Source: Lepidurus packardi
Lineage: Eukaryota > Arthropoda > Branchiopoda > Notostraca > Triopsidae
DNA: 64,000 bases
Assembly (NCBI GenBank): GCA_023053545.1
Contig: JAKZAN010000002.1
Coordinates: 8,428,790 to 8,492,789 of the forward strand
Reading direction: 5' to 3'
Part shown: piece by piece, positions 1 to 64,000 of the stretch
Layout of the letters: the number at the start of each line of letters is the position of its first letter
How positions within the stretch are numbered: the first letter of the stretch is position 1
The notes under the pieces: model-generated
Database searches by the model: none
Seen by the model: the letters and a program-made list of their open reading frames with translations, nothing else
What the model was told of the DNA's origin: nothing
Position numbers and translations under genes: made by a program

Positions 1-78
1 TGCTTCGGGCACTAATATCGCCTACCAAACTCGGTTAAAGCAAAGGTTAAGTTGACTGTGATCATGGTATAATATTAC

Positions 79-1088
79 CTTGAGATGCGCGTCAGCCACG
101 TCTCGCACATCACAAATTGGCAAAGACGCATTAGGGACAGCTGGTAGGCTCGGCAAGAAAAGTTGCATCAAAATTCCCACGGATGTAGCATCTCTAGCAT
201 TGGAAAGTAAAGCTGGTCCCATAATAGCCACGGGGAGGAGCACAACCAGTTCCAGTTTCTTATCGTTCTCTTGATTTTCAACAAATTCCCAAGCTGCCTT
301 TTCTGCAAGTAGCTTACTTTTAGCATAGGGCATCTGAAAAGGCGAATCTACTGCAGCCCAATCCTCTTCATTATACACGCGTCCTGGCTCTGAATGTGGC
401 TCAACTGTTTAAAAAAAATTAAAAAAGAAATGCAGACGAAATAGAAAAGGAATTAATTAACTAAGCAACTTGGATAATAATTGTACCGTGAACACTAAAG
501 CCAGCGCCTGTGCAAACAACGCGCTGAACTGTTCCTGACTTAGCAGCCGCTTTCAAGATGCACAAAGTTCCGTCCCTTGCCGCTTTAATTAATTCGTCTT
601 CATCCGCAGCGGTATTCATACCTGGCAACGGACTGGCCACGTGCATGATATACTTGCAACCCGCCACGGCTCTAAGATAGAACGGGAAGTTAGGTAATTA
701 CAACAGACCTACTGGGTCGAAGATTTTTTTTTACGCGTCCCAGTTGTCTTCTTTCGATAGATCAGCTTCTACAAGCTCTAACGGATATTTAGCATTGGGA
801 ACCAAGTCTGCCAGGCCGGATAACTTTGTTTCGTCTTTCAAGCTCCTGACCTGGGTGTCATGGAAAAAATCAATAAGAAGTGCAACAAGTTGTTCAAGAT
901 TCAGTTACTGTCCCGCGCACACGATATCCTTCCTCCAAGAGTTTTTTGGCAACATGGGAACCCACATAGCCCGTCACTCCTGTGACTAATATCACTGTTA
1001 GAAAAAGGGAAAAACAAACAACGCTGCGTCAGCAAGCAATAAACATTTTAGCAATTAAGAAATACGTTTACTTACGGTCATCTCCCAT
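79..1088 (-). CDS. Extended short-chain reductase, DFR/cinnamoyl-CoA-reductase-like (5' part; 3' end outside window)
   Basis: NAD(P)-dependent oxidoreductase of the dihydroflavonol-reductase-like extended SDR family; the substrate cannot be told. Exons in gene order: 1088-1076, 994-909, 850-735, 671-487, 404-79, all with GT..AG introns and in frame (242 codons visible). The start is ATG at 1088, giving M-G-D-D-L-I-L-V-T-G-V-T-G-Y-V-G-S, a Rossmann beta-alpha unit with the TGxxGxxG nucleotide-binding loop. The next landmarks are the VEADL segment, 'DAAVAGCKYIMHVASPLP' (typical of the family), and the catalytic Y-A-K-S-K (YxxxK) in exon 5, followed by 'VVLLPVAIMGPAL'. The last visible codons are AHLK, followed by a GTAATA donor at 78, so roughly the C-terminal quarter lies left of the window. 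The first exon is only 13 nt. It once faced the acetyltransferase gene across a short divergent spacer now split by the mobile element. Confidence 0.88.
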
Positions 1089-1399
1089 TGTTGTTTATTC
1101 CTATTAATTGTGTTTTAAAGCCAAGGTCAATGAAGTTAACACGATTTCCGCAGCAAATTATAAAAGAATGGAGCAAAAGCGCCTGAAAAGTGAAAACGAA
1201 AACTTATAAATATATGCTTTTAAATAGGTACTATACCGTATGCTTCTTTTCTTTACTCACTGGTGTCCTTAGTGTTTATCAAAGTCGATAGGAACTGGTT
1301 ACATGGATTTTATGGCCTTGACATTGCTCTTTTCTAGAATCGAGAAGGATGAAAGTCGCAGACTCAGGGTGCCGAGGGTGGGCGGATCTGGAAGGAGGA
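1089..1399. other. Left half of a split divergent promoter region
   Basis: This is non-coding DNA between the reductase start and the left end of the mobile element. Its other half is 14481-14637, directly before the acetyltransferase start. Joined, the two halves make a spacer of about 470 bp between divergent genes, so the element landed inside a shared promoter/5' leader region. I recognise no specific promoter motif. Confidence 0.6.
1396..1399. repeat. Target-site duplication, left copy (AGGA)
   Basis: AGGA directly precedes the TGTTGCG end. The matching copy is at 14481-14484. Four bases can agree by chance, but both copies sit exactly at the ends of the inverted repeats. Confidence 0.75.
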
Positions 1400-1466
1400 T
1401 GTTGCGACCCAAGTAGAGCCTCTACCCGAGTTCGAACTCGGGTAACCCAAGTTCGAACTCGGGTAG
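1400..1466 (+). repeat. Terminal inverted repeat, left (67 bp)
   Basis: The first 15 bp match the right end perfectly and the remainder matches with scattered changes. It contains the perfect 18-bp palindrome CCCGAGTTCGAACTCGGG followed by a second near copy. The same motif is the core of the tandem arrays inside the element, so it is probably a protein-binding site, possibly for the transposase (inference). Confidence 0.85.
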
Positions 1467-1947
1467 CAATATTTGACACTAAAGTTCTCCACACCTACAC
1501 AGTTTTTGCAAGTGAAATTAACAATACCGTTTATTGCTTTAGTTATCTTTAATTTGGCATTATTACCTTGGCAGTAATTTCACAACTTATTTAAATATGT
1601 ATCTTCGAAGTTTACATGACAAGTTTTGTTTACAGTGGAGTGTAGACTACTTTACTTGGAGGCGTTGCATGTAGGAGGGGCTACTTAGAACTGCAGTTTA
1701 CGCCACTTGTGTCGACTTTCATCACTAAAGAGTAGAGTTGTGCTTGTCACTCCTCAATTTATATGTATCATTATTTTTATTATTGTTTTTGGGGTACAGT
1801 ACTTGAAAAGTTTGTTGGTAACTAATGTTCACTCATATAATAACAGTAGCTCAAACGTATAGCATGCAGAAGTTGGATATCCAGGTATGGTTATTATAAT
1901 AATAATATTGAATTACAAGTTGGAATTTATGATTCACTATACCCTAC
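1467..1947. other. Non-coding stretch inside the mobile element
   Basis: This is AT-rich DNA between the left terminal repeat and the 3' end of the envelope-like pseudogene. I see no coding exon, no second element and no repeat. A long terminal repeat might be expected here if the envelope-like gene came from a separate retroelement insertion; I do not recognise one. Confidence 0.5.
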
Positions 1948-3839
1948 TTATTTATCATCAACATCAAGTAAGGTTTGCCAGAGACGAAGACTTCGTCTCT
2001 GGCAAACCTTACTTGATGTTCGAAGTAGTTCAATTTGTTTTCTTGTCAGCCATCTAAGCCTCAAAAACATATAGATGATGGCAGGGAGGGCAAATACTGT
2101 GGCGGCAGTAATCACAACAGCCCAACAGTATAGTAAAAATTGGGTCAAGAAGCTTTGGGTCAGACAGACATACGAAATTTCGTCACTCAGATTATTAAAA
2201 ATAGGTTTTGAATCTTGAACTGCTTTTTCGAACAACTTGTATCTGATTTCCCAATTTGGGTCTAATGTACTTTTTTTCTGTAGGTCTTCCATAATGTCTT
2301 TGGTAATTTGCGTTAATCCTTGATGATTTGGTTTTGGGAGTTGCACAACAGGATATGGTAAGTTAAAATCTAAATCGGAAAAGATATTTTTTACGTCTAT
2401 AGTGCTGGTGTGGATTGTATAATTATTAAGTTTTTCCAAGTTTGCCGGAAAGGTCCATCACCCGGAGTGAGCTGAGCAGCCATCCGGTAGTTCTAAGATG
2501 CCCACATCATTTAGCTGGACACTGGAACTCTTGCTGTAGGCTTCTGGACGTCGTCTTCTGGGCAAGATATTGTAAGTTGCATTGGTTGAGGTATTGAATA
2601 GATCCATTTTTTTTTCCCAAGGTAATGACGCCATGGCCTGCCGTCTATTCGGACTGTCTTTTTGCACAATTCCGCAATCAAGACAGTATCATTAAAGAAC
2701 GCAGCATACAAGCAAGAGCGCCCATGGATGCCACGCGTGAGGGCTTTACTGGTGGAGCAAATCTTCGCTGATCCTGTTGTACAAGTTTCTGCCAATTCTG
2801 AGGAAGTATAATTCAACATACTACTGTCTGTCGCTTGTTAAGCCGAGATAATCGTATTGTGTCTCATAGACAACTGAGAAATTCCCTCCAGGTAAAAAAG
2901 TCGGTAGAGTTATTAGTTGATAAAGATCAAGTGTAGTACTTAAATCTTGTAGTGGTATGTCCACGAAGATTTTCAGTGTGCCTTGGAGTGTTGCTGCTGA
3001 ACGCACCCGGAATTCCTGATAATGGGTCCACATGTTCCCTGGTTCTGCCGCCTTTGTTACGACCCAGTTGCGGGATAGGTAGCGGCTTACTTCTTGAAGA
3101 ATTTGCCATAGCTCTGTTGGAGGAATTATGTTTGGTGAAAGTCGTCCTGACGCTATTGTTGACAAGCCCGTGTTCATGTTATTAACGTTTTGGTGTAACC
3201 AAAGTATAATGGTACCAAGGGTATGATAAGCGTTGTCCAATTTTCGAGCAAAATTCCACGTAAACGCATAAAAATCTCCAAATTCTGCAATCACAGCTTC
3301 GAGGTCTTCAACACTACTGGCAAGGCTACTCACTGCTTTCGTAATTTTTGAAATAGCGTCCACATTTTTCCGGACCTGCAGGTACGTGCCGTTTAGTAAT
3401 GTAGCCTGTTGTTCTTCTAAATGATACAGCATTCTATTGTCCTTTGTTATCCTGCTGAATTTTCGGTTAATGTCTTCTAGATCTTTGCTGCTAAGGGTGC
3501 CAAAAAGCCAGCGCAAGACTTCACCTCCACCGTTAAGGATTCCCCGTTTTTGCCTCGGAATTAAGTTGGGGGTTGAATCTTCGTATGAAATGGCCTTCAT
3601 TAGTGTCTCTTAGGTATCTCAATGTTAGGTGTCTCAAGGTACTGTTAATGGCGTCCAGTTCAATTTTGATTTGTCTATTTTCGTCGTTTCGTTTTGTTTG
3701 CATTTCTTTGATGAATTTTAGCATTGCGGTGTCGAGTTTCTCTATGCTACGTTGGCGACTGTCTGTGAAGGTCAGATGTTTGATTTGCGTTCTGTTGTTT
3801 TGCGCAGAGAAAGGGCTTTTTCTACACAATACCGAACTT
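1948..3839 (-). pseudogene. Baculovirus-F / errantivirus-type envelope glycoprotein remnant, frame-disrupted
   Basis: Class I fusion glycoprotein remnant, read on the minus strand. Recognisable parts in order: a charged helical stretch (about 3830-3560); a dibasic furin-type site R-Q-K-R (about 3544-3555) directly before a glycine-rich fusion-peptide-like start; a long heptad-rich helix; a Cys-containing segment with a G-K-x-x-W pattern (about 2810-2540); the family-like 'GILELPDGC' (near 2480); and a C-terminal hydrophobic membrane segment with a basic tail, ending at the stop at 1948. At least four breaks interrupt it: a frame change near 3560, an in-frame stop plus frame change at 2821, a frame change near 2540 and a stop at 2458. 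The N-terminal subunit expected upstream of the cleavage site is mostly missing, because the reading runs straight into the tandem array at 3840. It is therefore an inactive fossil. Its presence inside a DNA transposon is the unusual point. Confidence 0.75.
1960..2020. repeat. Perfect 61-bp hairpin palindrome (30-bp arms, 1-bp centre)
   Basis: Bases 1960-1989 are the exact reverse complement of 1991-2020, with a single A at 1990 between them. It lies at the C-terminal end of the envelope-like remnant, so the last codons before the stop come from the second arm. It looks like a fold-back copying event, and the DNA or RNA could form a very stable stem. Confidence 0.9.
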
Positions 3840-3840
3840 A

Positions 3841-4905
3841 GGCTCCCCAAGTTCGAACTCGGGTAACCCGAGTTCGAACTCGGGGAGCCCAAGTTCAAGA
3901 AATCCCCATAAGCGTCCTATTTTGAGAGAGTTTTTATAAGATTTAATAGCATACTTAACCTGTTGATGTAATAAATTAAGTGGTTTATCTTTGTGCTGTG
4001 AACGTGCTATGAGAAGGGGCTTTTTCTACACAATACCGAACTCGGGTTCCCAAAAGTTAGAACTCTATCGGTAATAGCCCTATATTGTTCAAGAATTGAG
4101 ACAATATTGTAAAATTTGATTGAATAAAAATCTTGCTTATGATTTTAAAAAGTTTGAGAGACCTTTCGTAAAATTGTATAAAATAATAAGCTTGTTGATG
4201 TAATAAATTAAGTGGTTTCTCTTTTTGTCGTGAACTAGCTGTGAATAGTCCTTTCTCTACGCAATACTGAACTTGGGCTCCCCAAGTTCGAACTCGGGTA
4301 ACCCGAGTTCGAACTCGGGGAGCCCAAGTTCAAGAAATCCCCATAAGCGTCCTATTTTGGGAGAGTTTTTATAAGATTTAATAGCACACTAAACCAGTTG
4401 ATGTAATAAATTAAGTGGTTTCTCTTTTTGTCGTGAACTAGCTGTGAATAGTCCTTTCTCTACGCAATACTGAACTTGGGTTCCCCAAGTTCGAACTCGG
4501 GTAACCCGAGTTCGAACTCGGGGAGCCCAAGTTCAAGAAATCCCCATAAGCGTCCTATTTTGAGAGAGTTTTTATAAGATTTAATAGCACACTTAACCTG
4601 TTGATGTAATAAATTAAGTGGTTTCTCTTTTTGTCGTGAACTAGCTGTGAATAGTCCTTTCTCTACGCAATACTGAACTTGGGCTTCCCAAGTTCGAACT
4701 CGGGTAACCCGAGTTCGAACTCGGGGAGCCCAAGTTCAAGAAATCCCCATAAGCGTCCTATTTTGAGAGAGTTTTTATAAGATTTAATAGCACACTTAAC
4801 CTGTTGATGTAATAAATTAAGTGGTTTATCTTTGTGCTGTGAACATGCTATGAGAAAGGGCTTTTTCTACACAATACCGAACTCAGGTTCCCAACTTTGA
4901 ACTCT
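3841..4905 (+). repeat. Tandem array of about 203-bp units with double palindrome core (left array)
   Basis: Clean units have their core at 4284, 4487 and 4690 (exact 203-bp spacing), with further cores at 3849 and degenerate ones near 4040 and 4885. Each core is two head-to-tail copies of the palindrome CCCGAGTTCGAACTCGGG or its CCCAAGTTCG variant, joined by TAA or GAG. After the core comes a conserved spacer containing 'AAATCCCCATAAGCGTCC' and 'TTGATGTAATAAATTAAG'. The core motif is the same as in the terminal repeats. The array forms the outer part of the left inverted-repeat arm. Confidence 0.9.
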
Positions 4906-6274
4906 ATCGGTTGCCCTATGTTCAAGAATTGCCTGCAAATGTCTTTTTTTAATATAATGGTGCAATATACACCAAATGTGTGTATATTTTCAAAAGTTTG
5001 GTTCACTCGGGTATGTTCACTAAATGGAATGCCTATATTTATTAAAATTTCAATTGAACTTATGTAGCAGACAAAGCAAATAAATGCTTAGCATCGAAAT
5101 TGAAAATATAATATTCGTATATGTGATGTAAAGGGAAGGGAAGTTAAGGGGATTCGTAAATGTGAAGAGTGCGCAGTGCATTTAAGGACAAGGATTTCCC
5201 CTATTGGTCGGAATATAACAATATAAGTACAGTCTATATATTCAATATAAGTACTTGGGATGACCGTATTCCACTTCTCATTTTACTGTGGTCTTACTAA
5301 GAGCGCGAAGCTTGTTTACCATGGAAGGTATATCCTCCCATCTCCTGTGAAGGCGTTTGCTACCAATTTCGTTTTTTCTTTTCTTACAGGAAAATGCAAT
5401 TTAATTGATAATTGTGAAGAGTGTCTTGGTGATGGCGACTGTGCCTTCATGGTTGGACCCAACGACGGGGACATCGTCTGTTTCAACGAAGATACGGGGC
5501 ACCCGCTGGCACCCTACTATGCTCGTATTGAGCATTGCGGTATAGTAATACATTTTCTTTTAATAGAATATGCTAAATTCGATTCTTTAGATGAAAGTAC
5601 CTACATTCGAGTGGCTACAAGCCTCGTCGTTCTTGCAGTTTGTGTAATTTGCGTACTTGGAGTTATGGTTTACTGGTACGCTCTGAAATGCTTTAATTAC
5701 AAAACTTTATCCTAATGATTTGTCGTTATAGTAAACGACGGCGTAATCGACGGAATGAAATAGTATAGGAAAATTACTCATGCTTTTGATCCTCTTCATG
5801 CTTTTGTGTTTCCGGTTTTTGTAATCCAGTTTACGATTTGTAGTTTAATCGGACATTGTATGCTTTTGATTTTTTCAATGGTTTTTATTGTGCTTTTATC
5901 ATATTTTGTGATTTTTTTCAATTTGTATGTCTAAAAACTTTGAATACATAAGTTAACCTTGTTTTTATCTATCTTGTCTGTTTGGTGAAATGTTTTAACA
6001 ATTTACGCAGCTCCTTTTCCGAAATAAATTTTCCGTTTATTTACTCTTTTCGTTACCTCCTGCCAACACAAATTTTACACGTTTTCCGAAGGTTTTGTCT
6101 TCGAAAGGCTTGGAAAGATACGGTCCGAAAGGGTTGGAAAGCTATGCTATATCGGTTCTTCCGTCCCCCAGCAACCATCGTCGCATCCCAGCACTCAACC
6201 ATCGTCGTTCTGATTTGAGGTCACACAGTGCAAACATTGTCGGCTTTTCAAAATTTAGTTTTAGTCGCTGTTTC
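3897..6274 (+). repeat. Internal 2.37-kb inverted repeat, left arm
   Basis: Every base x here pairs with base 17562-x in 11288-13665. No insertion or deletion was found across the arm, and I saw a difference only at the outer edge (3902/13660). The outer end lies in the middle of a tandem unit; the inner end is in the last codons of the transposase. The arm holds the tandem array, the PSI/TM gene and about 560 bp of unassigned DNA. Such identity means recent duplication or ongoing gene conversion, unless it is an assembly artefact. Confidence 0.92.
5260..5715 (+). CDS. Small PSI-like Cys-rich, single-pass membrane protein (left-arm copy)
   Basis: The open frame carries a short cysteine module, 'GKCNLIDNCEECLGDGDC' followed by another Cys about 14 residues on, resembling a plexin/semaphorin/integrin (PSI) knot. 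Then comes one strong membrane helix ('VATSLVVLAVCVICVLGVMV') and a short tail. Splicing is likely. A GTATAT donor at 5328 and a TTCTTACAG acceptor ending at 5389 would join ATG-GAA-G (ATG at 5321, in an ACCATGG context) to the Cys module in frame. A 36-nt intron is also possible between GAGCATTGCG and AATATGC (about 5539-5574). No signal peptide is visible, so an upstream exon may be missing. It looks like a fragment of a host surface gene captured by the element. The function is unknown. An identical mirror copy lies at 11847-12302. Confidence 0.55.
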   Translation: MTVFHFSFYCGLTKSAKLVYHGRYILPSPVKAFATNFVFSFLTGKCNLIDNCEECLGDGDCAFMVGPNDGDIVCFNEDTGHPLAPYYARIEHCGIVIHFLLIEYAKFDSLDESTYIRVATSLVVLAVCVICVLGVMVYWYALKCFNYKTLS

Positions 6275-6529
6275 CAGAAGTTCTTTTAAAATTGCAAGCG
6301 AAGAGCGATTTCGCTCGCCAATTTTGAAGACCGATTTTTAGCTCTGGGCGCAAGTACAGCTCGTCTGACCTGCTGCGTGTGTGCTTCGGTTGTGTTGTGT
6401 TGAGTGTTGCTCTTGCCTCTATATTAATGTGATAGTGAGATTAAATTTGTATTTAAGTTGTTGTCCTTTCTTTGTTAGTTATCATGTTGCTTGCAGTTTG
6501 CTAATTCTGCTCCTTACATTAAGTTTAAA
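5716..6529. promoter_or_regulatory. 5' flank of the transposase gene
   Basis: No coding exon is recognisable here. 5716-6274 is the inner part of the left arm and is repeated upside down after the transposase gene. 6275-6529 is unique and must hold the promoter and leader of the transposase. It includes an imperfect hairpin around 6287-6327 (AAAATTG.. / ..CCAATTTT). A pyrimidine-poor TTGCAG just before 6497 could be an acceptor for an untranslated first exon. Confidence 0.35.
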
Positions 6530-9500
6530 ATGCAGGGTCTTGGTCCTGTGGATCGCGAGAAATTTGATTTAGTGGTACGACAAAAAGCCAGAGTTCGCAA
6601 CTCGGTGATTATCACCAATGAGAAATATCAGAAGATTCTTGCCGAATTGCACAAACAAAAAGAAGGGGCGACGTTAAGTAATGAAATAAGTAGAAAATTT
6701 ATTTTGCAAACTGACGAAAGCGGTGAGGAATACGTTGCGTGCTTTACTGAGCCGTCCCAAAGTATGGCAAAAGGGTACGCGCGTCAACCTTTCAAGCGCG
6801 TCGTCCGGGCTGAAGAAATGTACGATTACATCAAGAAGGTGCACGAAAATGACACGAATCATACGTCACCTAGGGCGGCGTTTCATTATGTAAGTTAATT
6901 AAGCAATATATCAAGCTTACCATACTATAACATTGTTTTAGGTGCAAGCGTATTACTATGGAGTAACCCGTTTTTTAGTTGAAGAATATACCCAAATGTG
7001 CCCGTACTGTGCAACCAAAAAAGTCCAAACAAATGCAACTCCCATGAGGCACGTGGTTGCCAGTGATGTCATGTCACAAGGACAGGTAAGTGGTCCTGAG
7101 AAGATACGGGGAAAAGCTTACAGATTTTACTTTTCTTTGGTAGCTCGATCTGGTCCTTCTGCCGAAGAAGTCGGTTGTCGACGGGTATCGCTACATAGCC
7201 CAGTATGTAGACTTGGCGTCCCGTTTCCATATTCTATGGCCAATGCGCAAAAAAAATGGGACGGAAATCTATGAAGGCTTACTGAGATACGTGTTCAGCG
7301 TGTTTGGACCCCCAAAAAGGCTCCAGACAGATAATGGAACTGAATTTCGGGATCAAGTAATACTGTTAACATGAACATGAACGGATACCAAAGGAAGATT
7401 AATATTATTTCACAGGCGTTGGCAGCGGGCTTAAGTAATTGGCCAATACAACATATCTTTGGAAGGGTACGACATCCCCAAAGCCAAGGAGTAGTTGAGC
7501 GGGCCAACGCTGAGCTGAAGAAATTGCTTCGTAACCGCACGCTGACCGACAAGCAACAAAGAACCTGGCTCTACTGGCTGCCAGTAGTTCAGTGTAATAT
7601 TCTTTTGATTAAACAATGAGGGATTTGGGTTTGTAATGGAATAATGTTGTATTTTATTTTCAGATCAAATGAATACGAGAAGATCACAACCCATTGGCCA
7701 ACTATCTTCATTCGCGGTCATGTTTGGGAAAGCTCCGGTACCTTATGGAAGACCGGAACTAAACCCAACACCAGCTGCTGATTATACCACTACGGAACTG
7801 CCATTGGGTCCTGATTCAGAAGATAGCGAGGAAGACGGATCAGAACCTCTTCCTACTCTGTCAGCGGACTTCATTTTTCTAGATACCCTTGATGCTGTAA
7901 GTTTCTTCCAATGATGATGTTGTTCCTTCCAATGTTCCTGAGCTATCCCTTGAAAAATTATCTGTTTCGACTCAGGAATTGGAACCTGAAGAGGACCCTT
8001 TTGCGCTAGCTTCCACGTCAACTGCCAATCCGGTCATCGAAGCCTACTGCGGTGGAGATGTGGTATGCCTGAAATCGCCGACTCAGGAGTTAATGGAACC
8101 TGAAGAGGACCCTTTTGCGCTAGCTTCCACGTCAACTGCCAATCCGGTCATCGAAGCCTACTGCGGTAGAAGTGGTGTGATCTGCACGGATGTTGAAGTC
8201 GCTGAAACGGACTCAGAGGTACTACCTGCGTGCACTTTTCCACCAAGAAAAAAAAAATTACTGCCATGGTTCATCATATTTAATTTTTTTATGTATTTTT
8301 ATTTTAGCTTGACGGTGTTGCACCACTAAACGAGGATCGTCTGGCCATCTTCCGCTTTGTCCGCAGCCAAGCGGCAGCAGCATTATCCCATAGCCATGAA
8401 ACTATGAATCAAAAGGCTGGGTTAAATCCGTGCAAACGCACAACCAAGCTAGAAGTAGGGAACCACGTTACCGTGTTAATTCCCACCAAAGACCGGACAA
8501 GCTTGGAGAGCAGCCGCCTTCCAGGTATAGTCATCAGAGTGAGCGGTGATACATACCGAACCTACACCGTCCAGTCGTTCCACGGGGTACTTCGGGAGTC
8601 ATATACGGAAAATCACTTAGAGCTTTATGAACAGAAATTTAAGCAACTCTACCATTGTAAAAGTTACGAAGTTATACCGCTAAGGACGGCGGTTCGACTT
8701 TTTTACGGCGGTAAAAGCAAAGTAGACATTTGCGAGTGTAAAAGTGATTGTGAAACTAAGCGGTGCAGGTGTAACCGAACGTTAAAAAATTGCACATCGG
8801 CTTGTCATGGTGGAAGGTACTGCCAAAACCAGGCGCTTTCTGAAACAAGTATGGCAGTTACACAATTATACTTTCAAGCTCTGAGGTTTAAAGTAAACGA
8901 AGTGATCGGCTCCGCATATAACCTTGCTGGTAATTTCTTCACTTTGTTTTGGGGCGAAGAGGGTAAGGTTTTGTTTTTCTTTTAGGAGATGTGAACTCTG
9001 ACGATTCGAACGACTATTGCAAACCTGAATATCACGAACCGTACAGATCCATTCCGGTAGATGAAATGCAGGTGTTGTCGGAGCAAGGACTACAATATCG
9101 TTTGAAAGTCTCTGAAGACCATTTTTGGGATCAAGCTGGTAAGCACATAAATTATTTAAGAGAGATACAAGGCTTAAAGTCCCGACTTATTTATTTATGA
9201 TCCAGATGCGACTTCTTGTAGCTGCCGTAAGATGTGTTTGAAAAAATTTTGCAAGTGCATGCAGGCCTCACGGAGATGTACCGAACTTTGCCATGGCGAA
9301 CAAGCTTGCAACAATGCCGAAGCACGAGAATTAAGTGAGTTGCAAATGAATATAACAATGTCAAACTTATTCTGCGGTACAGAACATCAAGCAAAAAAAT
9401 CTTCGAATGGGTGTGACTGCATTGAAGACTGCGATGTGGCAGAAGATTGTTCCTGTCGAGCATTCTGTGATATGGAATGCACTTGCAGCAAGAACTGTTC

Positions 9501-11301
9501 AAAAAGTAAATCAATTTTGTGAATATATAATTTAATCCCGTTCCATACAACAATATATAATTACATGTAGGGAAAGGCCTCCCAACCCAGAATAACCGAA
9601 TCATGTGTGACTGCACGGAGTCATGTATAAACAGTAAGGAATGTGAATGCAAGAAGGCTGACATTCCGTGTTGGTCGGCTTTGTGCCATAACGGAAGGAC
9701 TTGCGATCTTATCGATGAGAACATGGGTAAGCTTATTACCATACTGCTGCAAAGAAAAACGCGAAGATGACTACTCTAATTATTCAAAACAGAAACACAA
9801 GCGGGACCACGCGATGACCAGTCAGCGATTCAGTCCGCTGAACCACAATTCACTGATGCAGACATGGGTACGCATTTTGATTCTTCCTCCTAAATTGCTG
9901 ATTGATTTTTACTTTTCAATCATTTAAGCAGTCAACGAGGAGGCTATCCCTATGGAAGACGAACCACAGCCCTTAACTGAGGATGATTTATTTAAAAAAT
10001 TCAACTGCCAATGCAAAGATAATTATTGCGCACCAAAATTCTGTCCTTGTCGAACGACCGTTAATTTGCTGGATCCAACTGACCTCTCCCGTACAATAAA
10101 ATCTCTTCGATGCAGCACGACATGTCATAGAGGACGATTATGTTCAAACCAAGTTGAACGAAAAGGTAATTTTATTGAAGAATTCAAACTTACCCGATTA
10201 AGATTTAATTACTTTTTGCTCGACAGTTACTAATAAGTTGGAGACGCTTTTTCATTCCACGAAACTCAAGCATTTACGCACGGTGCTACCGTCGTTATAT
10301 GCTGCATATGCATGGATTCAGGCAAACATGCATCACTTTGAGGAGCATGTTACCATCCCCTACGTAAGGTATTCAATGGCACAAATTCCTCACCCTAAAA
10401 TTCCTTTTATAGTTGGAACAAAAATGGAAATTAAACAACAAAATGGAAAAGCGTATTAAGGAAACGGGGGCCTTGGATTACCCCACTGTAATCCTGGATC
10501 GTGATTTGGATGATTACTGGTACCGCTATAGAATTATTGCTCACACCCCGGATGATTTAGAAATTCTGCGCGATGCAAAGATCTGTCTTCTTTGGGCTTC
10601 CAATGCTGTGACAATTGAAGCTTCGACTAACCGAAGTCCATACAAATTGCTCGAGTATCAGGTAGAAAACAAGACATCTCTGCTATAACCTAACCTAAAC
10701 CATTACTTTTCGGCAGCTAGCGATGGATTCCAAATCTAAGGCTGGGAAGCAGCAGTCGTCTCATGCTACAACTGTCCTAAATTGGGCCGTAACACAAAAG
10801 GAACAAGGCAATCGCACAACGGTACGTGCGACCAGTTTTAAACATCCTTCGGTTCCGGCGTCGAGAAAATTGCGAGCCGGACCACTAAAGTTTGAAAACA
10901 TGCTGCCTACAGAAAAGACGCACTTAGTGTTATCGTGGCTTCTGAAGGAATCGAGTCTGGACAAAGGAATTAAAAAACTAGAAAAGGCCGACAATAGCGA
11001 TCTAAAATTAGATTCCCGGGCTATCTCGGATGGAGTTCTTGACCAGCGGGTTAACAAAGAATTTAACCGAGTATATACGTACCTCACACCGCAAGCCAAG
11101 ATTACCGTAAAAAAGCTCATCGCAGAAAAGCGCGGGAAAAAGCTATTTTGCTGTCCTGCATGCAGTCTACCGGCGAAAAACAAAACTGTACAGTGTGACC
11201 GATGCTTGTCATGGTTTCATTACCTTTGTGCAACGAATTTTCACATGGCGGAGCACAAGGATAAAGACTGGTTTTGTGGAACTTGTAGAAACAGCGACTA
11301 A
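6530..11301 (+). CDS. Integrase-type (DD35E) transposase with Cys-rich CXC-like modules and PHD finger, 16 exons
   Basis: Catalyses cutting and joining of the element ends (family knowledge). Exons: 6530-6889, 6942-7085, 7144-7356, 7416-7593, 7664-7896, 7976-8218, 8308-8929, 8986-9138, 9206-9334, 9383-9505, 9571-9726, 9793-9867, 9932-10165, 10227-10363, 10413-10661, 10717-11301; together 1277 codons plus stop, with no break. Domains: H2C2-type finger ending C-P-Y-C (about residues 95-155); integrase core with D170, D231 (TDNGTEF) and E267 (QGVVERAN), exactly D-35-E; an acidic linker with a duplicated segment; a GPY/F-like module (about 480-550); five Cys-rich clusters of the 'CKSDCETKRCRC' style (about 590-945); and a C-terminal PHD finger (C-x2-C, C-x2-C, H-x2-C, C-x2-C; about 1222-1274). 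The Cys clusters recall KRBA2/Ginger integrases. The final four codons lie inside the right inverted-repeat arm. It appears intact and possibly active. Confidence 0.9.
7981..8167 (+). repeat. Tandem duplication of a 73-bp identical stretch (114-bp period) inside transposase exon 6
   Basis: 7981-8053 is repeated base for base at 8095-8167. It encodes an acidic linker repeat ('EPEEDPFALASTSTANPVIE') twice. The acceptor-like CGACTCAG before exon 6 (ending 7975) is duplicated too, as ACTCAG ending at 8086. Both acceptors keep the same reading frame, so a form lacking 37 residues could be made by alternative splicing. Confidence 0.85.
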
Positions 11302-13665
11302 AACTAAATTTTGAAAAGCCGACAATGTTTGCACTGTGTGACCTCAAATCAGAACGACGATGGTTGAGTGCTGGGATGCGACGATGGTTGCTGGGGGACG
11401 GAAGAACCGATATAGCATAGCTTTCCAACCCTTTCGGACCGTATCTTTCCAAGCCTTTCGAAGACAAAACCTTCGGAAAACGTGTAAAATTTGTGTTGGC
11501 AGGAGGTAACGAAAAGAGTAAATAAACGGAAAATTTATTTCGGAAAAGGAGCTGCGTAAATTGTTAAAACATTTCACCAAACAGACAAGATAGATAAAAA
11601 CAAGGTTAACTTATGTATTCAAAGTTTTTAGACATACAAATTGAAAAAAATCACAAAATATGATAAAAGCACAATAAAAACCATTGAAAAAATCAAAAGC
11701 ATACAATGTCCGATTAAACTACAAATCGTAAACTGGATTACAAAAACCGGAAACACAAAAGCATGAAGAGGATCAAAAGCATGAGTAATTTTCCTATACT
11801 ATTTCATTCCGTCGATTACGCCGTCGTTTACTATAACGACAAATCATTAGGATAAAGTTTTGTAATTAAAGCATTTCAGAGCGTACCAGTAAACCATAAC
11901 TCCAAGTACGCAAATTACACAAACTGCAAGAACGACGAGGCTTGTAGCCACTCGAATGTAGGTACTTTCATCTAAAGAATCGAATTTAGCATATTCTATT
12001 AAAAGAAAATGTATTACTATACCGCAATGCTCAATACGAGCATAGTAGGGTGCCAGCGGGTGCCCCGTATCTTCGTTGAAACAGACGATGTCCCCGTCGT
12101 TGGGTCCAACCATGAAGGCACAGTCGCCATCACCAAGACACTCTTCACAATTATCAATTAAATTGCATTTTCCTGTAAGAAAAGAAAAAACGAAATTGGT
12201 AGCAAACGCCTTCACAGGAGATGGGAGGATATACCTTCCATGGTAAACAAGCTTCGCGCTCTTAGTAAGACCACAGTAAAATGAGAAGTGGAATACGGTC
12301 ATCCCAAGTACTTATATTGAATATATAGACTGTACTTATATTGTTATATTCCGACCAATAGGGGAAATCCTTGTCCTTAAATGCACTGCGCACTCTTCAC
12401 ATTTACGAATCCCCTTAACTTCCCTTCCCTTTACATCACATATACGAATATTATATTTTCAATTTCGATGCTAAGCATTTATTTGCTTTGTCTGCTACAT
12501 AAGTTCAATTGAAATTTTAATAAATATAGGCATTCCATTTAGTGAACATACCCGAGTGAACCAAACTTTTGAAAATATACACACATTTGGTGTATATTGC
12601 ACCATTATATTAAAAAAAGACATTTGCAGGCAATTCTTGAACATAGGGCAACCGATAGAGTTCAAAGTTGGGAACCTGAGTTCGGTATTGTGTAGAAAAA
12701 GCCCTTTCTCATAGCATGTTCACAGCACAAAGATAAACCACTTAATTTATTACATCAACAGGTTAAGTGTGCTATTAAATCTTATAAAAACTCTCTCAAA
12801 ATAGGACGCTTATGGGGATTTCTTGAACTTGGGCTCCCCGAGTTCGAACTCGGGTTACCCGAGTTCGAACTTGGGAAGCCCAAGTTCAGTATTGCGTAGA
12901 GAAAGGACTATTCACAGCTAGTTCACGACAAAAAGAGAAACCACTTAATTTATTACATCAACAGGTTAAGTGTGCTATTAAATCTTATAAAAACTCTCTC
13001 AAAATAGGACGCTTATGGGGATTTCTTGAACTTGGGCTCCCCGAGTTCGAACTCGGGTTACCCGAGTTCGAACTTGGGGAACCCAAGTTCAGTATTGCGT
13101 AGAGAAAGGACTATTCACAGCTAGTTCACGACAAAAAGAGAAACCACTTAATTTATTACATCAACTGGTTTAGTGTGCTATTAAATCTTATAAAAACTCT
13201 CCCAAAATAGGACGCTTATGGGGATTTCTTGAACTTGGGCTCCCCGAGTTCGAACTCGGGTTACCCGAGTTCGAACTTGGGGAGCCCAAGTTCAGTATTG
13301 CGTAGAGAAAGGACTATTCACAGCTAGTTCACGACAAAAAGAGAAACCACTTAATTTATTACATCAACAAGCTTATTATTTTATACAATTTTACGAAAGG
13401 TCTCTCAAACTTTTTAAAATCATAAGCAAGATTTTTATTCAATCAAATTTTACAATATTGTCTCAATTCTTGAACAATATAGGGCTATTACCGATAGAGT
13501 TCTAACTTTTGGGAACCCGAGTTCGGTATTGTGTAGAAAAAGCCCCTTCTCATAGCACGTTCACAGCACAAAGATAAACCACTTAATTTATTACATCAAC
13601 AGGTTAAGTATGCTATTAAATCTTATAAAAACTCTCTCAAAATAGGACGCTTATGGGGAATTCTT
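11288..13665 (-). repeat. Internal 2.37-kb inverted repeat, right arm
   Basis: Reverse-complement partner of 3897-6274 (coordinate sum 17562), without insertions or deletions. It begins inside the transposase stop region and ends inside a tandem unit. The next outward unit (13667-13740) is related to, but clearly diverged from, the matching left unit (3841-3896), so the identical zone stops within the array. Confidence 0.92.
11847..12302 (-). CDS. Small PSI-like Cys-rich, single-pass membrane protein (right-arm copy)
   Basis: Mirror copy of the gene at 5260-5715, with the same predicted residues, cysteine pattern, membrane helix and candidate small introns. The two copies point toward the transposase gene from both sides. 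Because it lies in the inverted repeat, the element carries two doses of this gene and conversion between arms can keep them identical. See the left copy for the structure and doubts about the start. Confidence 0.55.
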   Translation of the reverse strand: MTVFHFSFYCGLTKSAKLVYHGRYILPSPVKAFATNFVFSFLTGKCNLIDNCEECLGDGDCAFMVGPNDGDIVCFNEDTGHPLAPYYARIEHCGIVIHFLLIEYAKFDSLDESTYIRVATSLVVLAVCVICVLGVMVYWYALKCFNYKTLS

Positions 13666-13740
13666 GAGCTATATGTTTACCCAATAGTTCGAACTTATGC
13701 TGGGTAGCTCAAGTTCAGTATTATGTAGAGAGAGCACTTT
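12640..13740 (-). repeat. Tandem array of about 203-bp units (right array)
   Basis: Reverse complement of the left array, with clean cores near 12872, 13075 and 13278. The outermost unit (about 13661-13740) lies beyond the identical zone. It keeps 'AGTTCGAAC' but has lost most of the palindrome, showing what an unconverted unit looks like. Confidence 0.88.
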
Positions 13741-14413
13741 TTCCATCGCATTTTCAGAACAAAAAGAAACCAGTTAATTAATTTAATCAAGTTTACTACT
13801 CTATCATATGTATCGATTTTATTTAATACGCGAATACAAAGAGACCGAGCAACGCGGTCTCCTTTTCTTAACAACAACAAAAAAGTTTATTAACACTTTA
13901 TTCACTATTTTAACTGCATGAACAATACATGAAACGCAACGGTGTAATCACTAAGAAAGGGTTACATTCACAAGTACAAACTTGAATAGAAAGTAGGAGA
14001 TTTGACACAACGAAGGTCTATGTTTGGATGTCGAATGAGAAGTTTTAAGCATCCTTCGATTTCTATGAAATATATAAATACAAAATAGATTTAAAATGAA
14101 TCTGTGTCTAAGTTAAGTAACTTCACATAAGTTCACTAAATCTTTTCCGTTAAAAGAGATACCATTTGTTTATATTTTTGTTCACGGCTTGAATAAAGAA
14201 AGAATAACAATTTTCATAAGCTTTATACTGGAGAGAAAATACAATTAACAGCGACTCCAACGGATCATGTTTGCAAGTAGATAAAGTCACACCCAAAGCT
14301 ACACCCTTCTTTTGGAAAATGCCACGCCTCTGCAAAATGTGTCACGTCAAATATAAAGTTCATACTTTTAAGCATCGAACTTGGGCAGATGCCTCGCGTC
14401 CCAAGTTCAGTGT
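13741..14413. other. Unassigned DNA between right array and right terminal repeat
   Basis: This is AT-rich DNA with no exon or repeat I can support. Near 14370-14413, just inside the terminal repeat, there are extra fragments of the CCCAAGTTCG motif. There is no counterpart of the left-side envelope-like gene here, so that cargo is on one side only. Confidence 0.5.
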
Positions 14414-14480
14414 CTACCCAAGTACGAACTTGGGCTGCCCGAGCTCGAACTCGGGCAGATATCGAACTTGGGTCGCAACA
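14414..14480 (-). repeat. Terminal inverted repeat, right (67 bp)
   Basis: Reverse complement of the left end. The outer 15 bp are identical and the rest is similar, with the palindrome changed to CCCGAGTTCGAGCTCGGG on the complementary strand. It ends CGCAACA, followed directly by the AGGA duplication. Confidence 0.85.
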
Positions 14481-14484
14481 AGGA
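14481..14484. repeat. Target-site duplication, right copy (AGGA)
   Basis: AGGA follows the CGCAACA end directly and matches 1396-1399. Confidence 0.75.
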
Positions 14485-14637
14485 CATAGACAAACAGTAA
14501 ATTAGTATCGTTTTTGTGATCGTCTGCGAAAACAGACGATACAATTCGAAATTCAGCCTCGTATAATTTTGCAAAAATTCGCTAACGGTGAACCATAGAG
14601 GCGGTGAACTCACAATTAAAAACTTGTCCCGTTGGAA

Positions 14638-15262
14638 ATGGACGGTATTATAATTCGACCTGGCAGGAAAGAAGATTGCTCGGGCATACGAAAACTTATC
14701 CAAGAATTGGCTGACTATGAGAAAATGTCGGACGCCCCGAAGATCACAGTCGAAAGTAAAAACAAAGGGCGTGTGTACGGCATACATTTTATAGCTAAAG
14801 TAATTTTTTGTTTTCAGCTTTGGAAAAAGACGGTTTTGGAGAGCGTGCATTCTTTGAAACTCTGGTCGCAGAAAACACGCATTCCGATGGTGAAATCGTA
14901 GGCTTTGCTATTTACTTTTATAGTTACTCAACTTGGGAAGGAAAATCTATCTTTTTAGAGGATCTTTTTGTACAGCCAGCATTCCGAGCTAGAGGTATTG
15001 GAAAAGCGCTATTCCAAGGAACGGCTAAAGTAATGTATTCAATGCTGGTTCCTGAATTTGATTAATGAGATTTTCTAAATAGGTTGCGGTACAAGAAAAC
15101 TGTAAACGAGTTAATCTGGTTGTCCTGAATTGGAATAAGCCGACCATCGACTTTTATAAATACTTGGGTTTAGTAAACTTAACTGAAGAAGAGGGCTGGC
15201 TAAGTTTTCGTTTGAGTGGCCAAGCTTTACAAAAAGTTGCCGATAATGGCGACGCTGTTTAA
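14638..15262 (+). CDS. Diamine/thialysine N-acetyltransferase (SAT family, GNAT fold)
   Basis: Transfers acetyl from acetyl-CoA to polyamines or related amines in the cytosol (family knowledge). Exons 14638-14755, 14818-15029 and 15083-15262 give 169 residues, against about 171 in animal SAT1/SAT2. Landmarks: N-terminal 'IIIRPGRKEDCSGIRKLIQELADYEKM'-like segment (standard for the family); 'EIVGFAIYFYSYSTWEGKSI'; 'LEDLFVQPAFRARGIGKAL', the acetyl-CoA pyrophosphate loop (Q/RxxGxG/A); and 'VLNWNKPTIDFYKYLG' with the late Asn and Tyr of the GNAT core. The start ATG at 14638 precedes the first beta strand. Introns are 62 and 53 nt. The start codon is only 157 bp from the right end of the mobile element, so the promoter was split by the insertion. 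SAT1-like and SAT2-like substrates cannot be told apart here. Confidence 0.93.
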
Positions 15263-15622
15263 TTCCGTTTAATGCCGAAACTTATCATTCATGTGTGTAT
15301 GATGCTTTACCTAGTAAAATATCGCATTTGAAGAAGCTAGCGGATTTATAGAATTTATTTGCACAAAGCTTATATGTGTATGAATTTTTCCATTAACAAA
15401 ACAAACGACGGGTAAAATAACTGAGGTTATTTTCAGTTATTTTATGCGTAAACATGTTCAAGTTATTGAAAGTTCTGGATTTGAATAATAAAAAAATATG
15501 TTTAAATTTCGCGGTAAAAAGCCGCCATGTTACAAGACTCCGCCTTATGGGGGGGTCATCTTATTTCTTTAACACCGCCCAGTTCTTCAAGACAACCGGA
15601 GAGAAAACAAAAGAAAAAAATA
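15263..15622. other. Spacer between acetyltransferase and RYK genes
   Basis: No gene seen. It must contain the 3' end of the acetyltransferase transcript and the promoter/leader of the RYK gene. An upstream in-frame ATG at 15527 would add 32 residues to RYK. Confidence 0.5.
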
Positions 15623-17733
15623 ATGCCTTGGAACTTATGGTGTTGGGTTTTGGCTCAAATTTTAGTACAATTGTGCTTCGCCCATGTAAATCTCTACATT
15701 AGCCAGAGCGAAGTGAGAAGATTGCTAGGTAAATCTCTTTAGACTCTTAGAGTACAATGCATGTCTTGCGTGTTGTGTTGGGTGGCGTGTGGTGTGCTAA
15801 TTTATCTCAGCCAAGCGTGTTTTGACGTTCATTTTAAACATCAGATGGAATTGGTAAACTCGTGTATATCTTAGGAATGACCGCGGAGTTGTATTACGTG
15901 CGAGATGGGGTCGTTAATGCGTTTGCCCAACAGTTTGTCGTACCTGTGCCTTACCCGTTTGGAGAGCTTTGCTTTACATGGGAAAATGTGGGACCTAATA
16001 CAGTAATGCTATTTTTATCTTAAACTTTAAAGTCTTTAGAAATAAACTGTTAATCTTTTGGTAGGTGCCTTATTCAATAGCGGTTGCCTTTAGCAATTCA
16101 CAAGCTATGCATCAACCCACACTCAATGTCTCCAGCCAGGGCTCTCTTCCAAAGCAAACTCAACTCTTCTGTGTCGCTTTGCCTTGTACTGGCAAATCCC
16201 AATCGGAAGTAGACATCAAATTGCAAGTAGATTTTTATTTATCACCCAGCAAAGTGACCAGCGTAACGATTCTATGCAAGAAACTCTGCCTAGAAGGTAT
16301 ATATCAAGAAAAACCGCTTTTTCTGGTAACAATTAAAATTATGTATTTGCTTCAGGAGCTGATGAAGCAGTGTTGGCACATCCTGTACCTATGGAAGATC
16401 CCCACTACATCATAGAAATTGGCGTGAGTGTGGCGTGTTTGATAGTATTTTTGTTGCTGGGAGCCTTGGCCTTGGTTTACTGTCCGCGGAGTCATTTCTG
16501 CAAGCAACCACATAGCGCCGAAAACTTATCTCGTGCATCCTACAGTCCGGTCAATGGACTGCCCTTGACTGCCGTACAGGTTCCGTCTAGTAACCATTCG
16601 TTCGAAGATGCCTCATCACCGTTAGTGGAAGAGAAAGTCGAGAAAACTATCACCCAAATTCCTGCTGATCAAGTGAACATTGGACAACTGTTTCTAGAAG
16701 GCACATTTGGCTGTGTGTACTTAGGCTACTTAGATGACAATGAAAGCAAAGAGGTCTTCGTCAAAACCCTTAAACCGAACGCTTCCGCCCTACAAATGGA
16801 AATGATGCTGCAAGAAGGTTTGCGATTCGCCTTCTTATCCCATGCCAACATATTGTCCGTTATGGGCATGGCTGAAATGAAGGGCTCTACCCCGTTTATT
16901 CTTTATCCAGCGACGTGTTTTGGAAACTTAAAAAAGTAGTATTTTTTGTGTTGTTTTCTTTTACCATTCCATAAAAATCAATATCTTAGGTGGTTATTGC
17001 AAGTTAAGGGTAATATGGAAGGTCTACCTCACGCATTATGCACCCAAGATCTAGTCAGCATGGCCATTGAAGTGTTGAATGGTTTGCAGTATTTGCAACA
17101 GGAAAATATTATTCACAAAGACTTGGCAACGAGAAATTGCCTGTAAGAAATTTTATCCTTTCAAATAATCTTTTAATTCAGCTTTGTATAGGGTCGATGA
17201 TAACTATCACGTTCTTATTGCGGATACAGCTTTGTCACGAGATTTGTTTCCGAACGATTACCATTGTTTAGGCGACAATGAAAACAGGCCTGTAAAATGG
17301 CTAGCATACGAGACTTTAACTAGGCGTGAATATAGTTTTGCCTCAGATGTTGTAAGTTTTGTTCATTCGAAACTTTCTGAATCATACCAAATGTACCACT
17401 CGTTACCTTGCTTTGTTTCTGTAGTGGTCGTTTGGTGTATTGTTGTGGGAATTGACAACTTTGGCTCAACAGCCTTACGCAGACATTGACCCGTTCGAAG
17501 TCTCCAGATACCTTAAGGACGGATACCGATTGACGCAGCCTGTCTATTGTCCCGATGAATTGTAAGTTAAAACTTAATAATGACTTAGAAAAGTAATATT
17601 GGATCTTTTTCTGTATTTTAGGTACGCCGTTATGGCTTATTGTTGGGCTATCACTCCTACGGATAGACCGTCTGTTGCACAGCTACTCAAAGTGTTACAA
17701 AAGTTTCACATTCAGCTTAACTCGTATATTTAG
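15623..17733 (+). CDS. RYK: RYK/Derailed-type Wnt receptor pseudokinase (WIF domain, one membrane helix)
   Basis: Single-pass receptor that binds Wnt through its WIF domain (family knowledge). Exons: 15623-15728, 15875-16002, 16065-16296, 16356-16935, 16990-17142, 17192-17351, 17425-17561, 17622-17733; 535 residues. Signal peptide M-P-W-N-L-W-C-W-V-L-A; then the WIF domain, with 'LYISQSEVRRLLG', 'ELYYVRDGVVNAFAQQF' and 'FTWENVGP', its C-x3-C closing before the membrane helix ('IGVSVACLIVFLLLGALAL'). The kinase-like domain has a glycine loop G-T-F-G-C-V and Lys (VFVKTLK). It has H-K-D-L-A-T-R-N-C in the catalytic loop but A-D-T-A in place of DFG, the RYK hallmark of a dead kinase. 'YHCLGDNENRPVKW' is almost as in vertebrate RYK. 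I chose ATG 15623 because it starts a clean signal peptide; ATG 15527 is in the same frame. Confidence 0.95.
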
Positions 17734-17988
17734 TTTGAGTCATGTTTTTCTAACATAGATTACAAGTCAACGTTAAATATGTAAATATTTTTAAACGACA
17801 AAAATGTGAATCTGTAACCGAAAGCTTTTTTTTTAGCTTGGTCCTGTTCAACAACTTACTTCGTTTTTATAGCATTTTAACATAATAGTATTTTTGTTAA
17901 CGACCGTTGGTGAAAGTAGACCAGCTACTTATGACTTTTGGATACAAGTATTAGTCTGTTTCTTTTTTGTGGATGATTTCATTTGTTT

Positions 17989-19435
17989 TTATGGAGCTTG
18001 TTCAACGTTCGTGCGACTTTCTAACTGCATTGTTTCTGAAGGTACGAATGGTCCGAACTTATCGACGTTTGTTTGAAAGACGTCAGCTATCATCTCTGTA
18101 CTGTCTTGAACACTTCTAAAGCCCAGGACAGCCACAAAATTGCGCTGGCCCTGTTTTTCAGAAGTGGGTTCCAGAGTAGCCAGAGTAGTTTGCCCAGAGT
18201 CATCAGAATCATCAGAGTGGTTTGCCTGGGTTGCATAGGTCGTGGAAGCTATGTATTGACTTTGTACGCTATCGGAAGCGGCAATACTGTCTTCCAAATG
18301 CTGATGAACTGGATAGTTCTTAGCGTCTAACTGAGGAACGCGACGGAAAATTCCGTTTTCTTCGGACTGGCAAATGAAGTACAAGTACCGGTCGCAATCT
18401 ATGCCTTGAAGCCCATAACGGTGGGTAGTTTGGTCGTAGGCTAGTCGCAAGCATTTTCCGTTGTCTTCTGGTCCGGGACTTGCGCCTGAGGAAGACAGCC
18501 AGAGCTCTGATCCGATGTTTTGCAGTTGTCTAGTGCCCACGGACCAAATCCACAGCAATCCAGGGTTAATACCGCCAGTCCAGTAATTGGAACCTGGTTT
18601 CGTTCCAAAAATACTTTCTAGCGATTCGCAGTCCTTTATTAGTTTGTAACTTACCAACGGAACTTTTCAAGGCTGCAATGTGGCTAATTAGCTGAATTAG
18701 GTCTGCGGTACTTTGAGGTTCGACGAGTTTGCCTCCTAACTCCTGACATGAGCTAGAAGCGTCTTTCCAGTTCTGGCGCTTGTTGCTGTTATTACTAAAA
18801 TAATAGCAAGCCGAGTTACGAGGAGCCCCAGGCAATGAAGCAAAATGAGTGGGGCAGGAGTTTGAATTGGAGTTAGGGCTGACGTTGACGGTACTTATTA
18901 CACCTATAGAAATTTTTTTTTTTGTTTTTAACTTAATGCATCATTAGGAAGGGATTACTGTTACTGTGTTGAGTGAGTCGTAAGTCCGCAACGATGTTTT
19001 CCAATCCTGACACGCGTTGCTCGATTCCTAGGAGCCGCGAAACCAAGTTTTCCATAGCTTGCACCAAAGCTTCTTCTGTTTCGCTGGGTTCATTAGGATC
19101 AATTTGCTTTATTGTTTGGATCTGATTTGCAGTAGGTGAATTTAAAATAGGTGTTTTTTGTGGTTGTAATAAGCGGGTGTTTTTCTCGGGAAATTGGAGG
19201 GAAGCGCGTGATTGGCGATCTTCACCGCTTTCAGTGAAAGATGCGGCTTGATTGGTGAGATGTTCGATTTGGTGGTATTGTGCGCTGTTGGGTGCGTGGT
19301 GTGGGTCATCTCGAAAAATAACAGCTCCACCGTCTACAGTCGTTTAAAACTCGCATTTAAAATTGTGTTCAATTTACGTTTCTTACCAGCGAGCCTTAAA
19401 GACATGAACGTGAAGCACAAGCACGGGATTAGCAT
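17989..19435 (-). CDS. Secreted protein with coiled coil and C-type lectin-like domain
   Basis: Exons in gene order: 19435-19387, 19333-18965, 18903-18655, 18617-17989; 431 residues. Exon 1 is a signal peptide (M-L-I-P-C-L-C-F-T-F-M-S-L-R-L-A). Exon 2 is polar and ends in a heptad-like stretch ('ENLVSRLLGIEQRVSGLENIVADLR') that should oligomerise. Exons 3-4 form the lectin-like domain: 'CPTHF..', 'CYYFSNN..NWKDASSSCQELGGKLVEP', 'YWTGGIN', 'WIWSVGT', 'CLRL' and a final Cys pair (D-C-D ... F-I-C). The usual calcium EPN/QPD-WND signatures are not obvious, so sugar binding is uncertain. The tail is 130 residues, acidic and Ser/Thr-rich, without a membrane helix. The intron at 18618-18654 is only 37 nt. 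Confidence 0.82.
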
Positions 19436-20206
19436 TTTCAAAGAAAAAAATAATTCACTATGCAACAGAATTATTTCGTAATCTTGACAGTTAAAGGTTC
19501 GCACTGTGCGAGAGCCCGCTTATGACTGTTTGATAATCGAGGGCGAAAGCAGTGGGAAAAGTGTTTCTTAGAGAAAGAGAGGCAAGTCGTAGCACTACTG
19601 ACCTACTAAAAAGCGTTTGGGAGAGCAGCATAGCGCCCAACTCCCTAATAGAGCATGTGGGTTATAGTGAAAGATACACCTTTTCTTGTTTTGCGCACAG
19701 ACACGCGTTTTTAAAGCACTGCATCCGGGTAGTTAAGGGCACAACTTTTTATAGTGTAAGTGGTAATGTAACAATGTGGGTACTCTGATTTCGAGTTTAA
19801 CCCACCAAGTAACTTGCTCTTGTTCCGACTTTCGTAGCATTTAATTTCTTTTTTTTTTGGCTGAAATTGTGGCTCGTGACGAAGCGGGTATCTCTGCCTA
19901 GTTCTCTTCCCAGTTCGCTTGACCGGTTTGACTTTTTATGGCCCCGAGACGTTGCTCAGCTTCCACAGGAAATCTGCTTCCGCATTGCCGGGTTACTAAT
20001 GTGACATAGAAAGCCTAGAAAGGTAATACGACCCGGCGAAAGTTGGTGGAGTCATTTTATTGTTTTTGTTTATACAGGGCATAATTTTACAGCGGTGTAG
20101 GAGCAAATAGGGATCGCAGAAGCATTGAAGAGAACGCGGAATACTTGTTTTACTTCTTGGACAATGCGATTCCTATCCGCAGAGAAGAAAGACAGATTGG
20201 TTTGTT
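19436..20206. other. Intergenic, lectin promoter side
   Basis: About 770 bp between the lectin start and the FIS1 stop, both minus-strand genes. It holds the lectin promoter. No coding exon, repeat or RNA gene is recognised. Confidence 0.5.
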
Positions 20207-20853
20207 TCATTTTTTGGATCTTTTTGACAAGGCTATACCTAGGCCCACGATCGCCCCTAAAGCAAGAATTCCACCACCAGCAATCGCGATTCCCTTGAGT
20301 CCGTCTGTAAACCATTTAATTTTCAGATTAAACGGCTAAGCTATTTCGGAATTCTAATTGTCGGTTACCCCTATCCATCCGCTTTTGGATTACTTGTTGC
20401 AATTCCTTCACTTGTCTGTTTCCAGGCTCGACTTGCAACAATACATTTGTGTACGATTTGGCTAAGGAATATTCCTACGTTTAGCAAAACATATAATATT
20501 TAAGATTTCAGTAATATGAAAAGGAAAAGCACTAAACACCTTCAATTTTGCATTCCCCACAGCCAAATAAAAAAGATAGTCGCGTTTAGCTGCATCACTT
20601 CCTTCTCCCAATAACTCATCCAAAATTATGACGCCACGTCTAATATCGGCTGGGTATCGGCTCCGTACCAAACACCATGCATACTCGAACTGCGTTTTGG
20701 AATTCAACGTAGCTTTGCTTTGTTGCTCATGATATTCTTTCTCGAATTTCTATCAGTGAGTATAAGCTATAAAAATTAACAAACTTAAAATGTAGACCAT
20801 GTTATTACCTTCAAATCTTCATCAGAAACAAACTCCTCAAGAAGATCCTCCAT
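20207..20853 (-). CDS. FIS1: Mitochondrial fission 1 protein
   Basis: Tail-anchored outer-membrane protein of mitochondria and peroxisomes that takes part in organelle division (family knowledge). Exons in gene order: 20853-20809, 20749-20540, 20474-20369, 20304-20207; 152 residues, the same length as human FIS1. Start M-E-D-L-L-E-E-F-V-S. The TPR-like core contains 'TQFEYAWCLVRSRYPADIRRG' in pieces, 'KRDYLFYLAVGNAKLK' and 'LLQVEPGNRQVKELQQVI'. The C-terminal anchor 'GIAIAGGGILALGAIVGLGI' is followed by the basic tail S-K-R-S-K-K. All introns are short (59, 65 and 64 nt). Confidence 0.97.
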
Positions 20854-21607
20854 TTTTATTGCTGGACTGTTGTGGAATCGCAGATGTCAACAATCGTACG
20901 TCCAGATTGCGTAAGGCTTTCATGAAAAGTGAAACGCGAATTACGAAGCAGACATTTTCTAACGGAAAGTCAAAGCATTTCGTGCAGCTCTTCGTTTCGA
21001 TAAGATCTTTCGTTTCTATTAAATGGTATAATTTTAATTTAATATGTATGTTGATATGAATAAAATAGAATAAAATACTATTTCACGACACCACACTTCA
21101 TGAAAGTTAGAAAACCTCAACTTCCGTTCGAACTTTCAGAAGTTGTTCGTTTAGTTGCGTTTGAAAGTATGAGGTTTCAATTAGATATATAACTATATAA
21201 CATCAACTGAAAACTAATTTCTTAAAAAACTGACAAGTTTACAAAACACAGCTCAAGTTCCGCTCCTTATGACTAATTATAAATACGAAATTGTCTACGT
21301 GTCAGGTACCAAAACCTTACAATGTATTAACTGCGTAGTGCGTTTTGTAATTGCGTAATTTTATACAAGCTGCAAGTGACGGAATAAAGATAGAATTTTT
21401 GCATAAGACAAAGCGGTTACTTTTTGCCAATTTACTCAACAATACATTAATTTGGAAATTACTATTATGTAAAGCAATAAATTAAAAGGCTCTTCTTTTT
21501 CAAGAAATAGTTACAAATAATATAAGCGTTGTATTGGATATCGTATGAGCTTTTACGTGTAAACAAACTTTGCCTATAATATTGGAATAAATTATCGATA
21601 TAACTTG
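20854..21607. other. Intergenic between FIS1 and Ras-like genes
   Basis: About 750 bp of AT-rich DNA holding the FIS1 promoter and the 3' flank of the Ras-like gene. No gene or repeat is supported. Confidence 0.5.
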
Positions 21608-22521
21608 TTAAACGGAAAAAACTTGTGATAAGGGCCTTCGAGGTATAGGAATGCCTTTTTTGTCAGGAATAATGAGTGCGGATTGCGACGGTGACATTGA
21701 ACAAGGTGAAGATGAAGAAGAGGACGAAGAAGAAGACCTTCCTATAGCACTTCGAAATACCAGCGTTCCCAGCATTCTCGGCACGGAGAACATTTTCTTT
21801 TTAGATGAGTGACATAGCGGTGCATGGTGAATTGCTTGCTTGATGAGACGCTGAAATACGGAATTGATGACAGTCCCATTTTCGGCCGCTGAGCCTTCGT
21901 AAAATAGGCAGTCATTTTCCTCGGCCAATTGCTGACCATCGCAAATTGACACCTAACCAGTAATATGTATTTATAAGAGTAACTGCATTTGCATTCGGAA
22001 ACAATTACTACTTCTCTTCGATGTTCCAGATCGGCTTTGTTGGCCAGCAATAGCCGAGGGGCACTGGAAGGGAGTTGAGCTAATATTTGCCGAGCGGTAA
22101 AGAGCGATTTGGGGTCGGTCAAAGAATAAACTACCAGGAATGCCGTACTGACTGTTACAACGCGCTCCAAACAGGAGTCGTCAACCTTATATTACATAAG
22201 CTGAGTTTACCCTGTAATTTTGTAGGAATGCTTAACTTACAGTCCTTGGTGAAGAATCGAATATATCAATCATTGTGGTTAAAGCGCCCCAATAAGGAAA
22301 TGTGTACTGGTACTTCATGTCTGAACCTGAGCTATACTCGCCGATATAACGCTTGGTCAAAAATCGCACTGTCACCGCTAAACGAAGAGTTTCAATGATT
22401 AGTATTTGTCGTCTAAAACTGAGTAATGCTTAAAGGTATCATTACCCGTTTTGCCAACACCAGAAGCCCCTAACACCGCCACGCAAACGTTCGACTTGGA
22501 TTTTCCGAAAGATTCTCTCAT
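21608..22521 (-). CDS. Ras-like small GTPase, RERG/RASL-type, with altered switch II and no CAAX box
   Basis: Exons in gene order: 22521-22446, 22377-22241, 22185-22012, 21952-21608; 243 residues. Present: P-loop G-A-S-G-V-G-K-T; 'VRFLTKRYIGEY' leading into switch I; the base-recognition loop N-K-A-D; and G-S-A-A in place of ETSA. The DTAGQE switch II motif reads D-S-S-P-R-T, so the catalytic Gln is missing and hydrolysis is probably slow or absent (inference from Ras biochemistry). The C-terminal extension is basic with a run of ten serines, and ends Q-V-F-S-V without a prenylation site, as in RERG/RASL11 and RGK proteins. The last splice junction could use either of two GT donors three bases apart at 22012/22009. 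Confidence 0.82.
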
Positions 22522-24247
22522 TATTCCAATGAGGAAAAGTTTGAAAACTTTATTTCCACTGAACTACAGCACTGAAATTTCAGAGGTAAATTTCGTCGCT
22601 GATATAAATATTGTAGAGTACCACAAACTTCCGTATGACAAGCTAGCTCGTAAGGTCGTCAAGTGAATTAAGGTTTTTCTGAGAAGCTGGTCAGTTTTAT
22701 AGAAGGTGGACTACGACACACGAGTCGGTCTAGAACGTAGCAGGGTGCCTCTCCGTGAAGCCGTATATATATCTCGGAGAACAAATTGTAGAAAAGAAAG
22801 AAACTCTAGGTGTAATTGCAAGTGCTGACGAACTTGCGCCCATAAAATTTCCGAGCCTTTTCATTAAACTTCTTGAACGACGCATTTTGTTCGCTAATTG
22901 TAGTTCGCTCATTTATCATTTTCGCTATCGTCTTACAATTCGGAGAAAAACTCGAAGCTTGCCGGTTGCCACCACGTGCCTGCATGTTCACAGCCAAAAC
23001 CCACGTGGATAGTTTACTTCTCCAAAGGTGGTCCGATAACTGGCTTGACTTATGGGAGGCATATGCTCGTGCAAGTAAATACGAAATGAAAGAATACAGC
23101 TCATTGGTATATAAAAATAACACGTGGGTGTTCAGGGGAAGGATCGTGTTCTGACTTTTTTTGCGTTGTTTTATTTACAACGTTTGATTTTAGTTAAAGA
23201 AACCTTTGTGTAGCACCTTAATTTAATTAGTGTACAAAGTTGTGGACTAGTATGTTGCAATAATTGTACGTTAACTTTTCTTAAACATCACATTTTTAGG
23301 GCGAAAATTTGTAGTAAATATGTAATATTTTTATCTAAACGTCCGTTTTTTATCCAAAAAATTTCCATGGTTTTCATAAACCCTTATCTACACTCAGGAG
23401 ATAAGGTTGATGTTGCACCTAACTTGAAAGCTGTTGTACAGAAAGAGTTTTTGACATAGCAGGATTTTTCTCAAGTGAAAATTTTGTGTCTCAGAAACAG
23501 CCCTAAGCTGTAACCTTACAAATATGCCATACTCGTAAGTACATTTGCATTGTTCTTCTATGTCCTTGTGCATCCCCCCCCCCCCCCCCCCCCCCTTTCA
23601 ATAATAGTTTGCCTAACCGTGGGAGTAAGGAGCTCTCAAACACGGATTAACGAAGGCGACGGAAACTATACGGGGTGTCCCTAAATCGCGAAATTTAAAA
23701 CAGTAAATCATAAAAGGTGAAATGATCTCACAAAAATGTTCGATCGAAATCTCGCAAAACGAGGTAAAATGTGAAATTGTAACTTAAGAGAAATTGTAAA
23801 GTAAAGTAGGCTTTTTATGGAAAAAAAATTCCATGGTTTTTAAAAAGTGTTATCTACACTTTCATGATAACTGTTAGTGTTCCACTTAAGTTGAATGCTG
23901 ATGTCGAAAGTTTCATTAGGTGCACGATCTAACATGGGGTTATAGCTCTTAAAACCATATTTTTGTGTCAGTTAAACGCTAAACGGCTGTTTTGACTCCA
24001 AAGCCGTCAATCGGTGAGTGAGCTGTTTCGCGGCTCTTTTTGCGTTTTGCCATTTCGTGTTTCGCCTTCAGTCTACACCCTGTATTTGTAGCCGGCTTGT
24101 TTTTGTTGTTGTTTTCTACAGTGCATTTTTTATGACTCTTCAGTCCCCAGCGATTTCCTGTCAAAATCCGGCTCTTTGTCTACTTAACCTGCACACTTTT
24201 GTACGTCGTTTTCATTTTATAGGACTTCAAGTGACGAGCCCTTTATA
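22522..24247. other. Intergenic, 1.7 kb, with poly-C run and a diverged repeat pair
   Basis: This is the divergent spacer between the Ras-like gene (minus) and the ABC transporter (plus). It has a 22-base C run at 23574-23595 and two related stretches (about 23340-23515 and 23819-23990) that share 'ATTCCATGGTTTT' and 'TTATCTACACT'. No convincing exon is seen. Confidence 0.55.
23574..23595 (+). repeat. Poly-C tract, 22 bases
   Basis: Uninterrupted run of C in an AT-rich spacer. Such runs are length-variable and error-prone in sequencing. Confidence 0.9.
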
Positions 24248-32979
<8,732 letters not shown>

Positions 32980-33449
32980 TGCATAATATCGTAGTTTAGC
33001 GTCGGGTAACTAATTATAATTAGTTTAAAAAGGCTAGCATTTGAACTTTTGAAGCAGCATTGTAAGGTTTCCCTCTGTGCCTTACGCGACTGTAATACTT
33101 GTTCAGGGTTCATTTCTAATTGGTTCTATTGATGTGGCTTCGTTATGAAACTTTTCTTTAAGTTTATATAGATCTTACAAATATAACCTGCCTTACCTGG
33201 TTATTACTGTATATCCATTGCGAAAAGCTTTGAAATACGCGCTTGAACGGTGGCAATAAAAGCGAACGCCATCTGGCTTCTTGCGACACCCCAGTTTTCA
33301 TTTCAGTTTATTTGCTAGAGTTCTCTTCTATCGCTGTTGTCCGTGTTGCTGGCTTTCTCATCCCGTTTGCTTTCTTTCGACATTCAGGGGGAGGCAAGCT
33401 CTCATTCGACATTCTGAAGTTGTTGCTTTAGTTGTGTTGTTGAATTAAC
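32980..33449. other. Spacer between ABCC and LAMP genes
   Basis: About 470 bp holding the 3' flank of the ABC transporter and the promoter/leader of the LAMP gene. Nothing else is recognised. Confidence 0.5.
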
Positions 33450-35971
33450 ATGCGTATATTAGTGATTTTAGTTGGTTTGGCCTGTTTGGGTAAGTTAAAA
33501 TTCCTTTTGTTTATTATTAGTATTTCATAAACCCTGGCCTGTTGCTAAGTTGTAGTATAGTGCATTTTTTGCGTGTGAGGTGTTATTCCCTTTCATTCCA
33601 CGTTTGTCTGGTGCCTGTTTTGATTCTCTATCTCCATCCTGTATGTTTGTGAAATAGGACTTTATGCATATGGATGGAGTAGAAAGTAAGGCGAAAGGCG
33701 TTGCACTAGATACACTACATACGTCGTTTCCTTGATCGTTTATGACGGAATTTAAGGTTAGGATAGATACAACAATTAGAGAACAAAGAAGAGAATGAAA
33801 AGCAAACTCATCCTTTATTTGTCAACATTGTGGTTAGGATGCGTCATATATATCGAGCCTTGTGATTCACGCCTGGCATTTCGTTTTAAAGGAAGTCGTC
33901 ATAAACAGTTGTTAGTAGTGGTACAGGCATAGTTTGTATAGTTGAGTAAAGGGTAGTGCCGCAAACAAGGTCACGCAGGTCACAAAGGACCCTTCCGTAT
34001 TAACGTTTGAGCAACGTCATTATCTCGTGGCTTTTTGCTCTTTTTTTACGAGTCCTAATACCAAAGCTGGCATTTTGATCCCTCTGCGGCGCCTCCTTTT
34101 TCTTATTTAGTCTGGAATAATCGTCTTATTTGATTCTGGCACCCATTTCCATTAGTGACTCGAGTTATGTTGTTGCCCAAATGTTGCTCAAACGGCGTCA
34201 TGTTCCTGCGTTAGGTGGTCTAGTAAAGATAATTTCGTATTCCCAGCGAGACTTTATAGAACTTGCTTTGTCAACTTTTGTCGTACAAAAAAAGTTTCGT
34301 AGAAACTTTATAGAACTTTACTAGTCAACTTTCGTCGTACAAAATTGAGTTTCGTAGAATTTTAAACCGGTTCGTAGGAAACGCAAATTGTAGGGTATAC
34401 ATCGCAATGAAGTTCTCTATACAATGAAGTTCTCTATGTTCTCGAGTAATTTGAGTACCATTATTAAATTATGAAAGTGTTTTCTAATTTACGTAGCATG
34501 TGGGAGTTCCGAAACACCTCCAGAGTTGGCTGATATAGCGACGTTAGTGCCAATACCATTGGGCCCTGATAATACGACAACCACTTCAACTACGACCCCG
34601 ACCCCGCCCACTACAACCACGGTACCTACCACGACCACGACACCGCCCACTACAACCACGGTACCTACCACGACCACGACTACCGTGCCCACGCCTACAA
34701 CAACTAGTCCCAGTACTACGACCTTGAGTCCCAAACCCACACCTCCTAGACCTAATCCAGAAATCGGCAATTGGACTGTTACCGACACCACTCAAAATGT
34801 AACTTGCATTGTAGCCCGTATGGCCATTTACTTGGTCCTTCCCTACACGCGAACTGACGGACAGGTTAGTTATATTAGTTTTTGACTTGCTAAGAGTGTT
34901 CGATTCTGATTTGGCAAATTTTTATTTGCTTTCCAGATCGTAAATGGCAGCTTAGCAGTGCCTCCTAATGCGACAGCTACTGGCACCTGTGGCTTGAATC
35001 AGACTTTGGTTCTGACATGGACCACACCGGTTCCTGGTACTTTGGTACCTACTGGACCCAACTCTTTGACCTTCCATTTCCGCAGAAATGAAACCAGCGC
35101 CAATGCAACGGTGCTTGACCAATTGTCGACCATTGACAGAAACCAGTATGCAGTGTCCAGCATTGATGTGGTCGTTGTCCCAGATCCAATCAACTTCCCC
35201 AATGCTGTCAATGGTACGTATACTTCGTTCGATATACGTCGTGGATTAAGCTTTGGCACGTATTTTGGCTGACGAATGTTGTATTTGTTTGTAGGTACCA
35301 TTTCTGCTTCCGTACGTGACGCTGACCTTTTCATAACCTCGTTGAACCGTTCGTATCGGTGCCAGGCTGAGCAACGCGTCCCGTTAATTGTTAACCCGTT
35401 TTCGTCGAACAACGAAACAACTGGCGCTTTGTATTTGACCAATACCCAACTAGAAGCGTATCATGTAACACGGGATGCATCCTTCAGTTCTGGTAAGCAT
35501 ATCAAATTGATTGAAACTAAATATAATGCGCTAAACAGGTTGGGAAGTACAAATAAGTAATATAGTTATTAAAAAGTAGAGTTAATAATTGATTCTCATA
35601 CAAGTTAAATAATTTTTCCATCATCAGATGGTTTTCCTAAGATAGGTTAATTTCCTTTTATATTGCTTGGGATTCGTTGTAAGAAACAGGGAAATTTAAA
35701 TCAAGCTATGTTGGCTGGAAACTAATGTAATTTTGGGGGCATGTCATTTACGCTTATCGTGTTGTTTCCTTCGAGTTACTTGGCGAATCAGAATTTTTAT
35801 AGCGTTTCATTCTTTTCTTTCACAGCTATGGATTGCAGAGCTGACGGAATTGCTAGCGATATTGTACCAATTGCGGTAGGCTGCGCTTTAGCTGCTTTAG
35901 TTGTTGTGGTTTTGTTAGCTTATCTAATCGGCCGTCGTCGGGCTCGTCAACGTGGTTACCAAAGCGTCTAA
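33450..35971 (+). CDS. Lysosome-associated membrane glycoprotein (LAMP-like)
   Basis: Type I lysosomal membrane protein. Exons 33450-33489, 34497-34864, 34937-35213, 35295-35492, 35826-35971; 342 residues. Signal peptide [14 protein letters not shown] Thr/Pro-rich mucin-like hinge (about residues 35-95) has three near repeats of '[11 protein letters not shown]'. One LAMP luminal domain follows with cysteines and many N-x-S/T sites, then the membrane helix '[19 protein letters not shown]' and the short tail [12 protein letters not shown]. The terminal G-Y-x-x-Phi signal is the classical lysosomal sorting motif of LAMP proteins. It has one luminal domain, where vertebrate LAMP1/2 have two. Intron 1 is 1 kb, long for this region. 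Confidence 0.9.
34251..34360 (+). repeat. 54-bp tandem duplication in LAMP intron 1
   Basis: ACTTTATAGAACTT starts at 34251 and again at 34305. The following 'AGTCAACTTTCGTCGTAC'-like block and 'GTTTCGTAGAA' are repeated with small changes. Confidence 0.8.
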
Positions 35972-36406
35972 GTCGAACTTGTTCTCCAAGGAACAAAAGC
36001 TACAAATATGACATTCGAATCAGATCAGGTGGTTTTTGTTAAAACGAAGCGTGAAAAATGGACAAGGGGTTGAATTAAAAAAAAGAGAAACGCTAAGTAT
36101 CAGAAAAGGGACAAAATGCTACTGAAAATGTGCCTCATTGGGAATTCTTGGAGGAGTTTTTTTAATAAGTTTCTTAAACTGTATTTTGCAAGGTTTTCTC
36201 TTTTAAAAATCCAGGAAGCTGTGATTGATTAGGTCTAACGTAGTAGAAAATGTTATTTTTTGGCCTTTGTTTTATAACCGTTGAGCTTTTCTTCTCTTTC
36301 TCTCTTCATTGTGTCTTACGCGATTAAAAAAAAAAACAGGTAAGTAGTACTGTTATATTATGGAAATACACAGTGATAAAGTACTCAAACACTTGGTTTT
36401 GAAAGT
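35972..36406. other. Convergent 3' spacer
   Basis: 435 bp between the LAMP stop and the stop of the mucin-like gene on the other strand. No gene or repeat is seen. Confidence 0.5.
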
Positions 36407-39400
36407 TTAATTTTCTTCATCTAGTATAGGATCGTCGTATTCACCATTGTCACTGGAATTCTCGCGATAATAGCTATCCTCATTGTTTCCAAGAGTTTGA
36501 CTGAATACGTAGGTTGACGTAGTGATTTCTTCATCTAAGGGCGAAGTCGACGAAGAAGTAGCTATTTTAGTAGGGAAAGGTTCTAAGGACGAGGTGGTAT
36601 TCAGGATTGCTTCAGTAGGAGAAGAAAAGGTGGTATTATCTTGGGAATCATGGCTTTTGGCTTTAGGCAAGGTTGTTTTCAGGGGATAAGAATGTTCAAA
36701 GGGCGACGTAGAATCCACAAGTGTATCTGTAGGCGTAGGCATAGATCTAGTGAGGTTTCCGTTGGGATTGGTAGTATCACTTTCAGCGGAGGTTAGTGTT
36801 GATATAATAGTTAGTTGCGATACAAAAGTTTCAAAGGTAGGGCTTGAATCCAAGAGGCCATCACGAACAGATTCCGTGAGAATTTTGTCAAAACTAGCAT
36901 TTTCATAATTATTGAAATTGAATGTTGACCGTGTAGTACCCAAAGAAATTAAGGAAGTTTCAGAGCTAGAACTATGGTTTTTTTCCGGAAATATTGGCTG
37001 ATCTGAATCCCCACTAGCTTCCCAGTCGAACTCGTTAATAGATTCATGAACAGCAGTTAAGGGAAACCCGAAGTTCGTCGCCGCTGTGGATTCCGTAGTA
37101 CTGTCGTCGTAGAAATCTTGCTGCGTAGCGACTGTTGGCGGAAGGAAGGACGCCGCTGACTTCGATGCCGTTGGTCTGGCTGTTTCTTCCATTGATGGCG
37201 CTGCTCTCGGATGTTCGTCGAGTACTGCAGTTTGTATTCGGAACGTTGCTGGTGTGTTTTCGTGATCGGAGGCTGACAAGTTTATAAAATCTGTGTAAGT
37301 TACTATTTCAGTGTATGGCAAAGAATGTAGCGTGGTTATGGCAGTGGTCTCCGTCAAGCTAGGAGGTGTAGTCGCGGAAGTAGTATGAGGCATGCTTCGT
37401 GCGATGGGAATAGGTGGCGTATCGGTTAGTTTAGTAGTGGAAGTACTTGTTGGAGTTACCTGGGTATTTGCAAGTAAAGCGGCTTCTGTAACCGTTGTAG
37501 ACTCTTGCCATCTTTGGAAGTGTTCGCTATTTTCGTCGGAGTTCAGTGTTGAGAAAAGGTCCAATTCAGAGAGAGAGGTGTCAATAGAAGAAGTTGAATC
37601 CACTGGCGAATCCAATGACGAGCTATTAGTAAGCGATCCAGGATGGGTTTCATCCGAGTCGACGTCATTATCAAAGTAATTTAGTTTGGATTGTGTACTG
37701 TCCAATGGGACTGAGGAACTTCCAAAAATAGAACTGTAGCTTACTAATTTTTCAAAGATTGGCTCCTCTCTATCTCCACTGGCAGCGAATTCGATCTCTT
37801 CAGTATCCTGAGGCGTGGTTAAGGGAAAGTCATAAAATTTTTTCTCTGTTAGGGACTCCGTAATGTCGTCGTAGTCATCTTCACCCGGTTCAGCTGCTCT
37901 CGTATTTCCCTCGGTACTAGTAGCTTCTTCCGTGATAGTCCCCTGTGTTGTTTCATGACTGGGCGCTCGTATCGGTGATGGTGTTGCTCTCGTACTTTCT
38001 TCTGCACTAATAGCTTCTTTTGTGACAATCCTTGGTGTCGTTTCATGACTGGAAGCTCTTAAGGTTGATAAATCCATGTATATTTTTTGATCAGTAGACA
38101 ATGGAATTGGCTTCTTGAACACACTGGTTTCCGTGAAGGTAGAAGGTTCATTCGTTGAATTAGTGTGTGGGATGCTTCCAGCACTCGGAAAGGGCGAGGT
38201 CGAATCGAGTTGTTTAATGTTGATAGTCTTCGCTGGAGTTATTCGGGTAGTTGCAGGTAATGTAGCTTCCCTAGTCGTTGTCGATTCAGGTAAACTTGCT
38301 GTCTGCTTTGCATGATCAGGCAAACGGGGAGGTTTGCGGACAGATGCAAATAGAGAGTCTTCTCGGTGCAGAAGGGTGACATTAATTGACACTTCACTCG
38401 CGGAAAGTTGGATTGAATTGTAGGACCAAATACGGCAAGTTACAGTGATCTGCGCGTGAGGGTAACGGAGAACGAACGGATCGTCGACTTTAATTGTCAC
38501 GGCTGGGTAACAGTTTCGAGTAAGTTTATCCAACGGAAAGAGTTGCCTACGTTGCAGTACAGGTTCTGTCTTATATAACTTATAACTTTTAAAATTGTAC
38601 GTTACTTTGGAAAGCCGCTGGCTGGCCATATGTTGTTCAGTTCTTTCTCGTATCTGAAATCGATGGGTTTGCCATTGCGATACGTTGACGCGTTCGTGGC
38701 TCTGACATTGCAAGAAATTGGTAAAAAGTCTTTTTTGTAACTGGGAAGCATGTCAGTATGTAAGAAGTCATCAGGAACCCAAATTCCTGTCTGCAAATCA
38801 AGTTTGTTTTTAGTTTGAGGTGGAAACTTCTATATGATGTCCTTTGTATTACATGTTCCAAGCGAGCTACTAAGTAAAAGATGCCTTGCTTCATTCCATA
38901 ACTCTCGTCGGAATCTCCCAGTTGTAATGAGGCAGCCTTTGGACAATGTCCCGTTTTACTCTTAGCATATTCTGTAATACAGAAATACGGGAAGACAATA
39001 TCTATAGTTAGATATATACAGTACATGTAGCTAGGTACCCGCGTACGAGACTAAAGGATTTTCCGCTGTTTGGGAGAAAATCCATTTGGTCCCTACTGAG
39101 TCCTATAATAAAGCGTTTTGCTTGTACTTACCATCCAAAATTATTTTCATGTTTCGCGTGTATTCACCATTATGGTTGGTGAAATCCACAGTGATATTAC
39201 TTCTTTGCGAGGGAAGGAAAGTCAAATAACCCTTAACAGACTTAACGGCTTCGGTGCCGGCATTTGAGGCTTCCCATTCCGCAGTAGTTCCGAATTTCTC
39301 AGCGGTAAAGATTAAAAGCAGGATGAAGAAAACACATGTTTCAATTATGATGACACCAGCAGCCGTCCCTAGAAAGAAGATTAAATCCTTATATACTTTA

Positions 39401-39459
39401 CTTAAAGAGCAATACTTACAAATGAAGCAGATTTTCCGCTTTTGGGTACAGAACACCAT
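36407..39459 (-). CDS. Type II mucin-like membrane protein, paralogue 1 (906 residues)
   Basis: I do not recognise a named family. Exons in gene order: 39459-39420, 39368-39132, 38971-38853, 38790-38606, 38546-36407. The short N-terminus M-V-F-C-T-Q-K-R-K-I-C-F is basic and Cys-rich. Next comes a membrane helix ('AAGVIIIETCVFFILLLIF') without signal cleavage, so the large C-terminal part should be outside. The ectodomain begins with a conserved region ('GYLTFLPSQRSNITVDF', 'IWVPDDFL', 'IWPASGFP', 'CYPAVTIKVDDPFVL', 'INVTLLHRE') and continues as about 650 residues rich in Ser, Thr and Pro. Within that part two related blocks of about 270 residues follow each other ('DFPLTTP..ASGD..PIFEK' versus 'GFPLTAV..ASGD..PIFPEK'). 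The protein ends with an acidic Tyr-containing tail. Probably a heavily O-glycosylated surface protein. Confidence 0.82.
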
Positions 39460-41491
39460 GATTATCCTTACCAAATCTGAATCTTGACTGAACCATTATC
39501 TGTTCATAAGGTCGGCTGAAAGCAATATTTCCGTCAAGACGTCAGAAAGGAAGACGTGGTTTGGGTTACATTATGATGTGTCTTTGGAAAATGGTCCACT
39601 CTTCCCGGAAGACGAGAACATTTGAGATATCTCCAGAACAATTCCAGAAATATATCATATACATATCATTCGAGAATCCGCATAGATCAAGTGTCCGTTT
39701 ATAGTTAAGATAATAGGCAACGTTGTATAAGTCTCTTTGTTTGATGACAAAAAATCGTTTGCCACAGTCCCCTATTTGCCACATTCCCTAGTCATTTTTT
39801 GTGAATGTGCGTCATAGACCTCAACAGATATCGGTAGACACCGAGCCTTATTCTCTTTCCTGGGAAATCCCTTTCCGCTTGTGGAAGTTTGTGGGAGATT
39901 TACAACATCCAAAATATTGCTCAAATAAATTGCAATGCTAGTATTTTCATTTTATCAGTACTGTGCACATAAAACGCTCAACATATGCATACAATGACCA
40001 ATAGTACCAACTTTATAATTTTGACCATTATGGGATTATGCGTACTGAGGTGTTAAAACGACCATACGACCGATTTAGACCTAGTCCAAGTACGATTGAT
40101 ATAGTAAATGGAATTGCAATCAAATCCGAGACAACAATTTCGCGGCAGGAACAAGTCTAGCTCCAATTTCAAGTCCCCTATGCTTCCGCTCACACAAGTT
40201 CAAATCAAGTCCAAATCCTGCCAAATGTTTTGTACAAGTCCACAATATGCTTGTAAATGGAGGACTCCATTTTGCACAAGACTCTGATGTTGACTGCTTG
40301 ATTACAACTAATATTACTGACTGCATAATAACCATTAAGCTGGTTGAACTTTTCAGGTATTCTTCTTGAAAACCTAAAAAAAGCCAGCCCATTGTACGCT
40401 AAATACTGGTGCTTTTCTCTATTATTCATTATGAGCACCTCTTACCTTTACTCATTTTCTAAAGTGAAAGGCTACTACAGTATACCCACAGTGACAACAT
40501 AATTTCTAGAATTTTATTCTGGTGAAGCTGTTACCTCCCTCAATGAAAATTCTCTAGAAAGAAATTTCCGCCTTTCTTCAAAATCCCATATCTTTAAGCG
40601 TCGAAGTTCAACTCCCTTCCAACTCCGTCCCTAGCAGCTGGCTTCCAATTCAAGAGCAGGTTCAACTTACTAGAAAAAAAGGCTTGTCGGGATTGATCAA
40701 CTCCGAGATGCGCTAAAAAATGGTTCTTCATCCGGACTTAAGTCTGGAACAAGTGCAAGTCCGCACACTCTGCTTTTAAGTGGAATATGATTAGTAAATC
40801 GACAAAGGAAATCGGGCGAACCGCAGGCCGCTTTCCCGGGAACCGCAGGCCGTGTCTTCCTTGGGAAGGCTAGGATGAATGCAGAACCACTTTACAAACT
40901 GGCAAATAGTGTTATTGATGACGGTTTCCTTGTCCCGAACACTAAGAAACGCCAGTAAAACTCTTTTTCTAATATTTTTTTGCAGTTAGTAGAGTTACAA
41001 ACTTTACCACTTGAATCGACTTATTTCCCGGTAAGCGATGTTACAAGTTGTGTAAACCAGGGAAGTCATAAAATACTGCAGTAACGAGATAGATTTGTAG
41101 GAATTAGCATGTTACTGAGTCACATTTTTCTTGGTAAACATAGGATTCATGTTTTGTTCATAAGAAAAATAAAGTTCCACGCTAAAATCAGCAGGTGATT
41201 CAGCAAAAATCGATATTGAACCGCGTGTTAACTCCCGTATTAAGAACAGATCGTTACCGAACGCCTGGACGCGCGTTGGTTAATTGGATAAGACAAATGT
41301 CACTTCACGTGACTTGGTCCACCTCATACTCTTTCCGCAACTGTAATCCCATTATCTGATCCAATTACTTTAGTTACCTATTCTTGGAAAGTTTTTGAGC
41401 ATAAAAAGAAGACGAGCTCTTCCTCGCTAGTGTCATTCATATCCTTATTCACTTTTAAAGTTGTCTCAGGAACGCTTGAGTCTCTGTCAAG
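39460..41491. other. Intergenic, 2 kb, divergent promoters
   Basis: Spacer between the mucin-like gene (minus) and arrestin (plus). No exon is supported. At 40819-40857 'AACCGCAGGCCG' occurs twice around a CCCGGG, the only GC-rich block here. Confidence 0.5.
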
Positions 41492-42976
41492 ATGGGTTTC
41501 GCCATGAAAGTTTTCAAAAAATCGTCTCCGAACGGGAAAGTGACCGTTTATTTGGGTAAACGTGAATTTGTGGACAACCTTGCTAGTGTTGAGCCGATAG
41601 GTAAATCCAAAATTTATATTTCTAGCTTAAACAAACAACGTGTACTCATCGTCAACATTTTCGTGTAACTATATTATGTTTTCTTTCAGATGGAGTAGTT
41701 GTTGTAGAAGATGATTATTTGAAGAATCGACGCATTTTCGGACAGGTTATTTGCAGCTTCCGTTATGGGCGCGAAGCGGATGAAGTCATGGGCCTAGAGT
41801 TCCAAAAGGAGTTGCTCATGGATTCAGGCGAGATCAGCTCCGCTTCAAAGAAAGCTAGTTTGTCGAAGATGCAAGATCGCTTGTTGAACAAATTGGGAGC
41901 CAACGCTTTCCCCTTCACTTTCCAATTGCCTAAAAACTCGCCACCTTCGGTGACCGTGCAACCTAATTCCGACGTGCAAGGCAAACCTTGTGGAGTAGAT
42001 TATACGTTGAAACTCTTCGTCGGAGAAAACATGGATGACCGCGCTCACAAGAGGTATTGCTATCGCAGCTCTGCTGTATCTCGCGAAATGTGAAACTAAC
42101 GTTAACATTTCTAGGAGTACAGTGGCATTAGGAATTCGTGTCATTCAATTCGCTCCCCGACAACATGGAAAGCAGCCATGCACGGTGGTCCGTCGTGATT
42201 TCGTATTAAGCCCTGGCGAGCTGGAGATTGAGCTAACTTTGGATAAACAAGTTTATAATCATGGAGAACCAGTGCAACTTCACTTGGCCATCCAAAACCG
42301 CAGTAATAAAACTGTCAAGAAAGTGCGCGCGCAGGTCCAGCAATGCGTCGACGTATGCCTGTTCGAGCACGGAAGTTATAAAACTTCCGTAGCAAGCTCA
42401 GATTCTACGTAAGTTAGTTTTTGATCTAAAAAAAAAACATTAGAAACTAATAATTATATGGCTAAAAGGGACGGTTGCCCTGTTCCACCAGGAGGGACTT
42501 TGCATCGGACAATAAGCTTAGTGCCAGATGTCACCCAAGCTTCTTTAGATAAGCACGGAGTGGCAATGGATGGCGCTCTTAAAACGGATAAATCAGGATT
42601 GGCCTCGACGACGTTGTGAGCCTTGCTGCGGTGGTTCAAATTGGGCAAAAATAATTGGTTCTTTTTCTCTTAAGAATGTCTAATCCTGAAGACCGTGACT
42701 CATTTGGAATTGTCGTAACGTACTATGCGAAAGTCCGTCTATTCCTGGGAGCACTAGCAGGGGAAGTAGTAGCGGAATTACCTTTCATTCTGATGCATCC
42801 TAAGGTAGTTCGTACTTAGAGGAATTCGAAGCAGGTTAACTAAAAGTTTGTACTCTTAGCCAACTCCTAAGAAACTTATGGCGATGGACAGTGTAGCTGT
42901 AGAAGACTTCACTGGCGAAGACTTGGGTGAGGATATGTCTCGCATGAAATTGGAAACCGTGGACGACGTGAACTAA
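41492..42976 (+). CDS. Beta-arrestin (non-visual arrestin type) with short C-terminal tail
   Basis: Cytosolic adaptor that binds phosphorylated G-protein-coupled receptors (family knowledge). Exons 41492-41600, 41690-42053, 42115-42408, 42469-42615, 42675-42804, 42860-42976; 386 residues. N-domain: '[23 protein letters not shown]', with the phosphate-sensing Lys pair, and '[17 protein letters not shown]'. Then '[16 protein letters not shown]', '[10 protein letters not shown]', '[24 protein letters not shown]', the gate loop '[17 protein letters not shown]' with the polar-core Asp, and '[13 protein letters not shown]'. The tail after 'LPFILMHPK' is only about 40 residues. I see no L-Phi-x-Phi-[DE] clathrin box and no intact FxxFxxxR AP2 motif, so endocytic coupling may be weak. 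Confidence 0.95.
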
Positions 42977-43478
42977 ACGGATCTCAACTTAGTCTTGTAC
43001 CTAAATTATTGATGGTGTCTATTTGTGGAAACTGGTAAACTGGATAAATTTGTGCCATAGCTGTGAGCGAGGTTGGGATTCATGGGAGCTTCCGTGACAC
43101 AACAGAATTTAATCACACATGAGCTAACTTAATACATTTGCAAGCTGGATGAATGCAGACGCTTACGTATTTTAAATGACAAAAAACTGACTTATTAGAC
43201 ACCATCACGTAATACTGTATATGCAAACCAAAACAATGAAGCTCTTCGATACAAGTTTCAATATATGTGGCCAAGTATTTTTTACTTCGTACAGGTGGGC
43301 ATTGCGGGATTTATTTGTTTTTAGAGATCTAACAACAAGCGTCAATTAGGTACATATTTTGTCTGTAGCTTTTCGTACTGACAAGTTCAAACTTACACGA
43401 AGGTACGTTCGAATGACCCTAAATGCCAGCTTATGTATAGTAAAAGCATACAATAACATGAGTTTAGTGTTACTATTT
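42977..43478. other. Convergent 3' spacer between arrestin and Ly6-like genes
   Basis: About 500 bp. No gene or repeat is seen. Confidence 0.5.
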
Positions 43479-44061
43479 TTAACGAAAAATAACCAGCAGC
43501 GCGGCGAACAGAAGTAAAATATTGGAAACCTGCACAAGGTTAGAAGTGTTATATCCTGGTACTATAATTATGTTTCCACCATTTCCGTTATTGTTGTTAC
43601 TGCCATCATTGATACCATCTCCGTTATTGCACAAACTTGTCTGGCATGAACTAGCCCAAATTACGTAATCACCACCTTCGTTCTTGCCGTCAGGCAAAGG
43701 GTCATCTTCACATCCTCGGTAAAATGTGGCGATGACATCTGGTAAGTGAGGCGAGACAAAGTTTATGAATGTTCCAAGTAAAGAAATCGTTTACTAGTGT
43801 CATACCTGGATCTGAAGCGTATTCGTATCTGCGGACGGTACAGAACTTGTATTTACACGCAACGATGTTTTGTCCTTGAACCTGGTTTGGATCCGTAATA
43901 CACATTCTGTCAGCTCCTTGGCTAATGCATGAGTAGCATTGCAAGGTACCTAATAGGTGCCATCATAACAAAAAAACTCAAGCGACAGTTATAAATAAAA
44001 TGTTACCTGTCACAACAGCCATTACACTAAACGCTGTAACTAGGTATAGAAAATACATCAT
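43479..44061 (-). CDS. Ly6/uPAR three-finger, probably GPI-anchored protein
   Basis: Exons in gene order: 44061-44007, 43949-43806, 43738-43479; 152 residues. Signal peptide 'MMYFLYLVTAFSVMAVVTG', then L-Q-C-Y-S-C (the Ly6 start pattern), further Cys at the expected spacing, and the closing C-x4-C-N-N at 'CQTSLCNN', the hallmark end of a three-finger fold. A Gly/Asn-rich linker (N-N-N-N-G-N-G-G) leads to a C-terminal hydrophobic stretch 'VSNILLLFAALLVIF' with only one residue after it, typical of a GPI signal. A second in-frame ATG follows the first directly. Ligand unknown. Confidence 0.85.
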
Positions 44062-45131
44062 GTTTACACTCTTTTCTCACTGCATGTAAATAGCTAGGGA
44101 GTGGTTGAATGAGACTTGAGGTTTCAATTTAAAGCTTTCTGGAGATAAGCTATCAGAACATTCTAATCGCGAAATGACATTAGTACGATCTCAAGCTAGC
44201 CGGAATTCAAGAACCCATTAAAAAGTAACCGTGTTTGACAAAGAAAACCATTTAATGCTGTGGGAAAATACTTTGGTCATTAGAAAGTAAAAATTTGTTA
44301 AAAAGCCAAAGGGATGACTTCTTGGACTTCTACTTTTAGTTATATTTTATGGAATCGAAGTATATATGAAATTTTAAACCTATATTTGTCTTTTTATACG
44401 ATAAGCGATTTACTTGCTTAATCTGTCCGGTTTCGTAACAGAAGACTTCAAGGTTTATTTCTAATGACAGGTTCGCAGTTTAGATTACTCAGGTAGGAAT
44501 ACTGGGTTCAAAAACAACGTATAACTCCTTTAGTTAATGACGGAAGCAATTCCCACTCAACACCCTTATAATACGGAAGTTCGCGGACCGACTTCTTTAC
44601 GGTTCACATTACGAAGCACACCAATCAATCCAATAGGGAGATATGCAGACACTAATTGCATGGGGTCCGTTTATAGTTACATTTTTTATAGGCAAGTATG
44701 TGGTACAGGTTCATGTGGTGTATTACCTGTCTGTTTGGTCTGCCTGCAGGATCCATAGCGAGCGTACCTAGGGTGCGTACATCAGGTAGGAATGATTAAC
44801 GACCGGAAACATACCTTGCATTAAAGCAAGGTACAGATTCGGCTTTGCAGTAAACCAAAAAATTACCAATATCCGGAATATACTTACGGCATAAATTGAT
44901 ATTACCTGTTGGGTGAAAGGCAAAGTATACGATTTATACTTCTTAGCGCCACGCGAAGTAAGAAGAACAGCCCCCAAACTTGTTTTATTTCGCTTTCTTT
45001 CCTTCGTGAAGGACCGAAAGGTTCTTTGTTACAGGATAGAGTACAGTGATTGCATTAGTTTTCCGATGTTAGTCAAACCCAGGAACTAATCCCAAAACAT
45101 TCGCTTCAGCTCAGAAGCCAGACTTGGCAAA
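44062..45131. other. Intergenic, 1.07 kb, with one weak open frame
   Basis: Divergent promoter region. An open frame at 44537-44758 (73 codons) reads 'MTEAIPTQHPYNTEVRGPTS' and ends in a Cys-rich stretch. It has no recognisable domain or clear splice partners, so I do not call it a gene. Confidence 0.4.
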
Positions 45132-45926
45132 ATGAAGTTATTCTTGCTGACTTGGCTAGTCTTCTTTACTGTTAACGGTTTAACAGCCAATTGGTTTGCC
45201 TGCGACTTTGTTCCAAAAAATCTTACAATCCTGGACATTAGGCCTAGTCTGTCTCCAATACTTTGCGCTTCTCTTTGTAATCAGCACCTTAATTGCCAAG
45301 CCATTTTCTGGAAAGGTAAGACAGTAAGAGAAGGAAAACACTTTTCTGAATTGGTTTTAAAACAGCCCTTAAATTAAATTTACACTTAAGGTACCGAGCC
45401 AAGATGCGGCATAGTTTCCAAGTCGACAAACGGTTCAGCTTTAGATCTGGCGGCAGGGAAACTGTATGTCAAAAATAAATCCACCTGTACTATTAGTGGT
45501 ATGGGTTTGCCGATGGTGACCCTAGCTTTAAACTCAACCAACTGCAAAGCCAATGCGACAAGCTTTAATACAGCTTATCCTCCATGTGATGCATTGAGGA
45601 CATCACTTTGGGGTTTTTCTTCCAGCGAGAGCTTAAGTAAAATCCCTGAATGGTGGTACACATTGAATGCGACGTGTATGATCGACAAGATTTGGGTTCG
45701 CCAGCCAAGCTCCAGTCAGAATATGTCCATTTATGTTCTACCAAGCTTATCTAGCCCACGAAGTCCGACATCATTGTGTTTTCAACAGAAGAGTCCAGTA
45801 ACAACTAGCATCACTTATTCGTACACTTGTGAGCAACTATTGTCCGGCAATTTCGTGGTTATAACGAGGGAGCGTCCCGGATCCCTTTCATTTTGGTATT
45901 TGGAAATTCACGGGAGGTGCCCTTAG
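45132..45926 (+). CDS. Secreted PAN/apple-like plus discoidin-like protein, copy 1
   Basis: Exons 45132-45315 and 45391-45926; 239 residues. Signal peptide M-K-L-F-L-L-T-W-L-V-F-F-T-V. An apple/PAN-like motif follows: 'LCASLCNQHLNCQAIFWKG' with its paired Cys. The C-terminal half resembles an F5/8-type (discoidin, fucolectin-like) beta sandwich: 'PCDALRTS', 'PEWWYTLNATCMIDKIWVRQP', 'NMSIYVLPS', 'YTCEQLLSGNFVVITRERPG', 'FWYLEIHGRC'. Such proteins bind surface sugars or lipids in other animals; the ligand here is unknown. A close paralogue follows at 46693-47540. Confidence 0.8.
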
Positions 45927-46692
45927 TTACAAAGACTTGCTCATTCCACCGTGTTAAAAAGGAAAAAAATTGCACAAGGGTTAGTTTTTTTTATAATACG
46001 TCACTGTATAGTTTTAGTGTCAAGAAATGTATTTTCAGATTTTCTTTTAGACTCTCGGTTTGGATCTCTCCAGAATATCAAGACAGAATCCTTTCATACA
46101 GTAACTTTACAATAATATCCGTATAAATCCGTATATGTCCGTATTGTGGAATATTATGAAATAAAATACGTGAAAAGTCAGGCTTCCTTGATATGGGTAT
46201 TTGGTACTTTTTGAGCAGTTACCATTTAGTCTTCCTATACTCATTGAATACAAGTTTTGTAGGTATATATAATCACGAGCTCAACGATAAGATTCGAACT
46301 AGGAATTTATTCATCAATTCCATAGGTCCAGAACCCGAATCTTATAGACCCATTGTATGATTTTGCCTAAATTACGAGTAAAATTACCTTTTCGCAGAAT
46401 GGATTACAAATTTATTAAAACTAGAATGTGTTAATGACATTTCTGAAATTATTTGGATTAACTGCAAATTACTAGCTTTATGCTTCCTCACAGTAACGCG
46501 CATAATAAAGAACTCTCCACAACCTTTCTTCTCTATTGTAAGCAGTCACAATCGAGCGAATAAATGGATCACGTGGCGTACCCGTGCTAAGAAATATCGG
46601 ATATACTTCTAGTAGTCCGAAATTAGTCTGACCCAGGATTGTGAACCAAAACCTTCTACTTCAACTCCTAAGAAACGGGACTCCTTTAAAAA
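45927..46692. other. Spacer between the two PAN/discoidin-like genes
   Basis: About 770 bp, AT-rich, containing the promoter of copy 2. No gene is seen. Upstream of both starts there are similar words (for example 'AGTCTGACCCAGGA' near 46625 versus 'AGTCAAACCCAGGA' near 45071), consistent with a duplicated promoter. Confidence 0.5.
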
Positions 46693-47540
46693 ATGAAGTC
46701 CATTTCGCTGACTCTGATTACCTACTCAGTTGTTAACGCCATTACTGTCAATATCCAGTGGTTTGTCTGCTCCGTAATTCCCAGAAATCTTACAATAATA
46801 GAGAATCCTCCTAGTCTTTCGCTAATGATGTGTACTTTCCTTTGTAACAAGCATGCTAACTGCCAAGCCATTTTATGGAAAAGTGAGATCGCATTTAATA
46901 ATGAAATTACTTGTCTGAATTAATATTAGGAAGCCCTAAATCCAATTTACTTTAAGGTACCGAACCAGGATGTGGCATAGTTTCCAACTCGGCAAGCGGA
47001 TCATCTATAAATATGACAATTGGGAAACTCTACGTTAAACGTAAGTCGAGCTGTACTATTAGTGGTATGGGTTTGCCGATGGTGACCCTAGCTTTGAACT
47101 CAACCAACTGCAGAGCCAATGCGACAAGCTTAAATACAGCTTATCCTCCGTGCGACGCATTGAGGACGTCAACTTCGGGGTTTGCTTCCAGCGAGAGCTT
47201 AAGTAACATCCCTGAATGGTGGTATACATTGAATGCGACGTGCATGATCGACCACGTTAGGGTTCGACAGCCAGACGAAGACCAGAATATGTCCATCTAT
47301 GTTCTACCAAGCTTATCCAGCCCGCGAAATCCGACTTATTTGTGTTACCAACAAATGAGCCTCGTGACAACCAGCATCACGTACTCCTACGCTTGTGAGC
47401 AATTGCTGTCCGGCAAGTACGTGGTGATCACACGGGAGCTTCCTGGATCCCTACGCGCATGGCATATCGAAATTCACGGCCTTTGTTATTTACAGATACT
47501 TACAGAGTCATATCTTCAAAGAAAAGATGGATTAGTTTAG
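46693..47540 (+). CDS. Secreted PAN/apple-like plus discoidin-like protein, copy 2
   Basis: Exons 46693-46882 and 46957-47540; 257 residues. The domain order and exon phase are the same as in copy 1. The discoidin-like half is strongly conserved ('SGMGLPMVTLALNSTNC' is identical), while the PAN-like half and signal peptide differ more. The protein runs about 15 residues past the copy-1 end ('LTESYLQRKDGLV') because the stop after the final Cys is lost. The surface segment after 'MID' differs (H-V-R-V-R-Q-P-D-E-D against K-I-W-V-R-Q-P-S-S-S), which may change ligand choice (inference). Confidence 0.8.
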
Positions 47541-47814
47541 TTGTGATATAGTACTGTATAGTTGAATGCTAATAATGTAGTTTTCGGGTTTCTGATCGAA
47601 GTTTCCTATTTTCTGTGTTGAAATTTTCCCAAATAGCAAAGCAGCATTGTTACACACAATCAGCTTACAATGATATCGATATAAATACTACGTAATATTA
47701 TGAATAAAATTCAACCTGACTCAAAACTTGAATGCATAAGACTTTAAATGTCAGACCTTTTCTGGTACTCATAAACACAAATTATTTTTTGGTTCTTTTT
47801 TGGCACTTAATGTT

Positions 47815-50003
47815 TTAAACCCTTCCTATATAATCGTCGTCACTGTAATGAGAGTTTTCACCACCATCTGGGGGATGGTCAAAACTTGGAACGGTGGAAG
47901 GGATTTCTATGCTGGATGTAGTTTCTAACTTACTGAATGTAGTTTCCAACATACTGGATGTAGTTTCCAACGTATTGGATGTAGCTTCCAAAGTACTGGA
48001 TGTACTTTCCAACATACCGGATGTATTTTCCAACGTATTGGACGTAGTTCCCAACGTACTGGGCGTAGTTTTCAAGGTACTAGAAGTACTTTCCAACGTT
48101 CTGGATGTAGTTTTGAACGTACTGGACGTAGTTTTCAAGGTACTGGAAGTGCTTTCCAGCGTATGGTAAGTATTTCCCGAAAGAACCGAAGAAGCTTCAA
48201 AAGCCAAAGTAGTTTCCAACGAATCGGAAGAAGTTCCAAGCGTTGGAGTAAAATTCAATGCTTTAATATGCGAGGAAGAAGAATTTCTTTCATTATTATT
48301 ATTGACTGAAGATGCCGCGGGAATCGAAACTGATGAAGTTTCCACAATCGAAGAATGATTTCGGAATTCGACGAAAAAAGGTGGCTGATATTTGTCCCCT
48401 AAGTTAGACTTTTCCAGTATATTTTCGGTCGTGGTTAACACGACGTTATAGTTACCATTCTTTGTTGATCTATTATTAGTTTGTTCGTGGTACTCTCCTT
48501 CCTTTGTTGTTGCTAGCGAAGGGAGGGTTAGATTTAAGTCCTTTGGTTTACTTGTTATTTCCGTCAATAATGATGTTCTTGTAGCCGGTTTGACACTATT
48601 AATTTCCGCTGCGCCAGTCACTGGTAACCTTTTGTGACTAGTGGCTGATGGCTTGGTAAAATCCATATAAGTTGTTGTGTCAGTAGATGACAAAGGAAGT
48701 GCAGTAGTCGAGACACTGGATTTTGTAAAGGTGGAGGTGGAACGTGCATTGGTGGAAGTGGAAGTGGTATGAGGCATACTTTTAGTGAAGCGAACAGACA
48801 GCAATTCGATTGGCTTTATGTTAGTTGTATCTTTTGGAGTACCCTGTGTACTACGTAGTGTGACTTTGGCGGTCGATGTTGACTCGAGCAACGTGGGAGA
48901 ATGTTTAGGTTTACGAGCCTCTTTTAGTGCCTCTCCTCGATGCAGGAGAGTAACGTTAATTGATACCGAATCAGCGGCAAGAATTCTCGAGTTATACGAC
49001 CAAATTTCGCAAACGACGCTTATTTGCTCATGCTGGTAATTGAGAACAAAAGGATCGTCCACTTTAATTGTCACAGGTGGATAGCAGTTTCCAGGAACTT
49101 TGCCAAGCGGAAATAATTTTCTTAGGAACAATAAAAATGCGGCTGTTAATATTTTGAATACTTGGAAACTGAGCGCTTACTTAGGAAAGCCGCTGGCTGG
49201 CCAGATACTCGTAAGTTGTTTCCTGTAGTAGAAATCATGGAGTTTTCCATGGCGAATATACGACTTATTCTGGGCAATGATGTCGCAAGACACTGGTAAA
49301 AAATCATTTTTGTAATGTGGAAGCCAGTTAGTCTGCAAAAAGTCGCCAGGAATCCAGTTTTGCGTCTTAAAGAATAGTGTATTTAGTATTGGATATTATT
49401 TACTATTTTGTATTCTTATATTACTTCTTCCAATCGAGCTACTAAGCAAAAGAAGCCGTCGTCGAGTCCATAATACTTCGTCCAATCGCAATCCCCCAAG
49501 CTTAATTCGGGAGCCTTTATACAAGCTTTTCTTTTGTATTCAGCGTATTCTACACTTCAACGAAAAAACAGGGTGGAGTATTCATACTCAATATGTTCCA
49601 AGAAAGAATGTTTGTAATAGTTGCAGTCTGTTCTGTACTTACCGTCTAAAACCAGGTTCATATAATTTTGGGAGTACTCAGCAGGCTTCTTAAAATCTAC
49701 AGTAATACTTGCTCGGTTTGCAGGAAGAAACGTCAAGTGACCCATCTTAGTAGTTTTGAGTGAAGGTATCGGATTTGCATCCTCTCCATTAAGGCTATCG
49801 TGCGAGGTTGCCGAATGCGCTTGCGGTCGTTCATCATATGCAGCATTTTCAGAGTTAAAATACAGAAGCATGAAAAAAAATATACACGCTTCTATTGTGA
49901 TGATGCCAGCCACAGTCCCTACAAGAAACGCTGATAATTGTGCTTTGAAAGAGCAAAACTTACAGTAGAAGCAAATCTTGCATTTTCGGTTGCACCACAC
50001 CAT
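47815..50003 (-). CDS. Type II mucin-like membrane protein, paralogue 2 (643 residues)
   Basis: Paralogue of the gene at 36407-39459. Exons in gene order: 50003-49964, 49918-49643, 49549-49425, 49365-49181, 49120-47815. Intron phases are identical, and exons 1 and 4 have the same lengths (40 and 185 nt). The N-terminus is M-V-W-C-N-R-K-C-K-I-C-F, then the membrane helix. The conserved ectodomain start has 'GHLTFLPANRASITVDF', 'WIPGDFLQT', 'IWPASGFP', 'CYPPVTIKVDDPFVL' and 'INVTLLHRGE'. The Ser/Thr-rich part is shorter, has one block instead of two, and contains a run of eight-residue repeats near the C-terminus. The tail is acidic ('HYSDDDYIG'). Function unknown. Confidence 0.82.
47915..48170 (-). 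repeat. Coding minisatellite, about 24-bp units
   Basis: About ten near copies of a 24-bp unit encode T-L-E-T-T-S-S-T and variants (TLKTTSST, TLESTSST, MLETTFSK) in the mucin-like gene. On the plus strand it reads as repeats of 'GTACTGGATGTAGTTTCCAA'. Units differ slightly, so it is not brand new, but copy number is likely to vary between individuals. Confidence 0.9.
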
Positions 50004-53000
50004 ACTTTTTCAGACCAAGTTATGTTCCTGACTGATCAAGATATATTTTTTCTGGGCTAAAATTCTAGTAGACGAGCATATATAGCTTCCGTTGGCATAA
50101 AACCACAATGGTGGATGTGGTTTATTCGGTTGCGAAATGGAATGGCGGTTTCCGAGAAGATGCATAGCAAGATATATATGCAGCTCCGTTTCACTGCAAA
50201 ATAATATTCACCCATTTAAAATATTAACCGTAATTAGCCTACCGTTTTATATAAAAACGCTGCTTGCAATATTTAATTTATAGTGTTTCAATAAATATAT
50301 CGAAAAATATCTTAAGCTTGTATGTATATATTATATTCTAAGCATACTTCGTTTAGGATGTTGCAACGGATGCTAATTGCTTCCGGCAGGTGTCCTCAAT
50401 ATTCTCTCGGAAATTTTTTTTTAAGTCTTCTGAACGCCGTTTAAAGTCGAATTCACGTACTGGTTTAATCGCTATTACTACTAGTTTAATACGAAACTAT
50501 CCATATGGATAAGTCGAGGGTCAGTTTCAATTTTTTTACTTTCCTTTATTTGGGTTTAGAAATAACTCGGTTACGACCCCGTCTGAAGTTGTGAAAATGT
50601 GACAAGCGAGTGTCTGATTTGTCAGGTCTTCCTAATTCATCAGCACAAAACTAAGAGAAGTGGACACGACATGCAACCCTTCAAGAAGTCTAAATGCGAC
50701 AGGATATCCTGAGCTGACCTGTGCATCTTTCTCTTTCTGGCTCCAAGAGGAAGAGAAAAAGAACAGGCAAAGTGTGTCGAGGCAGAAATTTGGTCTCTGT
50801 AAACATAATCTCTCACTGTCTAGCACTGACTAAAGGAACAGCACTGGGTATTTTGTTCCCCGACACGATAATTTCATGGCTGGGGACAATCTCGTCCATT
50901 AGTTATCAAGATTAATAGCGGAGTCGGCAAGTTTGTGGGCCCAAAAGAGTGCGTGGAATGTCCCACGTCGTGGAAGAAAAAGTCCCACACGGTCGTTCAT
51001 GACACAGACATGATCCATCAGTCAGTGCAAAAGTGCTTAAGTTCTCTCCTTCATTTCGGGAGGTTAGCTGGGTTTTATTATACGCTTGATTGCGATTTCG
51101 AGTGTTCCCTGGGGAGGAAAAAAGAAAAGCGGTAGCAGCAGAAGGAGCAACGCCACACAACACATCGCCAACATTTGGAGGAGTTTTGAAACGGTGGCTG
51201 CAGGCGGCGCCGCATGGAAACCTCCAAAACCCAGACGCAAGCCATAGTACCAAGTGGTTTTTTGTTTTTCCGTTTTTTAATTTCCGTTTAGGTGGAGATC
51301 CAAGTTTAAACCATTCACTTGCCGGAAGATCCACCCTTTTTCTCTCGCCTTTTCATTTCTACCTCCCATATACATGGAAATCGTTGGCTCAACCCATTCT
51401 ATTCTTCTCTCGGTTGACAACAGCCTAAAAGATATTCCTTTTATTCTCACGCTTCTTACACAAAAACCCTTTAAGCTGAGAATTTATTAAACAAAAAAAG
51501 GATCCAGTTTAAGGCTACAGAGTTGGATAAAATAAAAAAAAATAGAAAAAAACTATTCGACCCAGCTTGGATGCAAAATGTCTTTCGCTCCTCCGATGTA
51601 TGCTCGAGTCGCTCCGAGTCGTCTAAGTTAAGACGGTTCTTGACACATGACATTGGCGGGATGCTGACACAAAAGTAACTCTAAAAAATAGTCGATTTCC
51701 CCGTTCTTTCTTTCCTAGAAATATTCATTGCACCATCAGCGATAAAGACATAACTGGAGGAAGACCTTTCGATTACTGATTTCTTAAGATTTGTTAAGGT
51801 AATTGCGCTAACTAATCAGATTTAAGTAGCAAAATCTTTAAATTTAATCAACGTTATAATTACACTTTCGTAATTCAAATTCATACGGGGGGGAAAACCA
51901 ATTGCTTTATCTTCTACTTTATGTAACTAAGTTATTTCTTATTTGCAGAAAGTTTCTTAAATATAAATATTTTAATATGAAGGAGTTGTAATAGCCAAAT
52001 CCGTTCCCCGAATAATGAACACAGTTAGGGCGTCACAATTACTCCACATACATCTGTTGGGTGCAGAAAGTATTTTTTCCTGTAAAGTGAGAATCAGTCA
52101 AAGTACACATTAACTAGAAAAATAACTACTTGATTTAAGTAGTTATTTACTTGATGGCGGAAGTGGATAAAAACCAGTTTTAGAGCGGTATTCGGCACGC
52201 TAATGTGTATTCAAGAAATTTCCTGGAAGCACATGACCCAGAAAATCCGTTTCCTTTCGCCATATAGACCCTAGCCCAAAAGACCGCATTAGCAATCGCA
52301 TTAGGTATGCTTCCCACACCCCCAACCTCACGCTGGTCCCCATTTATTAGAATTTACAACATTTAGATTCATAGTTAATAATGTTGGAACCCTAATGAAG
52401 CCGTAGGAACGATTTCCCATTAATTCCCTCACCCCATGTAATCACACGAATCGTATTCTCAGTCTGTGTTTCAAAGTGAGTTGAACAAGGGACTTTATAG
52501 ATCAAAAAAAAAAGTTCGATCCAAGAGATGTCCCTTTGTACCAACGAGTTGGCTTCAAACGTGTCTAGATACGTGTGCGTGATGTGTGTGCACGTGTTTC
52601 AAGTCTTTGTGTCTTATCATAAGAATCCTTTGAGAGAAAGGCTATAACGATCATTTTGAACCACGCAAGTGCTCTCGACCAGAAAACTTACTTTTCCTCC
52701 ATCGATTAAAAAACTTACACATCCGTTAATTACAAAAAAAGAAGCAATTGCCGTTGCCGGAGCAACAACGGCGGCCTCTACTTGGCAGCAATAGTATGCT
52801 GGAATACGATTATGGATTTGGTGTACACAGCCTCTCGCTTTTGTGCCTCCGCCACTCTATCCTATCCCATTAAGAACACATATAAGGGTGGCAAAAGTAC
52901 GACTACACCCATTTGCCGTTTGCTTGCCTTCGTTCGTGCCATTGCGTGGAGCACCGGGAGAACTACGAGACGTTTTATTGATCCTTCTCGAGTCCCGCAG

Positions 53001-56000
53001 CTTCCAAACCGCCTCTCTCCATGCGAAGCCCCAAGGAACCTTCGATATATATACCGGAGGCCTGCTGGTGTGTGGAACTCGCATTCGGAAGCCCTAGGAG
53101 AGGCTTTTCCTTTTTGGAATGCTAGTATTCTCTTTGTATTGTACTCGGGAAGAATATATACACGTTATGCTCTTTGGGTCTGTCTCTCGTTTTTAGTGGG
53201 CTAGGATTGCATTATCGTCGAGCTAATATTAGTTATAGTGTAGTCTAAGAGGGTTTTTTCTTGCAATGACTTAGAACGTACAGTACAACATTGGATCGAA
53301 TAGTAAGACAAGAAAAAAAGGCAGACAACAGAGGTATTGACACAGATTCTCATTTGGAACTTTACGCAAATCATACAGGTGTGGCAGTAGAAATTAATTT
53401 CCTTCAAGCTTCAAATACTTCAATACTTAATTAATTGTATTATATAAGCATTATTAAAAATGTTAGAATTGTGAAGAATTATTCTTGTACGTATTGGAAT
53501 GGTTAAAGGCTAAAGAATAAATCATGTTATTGCTTAACATTAGAAATGAATCAAAAATGAATGTTTACTAAAAGAATACGAATTGCTCAGAATTGTGAGA
53601 CGAGTATTTAAATGTATTACAAATAATTGTTAAATAAAATACTTAAGGCTGCAGATGCCTGACCAAATAACTATGGAATCGAATAAATACTTCAGACTTC
53701 TGCAGACAAAGTACGAATATACGCGTCGACGGACTATCCCATGTACAGTATTCTAACAAAATGAGTCCGTGTTAAGTTAAGGGTGCACCATGGTAACGAA
53801 AAGTTCCAAGAAGTTGCCCAGCATTCGTGTTGATAGCGTCGTCACCCTGCTCTCAGGATTTGTATATACCTAGAAAGTAATCTATGTCAGTAACATCGAG
53901 TTGTAGTTCTTGACTCGAGTTTCACTACCCCTAATGAGCAAAATCTTTCGTTTTTGTTCCCAATCTAAAACATGTTTTCTTTTCGACTCGAGCTATGGAA
54001 ATGAGTTCCTCTTTGAATTCTTGAAGTGAAAGAATGACCTGTCTGTGCTGCTGAATGTCTTACCCTATTAGAAAAAAGGATGAAAAAGGGAATAGTTTGA
54101 AGAGGACACATATTAGGGTTCATGTGGGATTTAAGAGTGTGACACGGTTATGGGTGCATATCCCTTGCGCGTCATGCATAATGGATTCAGATGCCACTGA
54201 CGTTTGTTCATCCGGCTAGCGCAGAAATCGCTTGATCCGCAGAAAGGCTTTACTTCTTTATGTACATTCGCTGAGAAGCCAAGTAGACTGACCCATACGT
54301 CTCGGACAAATATTCTATAAGGCATGCTTGACAGAGCCTTTCTAGCTCGCTTAGTTTTGCAAGTCAAGACAAACTAGAAAAAAAAAAGATGTACGGGTTC
54401 ATTTCCTGTGCCGGTACGTACTGTGCAAGGGTCCAGAAAACGTACTGCAAGCTTTTTGCCGTAGGAAATGAACGTTCGTTAAAGATATTAAACTCTTCTT
54501 CTCCACGTTATGAAACGTGCGGAAATAGATACAAGAAAAGCGGCCCAAGCAAAGCAATGGTATACTTTCAACCACAATATTCATCTTATTTTTGTTATCT
54601 TGGTTATCTTTGTAAGCATATTTCAGGACGCCTTGTGGGTACCAGAACATACACTTGCCGAACATGGAAGTTTTGTTGTCAATATATAGCAGCTGGGGAA
54701 AACACACACACAACTGAAATACGGCTTAGCATAGTAAAAGGAATGAGCAAAGGATGTTTCGTGCTTCTGTATAAATGGAGGCCACCAACGCGTCCTGAAC
54801 CCTGCAGCCGTGCGAATTTTTCAAGGAGTTGTATGTATCTTTGAGTGGGGTTTCATCTCAAGTAAGAGGCGTGTCTTACGCTAAATTTGTCTCACAGTCA
54901 CAGCCAGCTCATCGATCTAATATAGTTTCCAGGGAAAACAGTCCTGTAATTAATCCCAAGCCACAGTGCAAAGTTGGGAAAGAGAAAGTATTGACTGTAT
55001 TGACTTTAGCTGGTCTGGCGGGTCGGGCTTCGAGTTTATAGCCTGAAATTTGTAACTATTTCGTAGGACGGATTTCCAGTATTGTGATCTGTTTTCGTAA
55101 GGGAATTTGGACAGAAATGCAGTATTTTTTTCTTAATAAAGCTTTGTTGGTCAGAAGGCGAGTACGGGAAATTAATCTTTATTAACTGTGTAACATCAGG
55201 TCCGAATGTCGCACGGTCACTCCTTTCGCCTCCTAGCCCTCGTGCATGGCTGGTGCATGGCTACTAACACTCTTTTGCTCTTTTATGTCGGTTCGATGCT
55301 TTATAACTCTCCTCTGCTTTCAGTCTACCTTGGAGTTATACCGGAACGAATTAAGCAAGAAATAGGGTACATGTCTAGACCTCATATGGGAGGAGCCGTG
55401 TGCTTGCTTTAAAAGCGACTACGACATATAAAAAGGAGCATACAAAAACGCAATTAAAACTAATTCGGTAGTGATCCAATCAGCATTTGAAAGTAATCAA
55501 TGAAGCAAAAAATAAATACTGTATGATCAACTTCTTCTGTTTCTTAAAACCATCTTTCAGGTTATTCTTAAGAAAACAATAATTTGATGAGATAAGGGCA
55601 GAACTTAGGACACATTCATTAAAGCCCTAGGAAATTGGTATATTTCTTATACAAATTATTAACCAGGATTTATTAATGAATTGAGAAGCTTAATCATTAT
55701 GAAAATAAACGGACCGACGCAAAACTGTATATTAGATAAATAACATTAAAATGCGTATTGAAACAAGCGTTGAAAATTGAAGGTACTTTTACATGTTAAT
55801 TTAATGTCTGTAATATTGTTCTCTGTAAACGGAAGTTTTAGGGGAAATTTTTTGCCCTGTTGAGAAAACAAAATTATTTAGAGTTTCAAGAAAAAATTAT
55901 AAAGTTTGTTAAAATGGAGAAGAATTGTTTTCCCTTTTCAAGCAACTTCTTCTTCTGGTACTATTCGACATGGTAATATGTACACCATAGTCACATGTTA

Positions 56001-59000
56001 CTATATATGTAAACTGAATGTTTCCCACACAAGCACAAGTCGAGGAAAGAAAAGGAATGAAAAAAGCAATATCATGCATGGGGAGCGTTCTTGTATACAT
56101 CGGAAGGCTCGTCATTTGGTGACCGAGTTCATGAAGAAATCATCTGCCTTTGTTAAGAAAAAAATTGCATTATAAAAACGGTCAGTGATGTATGCGTATA
56201 CTAAGATTCCGCGCTCCTAGAAATTCTTTTCTCACATAGATGTACAGTTTTAAAATATAACGTAGAAATCATCCGCATTTCTTCGATTCCAAGATGTATT
56301 CCACCAGCGACCACTCTTCCAATGCTTTAATATATTCAATTAGAAATACCATCTTGCATAAACGTTTGTCGTTTCAGAAAGAATGATTTACTATCGTAGC
56401 TTTAAAAAAGGAAAAAATTCAACTCCAATTGTAAGAAACGTAGTAATCCCGAGTAAAGAGAAGAACGGTTTTTATCTACTGATTTTTTGTTGTTAACAAG
56501 AGGAATAAAAAATGCATTTCTGTTGATATAAAAGCTCGTCAAAAAACTTTGTTTATTTCCTACAAAGATTTGCTTCTCTATTGAGATATAATCCCCGTAA
56601 AGTCTTTAAAAATGGGTAGAAATGGCGTACAGTAATTCACGCGTCCTGTTTGCCTCTTCCTTATAAATGAGACAGTTTTGGAAAAAAGACTGCCTTTGGA
56701 CCTTTAATTGAAAAAGAATCGAATTAATCTTTCTTTGTAGGAGAATAACTTGCAGCAATCTCGTTTTAATTTTTTTTTAAAATTACAATTGTATTCAAAC
56801 CATCGAAAAAATCGTTAACATTGTAGTGACCTAATCAATATGCATTATAGTATTTCCAACACAGGGGTATTGGCGGTTTTACGTCAAAGGATTTACTTTT
56901 TCCAGAATATTATGTTTTTGGCTTGTTTTCCAGTTGCAGTCGAAGACTTAGAGCACGGAGAACAAACATTCCCATATAAGATGCTCACATAAGTAAAGAA
57001 ACAAGTTTGTTTTTTATCTGGCAGTTTTTTTCCGTACAACTGACGAGTATTCTTACATAAAAGTCGCGCATCAAAACAAGATTTTTTGTTTTTCTAGACT
57101 TCCTAGTCTTAAGACGCTTTAGAAAAGAGAGTAAACAATTACGACTTACTGTGCATTTGCTGCAGTTTGATGTGAAGGCAGACAACTGTGAACGAAGGTA
57201 CAAAATAGTTTAGAAAATATAGCTTGAAATAGATAAGCTCCTTTGGTGAACAATGTCTTCATAACAACGCCGTTGATTTTGTGTTTCTACTTCTTAAAAT
57301 AACGCCTATTATATGAAATTAAACACTCACCTACTCTGATGGAAGCTTGGAAGCCCACGCAATGTAGAATAGTCAAAAACATAAACAGCCTTCTCCCGGA
57401 CCTTGACCATATTTCTTGGTCATAACTTGATCCTTGCTCCCAATTATAAAACATGACGAACTATTTCTTCCTTGTTCTACGACTATAAATCCAAAAACTT
57501 TATACATTTCCTAATTGAGATTTGCAGAGTACAATAAACAAATCTGAGATGCTTTACGTATCAATTGTGTAGAAATCGATACGTAACATACAAGTTGTAC
57601 TATACACTAATTAATGATACAGTATAGTTCATGCTTATCCTACAGTTACGATGGAGATAAAAAGAAAAGGAAACAAAAACGCTAACGAAACTTTAGACTG
57701 CTTTAGACCTCACTGCATGTGCATTCTAACGCAAGAATATAGGGTCGAGTCTGGGAACGAAATGGTTGTCCGTTTATCTTCCTGACAAATAAAAAAGAAA
57801 GTTATAGAGTCTAAAACGCGGGTTAGTTAAACAGTAATTTAGATATTACGCCCGTTTTTTATGCAACACTTTTCCTTTGCTACTGCGAAATGTATGAGGT
57901 TTTAACTTTAAAAAAGAACGGAGCTAATTTCATGGCCAACCCAAGAAGGAAACCCACTTTGTAGGCGAAAATTAGTCTACCCGGAAATGGTCGTCACAAA
58001 AAAGGGCTTGTAAATTTCTTTCTCTGGAATATTTCTTTTCAGACAGAAATCGTTTCGGGTATTATGTAGGGCTCCACAGCTACATTTTTATTTCTTTTAA
58101 CGCCTTTAGAAATATTATATTAGTAGTTTGTACATGTTTCGATGTGAAATTGCCAGCACGTTCTGCATTTAAACGTGTACAATTGTATAATGAACGTGTG
58201 TAATGTAAAATTTGATTCTAATTTTACATCTGAATTGCCAAAAAAGGAGCCAAGCACTACATTCTTTTTATAGTGTAAAAGAAAATGTGTTGCAAATTAC
58301 TTTAAACTCTTTGCCACACCTATATCAACTTTACTGATTGTAAATAATCTCTTCAAGAAGCGATTCAAACGGCCGAAATGTGAAAGACAGTAAAAGACAA
58401 TTTTTATGAAGGCTAAATAACCGTAAATATCTATAAATCAAAGTAATGATAGAGAAATAGCTCCATTTGAAGTAACGTGGTGCAGCAATTTCGTCCCAAG
58501 GAATATCATCTTAAAATAAAGTTGTGGGTCGAATAAAGTCGATTCTAAACTTCTCATTTCCAATCTCAATAGCCGCTCAGCAGACGTCTGGAACTCAACG
58601 TTGCAAGCATTGGTGGCACCACAAAAGGATCCCCCCAAAAAAAGCTTGCAATTTGGAGTCGTCGGTAGAATCTTGCCCGCAATTTCCTCCATGTCGTTCC
58701 CAAACAAGCTCTCAATTATGGGAATCAATATCTCTAAGAAGTTTGGCATGGAACCGGAATGAAATCTTATTAAGTTGAAAGGGCATTGTAATAAAGCCCA
58801 TCAAGTTGAGGTCGTTGTTATTTCAGAACCAACGAGAATTAAAGCCCACAAGCCAGTAAAGCAAAAGTTCCTCTTCCCCCCCAAAAGTCCAAAACCCAAA
58901 TACCTTTAAAACTTGCACATACCAAATTAAAGTTTCCATATAACCTCGCCTGACTGGGTGTGTTTGTGATCTTCCTTTCCTTTGCGCTCAAAACAGTTCT

Positions 59001-62000
59001 GCACTGCAGCAGCTTGAAGCCTCATGAAAATTACGTGTCTCAATCGCTCTCTAAACCGTCAAAACTTGGCTGCTCATTATACATTATTAACTTCGTGGCT
59101 CCTTTTTGGTCGTCACTCCCGTAATAGTAGCCACCCCTGATACCTATATACCTTAATACCAAGGGAGTAGAGAAGATGATGGCGTGGTAAGGCAAAGAGG
59201 GGGATTTTTTGAGACAGTTAATCCGAAGTCAAAGTTTTTCAAGTGGATCACAAGGTTGCTAGTAGTAACCGCCCAAATTGCCACTTTGGCAGTTTTCAAC
59301 TTTTGTAGCAGGACGATCAAATTACCTTAAGGGAGCAAGAAAGCCTGTGCCAGATAAGGAGTTATAGGCATGCCCAGCTTCATACCCCCTCCCCCCCCCA
59401 AAAATAATAATAAAAGGCAAAAGGTAATTTCGTATTCATGACTCGGATAAAACACCCCTGTATGGGAAGCAAGTTAGCGTGCCGTGCCAAAAAGCCGTTT
59501 TCCATACGCAAGAAATAGCGATCTGCCTTAGTGCATTTGACAGACCCTTCCAATCCGGTAGGAAGAAAAACTCTTCTGAATACCCCAAATACATACTTTG
59601 TACATAGATCTTGACGTGCAATGGGGAAACGGAAGAAAGAAACTCCCTTGAAAAGGACTACAAGAATTCTAGCTGATACATATTTCGTTACTTTTAAGAA
59701 AAACCTTGTATATTATTTTTTTTCTGAAAATAGCATTTGTCGGAATCGCTCGCTTATTTTATTTGTCACACTTTTGCGTTCAATATATAGAGTGGGAGTT
59801 GCACTTTTCGGAGGGTGTCACCTCAAGTTGATGTAAACGGAAAATGATGGAAAAGGGACTTGGTCCTCAAAACCCTTTTCCTTTCTGTAAAAGAAATAAA
59901 CAAACCTAACAGCACAAAGGAAAAATGTTGTTACTTCTAAAACATAAAAACAGGTCGAATTTCTTAAATGTGAAATAAAATATACCTAAGTTTTTAGGTA
60001 TTTTTAAACCCTGATAAATAAAACAATGAAAGTAAATGAGAAATTAAAAATAGAAAGCGTATTTATTTCGTTCCTTTAGTTTTGGTCTTTAAACTCTGGA
60101 GCGTGCTCTGGAGATTTACCTGAATAAAAGACAATCGTTATAGCCACTCTGGAAAAGAATAGGATTATCTGGCATCCAGATAATGCCAGGAAAAATGGCC
60201 TCGGTAAAGGCTTGCATTTTGCATTATGCTTGGCAGAAAAGTACCAAACGAACTGGAAATGGAGACCCGTTAAGGGCAAATCAATGATCCGGGGTGCTGC
60301 CGCCATTTTTTCTTCGTGTGAATTTCTAGTCTTTTTCTTCGTTATTTTGTGTGGGGAAAGTCCCAGAAAGTCTTTTTATATTGAAGTGATTTTACTTTGC
60401 CTTAACTATTTTCTTCACTCGCTTCACTTTTGCAGTGTAAGGATCATCAGAGGCAATTCTGCACATCCTTTTTTTTTAAAGTACGCACCCAAGAATCAAC
60501 GACTAGAGGTTCTTTGTTCAACAGAGAAAAAAATAATGTTAAACTGCTGTATATATAGGGTAAACAAAAGTGCAGCTAAGAGGTCCGACATTTCCTAATC
60601 TTGAAAGAAAGAAACCCATCGTTGCGTGAAATTACATCATACTTTAGTTACTAGTTAATTATAGGACTAGGATAAGATGAAACAATTTACGTGTTGCAAC
60701 TAGCGCTTCTTTATAAGTGAAGTGAGTTTCTTTCTAGTTATGATCCAAAGGCTCATATTTAATGATCACCTTATATATGATAGCCTCATATTTATGTAAA
60801 TCCTTTTATGTATTAAAGATCATTCTAAAGTATTCACTTGATTCTACTTTAATAATGAAAAATTTTACTGTCTAAGCGAATTTTCACTATTGTAATTGTT
60901 TACGGAACTAAATACTGAAAGAGTACATACTCAAAGTATTAATTACTTTTGCAATACGGAAATTGGGCTTCTGTTTCTGCTCTATTGTTGGAAATGTTCG
61001 CTCTTTCGAACTTTTTCTTTTCCAGGAAACTGCAAAGATGGGTTCATTATACGATCTGTATCTTGGAATAAGCTATTCAAAGTTGGATACAATGGCCCTG
61101 CGAGTTTCCTGGCACAGGCTAGAATATATTGTGCAAATAATTACTATACATCCCTGTAAAGTACTCAAACTCCAACATGAGTCGTTCATGCCTTTCGTTT
61201 TCAGACACTATATACCGGGTAAAGCCATTGAAATCCATGCCTAAAATCGTACATCCATAAGCAAGCCTTGAAAACGCATTTGTTGCGAACACCTAGCAAA
61301 AGAAGAGCCTCCACCATATGATACAAACAAGAAAAGCTTTTAACCCAAGATGAAATTCCCCAGTTCTAAAACACCAGGATCTGATAACTTTTATTTCACT
61401 TGCTAAAATGTACGTATCATGTAAATACCATACCATGTTAGTTATTCGTCAAGAATGCCCCCAAGAAAATTCGTTTTATTTGAAGACTCAAACTCTTTAC
61501 AGCTTGCAAATTAGCTTTCTGGGTTTAAGTTGGATTTACTTACTCGGAAAATTGAATACAATGATAGCATTTTGCAGCTAATCTGAACTACCATGAACAT
61601 GAGAGTCGGAATGAAGGACAATCGTTCAAATTCAATTAGTAATACCCGTCGCATAAAGCTCTATCGAGCATGTCCACTTACTGGGATCGTAGCAAATTGG
61701 ACTATCACAGATCGGCGCTATGGCTACGCCCCATTTCGTTATCTATGATCTTGCTCGCTCGTCCAGTTGCAAATCCATGTCCAATGGGCAAAAACTGTTG
61801 CACAAAAAGTGGTCTTGAGTTGAGAGCAATAGGCCCTCGACATAAACTAGCAAGAGGCAAGGAAAGAAGTATCGAAGCCTTCCCTTCGAAAAAGGTTAAA
61901 ATTGAGTTAAGTTATAAAACTACAGAAACTTCCCCTTTACAAAATTCCGCTTAGGCCTACTGCAATGCAAAAAGATAAAAAGAAAATTTCACCCTAATGT

Positions 62001-64000
62001 GGGAAGAATTCAATGCGGCAAATTCTTAAGAGAATACATTTTAATAAACTCCGCGGAATTACTGGGGCTGGAATACAAAATTAAAAGCTCTTACAATCTT
62101 CCTTCTAGTGTAAAGAGTAGAAGCTCTAAGGAAACAACATTAGAAAAAAATTCACTCACGTGTAAAGAGTTCCATTCACTTTTCCGTTAGCATGTTTGTC
62201 AAGTTTACATTTCGTAACGGTTGAAATTCGATTATACTGTACGATTCAGCATTGATTTTACCTTCAATCTATATATGCAAATATATTATGGGAAAGTTCT
62301 AATATGCAAAACCTTCTTTGCCAGAAGATCTCTTGTGAAGAAACAATGCTAGCACAAAATGTAATTATTCAGGGAAACTAATGAGTTTAGTGACGCGAGA
62401 GAATTACTCTGTTTTTGACAAGGAAGGCATTACACGAAAGTTCAGAGAAACCCACTTAAATTTAAAAACAACAACAACACACTCTCCCTCCAAAATCTGC
62501 AACAAAACCCAATTAGCAAAACACTCCTGTAGGGCGTATTCAATCATTGCAGTAATCAACTTACAACAAAATATACTCTAATACGTTATAATGAGTGCAT
62601 ATTTACCTGTATTGCTACCATTAAAAATTTGCTGATGACCTTATAGATTTCAGGATTAACAATCAAAGGCAATTTAGCGCCTTTAAAAAGGGGAATTTGA
62701 AACGCAATTTTATATTGCTCAGCATCCAAAAGGTGTACAAGAAGCTCATGAAAATCTTGATGTTAAAATAACCCACGCACAATTACTAGCATCATTTCCT
62801 CTCTCTCTTTTTAACACGAAGCACTTAGGGACAATAGTAACTTATAACTCAACCAGCAAGTCTTCATGGTAAGAAAACGTTACATTGTTTGGCTTCATAA
62901 CTTCGGAACCCTTACACAGGTGTAACATAAGAAAACTTAAGCCTTCGAGACCGGCTTAAATCCTGAAGTATGTTGGTGCATTATCTCTTCATAAATGGGT
63001 ACAGAATGTCTCCACTGCTAGCAAACTGTTATACGGCAAAGCTATAAATTGTGCACGACCTAGCAATTACGAACTAATAACCAAGAGGAAGGTTCGGTAT
63101 GCAATTGCCAATTACAGAGACACGTGGAATTTAGCAAACTTTAGGAAACGCAATAACTGGTCTCAGTGTTATTAGATGTTGAATATTACATTGTCGGGCC
63201 ATATGGTCCGACAATGGTCGCTATAAACGGAAAAACAAATTTTTAATACTTTTAATACGTAAAACGAATTTTCTAGAACGTGCCAAACCAGAAACTAACA
63301 TTTCCAGTAGCCGTATTTTTTGCTATATTTCCAAGTTGCCGCAATCCCAACGTGTGCCAGAAAGTATCGCTACCCTTTTTTGCAGCAACAATTATACCAA
63401 CAAATCTCGTAGAAGAAAAGCAGTAAAAAGTGTAGATCTTGATTGCACCTCACCAAGAAAGGATTTAAAACACTACTCCTTTGGTCATCTCGGTCCCTTC
63501 CTTTGGTCCATTCCTTTGGTCAACCCGGTTTAAGCCATTTGGTTACAACAATGTAGAGCTTTTTAGCTTATCATCGCTCGATTAATCCCCGCCCAGCCTA
63601 TTTGTAGGGAGTAGAAAAACTCGTTGGAAAAAAGCTTATAACAACAGAAGGAAAGAAAATATGTTAACGGCTTTTCTTTCCCGCTTCATTTGTCTGACCT
63701 TCAGTGTAACATTGGCCGGATTTTACGTGTGACTGTGTCAGGAATTGTTGTACTACAAAGGAACTTTTTGGCGCCAATTCATAAACAAAATGGCCGAAGC
63801 TTTGCGGAAACTACGCTCACAAATGGAATATATCACGCAGCATCTTTACGTACGTTTTCAAGCAAAAAGAGCGAGTCTGACAAGAAACAGGAAAGGCCAA
63901 TAAATTAGACAGCTACAAAAGTGATTTGCTAGCCAGAGAATACAAAAGGCTAAATTTTCAAAAACACAATAGAATAAACTTGTGATCTACATGGAAGTTT
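50004..64000. other. 14 kb without a supportable gene
   Basis: No exon chain, RNA gene or recognisable element was found on either strand. Open frames of 60-150 codons exist (for example near 52782-53204, 54389-54844 and 58438-58749), but none shows a domain, a signal peptide or plausible splice partners. The contrast with the preceding 36 kb (a gene every 1-3 kb) is sharp. It may be a long intron of a gene reaching beyond the window, a regulatory region, or decayed repeats. The mucin-like gene's promoter must lie just after 50003. Confidence 0.5.
63189..63216. repeat. 28-bp near-perfect palindrome
   Basis: CATTGTCGGGCCAT is followed by ATGGTCCGACAATG, an inverted copy with one mismatch. Meaning unknown. 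Confidence 0.8.

What the first reader, a model, noticed from the sequence alone, without database searches (positions are those of the whole stretch)
1400..14480. A 13-kb integrase-type DNA transposon with envelope-like and membrane-protein cargo
Clean ends (67-bp TIR, TG..CA, AGGA duplication), an apparently intact 1277-residue DD35E transposase, a fossil fusion glycoprotein and two copies of a PSI/TM gene lie in one unit. I know of no described Ginger-type element with this layout. It resembles how Maverick elements in some animals carry fusion proteins, which would hint at a past virus-like phase or sequence capture between element classes.
Basis: partly seen in the sequence, partly recalled or inferred. 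Interest (0 to 1): 0.92.

Follow-up and report, generated by a model that had tools for sequence, protein, structure and literature searches.

The report
Jumping gene carrying a broken envelope
A recently active cut-and-paste transposon in an arthropod-like genome carries the remains of a retrovirus-like envelope gene to new sites and has a central block that can lie in either direction, but the envelope gene looks broken in the copies examined and is probably a passenger.

Summary
1400-14480 is one mobile element: at least 20 places in the genome have the same left end, 17 of 18 testable end pairs have identical 4-bp duplications, and the flanks are unrelated. Envelope-like sequence follows 20 of 20 left ends; transposase is in 10 copies (11 units, 99.2-100% identical, 4 of them visibly damaged). 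The window's spliced transposase is one 1294-aa frame: DD35E integrase core, CXC-like repeats, PHD finger.

The virus-like reading is not supported. The envelope fragment is closest, in this genome, to an envelope gene behind gypsy pol, seems to lack its N-terminus, and is split over frames in 19 of 19 copies where this could be read. Related elements share the end modules but carry other cargo, so a captured passenger is most likely.

Two further features: (1) 2.39-kb inverted arms stay nearly identical within a copy but differ between subfamilies, and the transposase core is reversed in 2 of 11 units, incl. one of two equal-length copies that are 99.9% identical where compared. (2) Paired palindromes 21 bp apart, mostly centred on TTCGAA, lie at both ends (variant centres on the right) and in the arrays, probably transposase sites. 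It is Ginger-like but fails Ginger1 tests.

The parts
1396..1399 (.). target-site duplication AGGA, left copy
1400..1466 (+). left terminal inverted repeat (67 bp, 82% to the right end) with two palindromes 21 bp apart
1400..1930 (+). left end module, shared with sister elements L095 and L096 (85-89% identity), which diverge from the window at about 1927-1937
1948..3800 (-). captured envelope-like fragment in several frames (ORF pieces 1948-2457, 2511-2837, 2821-3609, 3533-3916, the last running on into the repeats); membrane-spanning stretch near its C-terminal end, RQKR cleavage-like site and glycine-rich stretch in the core piece (motifs by eye)
   Evidence: (Baculo_F 8.5e-10 for the core piece)
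3892..6283 (+). left arm of the 2392-bp internal inverted repeat, with an array of 203-bp units (4193-4904) holding paired palindromes
6530..11301 (+). transposase gene, 15 exons, 1294 aa: H2C2-like zinc motif (by eye), DD35E integrase core, five CXC-like cysteine repeats (one weak Pfam match, the others by eye), C-terminal PHD finger
11279..13670 (-). right arm of the internal inverted repeat (4 mismatches of 2392 to the left arm)
11847..12311 (-). small membrane-protein ORF, copy 2
13880..14480 (+). right end module, shared with sisters L095 and L097, whose similarity on this side stops at 13879-13882; L096 also has a block ending at 13882 but shows weaker array-type similarity further in
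14414..14480 (-). right terminal inverted repeat, with a palindrome pair 21 bp apart whose centres are variants of TTCGAA
14481..14484 (.). target-site duplication AGGA, right copy

Best explanation
It is a recently active, integrase-type (Ginger-like) cut-and-paste DNA transposon whose interior is modular cargo. The transposase binds paired palindromes around TTCGAA in the ends (probably with its CXC-like repeats; inferred), joins the TG..CA ends to a new site with 4-bp stagger (shown by the duplications), and carries everything between. An ancestor captured an envelope fragment lacking its 5' part, most likely from a Ty3/gypsy envelope-bearing retroelement (inferred), antisense to the transposase and next to the left end module. 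That fragment is now a broken passenger. A block with terminal-type palindrome arrays and a small membrane-protein ORF became duplicated in inverted orientation on both sides of the transposase; recombination and gene conversion between the arms (inferred) keep them alike and flip the core. Shorter copies arose by internal deletion through the same repeats and keep the envelope fragment because it lies outside the deleted part.
For: 20 of 20 listed left ends have envelope-like sequence downstream on the antisense strand; 10 copies have transposase, 9 show none, 1 (C39) is cut by the contig end. 17 of 18 duplications match. Of 10 other transposase units 4 are 100% and 6 are 99.2-99.6% identical to the window over 3.7 kb. 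The best ten of 44 diverged envelope rows are 32-34% identical; the one followed, L052, lies about 1 kb behind a gypsy pol with protease, RT, RNase H and integrase. Arms: 0-2 differences within a copy, 14-15 between subfamilies in 1379 bp, three copies compared. C3:6607576-6620406 and C3:8525756-8538586: both 12,831 bp, 2 mismatches in 3668 bp on the envelope side and 1 in 3675 bp of transposase, different duplications, opposite core. AGTTCGAACT 17 times vs at most 1 in 200 shuffles; nine palindrome pairs, all 21 bp apart. L095 has the same end modules with its own duplication AGCA and PAN-domain ORFs inside.
Against: DNA binding by the CXC-like repeats is unproven: the right end has no exact TTCGAA, and LIN54 needs two tyrosines that fail when changed to phenylalanine (PMC4974476, passages), while the best-matching repeat here (CLKKFCKC) seems to have phenylalanine there (by eye, LIN54 letters recalled). 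The palindrome pairs sit in repeat arrays, so they are not independent. The envelope donor itself was not found (the ten best diverged matches are 32-34% identical). Core inversion could be an assembly error if reads did not span about 10 kb. Sisters L097 and L074 also hold an envelope piece, so capture is not very recent. Four of 11 transposase units are damaged.
Confidence: 0.8

Rival explanations
1. Virus-like phase: the envelope-like protein once worked for the element (fusion, spread between animals), as proposed for Maverick elements of nematodes.
For: Envelope piece after 20 of 20 left ends incl. copies without transposase; also a 112-bp piece at 91% in two sister loci whose transposase is about 25% diverged; a second membrane-protein ORF is kept in two copies per element.
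Against: N-terminal and core parts in different frames in 19 of 19 readable copies; much shorter N-terminal part than the relative L052 (by eye); no capsid or polymerase domain in the ORFs scanned; codon changes 10 replacement vs 3 silent.
Confidence: 0.07
2. Chance nesting: an envelope fragment or retroelement happened to insert in this one copy.
For: Other sequence does nest in other copies: a 630-bp LTR-like repeat in the envelope part of L038 and L039, larger inserts in the C3:2910473, C3:2963373 and C1:7275376 copies.
Against: The envelope part lies antisense after all 20 left ends and next to the same element sequence in the copies aligned.
Confidence: 0.05
3. The inverted arms and core flips are assembly artefacts of a simpler element.
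For: Near-identical 2.4-kb arms are hard to assemble; read type unknown; one copy borders Ns (L075).
Against: 11 of 11 transposase units have the small ORF in both arms in the same state; three copies from two subfamilies show arms alike within and different between; the one flipped copy read at its junctions is clean.
Confidence: 0.12

Closest known systems
Ginger2/Tdd DNA transposons (Bao et al. 2010, PMC2836005; parts 1-2 of 5 read)
   Same: Gypsy-integrase-like DDE transposase with H2C2 zinc motif, TGTNR ends, 4-bp duplication, no YPYY or GPY/F motif seen (by eye)
   Different: target not RTATAY (1 of 17 is TATA); 13 kb instead of about 2.8-6.7 kb for the full elements in its table; CXC-like repeats and PHD; 14 introns; cargo and inverted arms
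Ginger1 DNA transposons (same paper)
   Same: 4-bp duplications, TGTNR ends, extra C-terminal domains, PHD in one family
   Different: no CCGG/CCGT target, no OTU or Ulp1 match, no YPYY or GPY/F by eye
Maverick/Polinton elements with a fusogen in nematodes (meeting report PMC10680173, one passage; original work not seen)
   Same: integrase-bearing element with a membrane-fusion-type gene
   Different: no polymerase or capsid domain found; 4-bp instead of 6-bp duplication (6 bp: PMC10045372, passages); envelope part broken
Ty3/gypsy element with envelope gene in the same genome (L052/L098)
   Same: envelope core 33% identical
   Different: here without gag, pol or LTRs; truncated and antisense inside a DNA transposon
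Pack-TYPE gene-capturing transposons (PMC8903248, start of abstract in a listing)
   Same: conserved ends around captured coding fragments
   Different: described there as plant, non-autonomous elements; here an animal family with an open transposase frame in some copies

Membership tests
Ginger1 | target CCGG (or CCGT/ACGG) | tested here: not met
   0 of 17 duplications
Ginger1 | OTU or Ulp1 domain at the C-terminus | tested here: not met
   Pfam on the 1294-aa protein gives rve and CXC only at E<=0.01; PHD when the last exon is scanned alone
Ginger1 | YPYY and GPY/F motifs | tested here: inconclusive
   not seen by eye in the translation; no model at hand
Ginger2/Tdd | DDE integrase core with H2C2 zinc motif, TGTNR ends, 4-5-bp duplication | tested here: met
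   (zinc motif by eye)
Ginger2/Tdd | preference for RTATAY | tested here: not met
   1 of 17 duplications is TATA
Ginger2/Tdd | position in an integrase tree | not tested
   no Ginger reference sequences at hand; shared protein database off
Maverick/Polinton | 6-bp target duplication | tested here: not met
   4-bp duplications, 17 of 18; 6 bp from PMC10045372
Maverick/Polinton | DNA polymerase and capsid genes | tested here: not met
   no such Pfam match in the element's ORFs of 100 aa or more; shorter ORFs not scanned
Ty3/gypsy retroelement | LTRs and reverse transcriptase inside the unit | tested here: not met
   terminal repeats are inverted; no RT match in the ORFs scanned
baculovirus F / gypsy Env protein family | Pfam Baculo_F above gathering score | tested here: met
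   38.3 bits vs cut-off 24.1

The most novel reading that the evidence does not exclude
A DNA transposon took an envelope gene from a gypsy-type retroelement, used it for cell-to-cell or animal-to-animal spread in an earlier lineage, and in this genome only the broken form is left, while arm recombination makes the element an isomerising transposon with a switchable core.
Probability: 0.07. Interest if true: 0.88.

Novelty: new variant of a known kind. Interest (0 to 1): 0.52.

Why it matters
It shows capture of a retroelement-type envelope fragment by a different element class, caught in a family that has moved recently, with sister elements that place the capture point at the edge of a shared end module. 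The two orientations of the core give a clear test of whether inverted arms inside a transposon recombine during or between jumps. The paired TTCGAA-type palindromes and the cysteine-rich repeats of the transposase offer a testable recognition system.

Tried and rejected
IMG/VR scans with the transposase N-terminal part and the envelope core confirmed no relative. The CXC region has no PDB sequence match up to E=10. A hydrophobic stretch upstream of the envelope part in L038/L039 looked like a signal peptide; it lies in a 630-bp insert that matches many other places, several as pairs about 8.7 kb apart, so I take it for an LTR-like repeat and not envelope. The fold of the small membrane protein was too poor to search. 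The nematode collagen search was empty and its controls silent, so it says nothing. The cuticle domain Chitin_bind_4 gave 150 matches (150 of 266 candidates scored; 0 of 14 control genomes), which points to an arthropod host (link recalled). Ten paper searches listed no Ginger-type element with an envelope gene and none with flipping inverted arms; I saw titles and abstract starts, plus parts of PMC2836005 and passages of PMC4974476, PMC12863088, PMC10045372, PMC10680173 and PMC3257199. An empty-site test was not made: one assembly only. The species was not established.

Full report
Observation. The element runs from 1400 to 14480 (13,081 bp) with AGGA at 1396-1399 and 14481-14484. The terminal repeats are 67 bp at 82% identity. 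The window belongs to a 108.6-Mb assembly, G000, at C2:8428790-8492789. The host looks like an arthropod: 150 matches to the Chitin_bind_4 cuticle domain. The species was not established.

Family. The left end is listed at 20 places at 100% identity over the stretch matched, the window included (40 of 160 candidates scored, so a lower bound), with right ends at fitting distances. For 18 pairs both flanks could be read; 17 have identical 4-bp duplications and one is offset by a base. C39 is cut by its contig and C6:346338 has no right end at the distance of a full copy. Lone right ends were not counted. The target is loosely purine-first and pyrimidine-last (14 of 17 and 13 of 17). The 21 left flanks compared show no mutual similarity. 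C2:7991759-8015212 is a tandem: two transposase units between one pair of duplications.

Contents across copies. Envelope-like sequence lies antisense, downstream of 20 of 20 left ends. Transposase is in 10 copies (11 units), not found in 9, and unknown in C39. Six short copies of about 3.6 to 5.4 kb have both ends and the envelope part; in those looked at (L034, L037, and the nested copy L036) the envelope part runs straight into the right-hand repeat region. Over 3.7 kb the ten other transposase units are 99.2-100% identical to the window, four of them 100%. The family is therefore young. Not all units are sound: five, the window among them, have unchanged exon lengths in all 12 exons tested; two differ in length only within introns; three have a one-base length change in exon 3; one has a stop in exon 7 and an extra repeat unit in exon 6.

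Transposase. Fifteen exons with 14 GT-AG introns of 49-89 bp give one frame of 1294 aa in the window. Pfam finds the integrase core (6e-12) and a weak CXC match, and PHD in the last exon (4e-6). The catalytic residues are D170, D231 and E267, with 35 residues between the last two. The closest solved relatives are retroviral integrases, PFV first at 1.3e-10. In its own genome, apart from a sister at 75% DNA identity (L097), the next matches are integrases at 22-29% identity, many in long frames as in gypsy pol (109 of 487 candidates scored).

Envelope-like part. The core piece matches Baculo_F (8.5e-10). Of 67 rows, 44 are diverged relatives; the ten best of these are 32-34% identical, shorter ones range up to 44%. 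The one I followed, L052, is a 716-aa frame about 1 kb downstream of a 1646-aa open pol stretch on the same strand. In the element the N-terminal part is much shorter than in L052 (by eye), and what remains is in another frame than the core in 19 of 19 copies where both were found; L040 and L051 could not be judged. Summed over nine ungapped comparisons of the core (five without change, the window among them; related copies share changes), 3 codon changes are silent and 10 change the residue; eight gapped copies were set aside and four further loci were not compared. I read this as a passenger without visible selection, though the numbers are small.

Capture. Two relatives, L095 and L096, share the left module (85-89%) up to about window position 1930, some 20 bp before the envelope stop, and then carry other sequence. 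On the right, similarity of L095 and L097 stops at 13879-13882; L096 has a block ending at 13882 too, but weaker similarity (71-75%) to the array region follows further in, so the right boundary is less sharp there. L095 is a 6,973-bp element with duplication AGCA and two PAN-domain ORFs (2e-5, above the family's cut-off, and 6e-4, just below) of a family with many members in this genome. L097 and L074 have a 112-bp envelope piece at 91% and transposase parts at 74-76% DNA identity. So the end modules are constant, the cargo changes, and the envelope part predates the split from those sisters. That the donor was a gypsy-type element is inference.

Inverted arms. The arms 3892-6283 and 11279-13670 differ at 4 of 2392 positions. 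In the non-array part (1379 bp) arms of a copy differ at 0 to 2 sites, while the window differs from two copies of the other subfamily at 14-15 sites. The small ORF is whole in both arms of 5 units and split at the same residue in both arms of 6 units; two further partial loci have one copy each. Because both subfamilies have the inverted layout, concerted change is the natural reading. The transposase core is reversed relative to the ends in 2 of 11 units, checked at the junctions for one. That copy and C3:8525756-8538586 are both 12,831 bp, with 2 mismatches in 3668 bp and 1 in 3675 bp, but opposite cores and different duplications. Homologous inversion is the simplest reading; assembly error is the main rival.

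Palindromes. Nine pairs of the pattern CCCRAG(6)CTYGG, all 21 bp apart, lie in both ends and the arrays. TTCGAA occurs 24 times against a mean of 5.4 and maximum of 12 in 200 dinucleotide shuffles; AGTTCGAACT 17 times against at most 1; without the right arm the counts are 17 and 11. The arrays are repeats, so the pairs are not independent, and the right end has variant centres with no exact TTCGAA. LIN54, a CXC protein, binds TTYRAA through two tyrosines (PMC4974476, passages). Whether the CXC-like repeats here do the same is open: a tyrosine-to-phenylalanine change abolished binding there, and here the comparable residue looks like phenylalanine.

Classification. Compared with Bao et al. 2010 (PMC2836005, parts 1 and 2 of 5 read) it fails Ginger1 on target and on OTU/Ulp1, and fails Ginger2 on target while sharing its core features. 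I file it as a Ginger-like, integrase-type transposon of unassigned group. It is not a Maverick: 4-bp duplications, and no polymerase or capsid domain in the ORFs scanned.

Verdict. The virus-like interpretation is unlikely. The core orientations with homogenised arms and the paired-palindrome system are additional and more testable points.

Noticed in passing
window 3892-6283 and 11279-13670; C3:6607576-6620406, C3:8525756-8538586: Internal inverted arms homogenised within copies, with the transposase core in opposite orientation in two copies that are 99.9% identical over the 7.3 kb compared.
   Followed up: yes
L095 (C3:2804842-2811814): Sister element of 6,973 bp with the same end modules and duplication AGCA, carrying PAN-domain ORFs related to a host family with many members on C6.
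   Followed up: partly
C2:7991759-8015212: Tandem of two transposase units 11,012 bp apart between one pair of 4-bp duplications; Ns follow the inner right end.
   Followed up: partly
L038 and L039 (C2:8387126-8392498, C5:6745926-6750973): A 630-bp LTR-like repeat sits at the same point of the envelope part in two copies, so the interrupted form itself seems to have transposed.
   Followed up: yes
window 1960-2020: A perfect hairpin with a 30-bp stem near the envelope stop codon.
   Followed up: no
window 36407-38752 and 47815-49176 (minus): Long threonine/serine-rich ORFs of 781 and 453 aa that resemble each other by eye, mucin-like; outside the element.
   Followed up: no
L007 and L008 (C3:2963373 and C3:2910473 copies): In both copies similarity to the element breaks off at about window position 1803-1810, where a large insert follows.
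   Followed up: no
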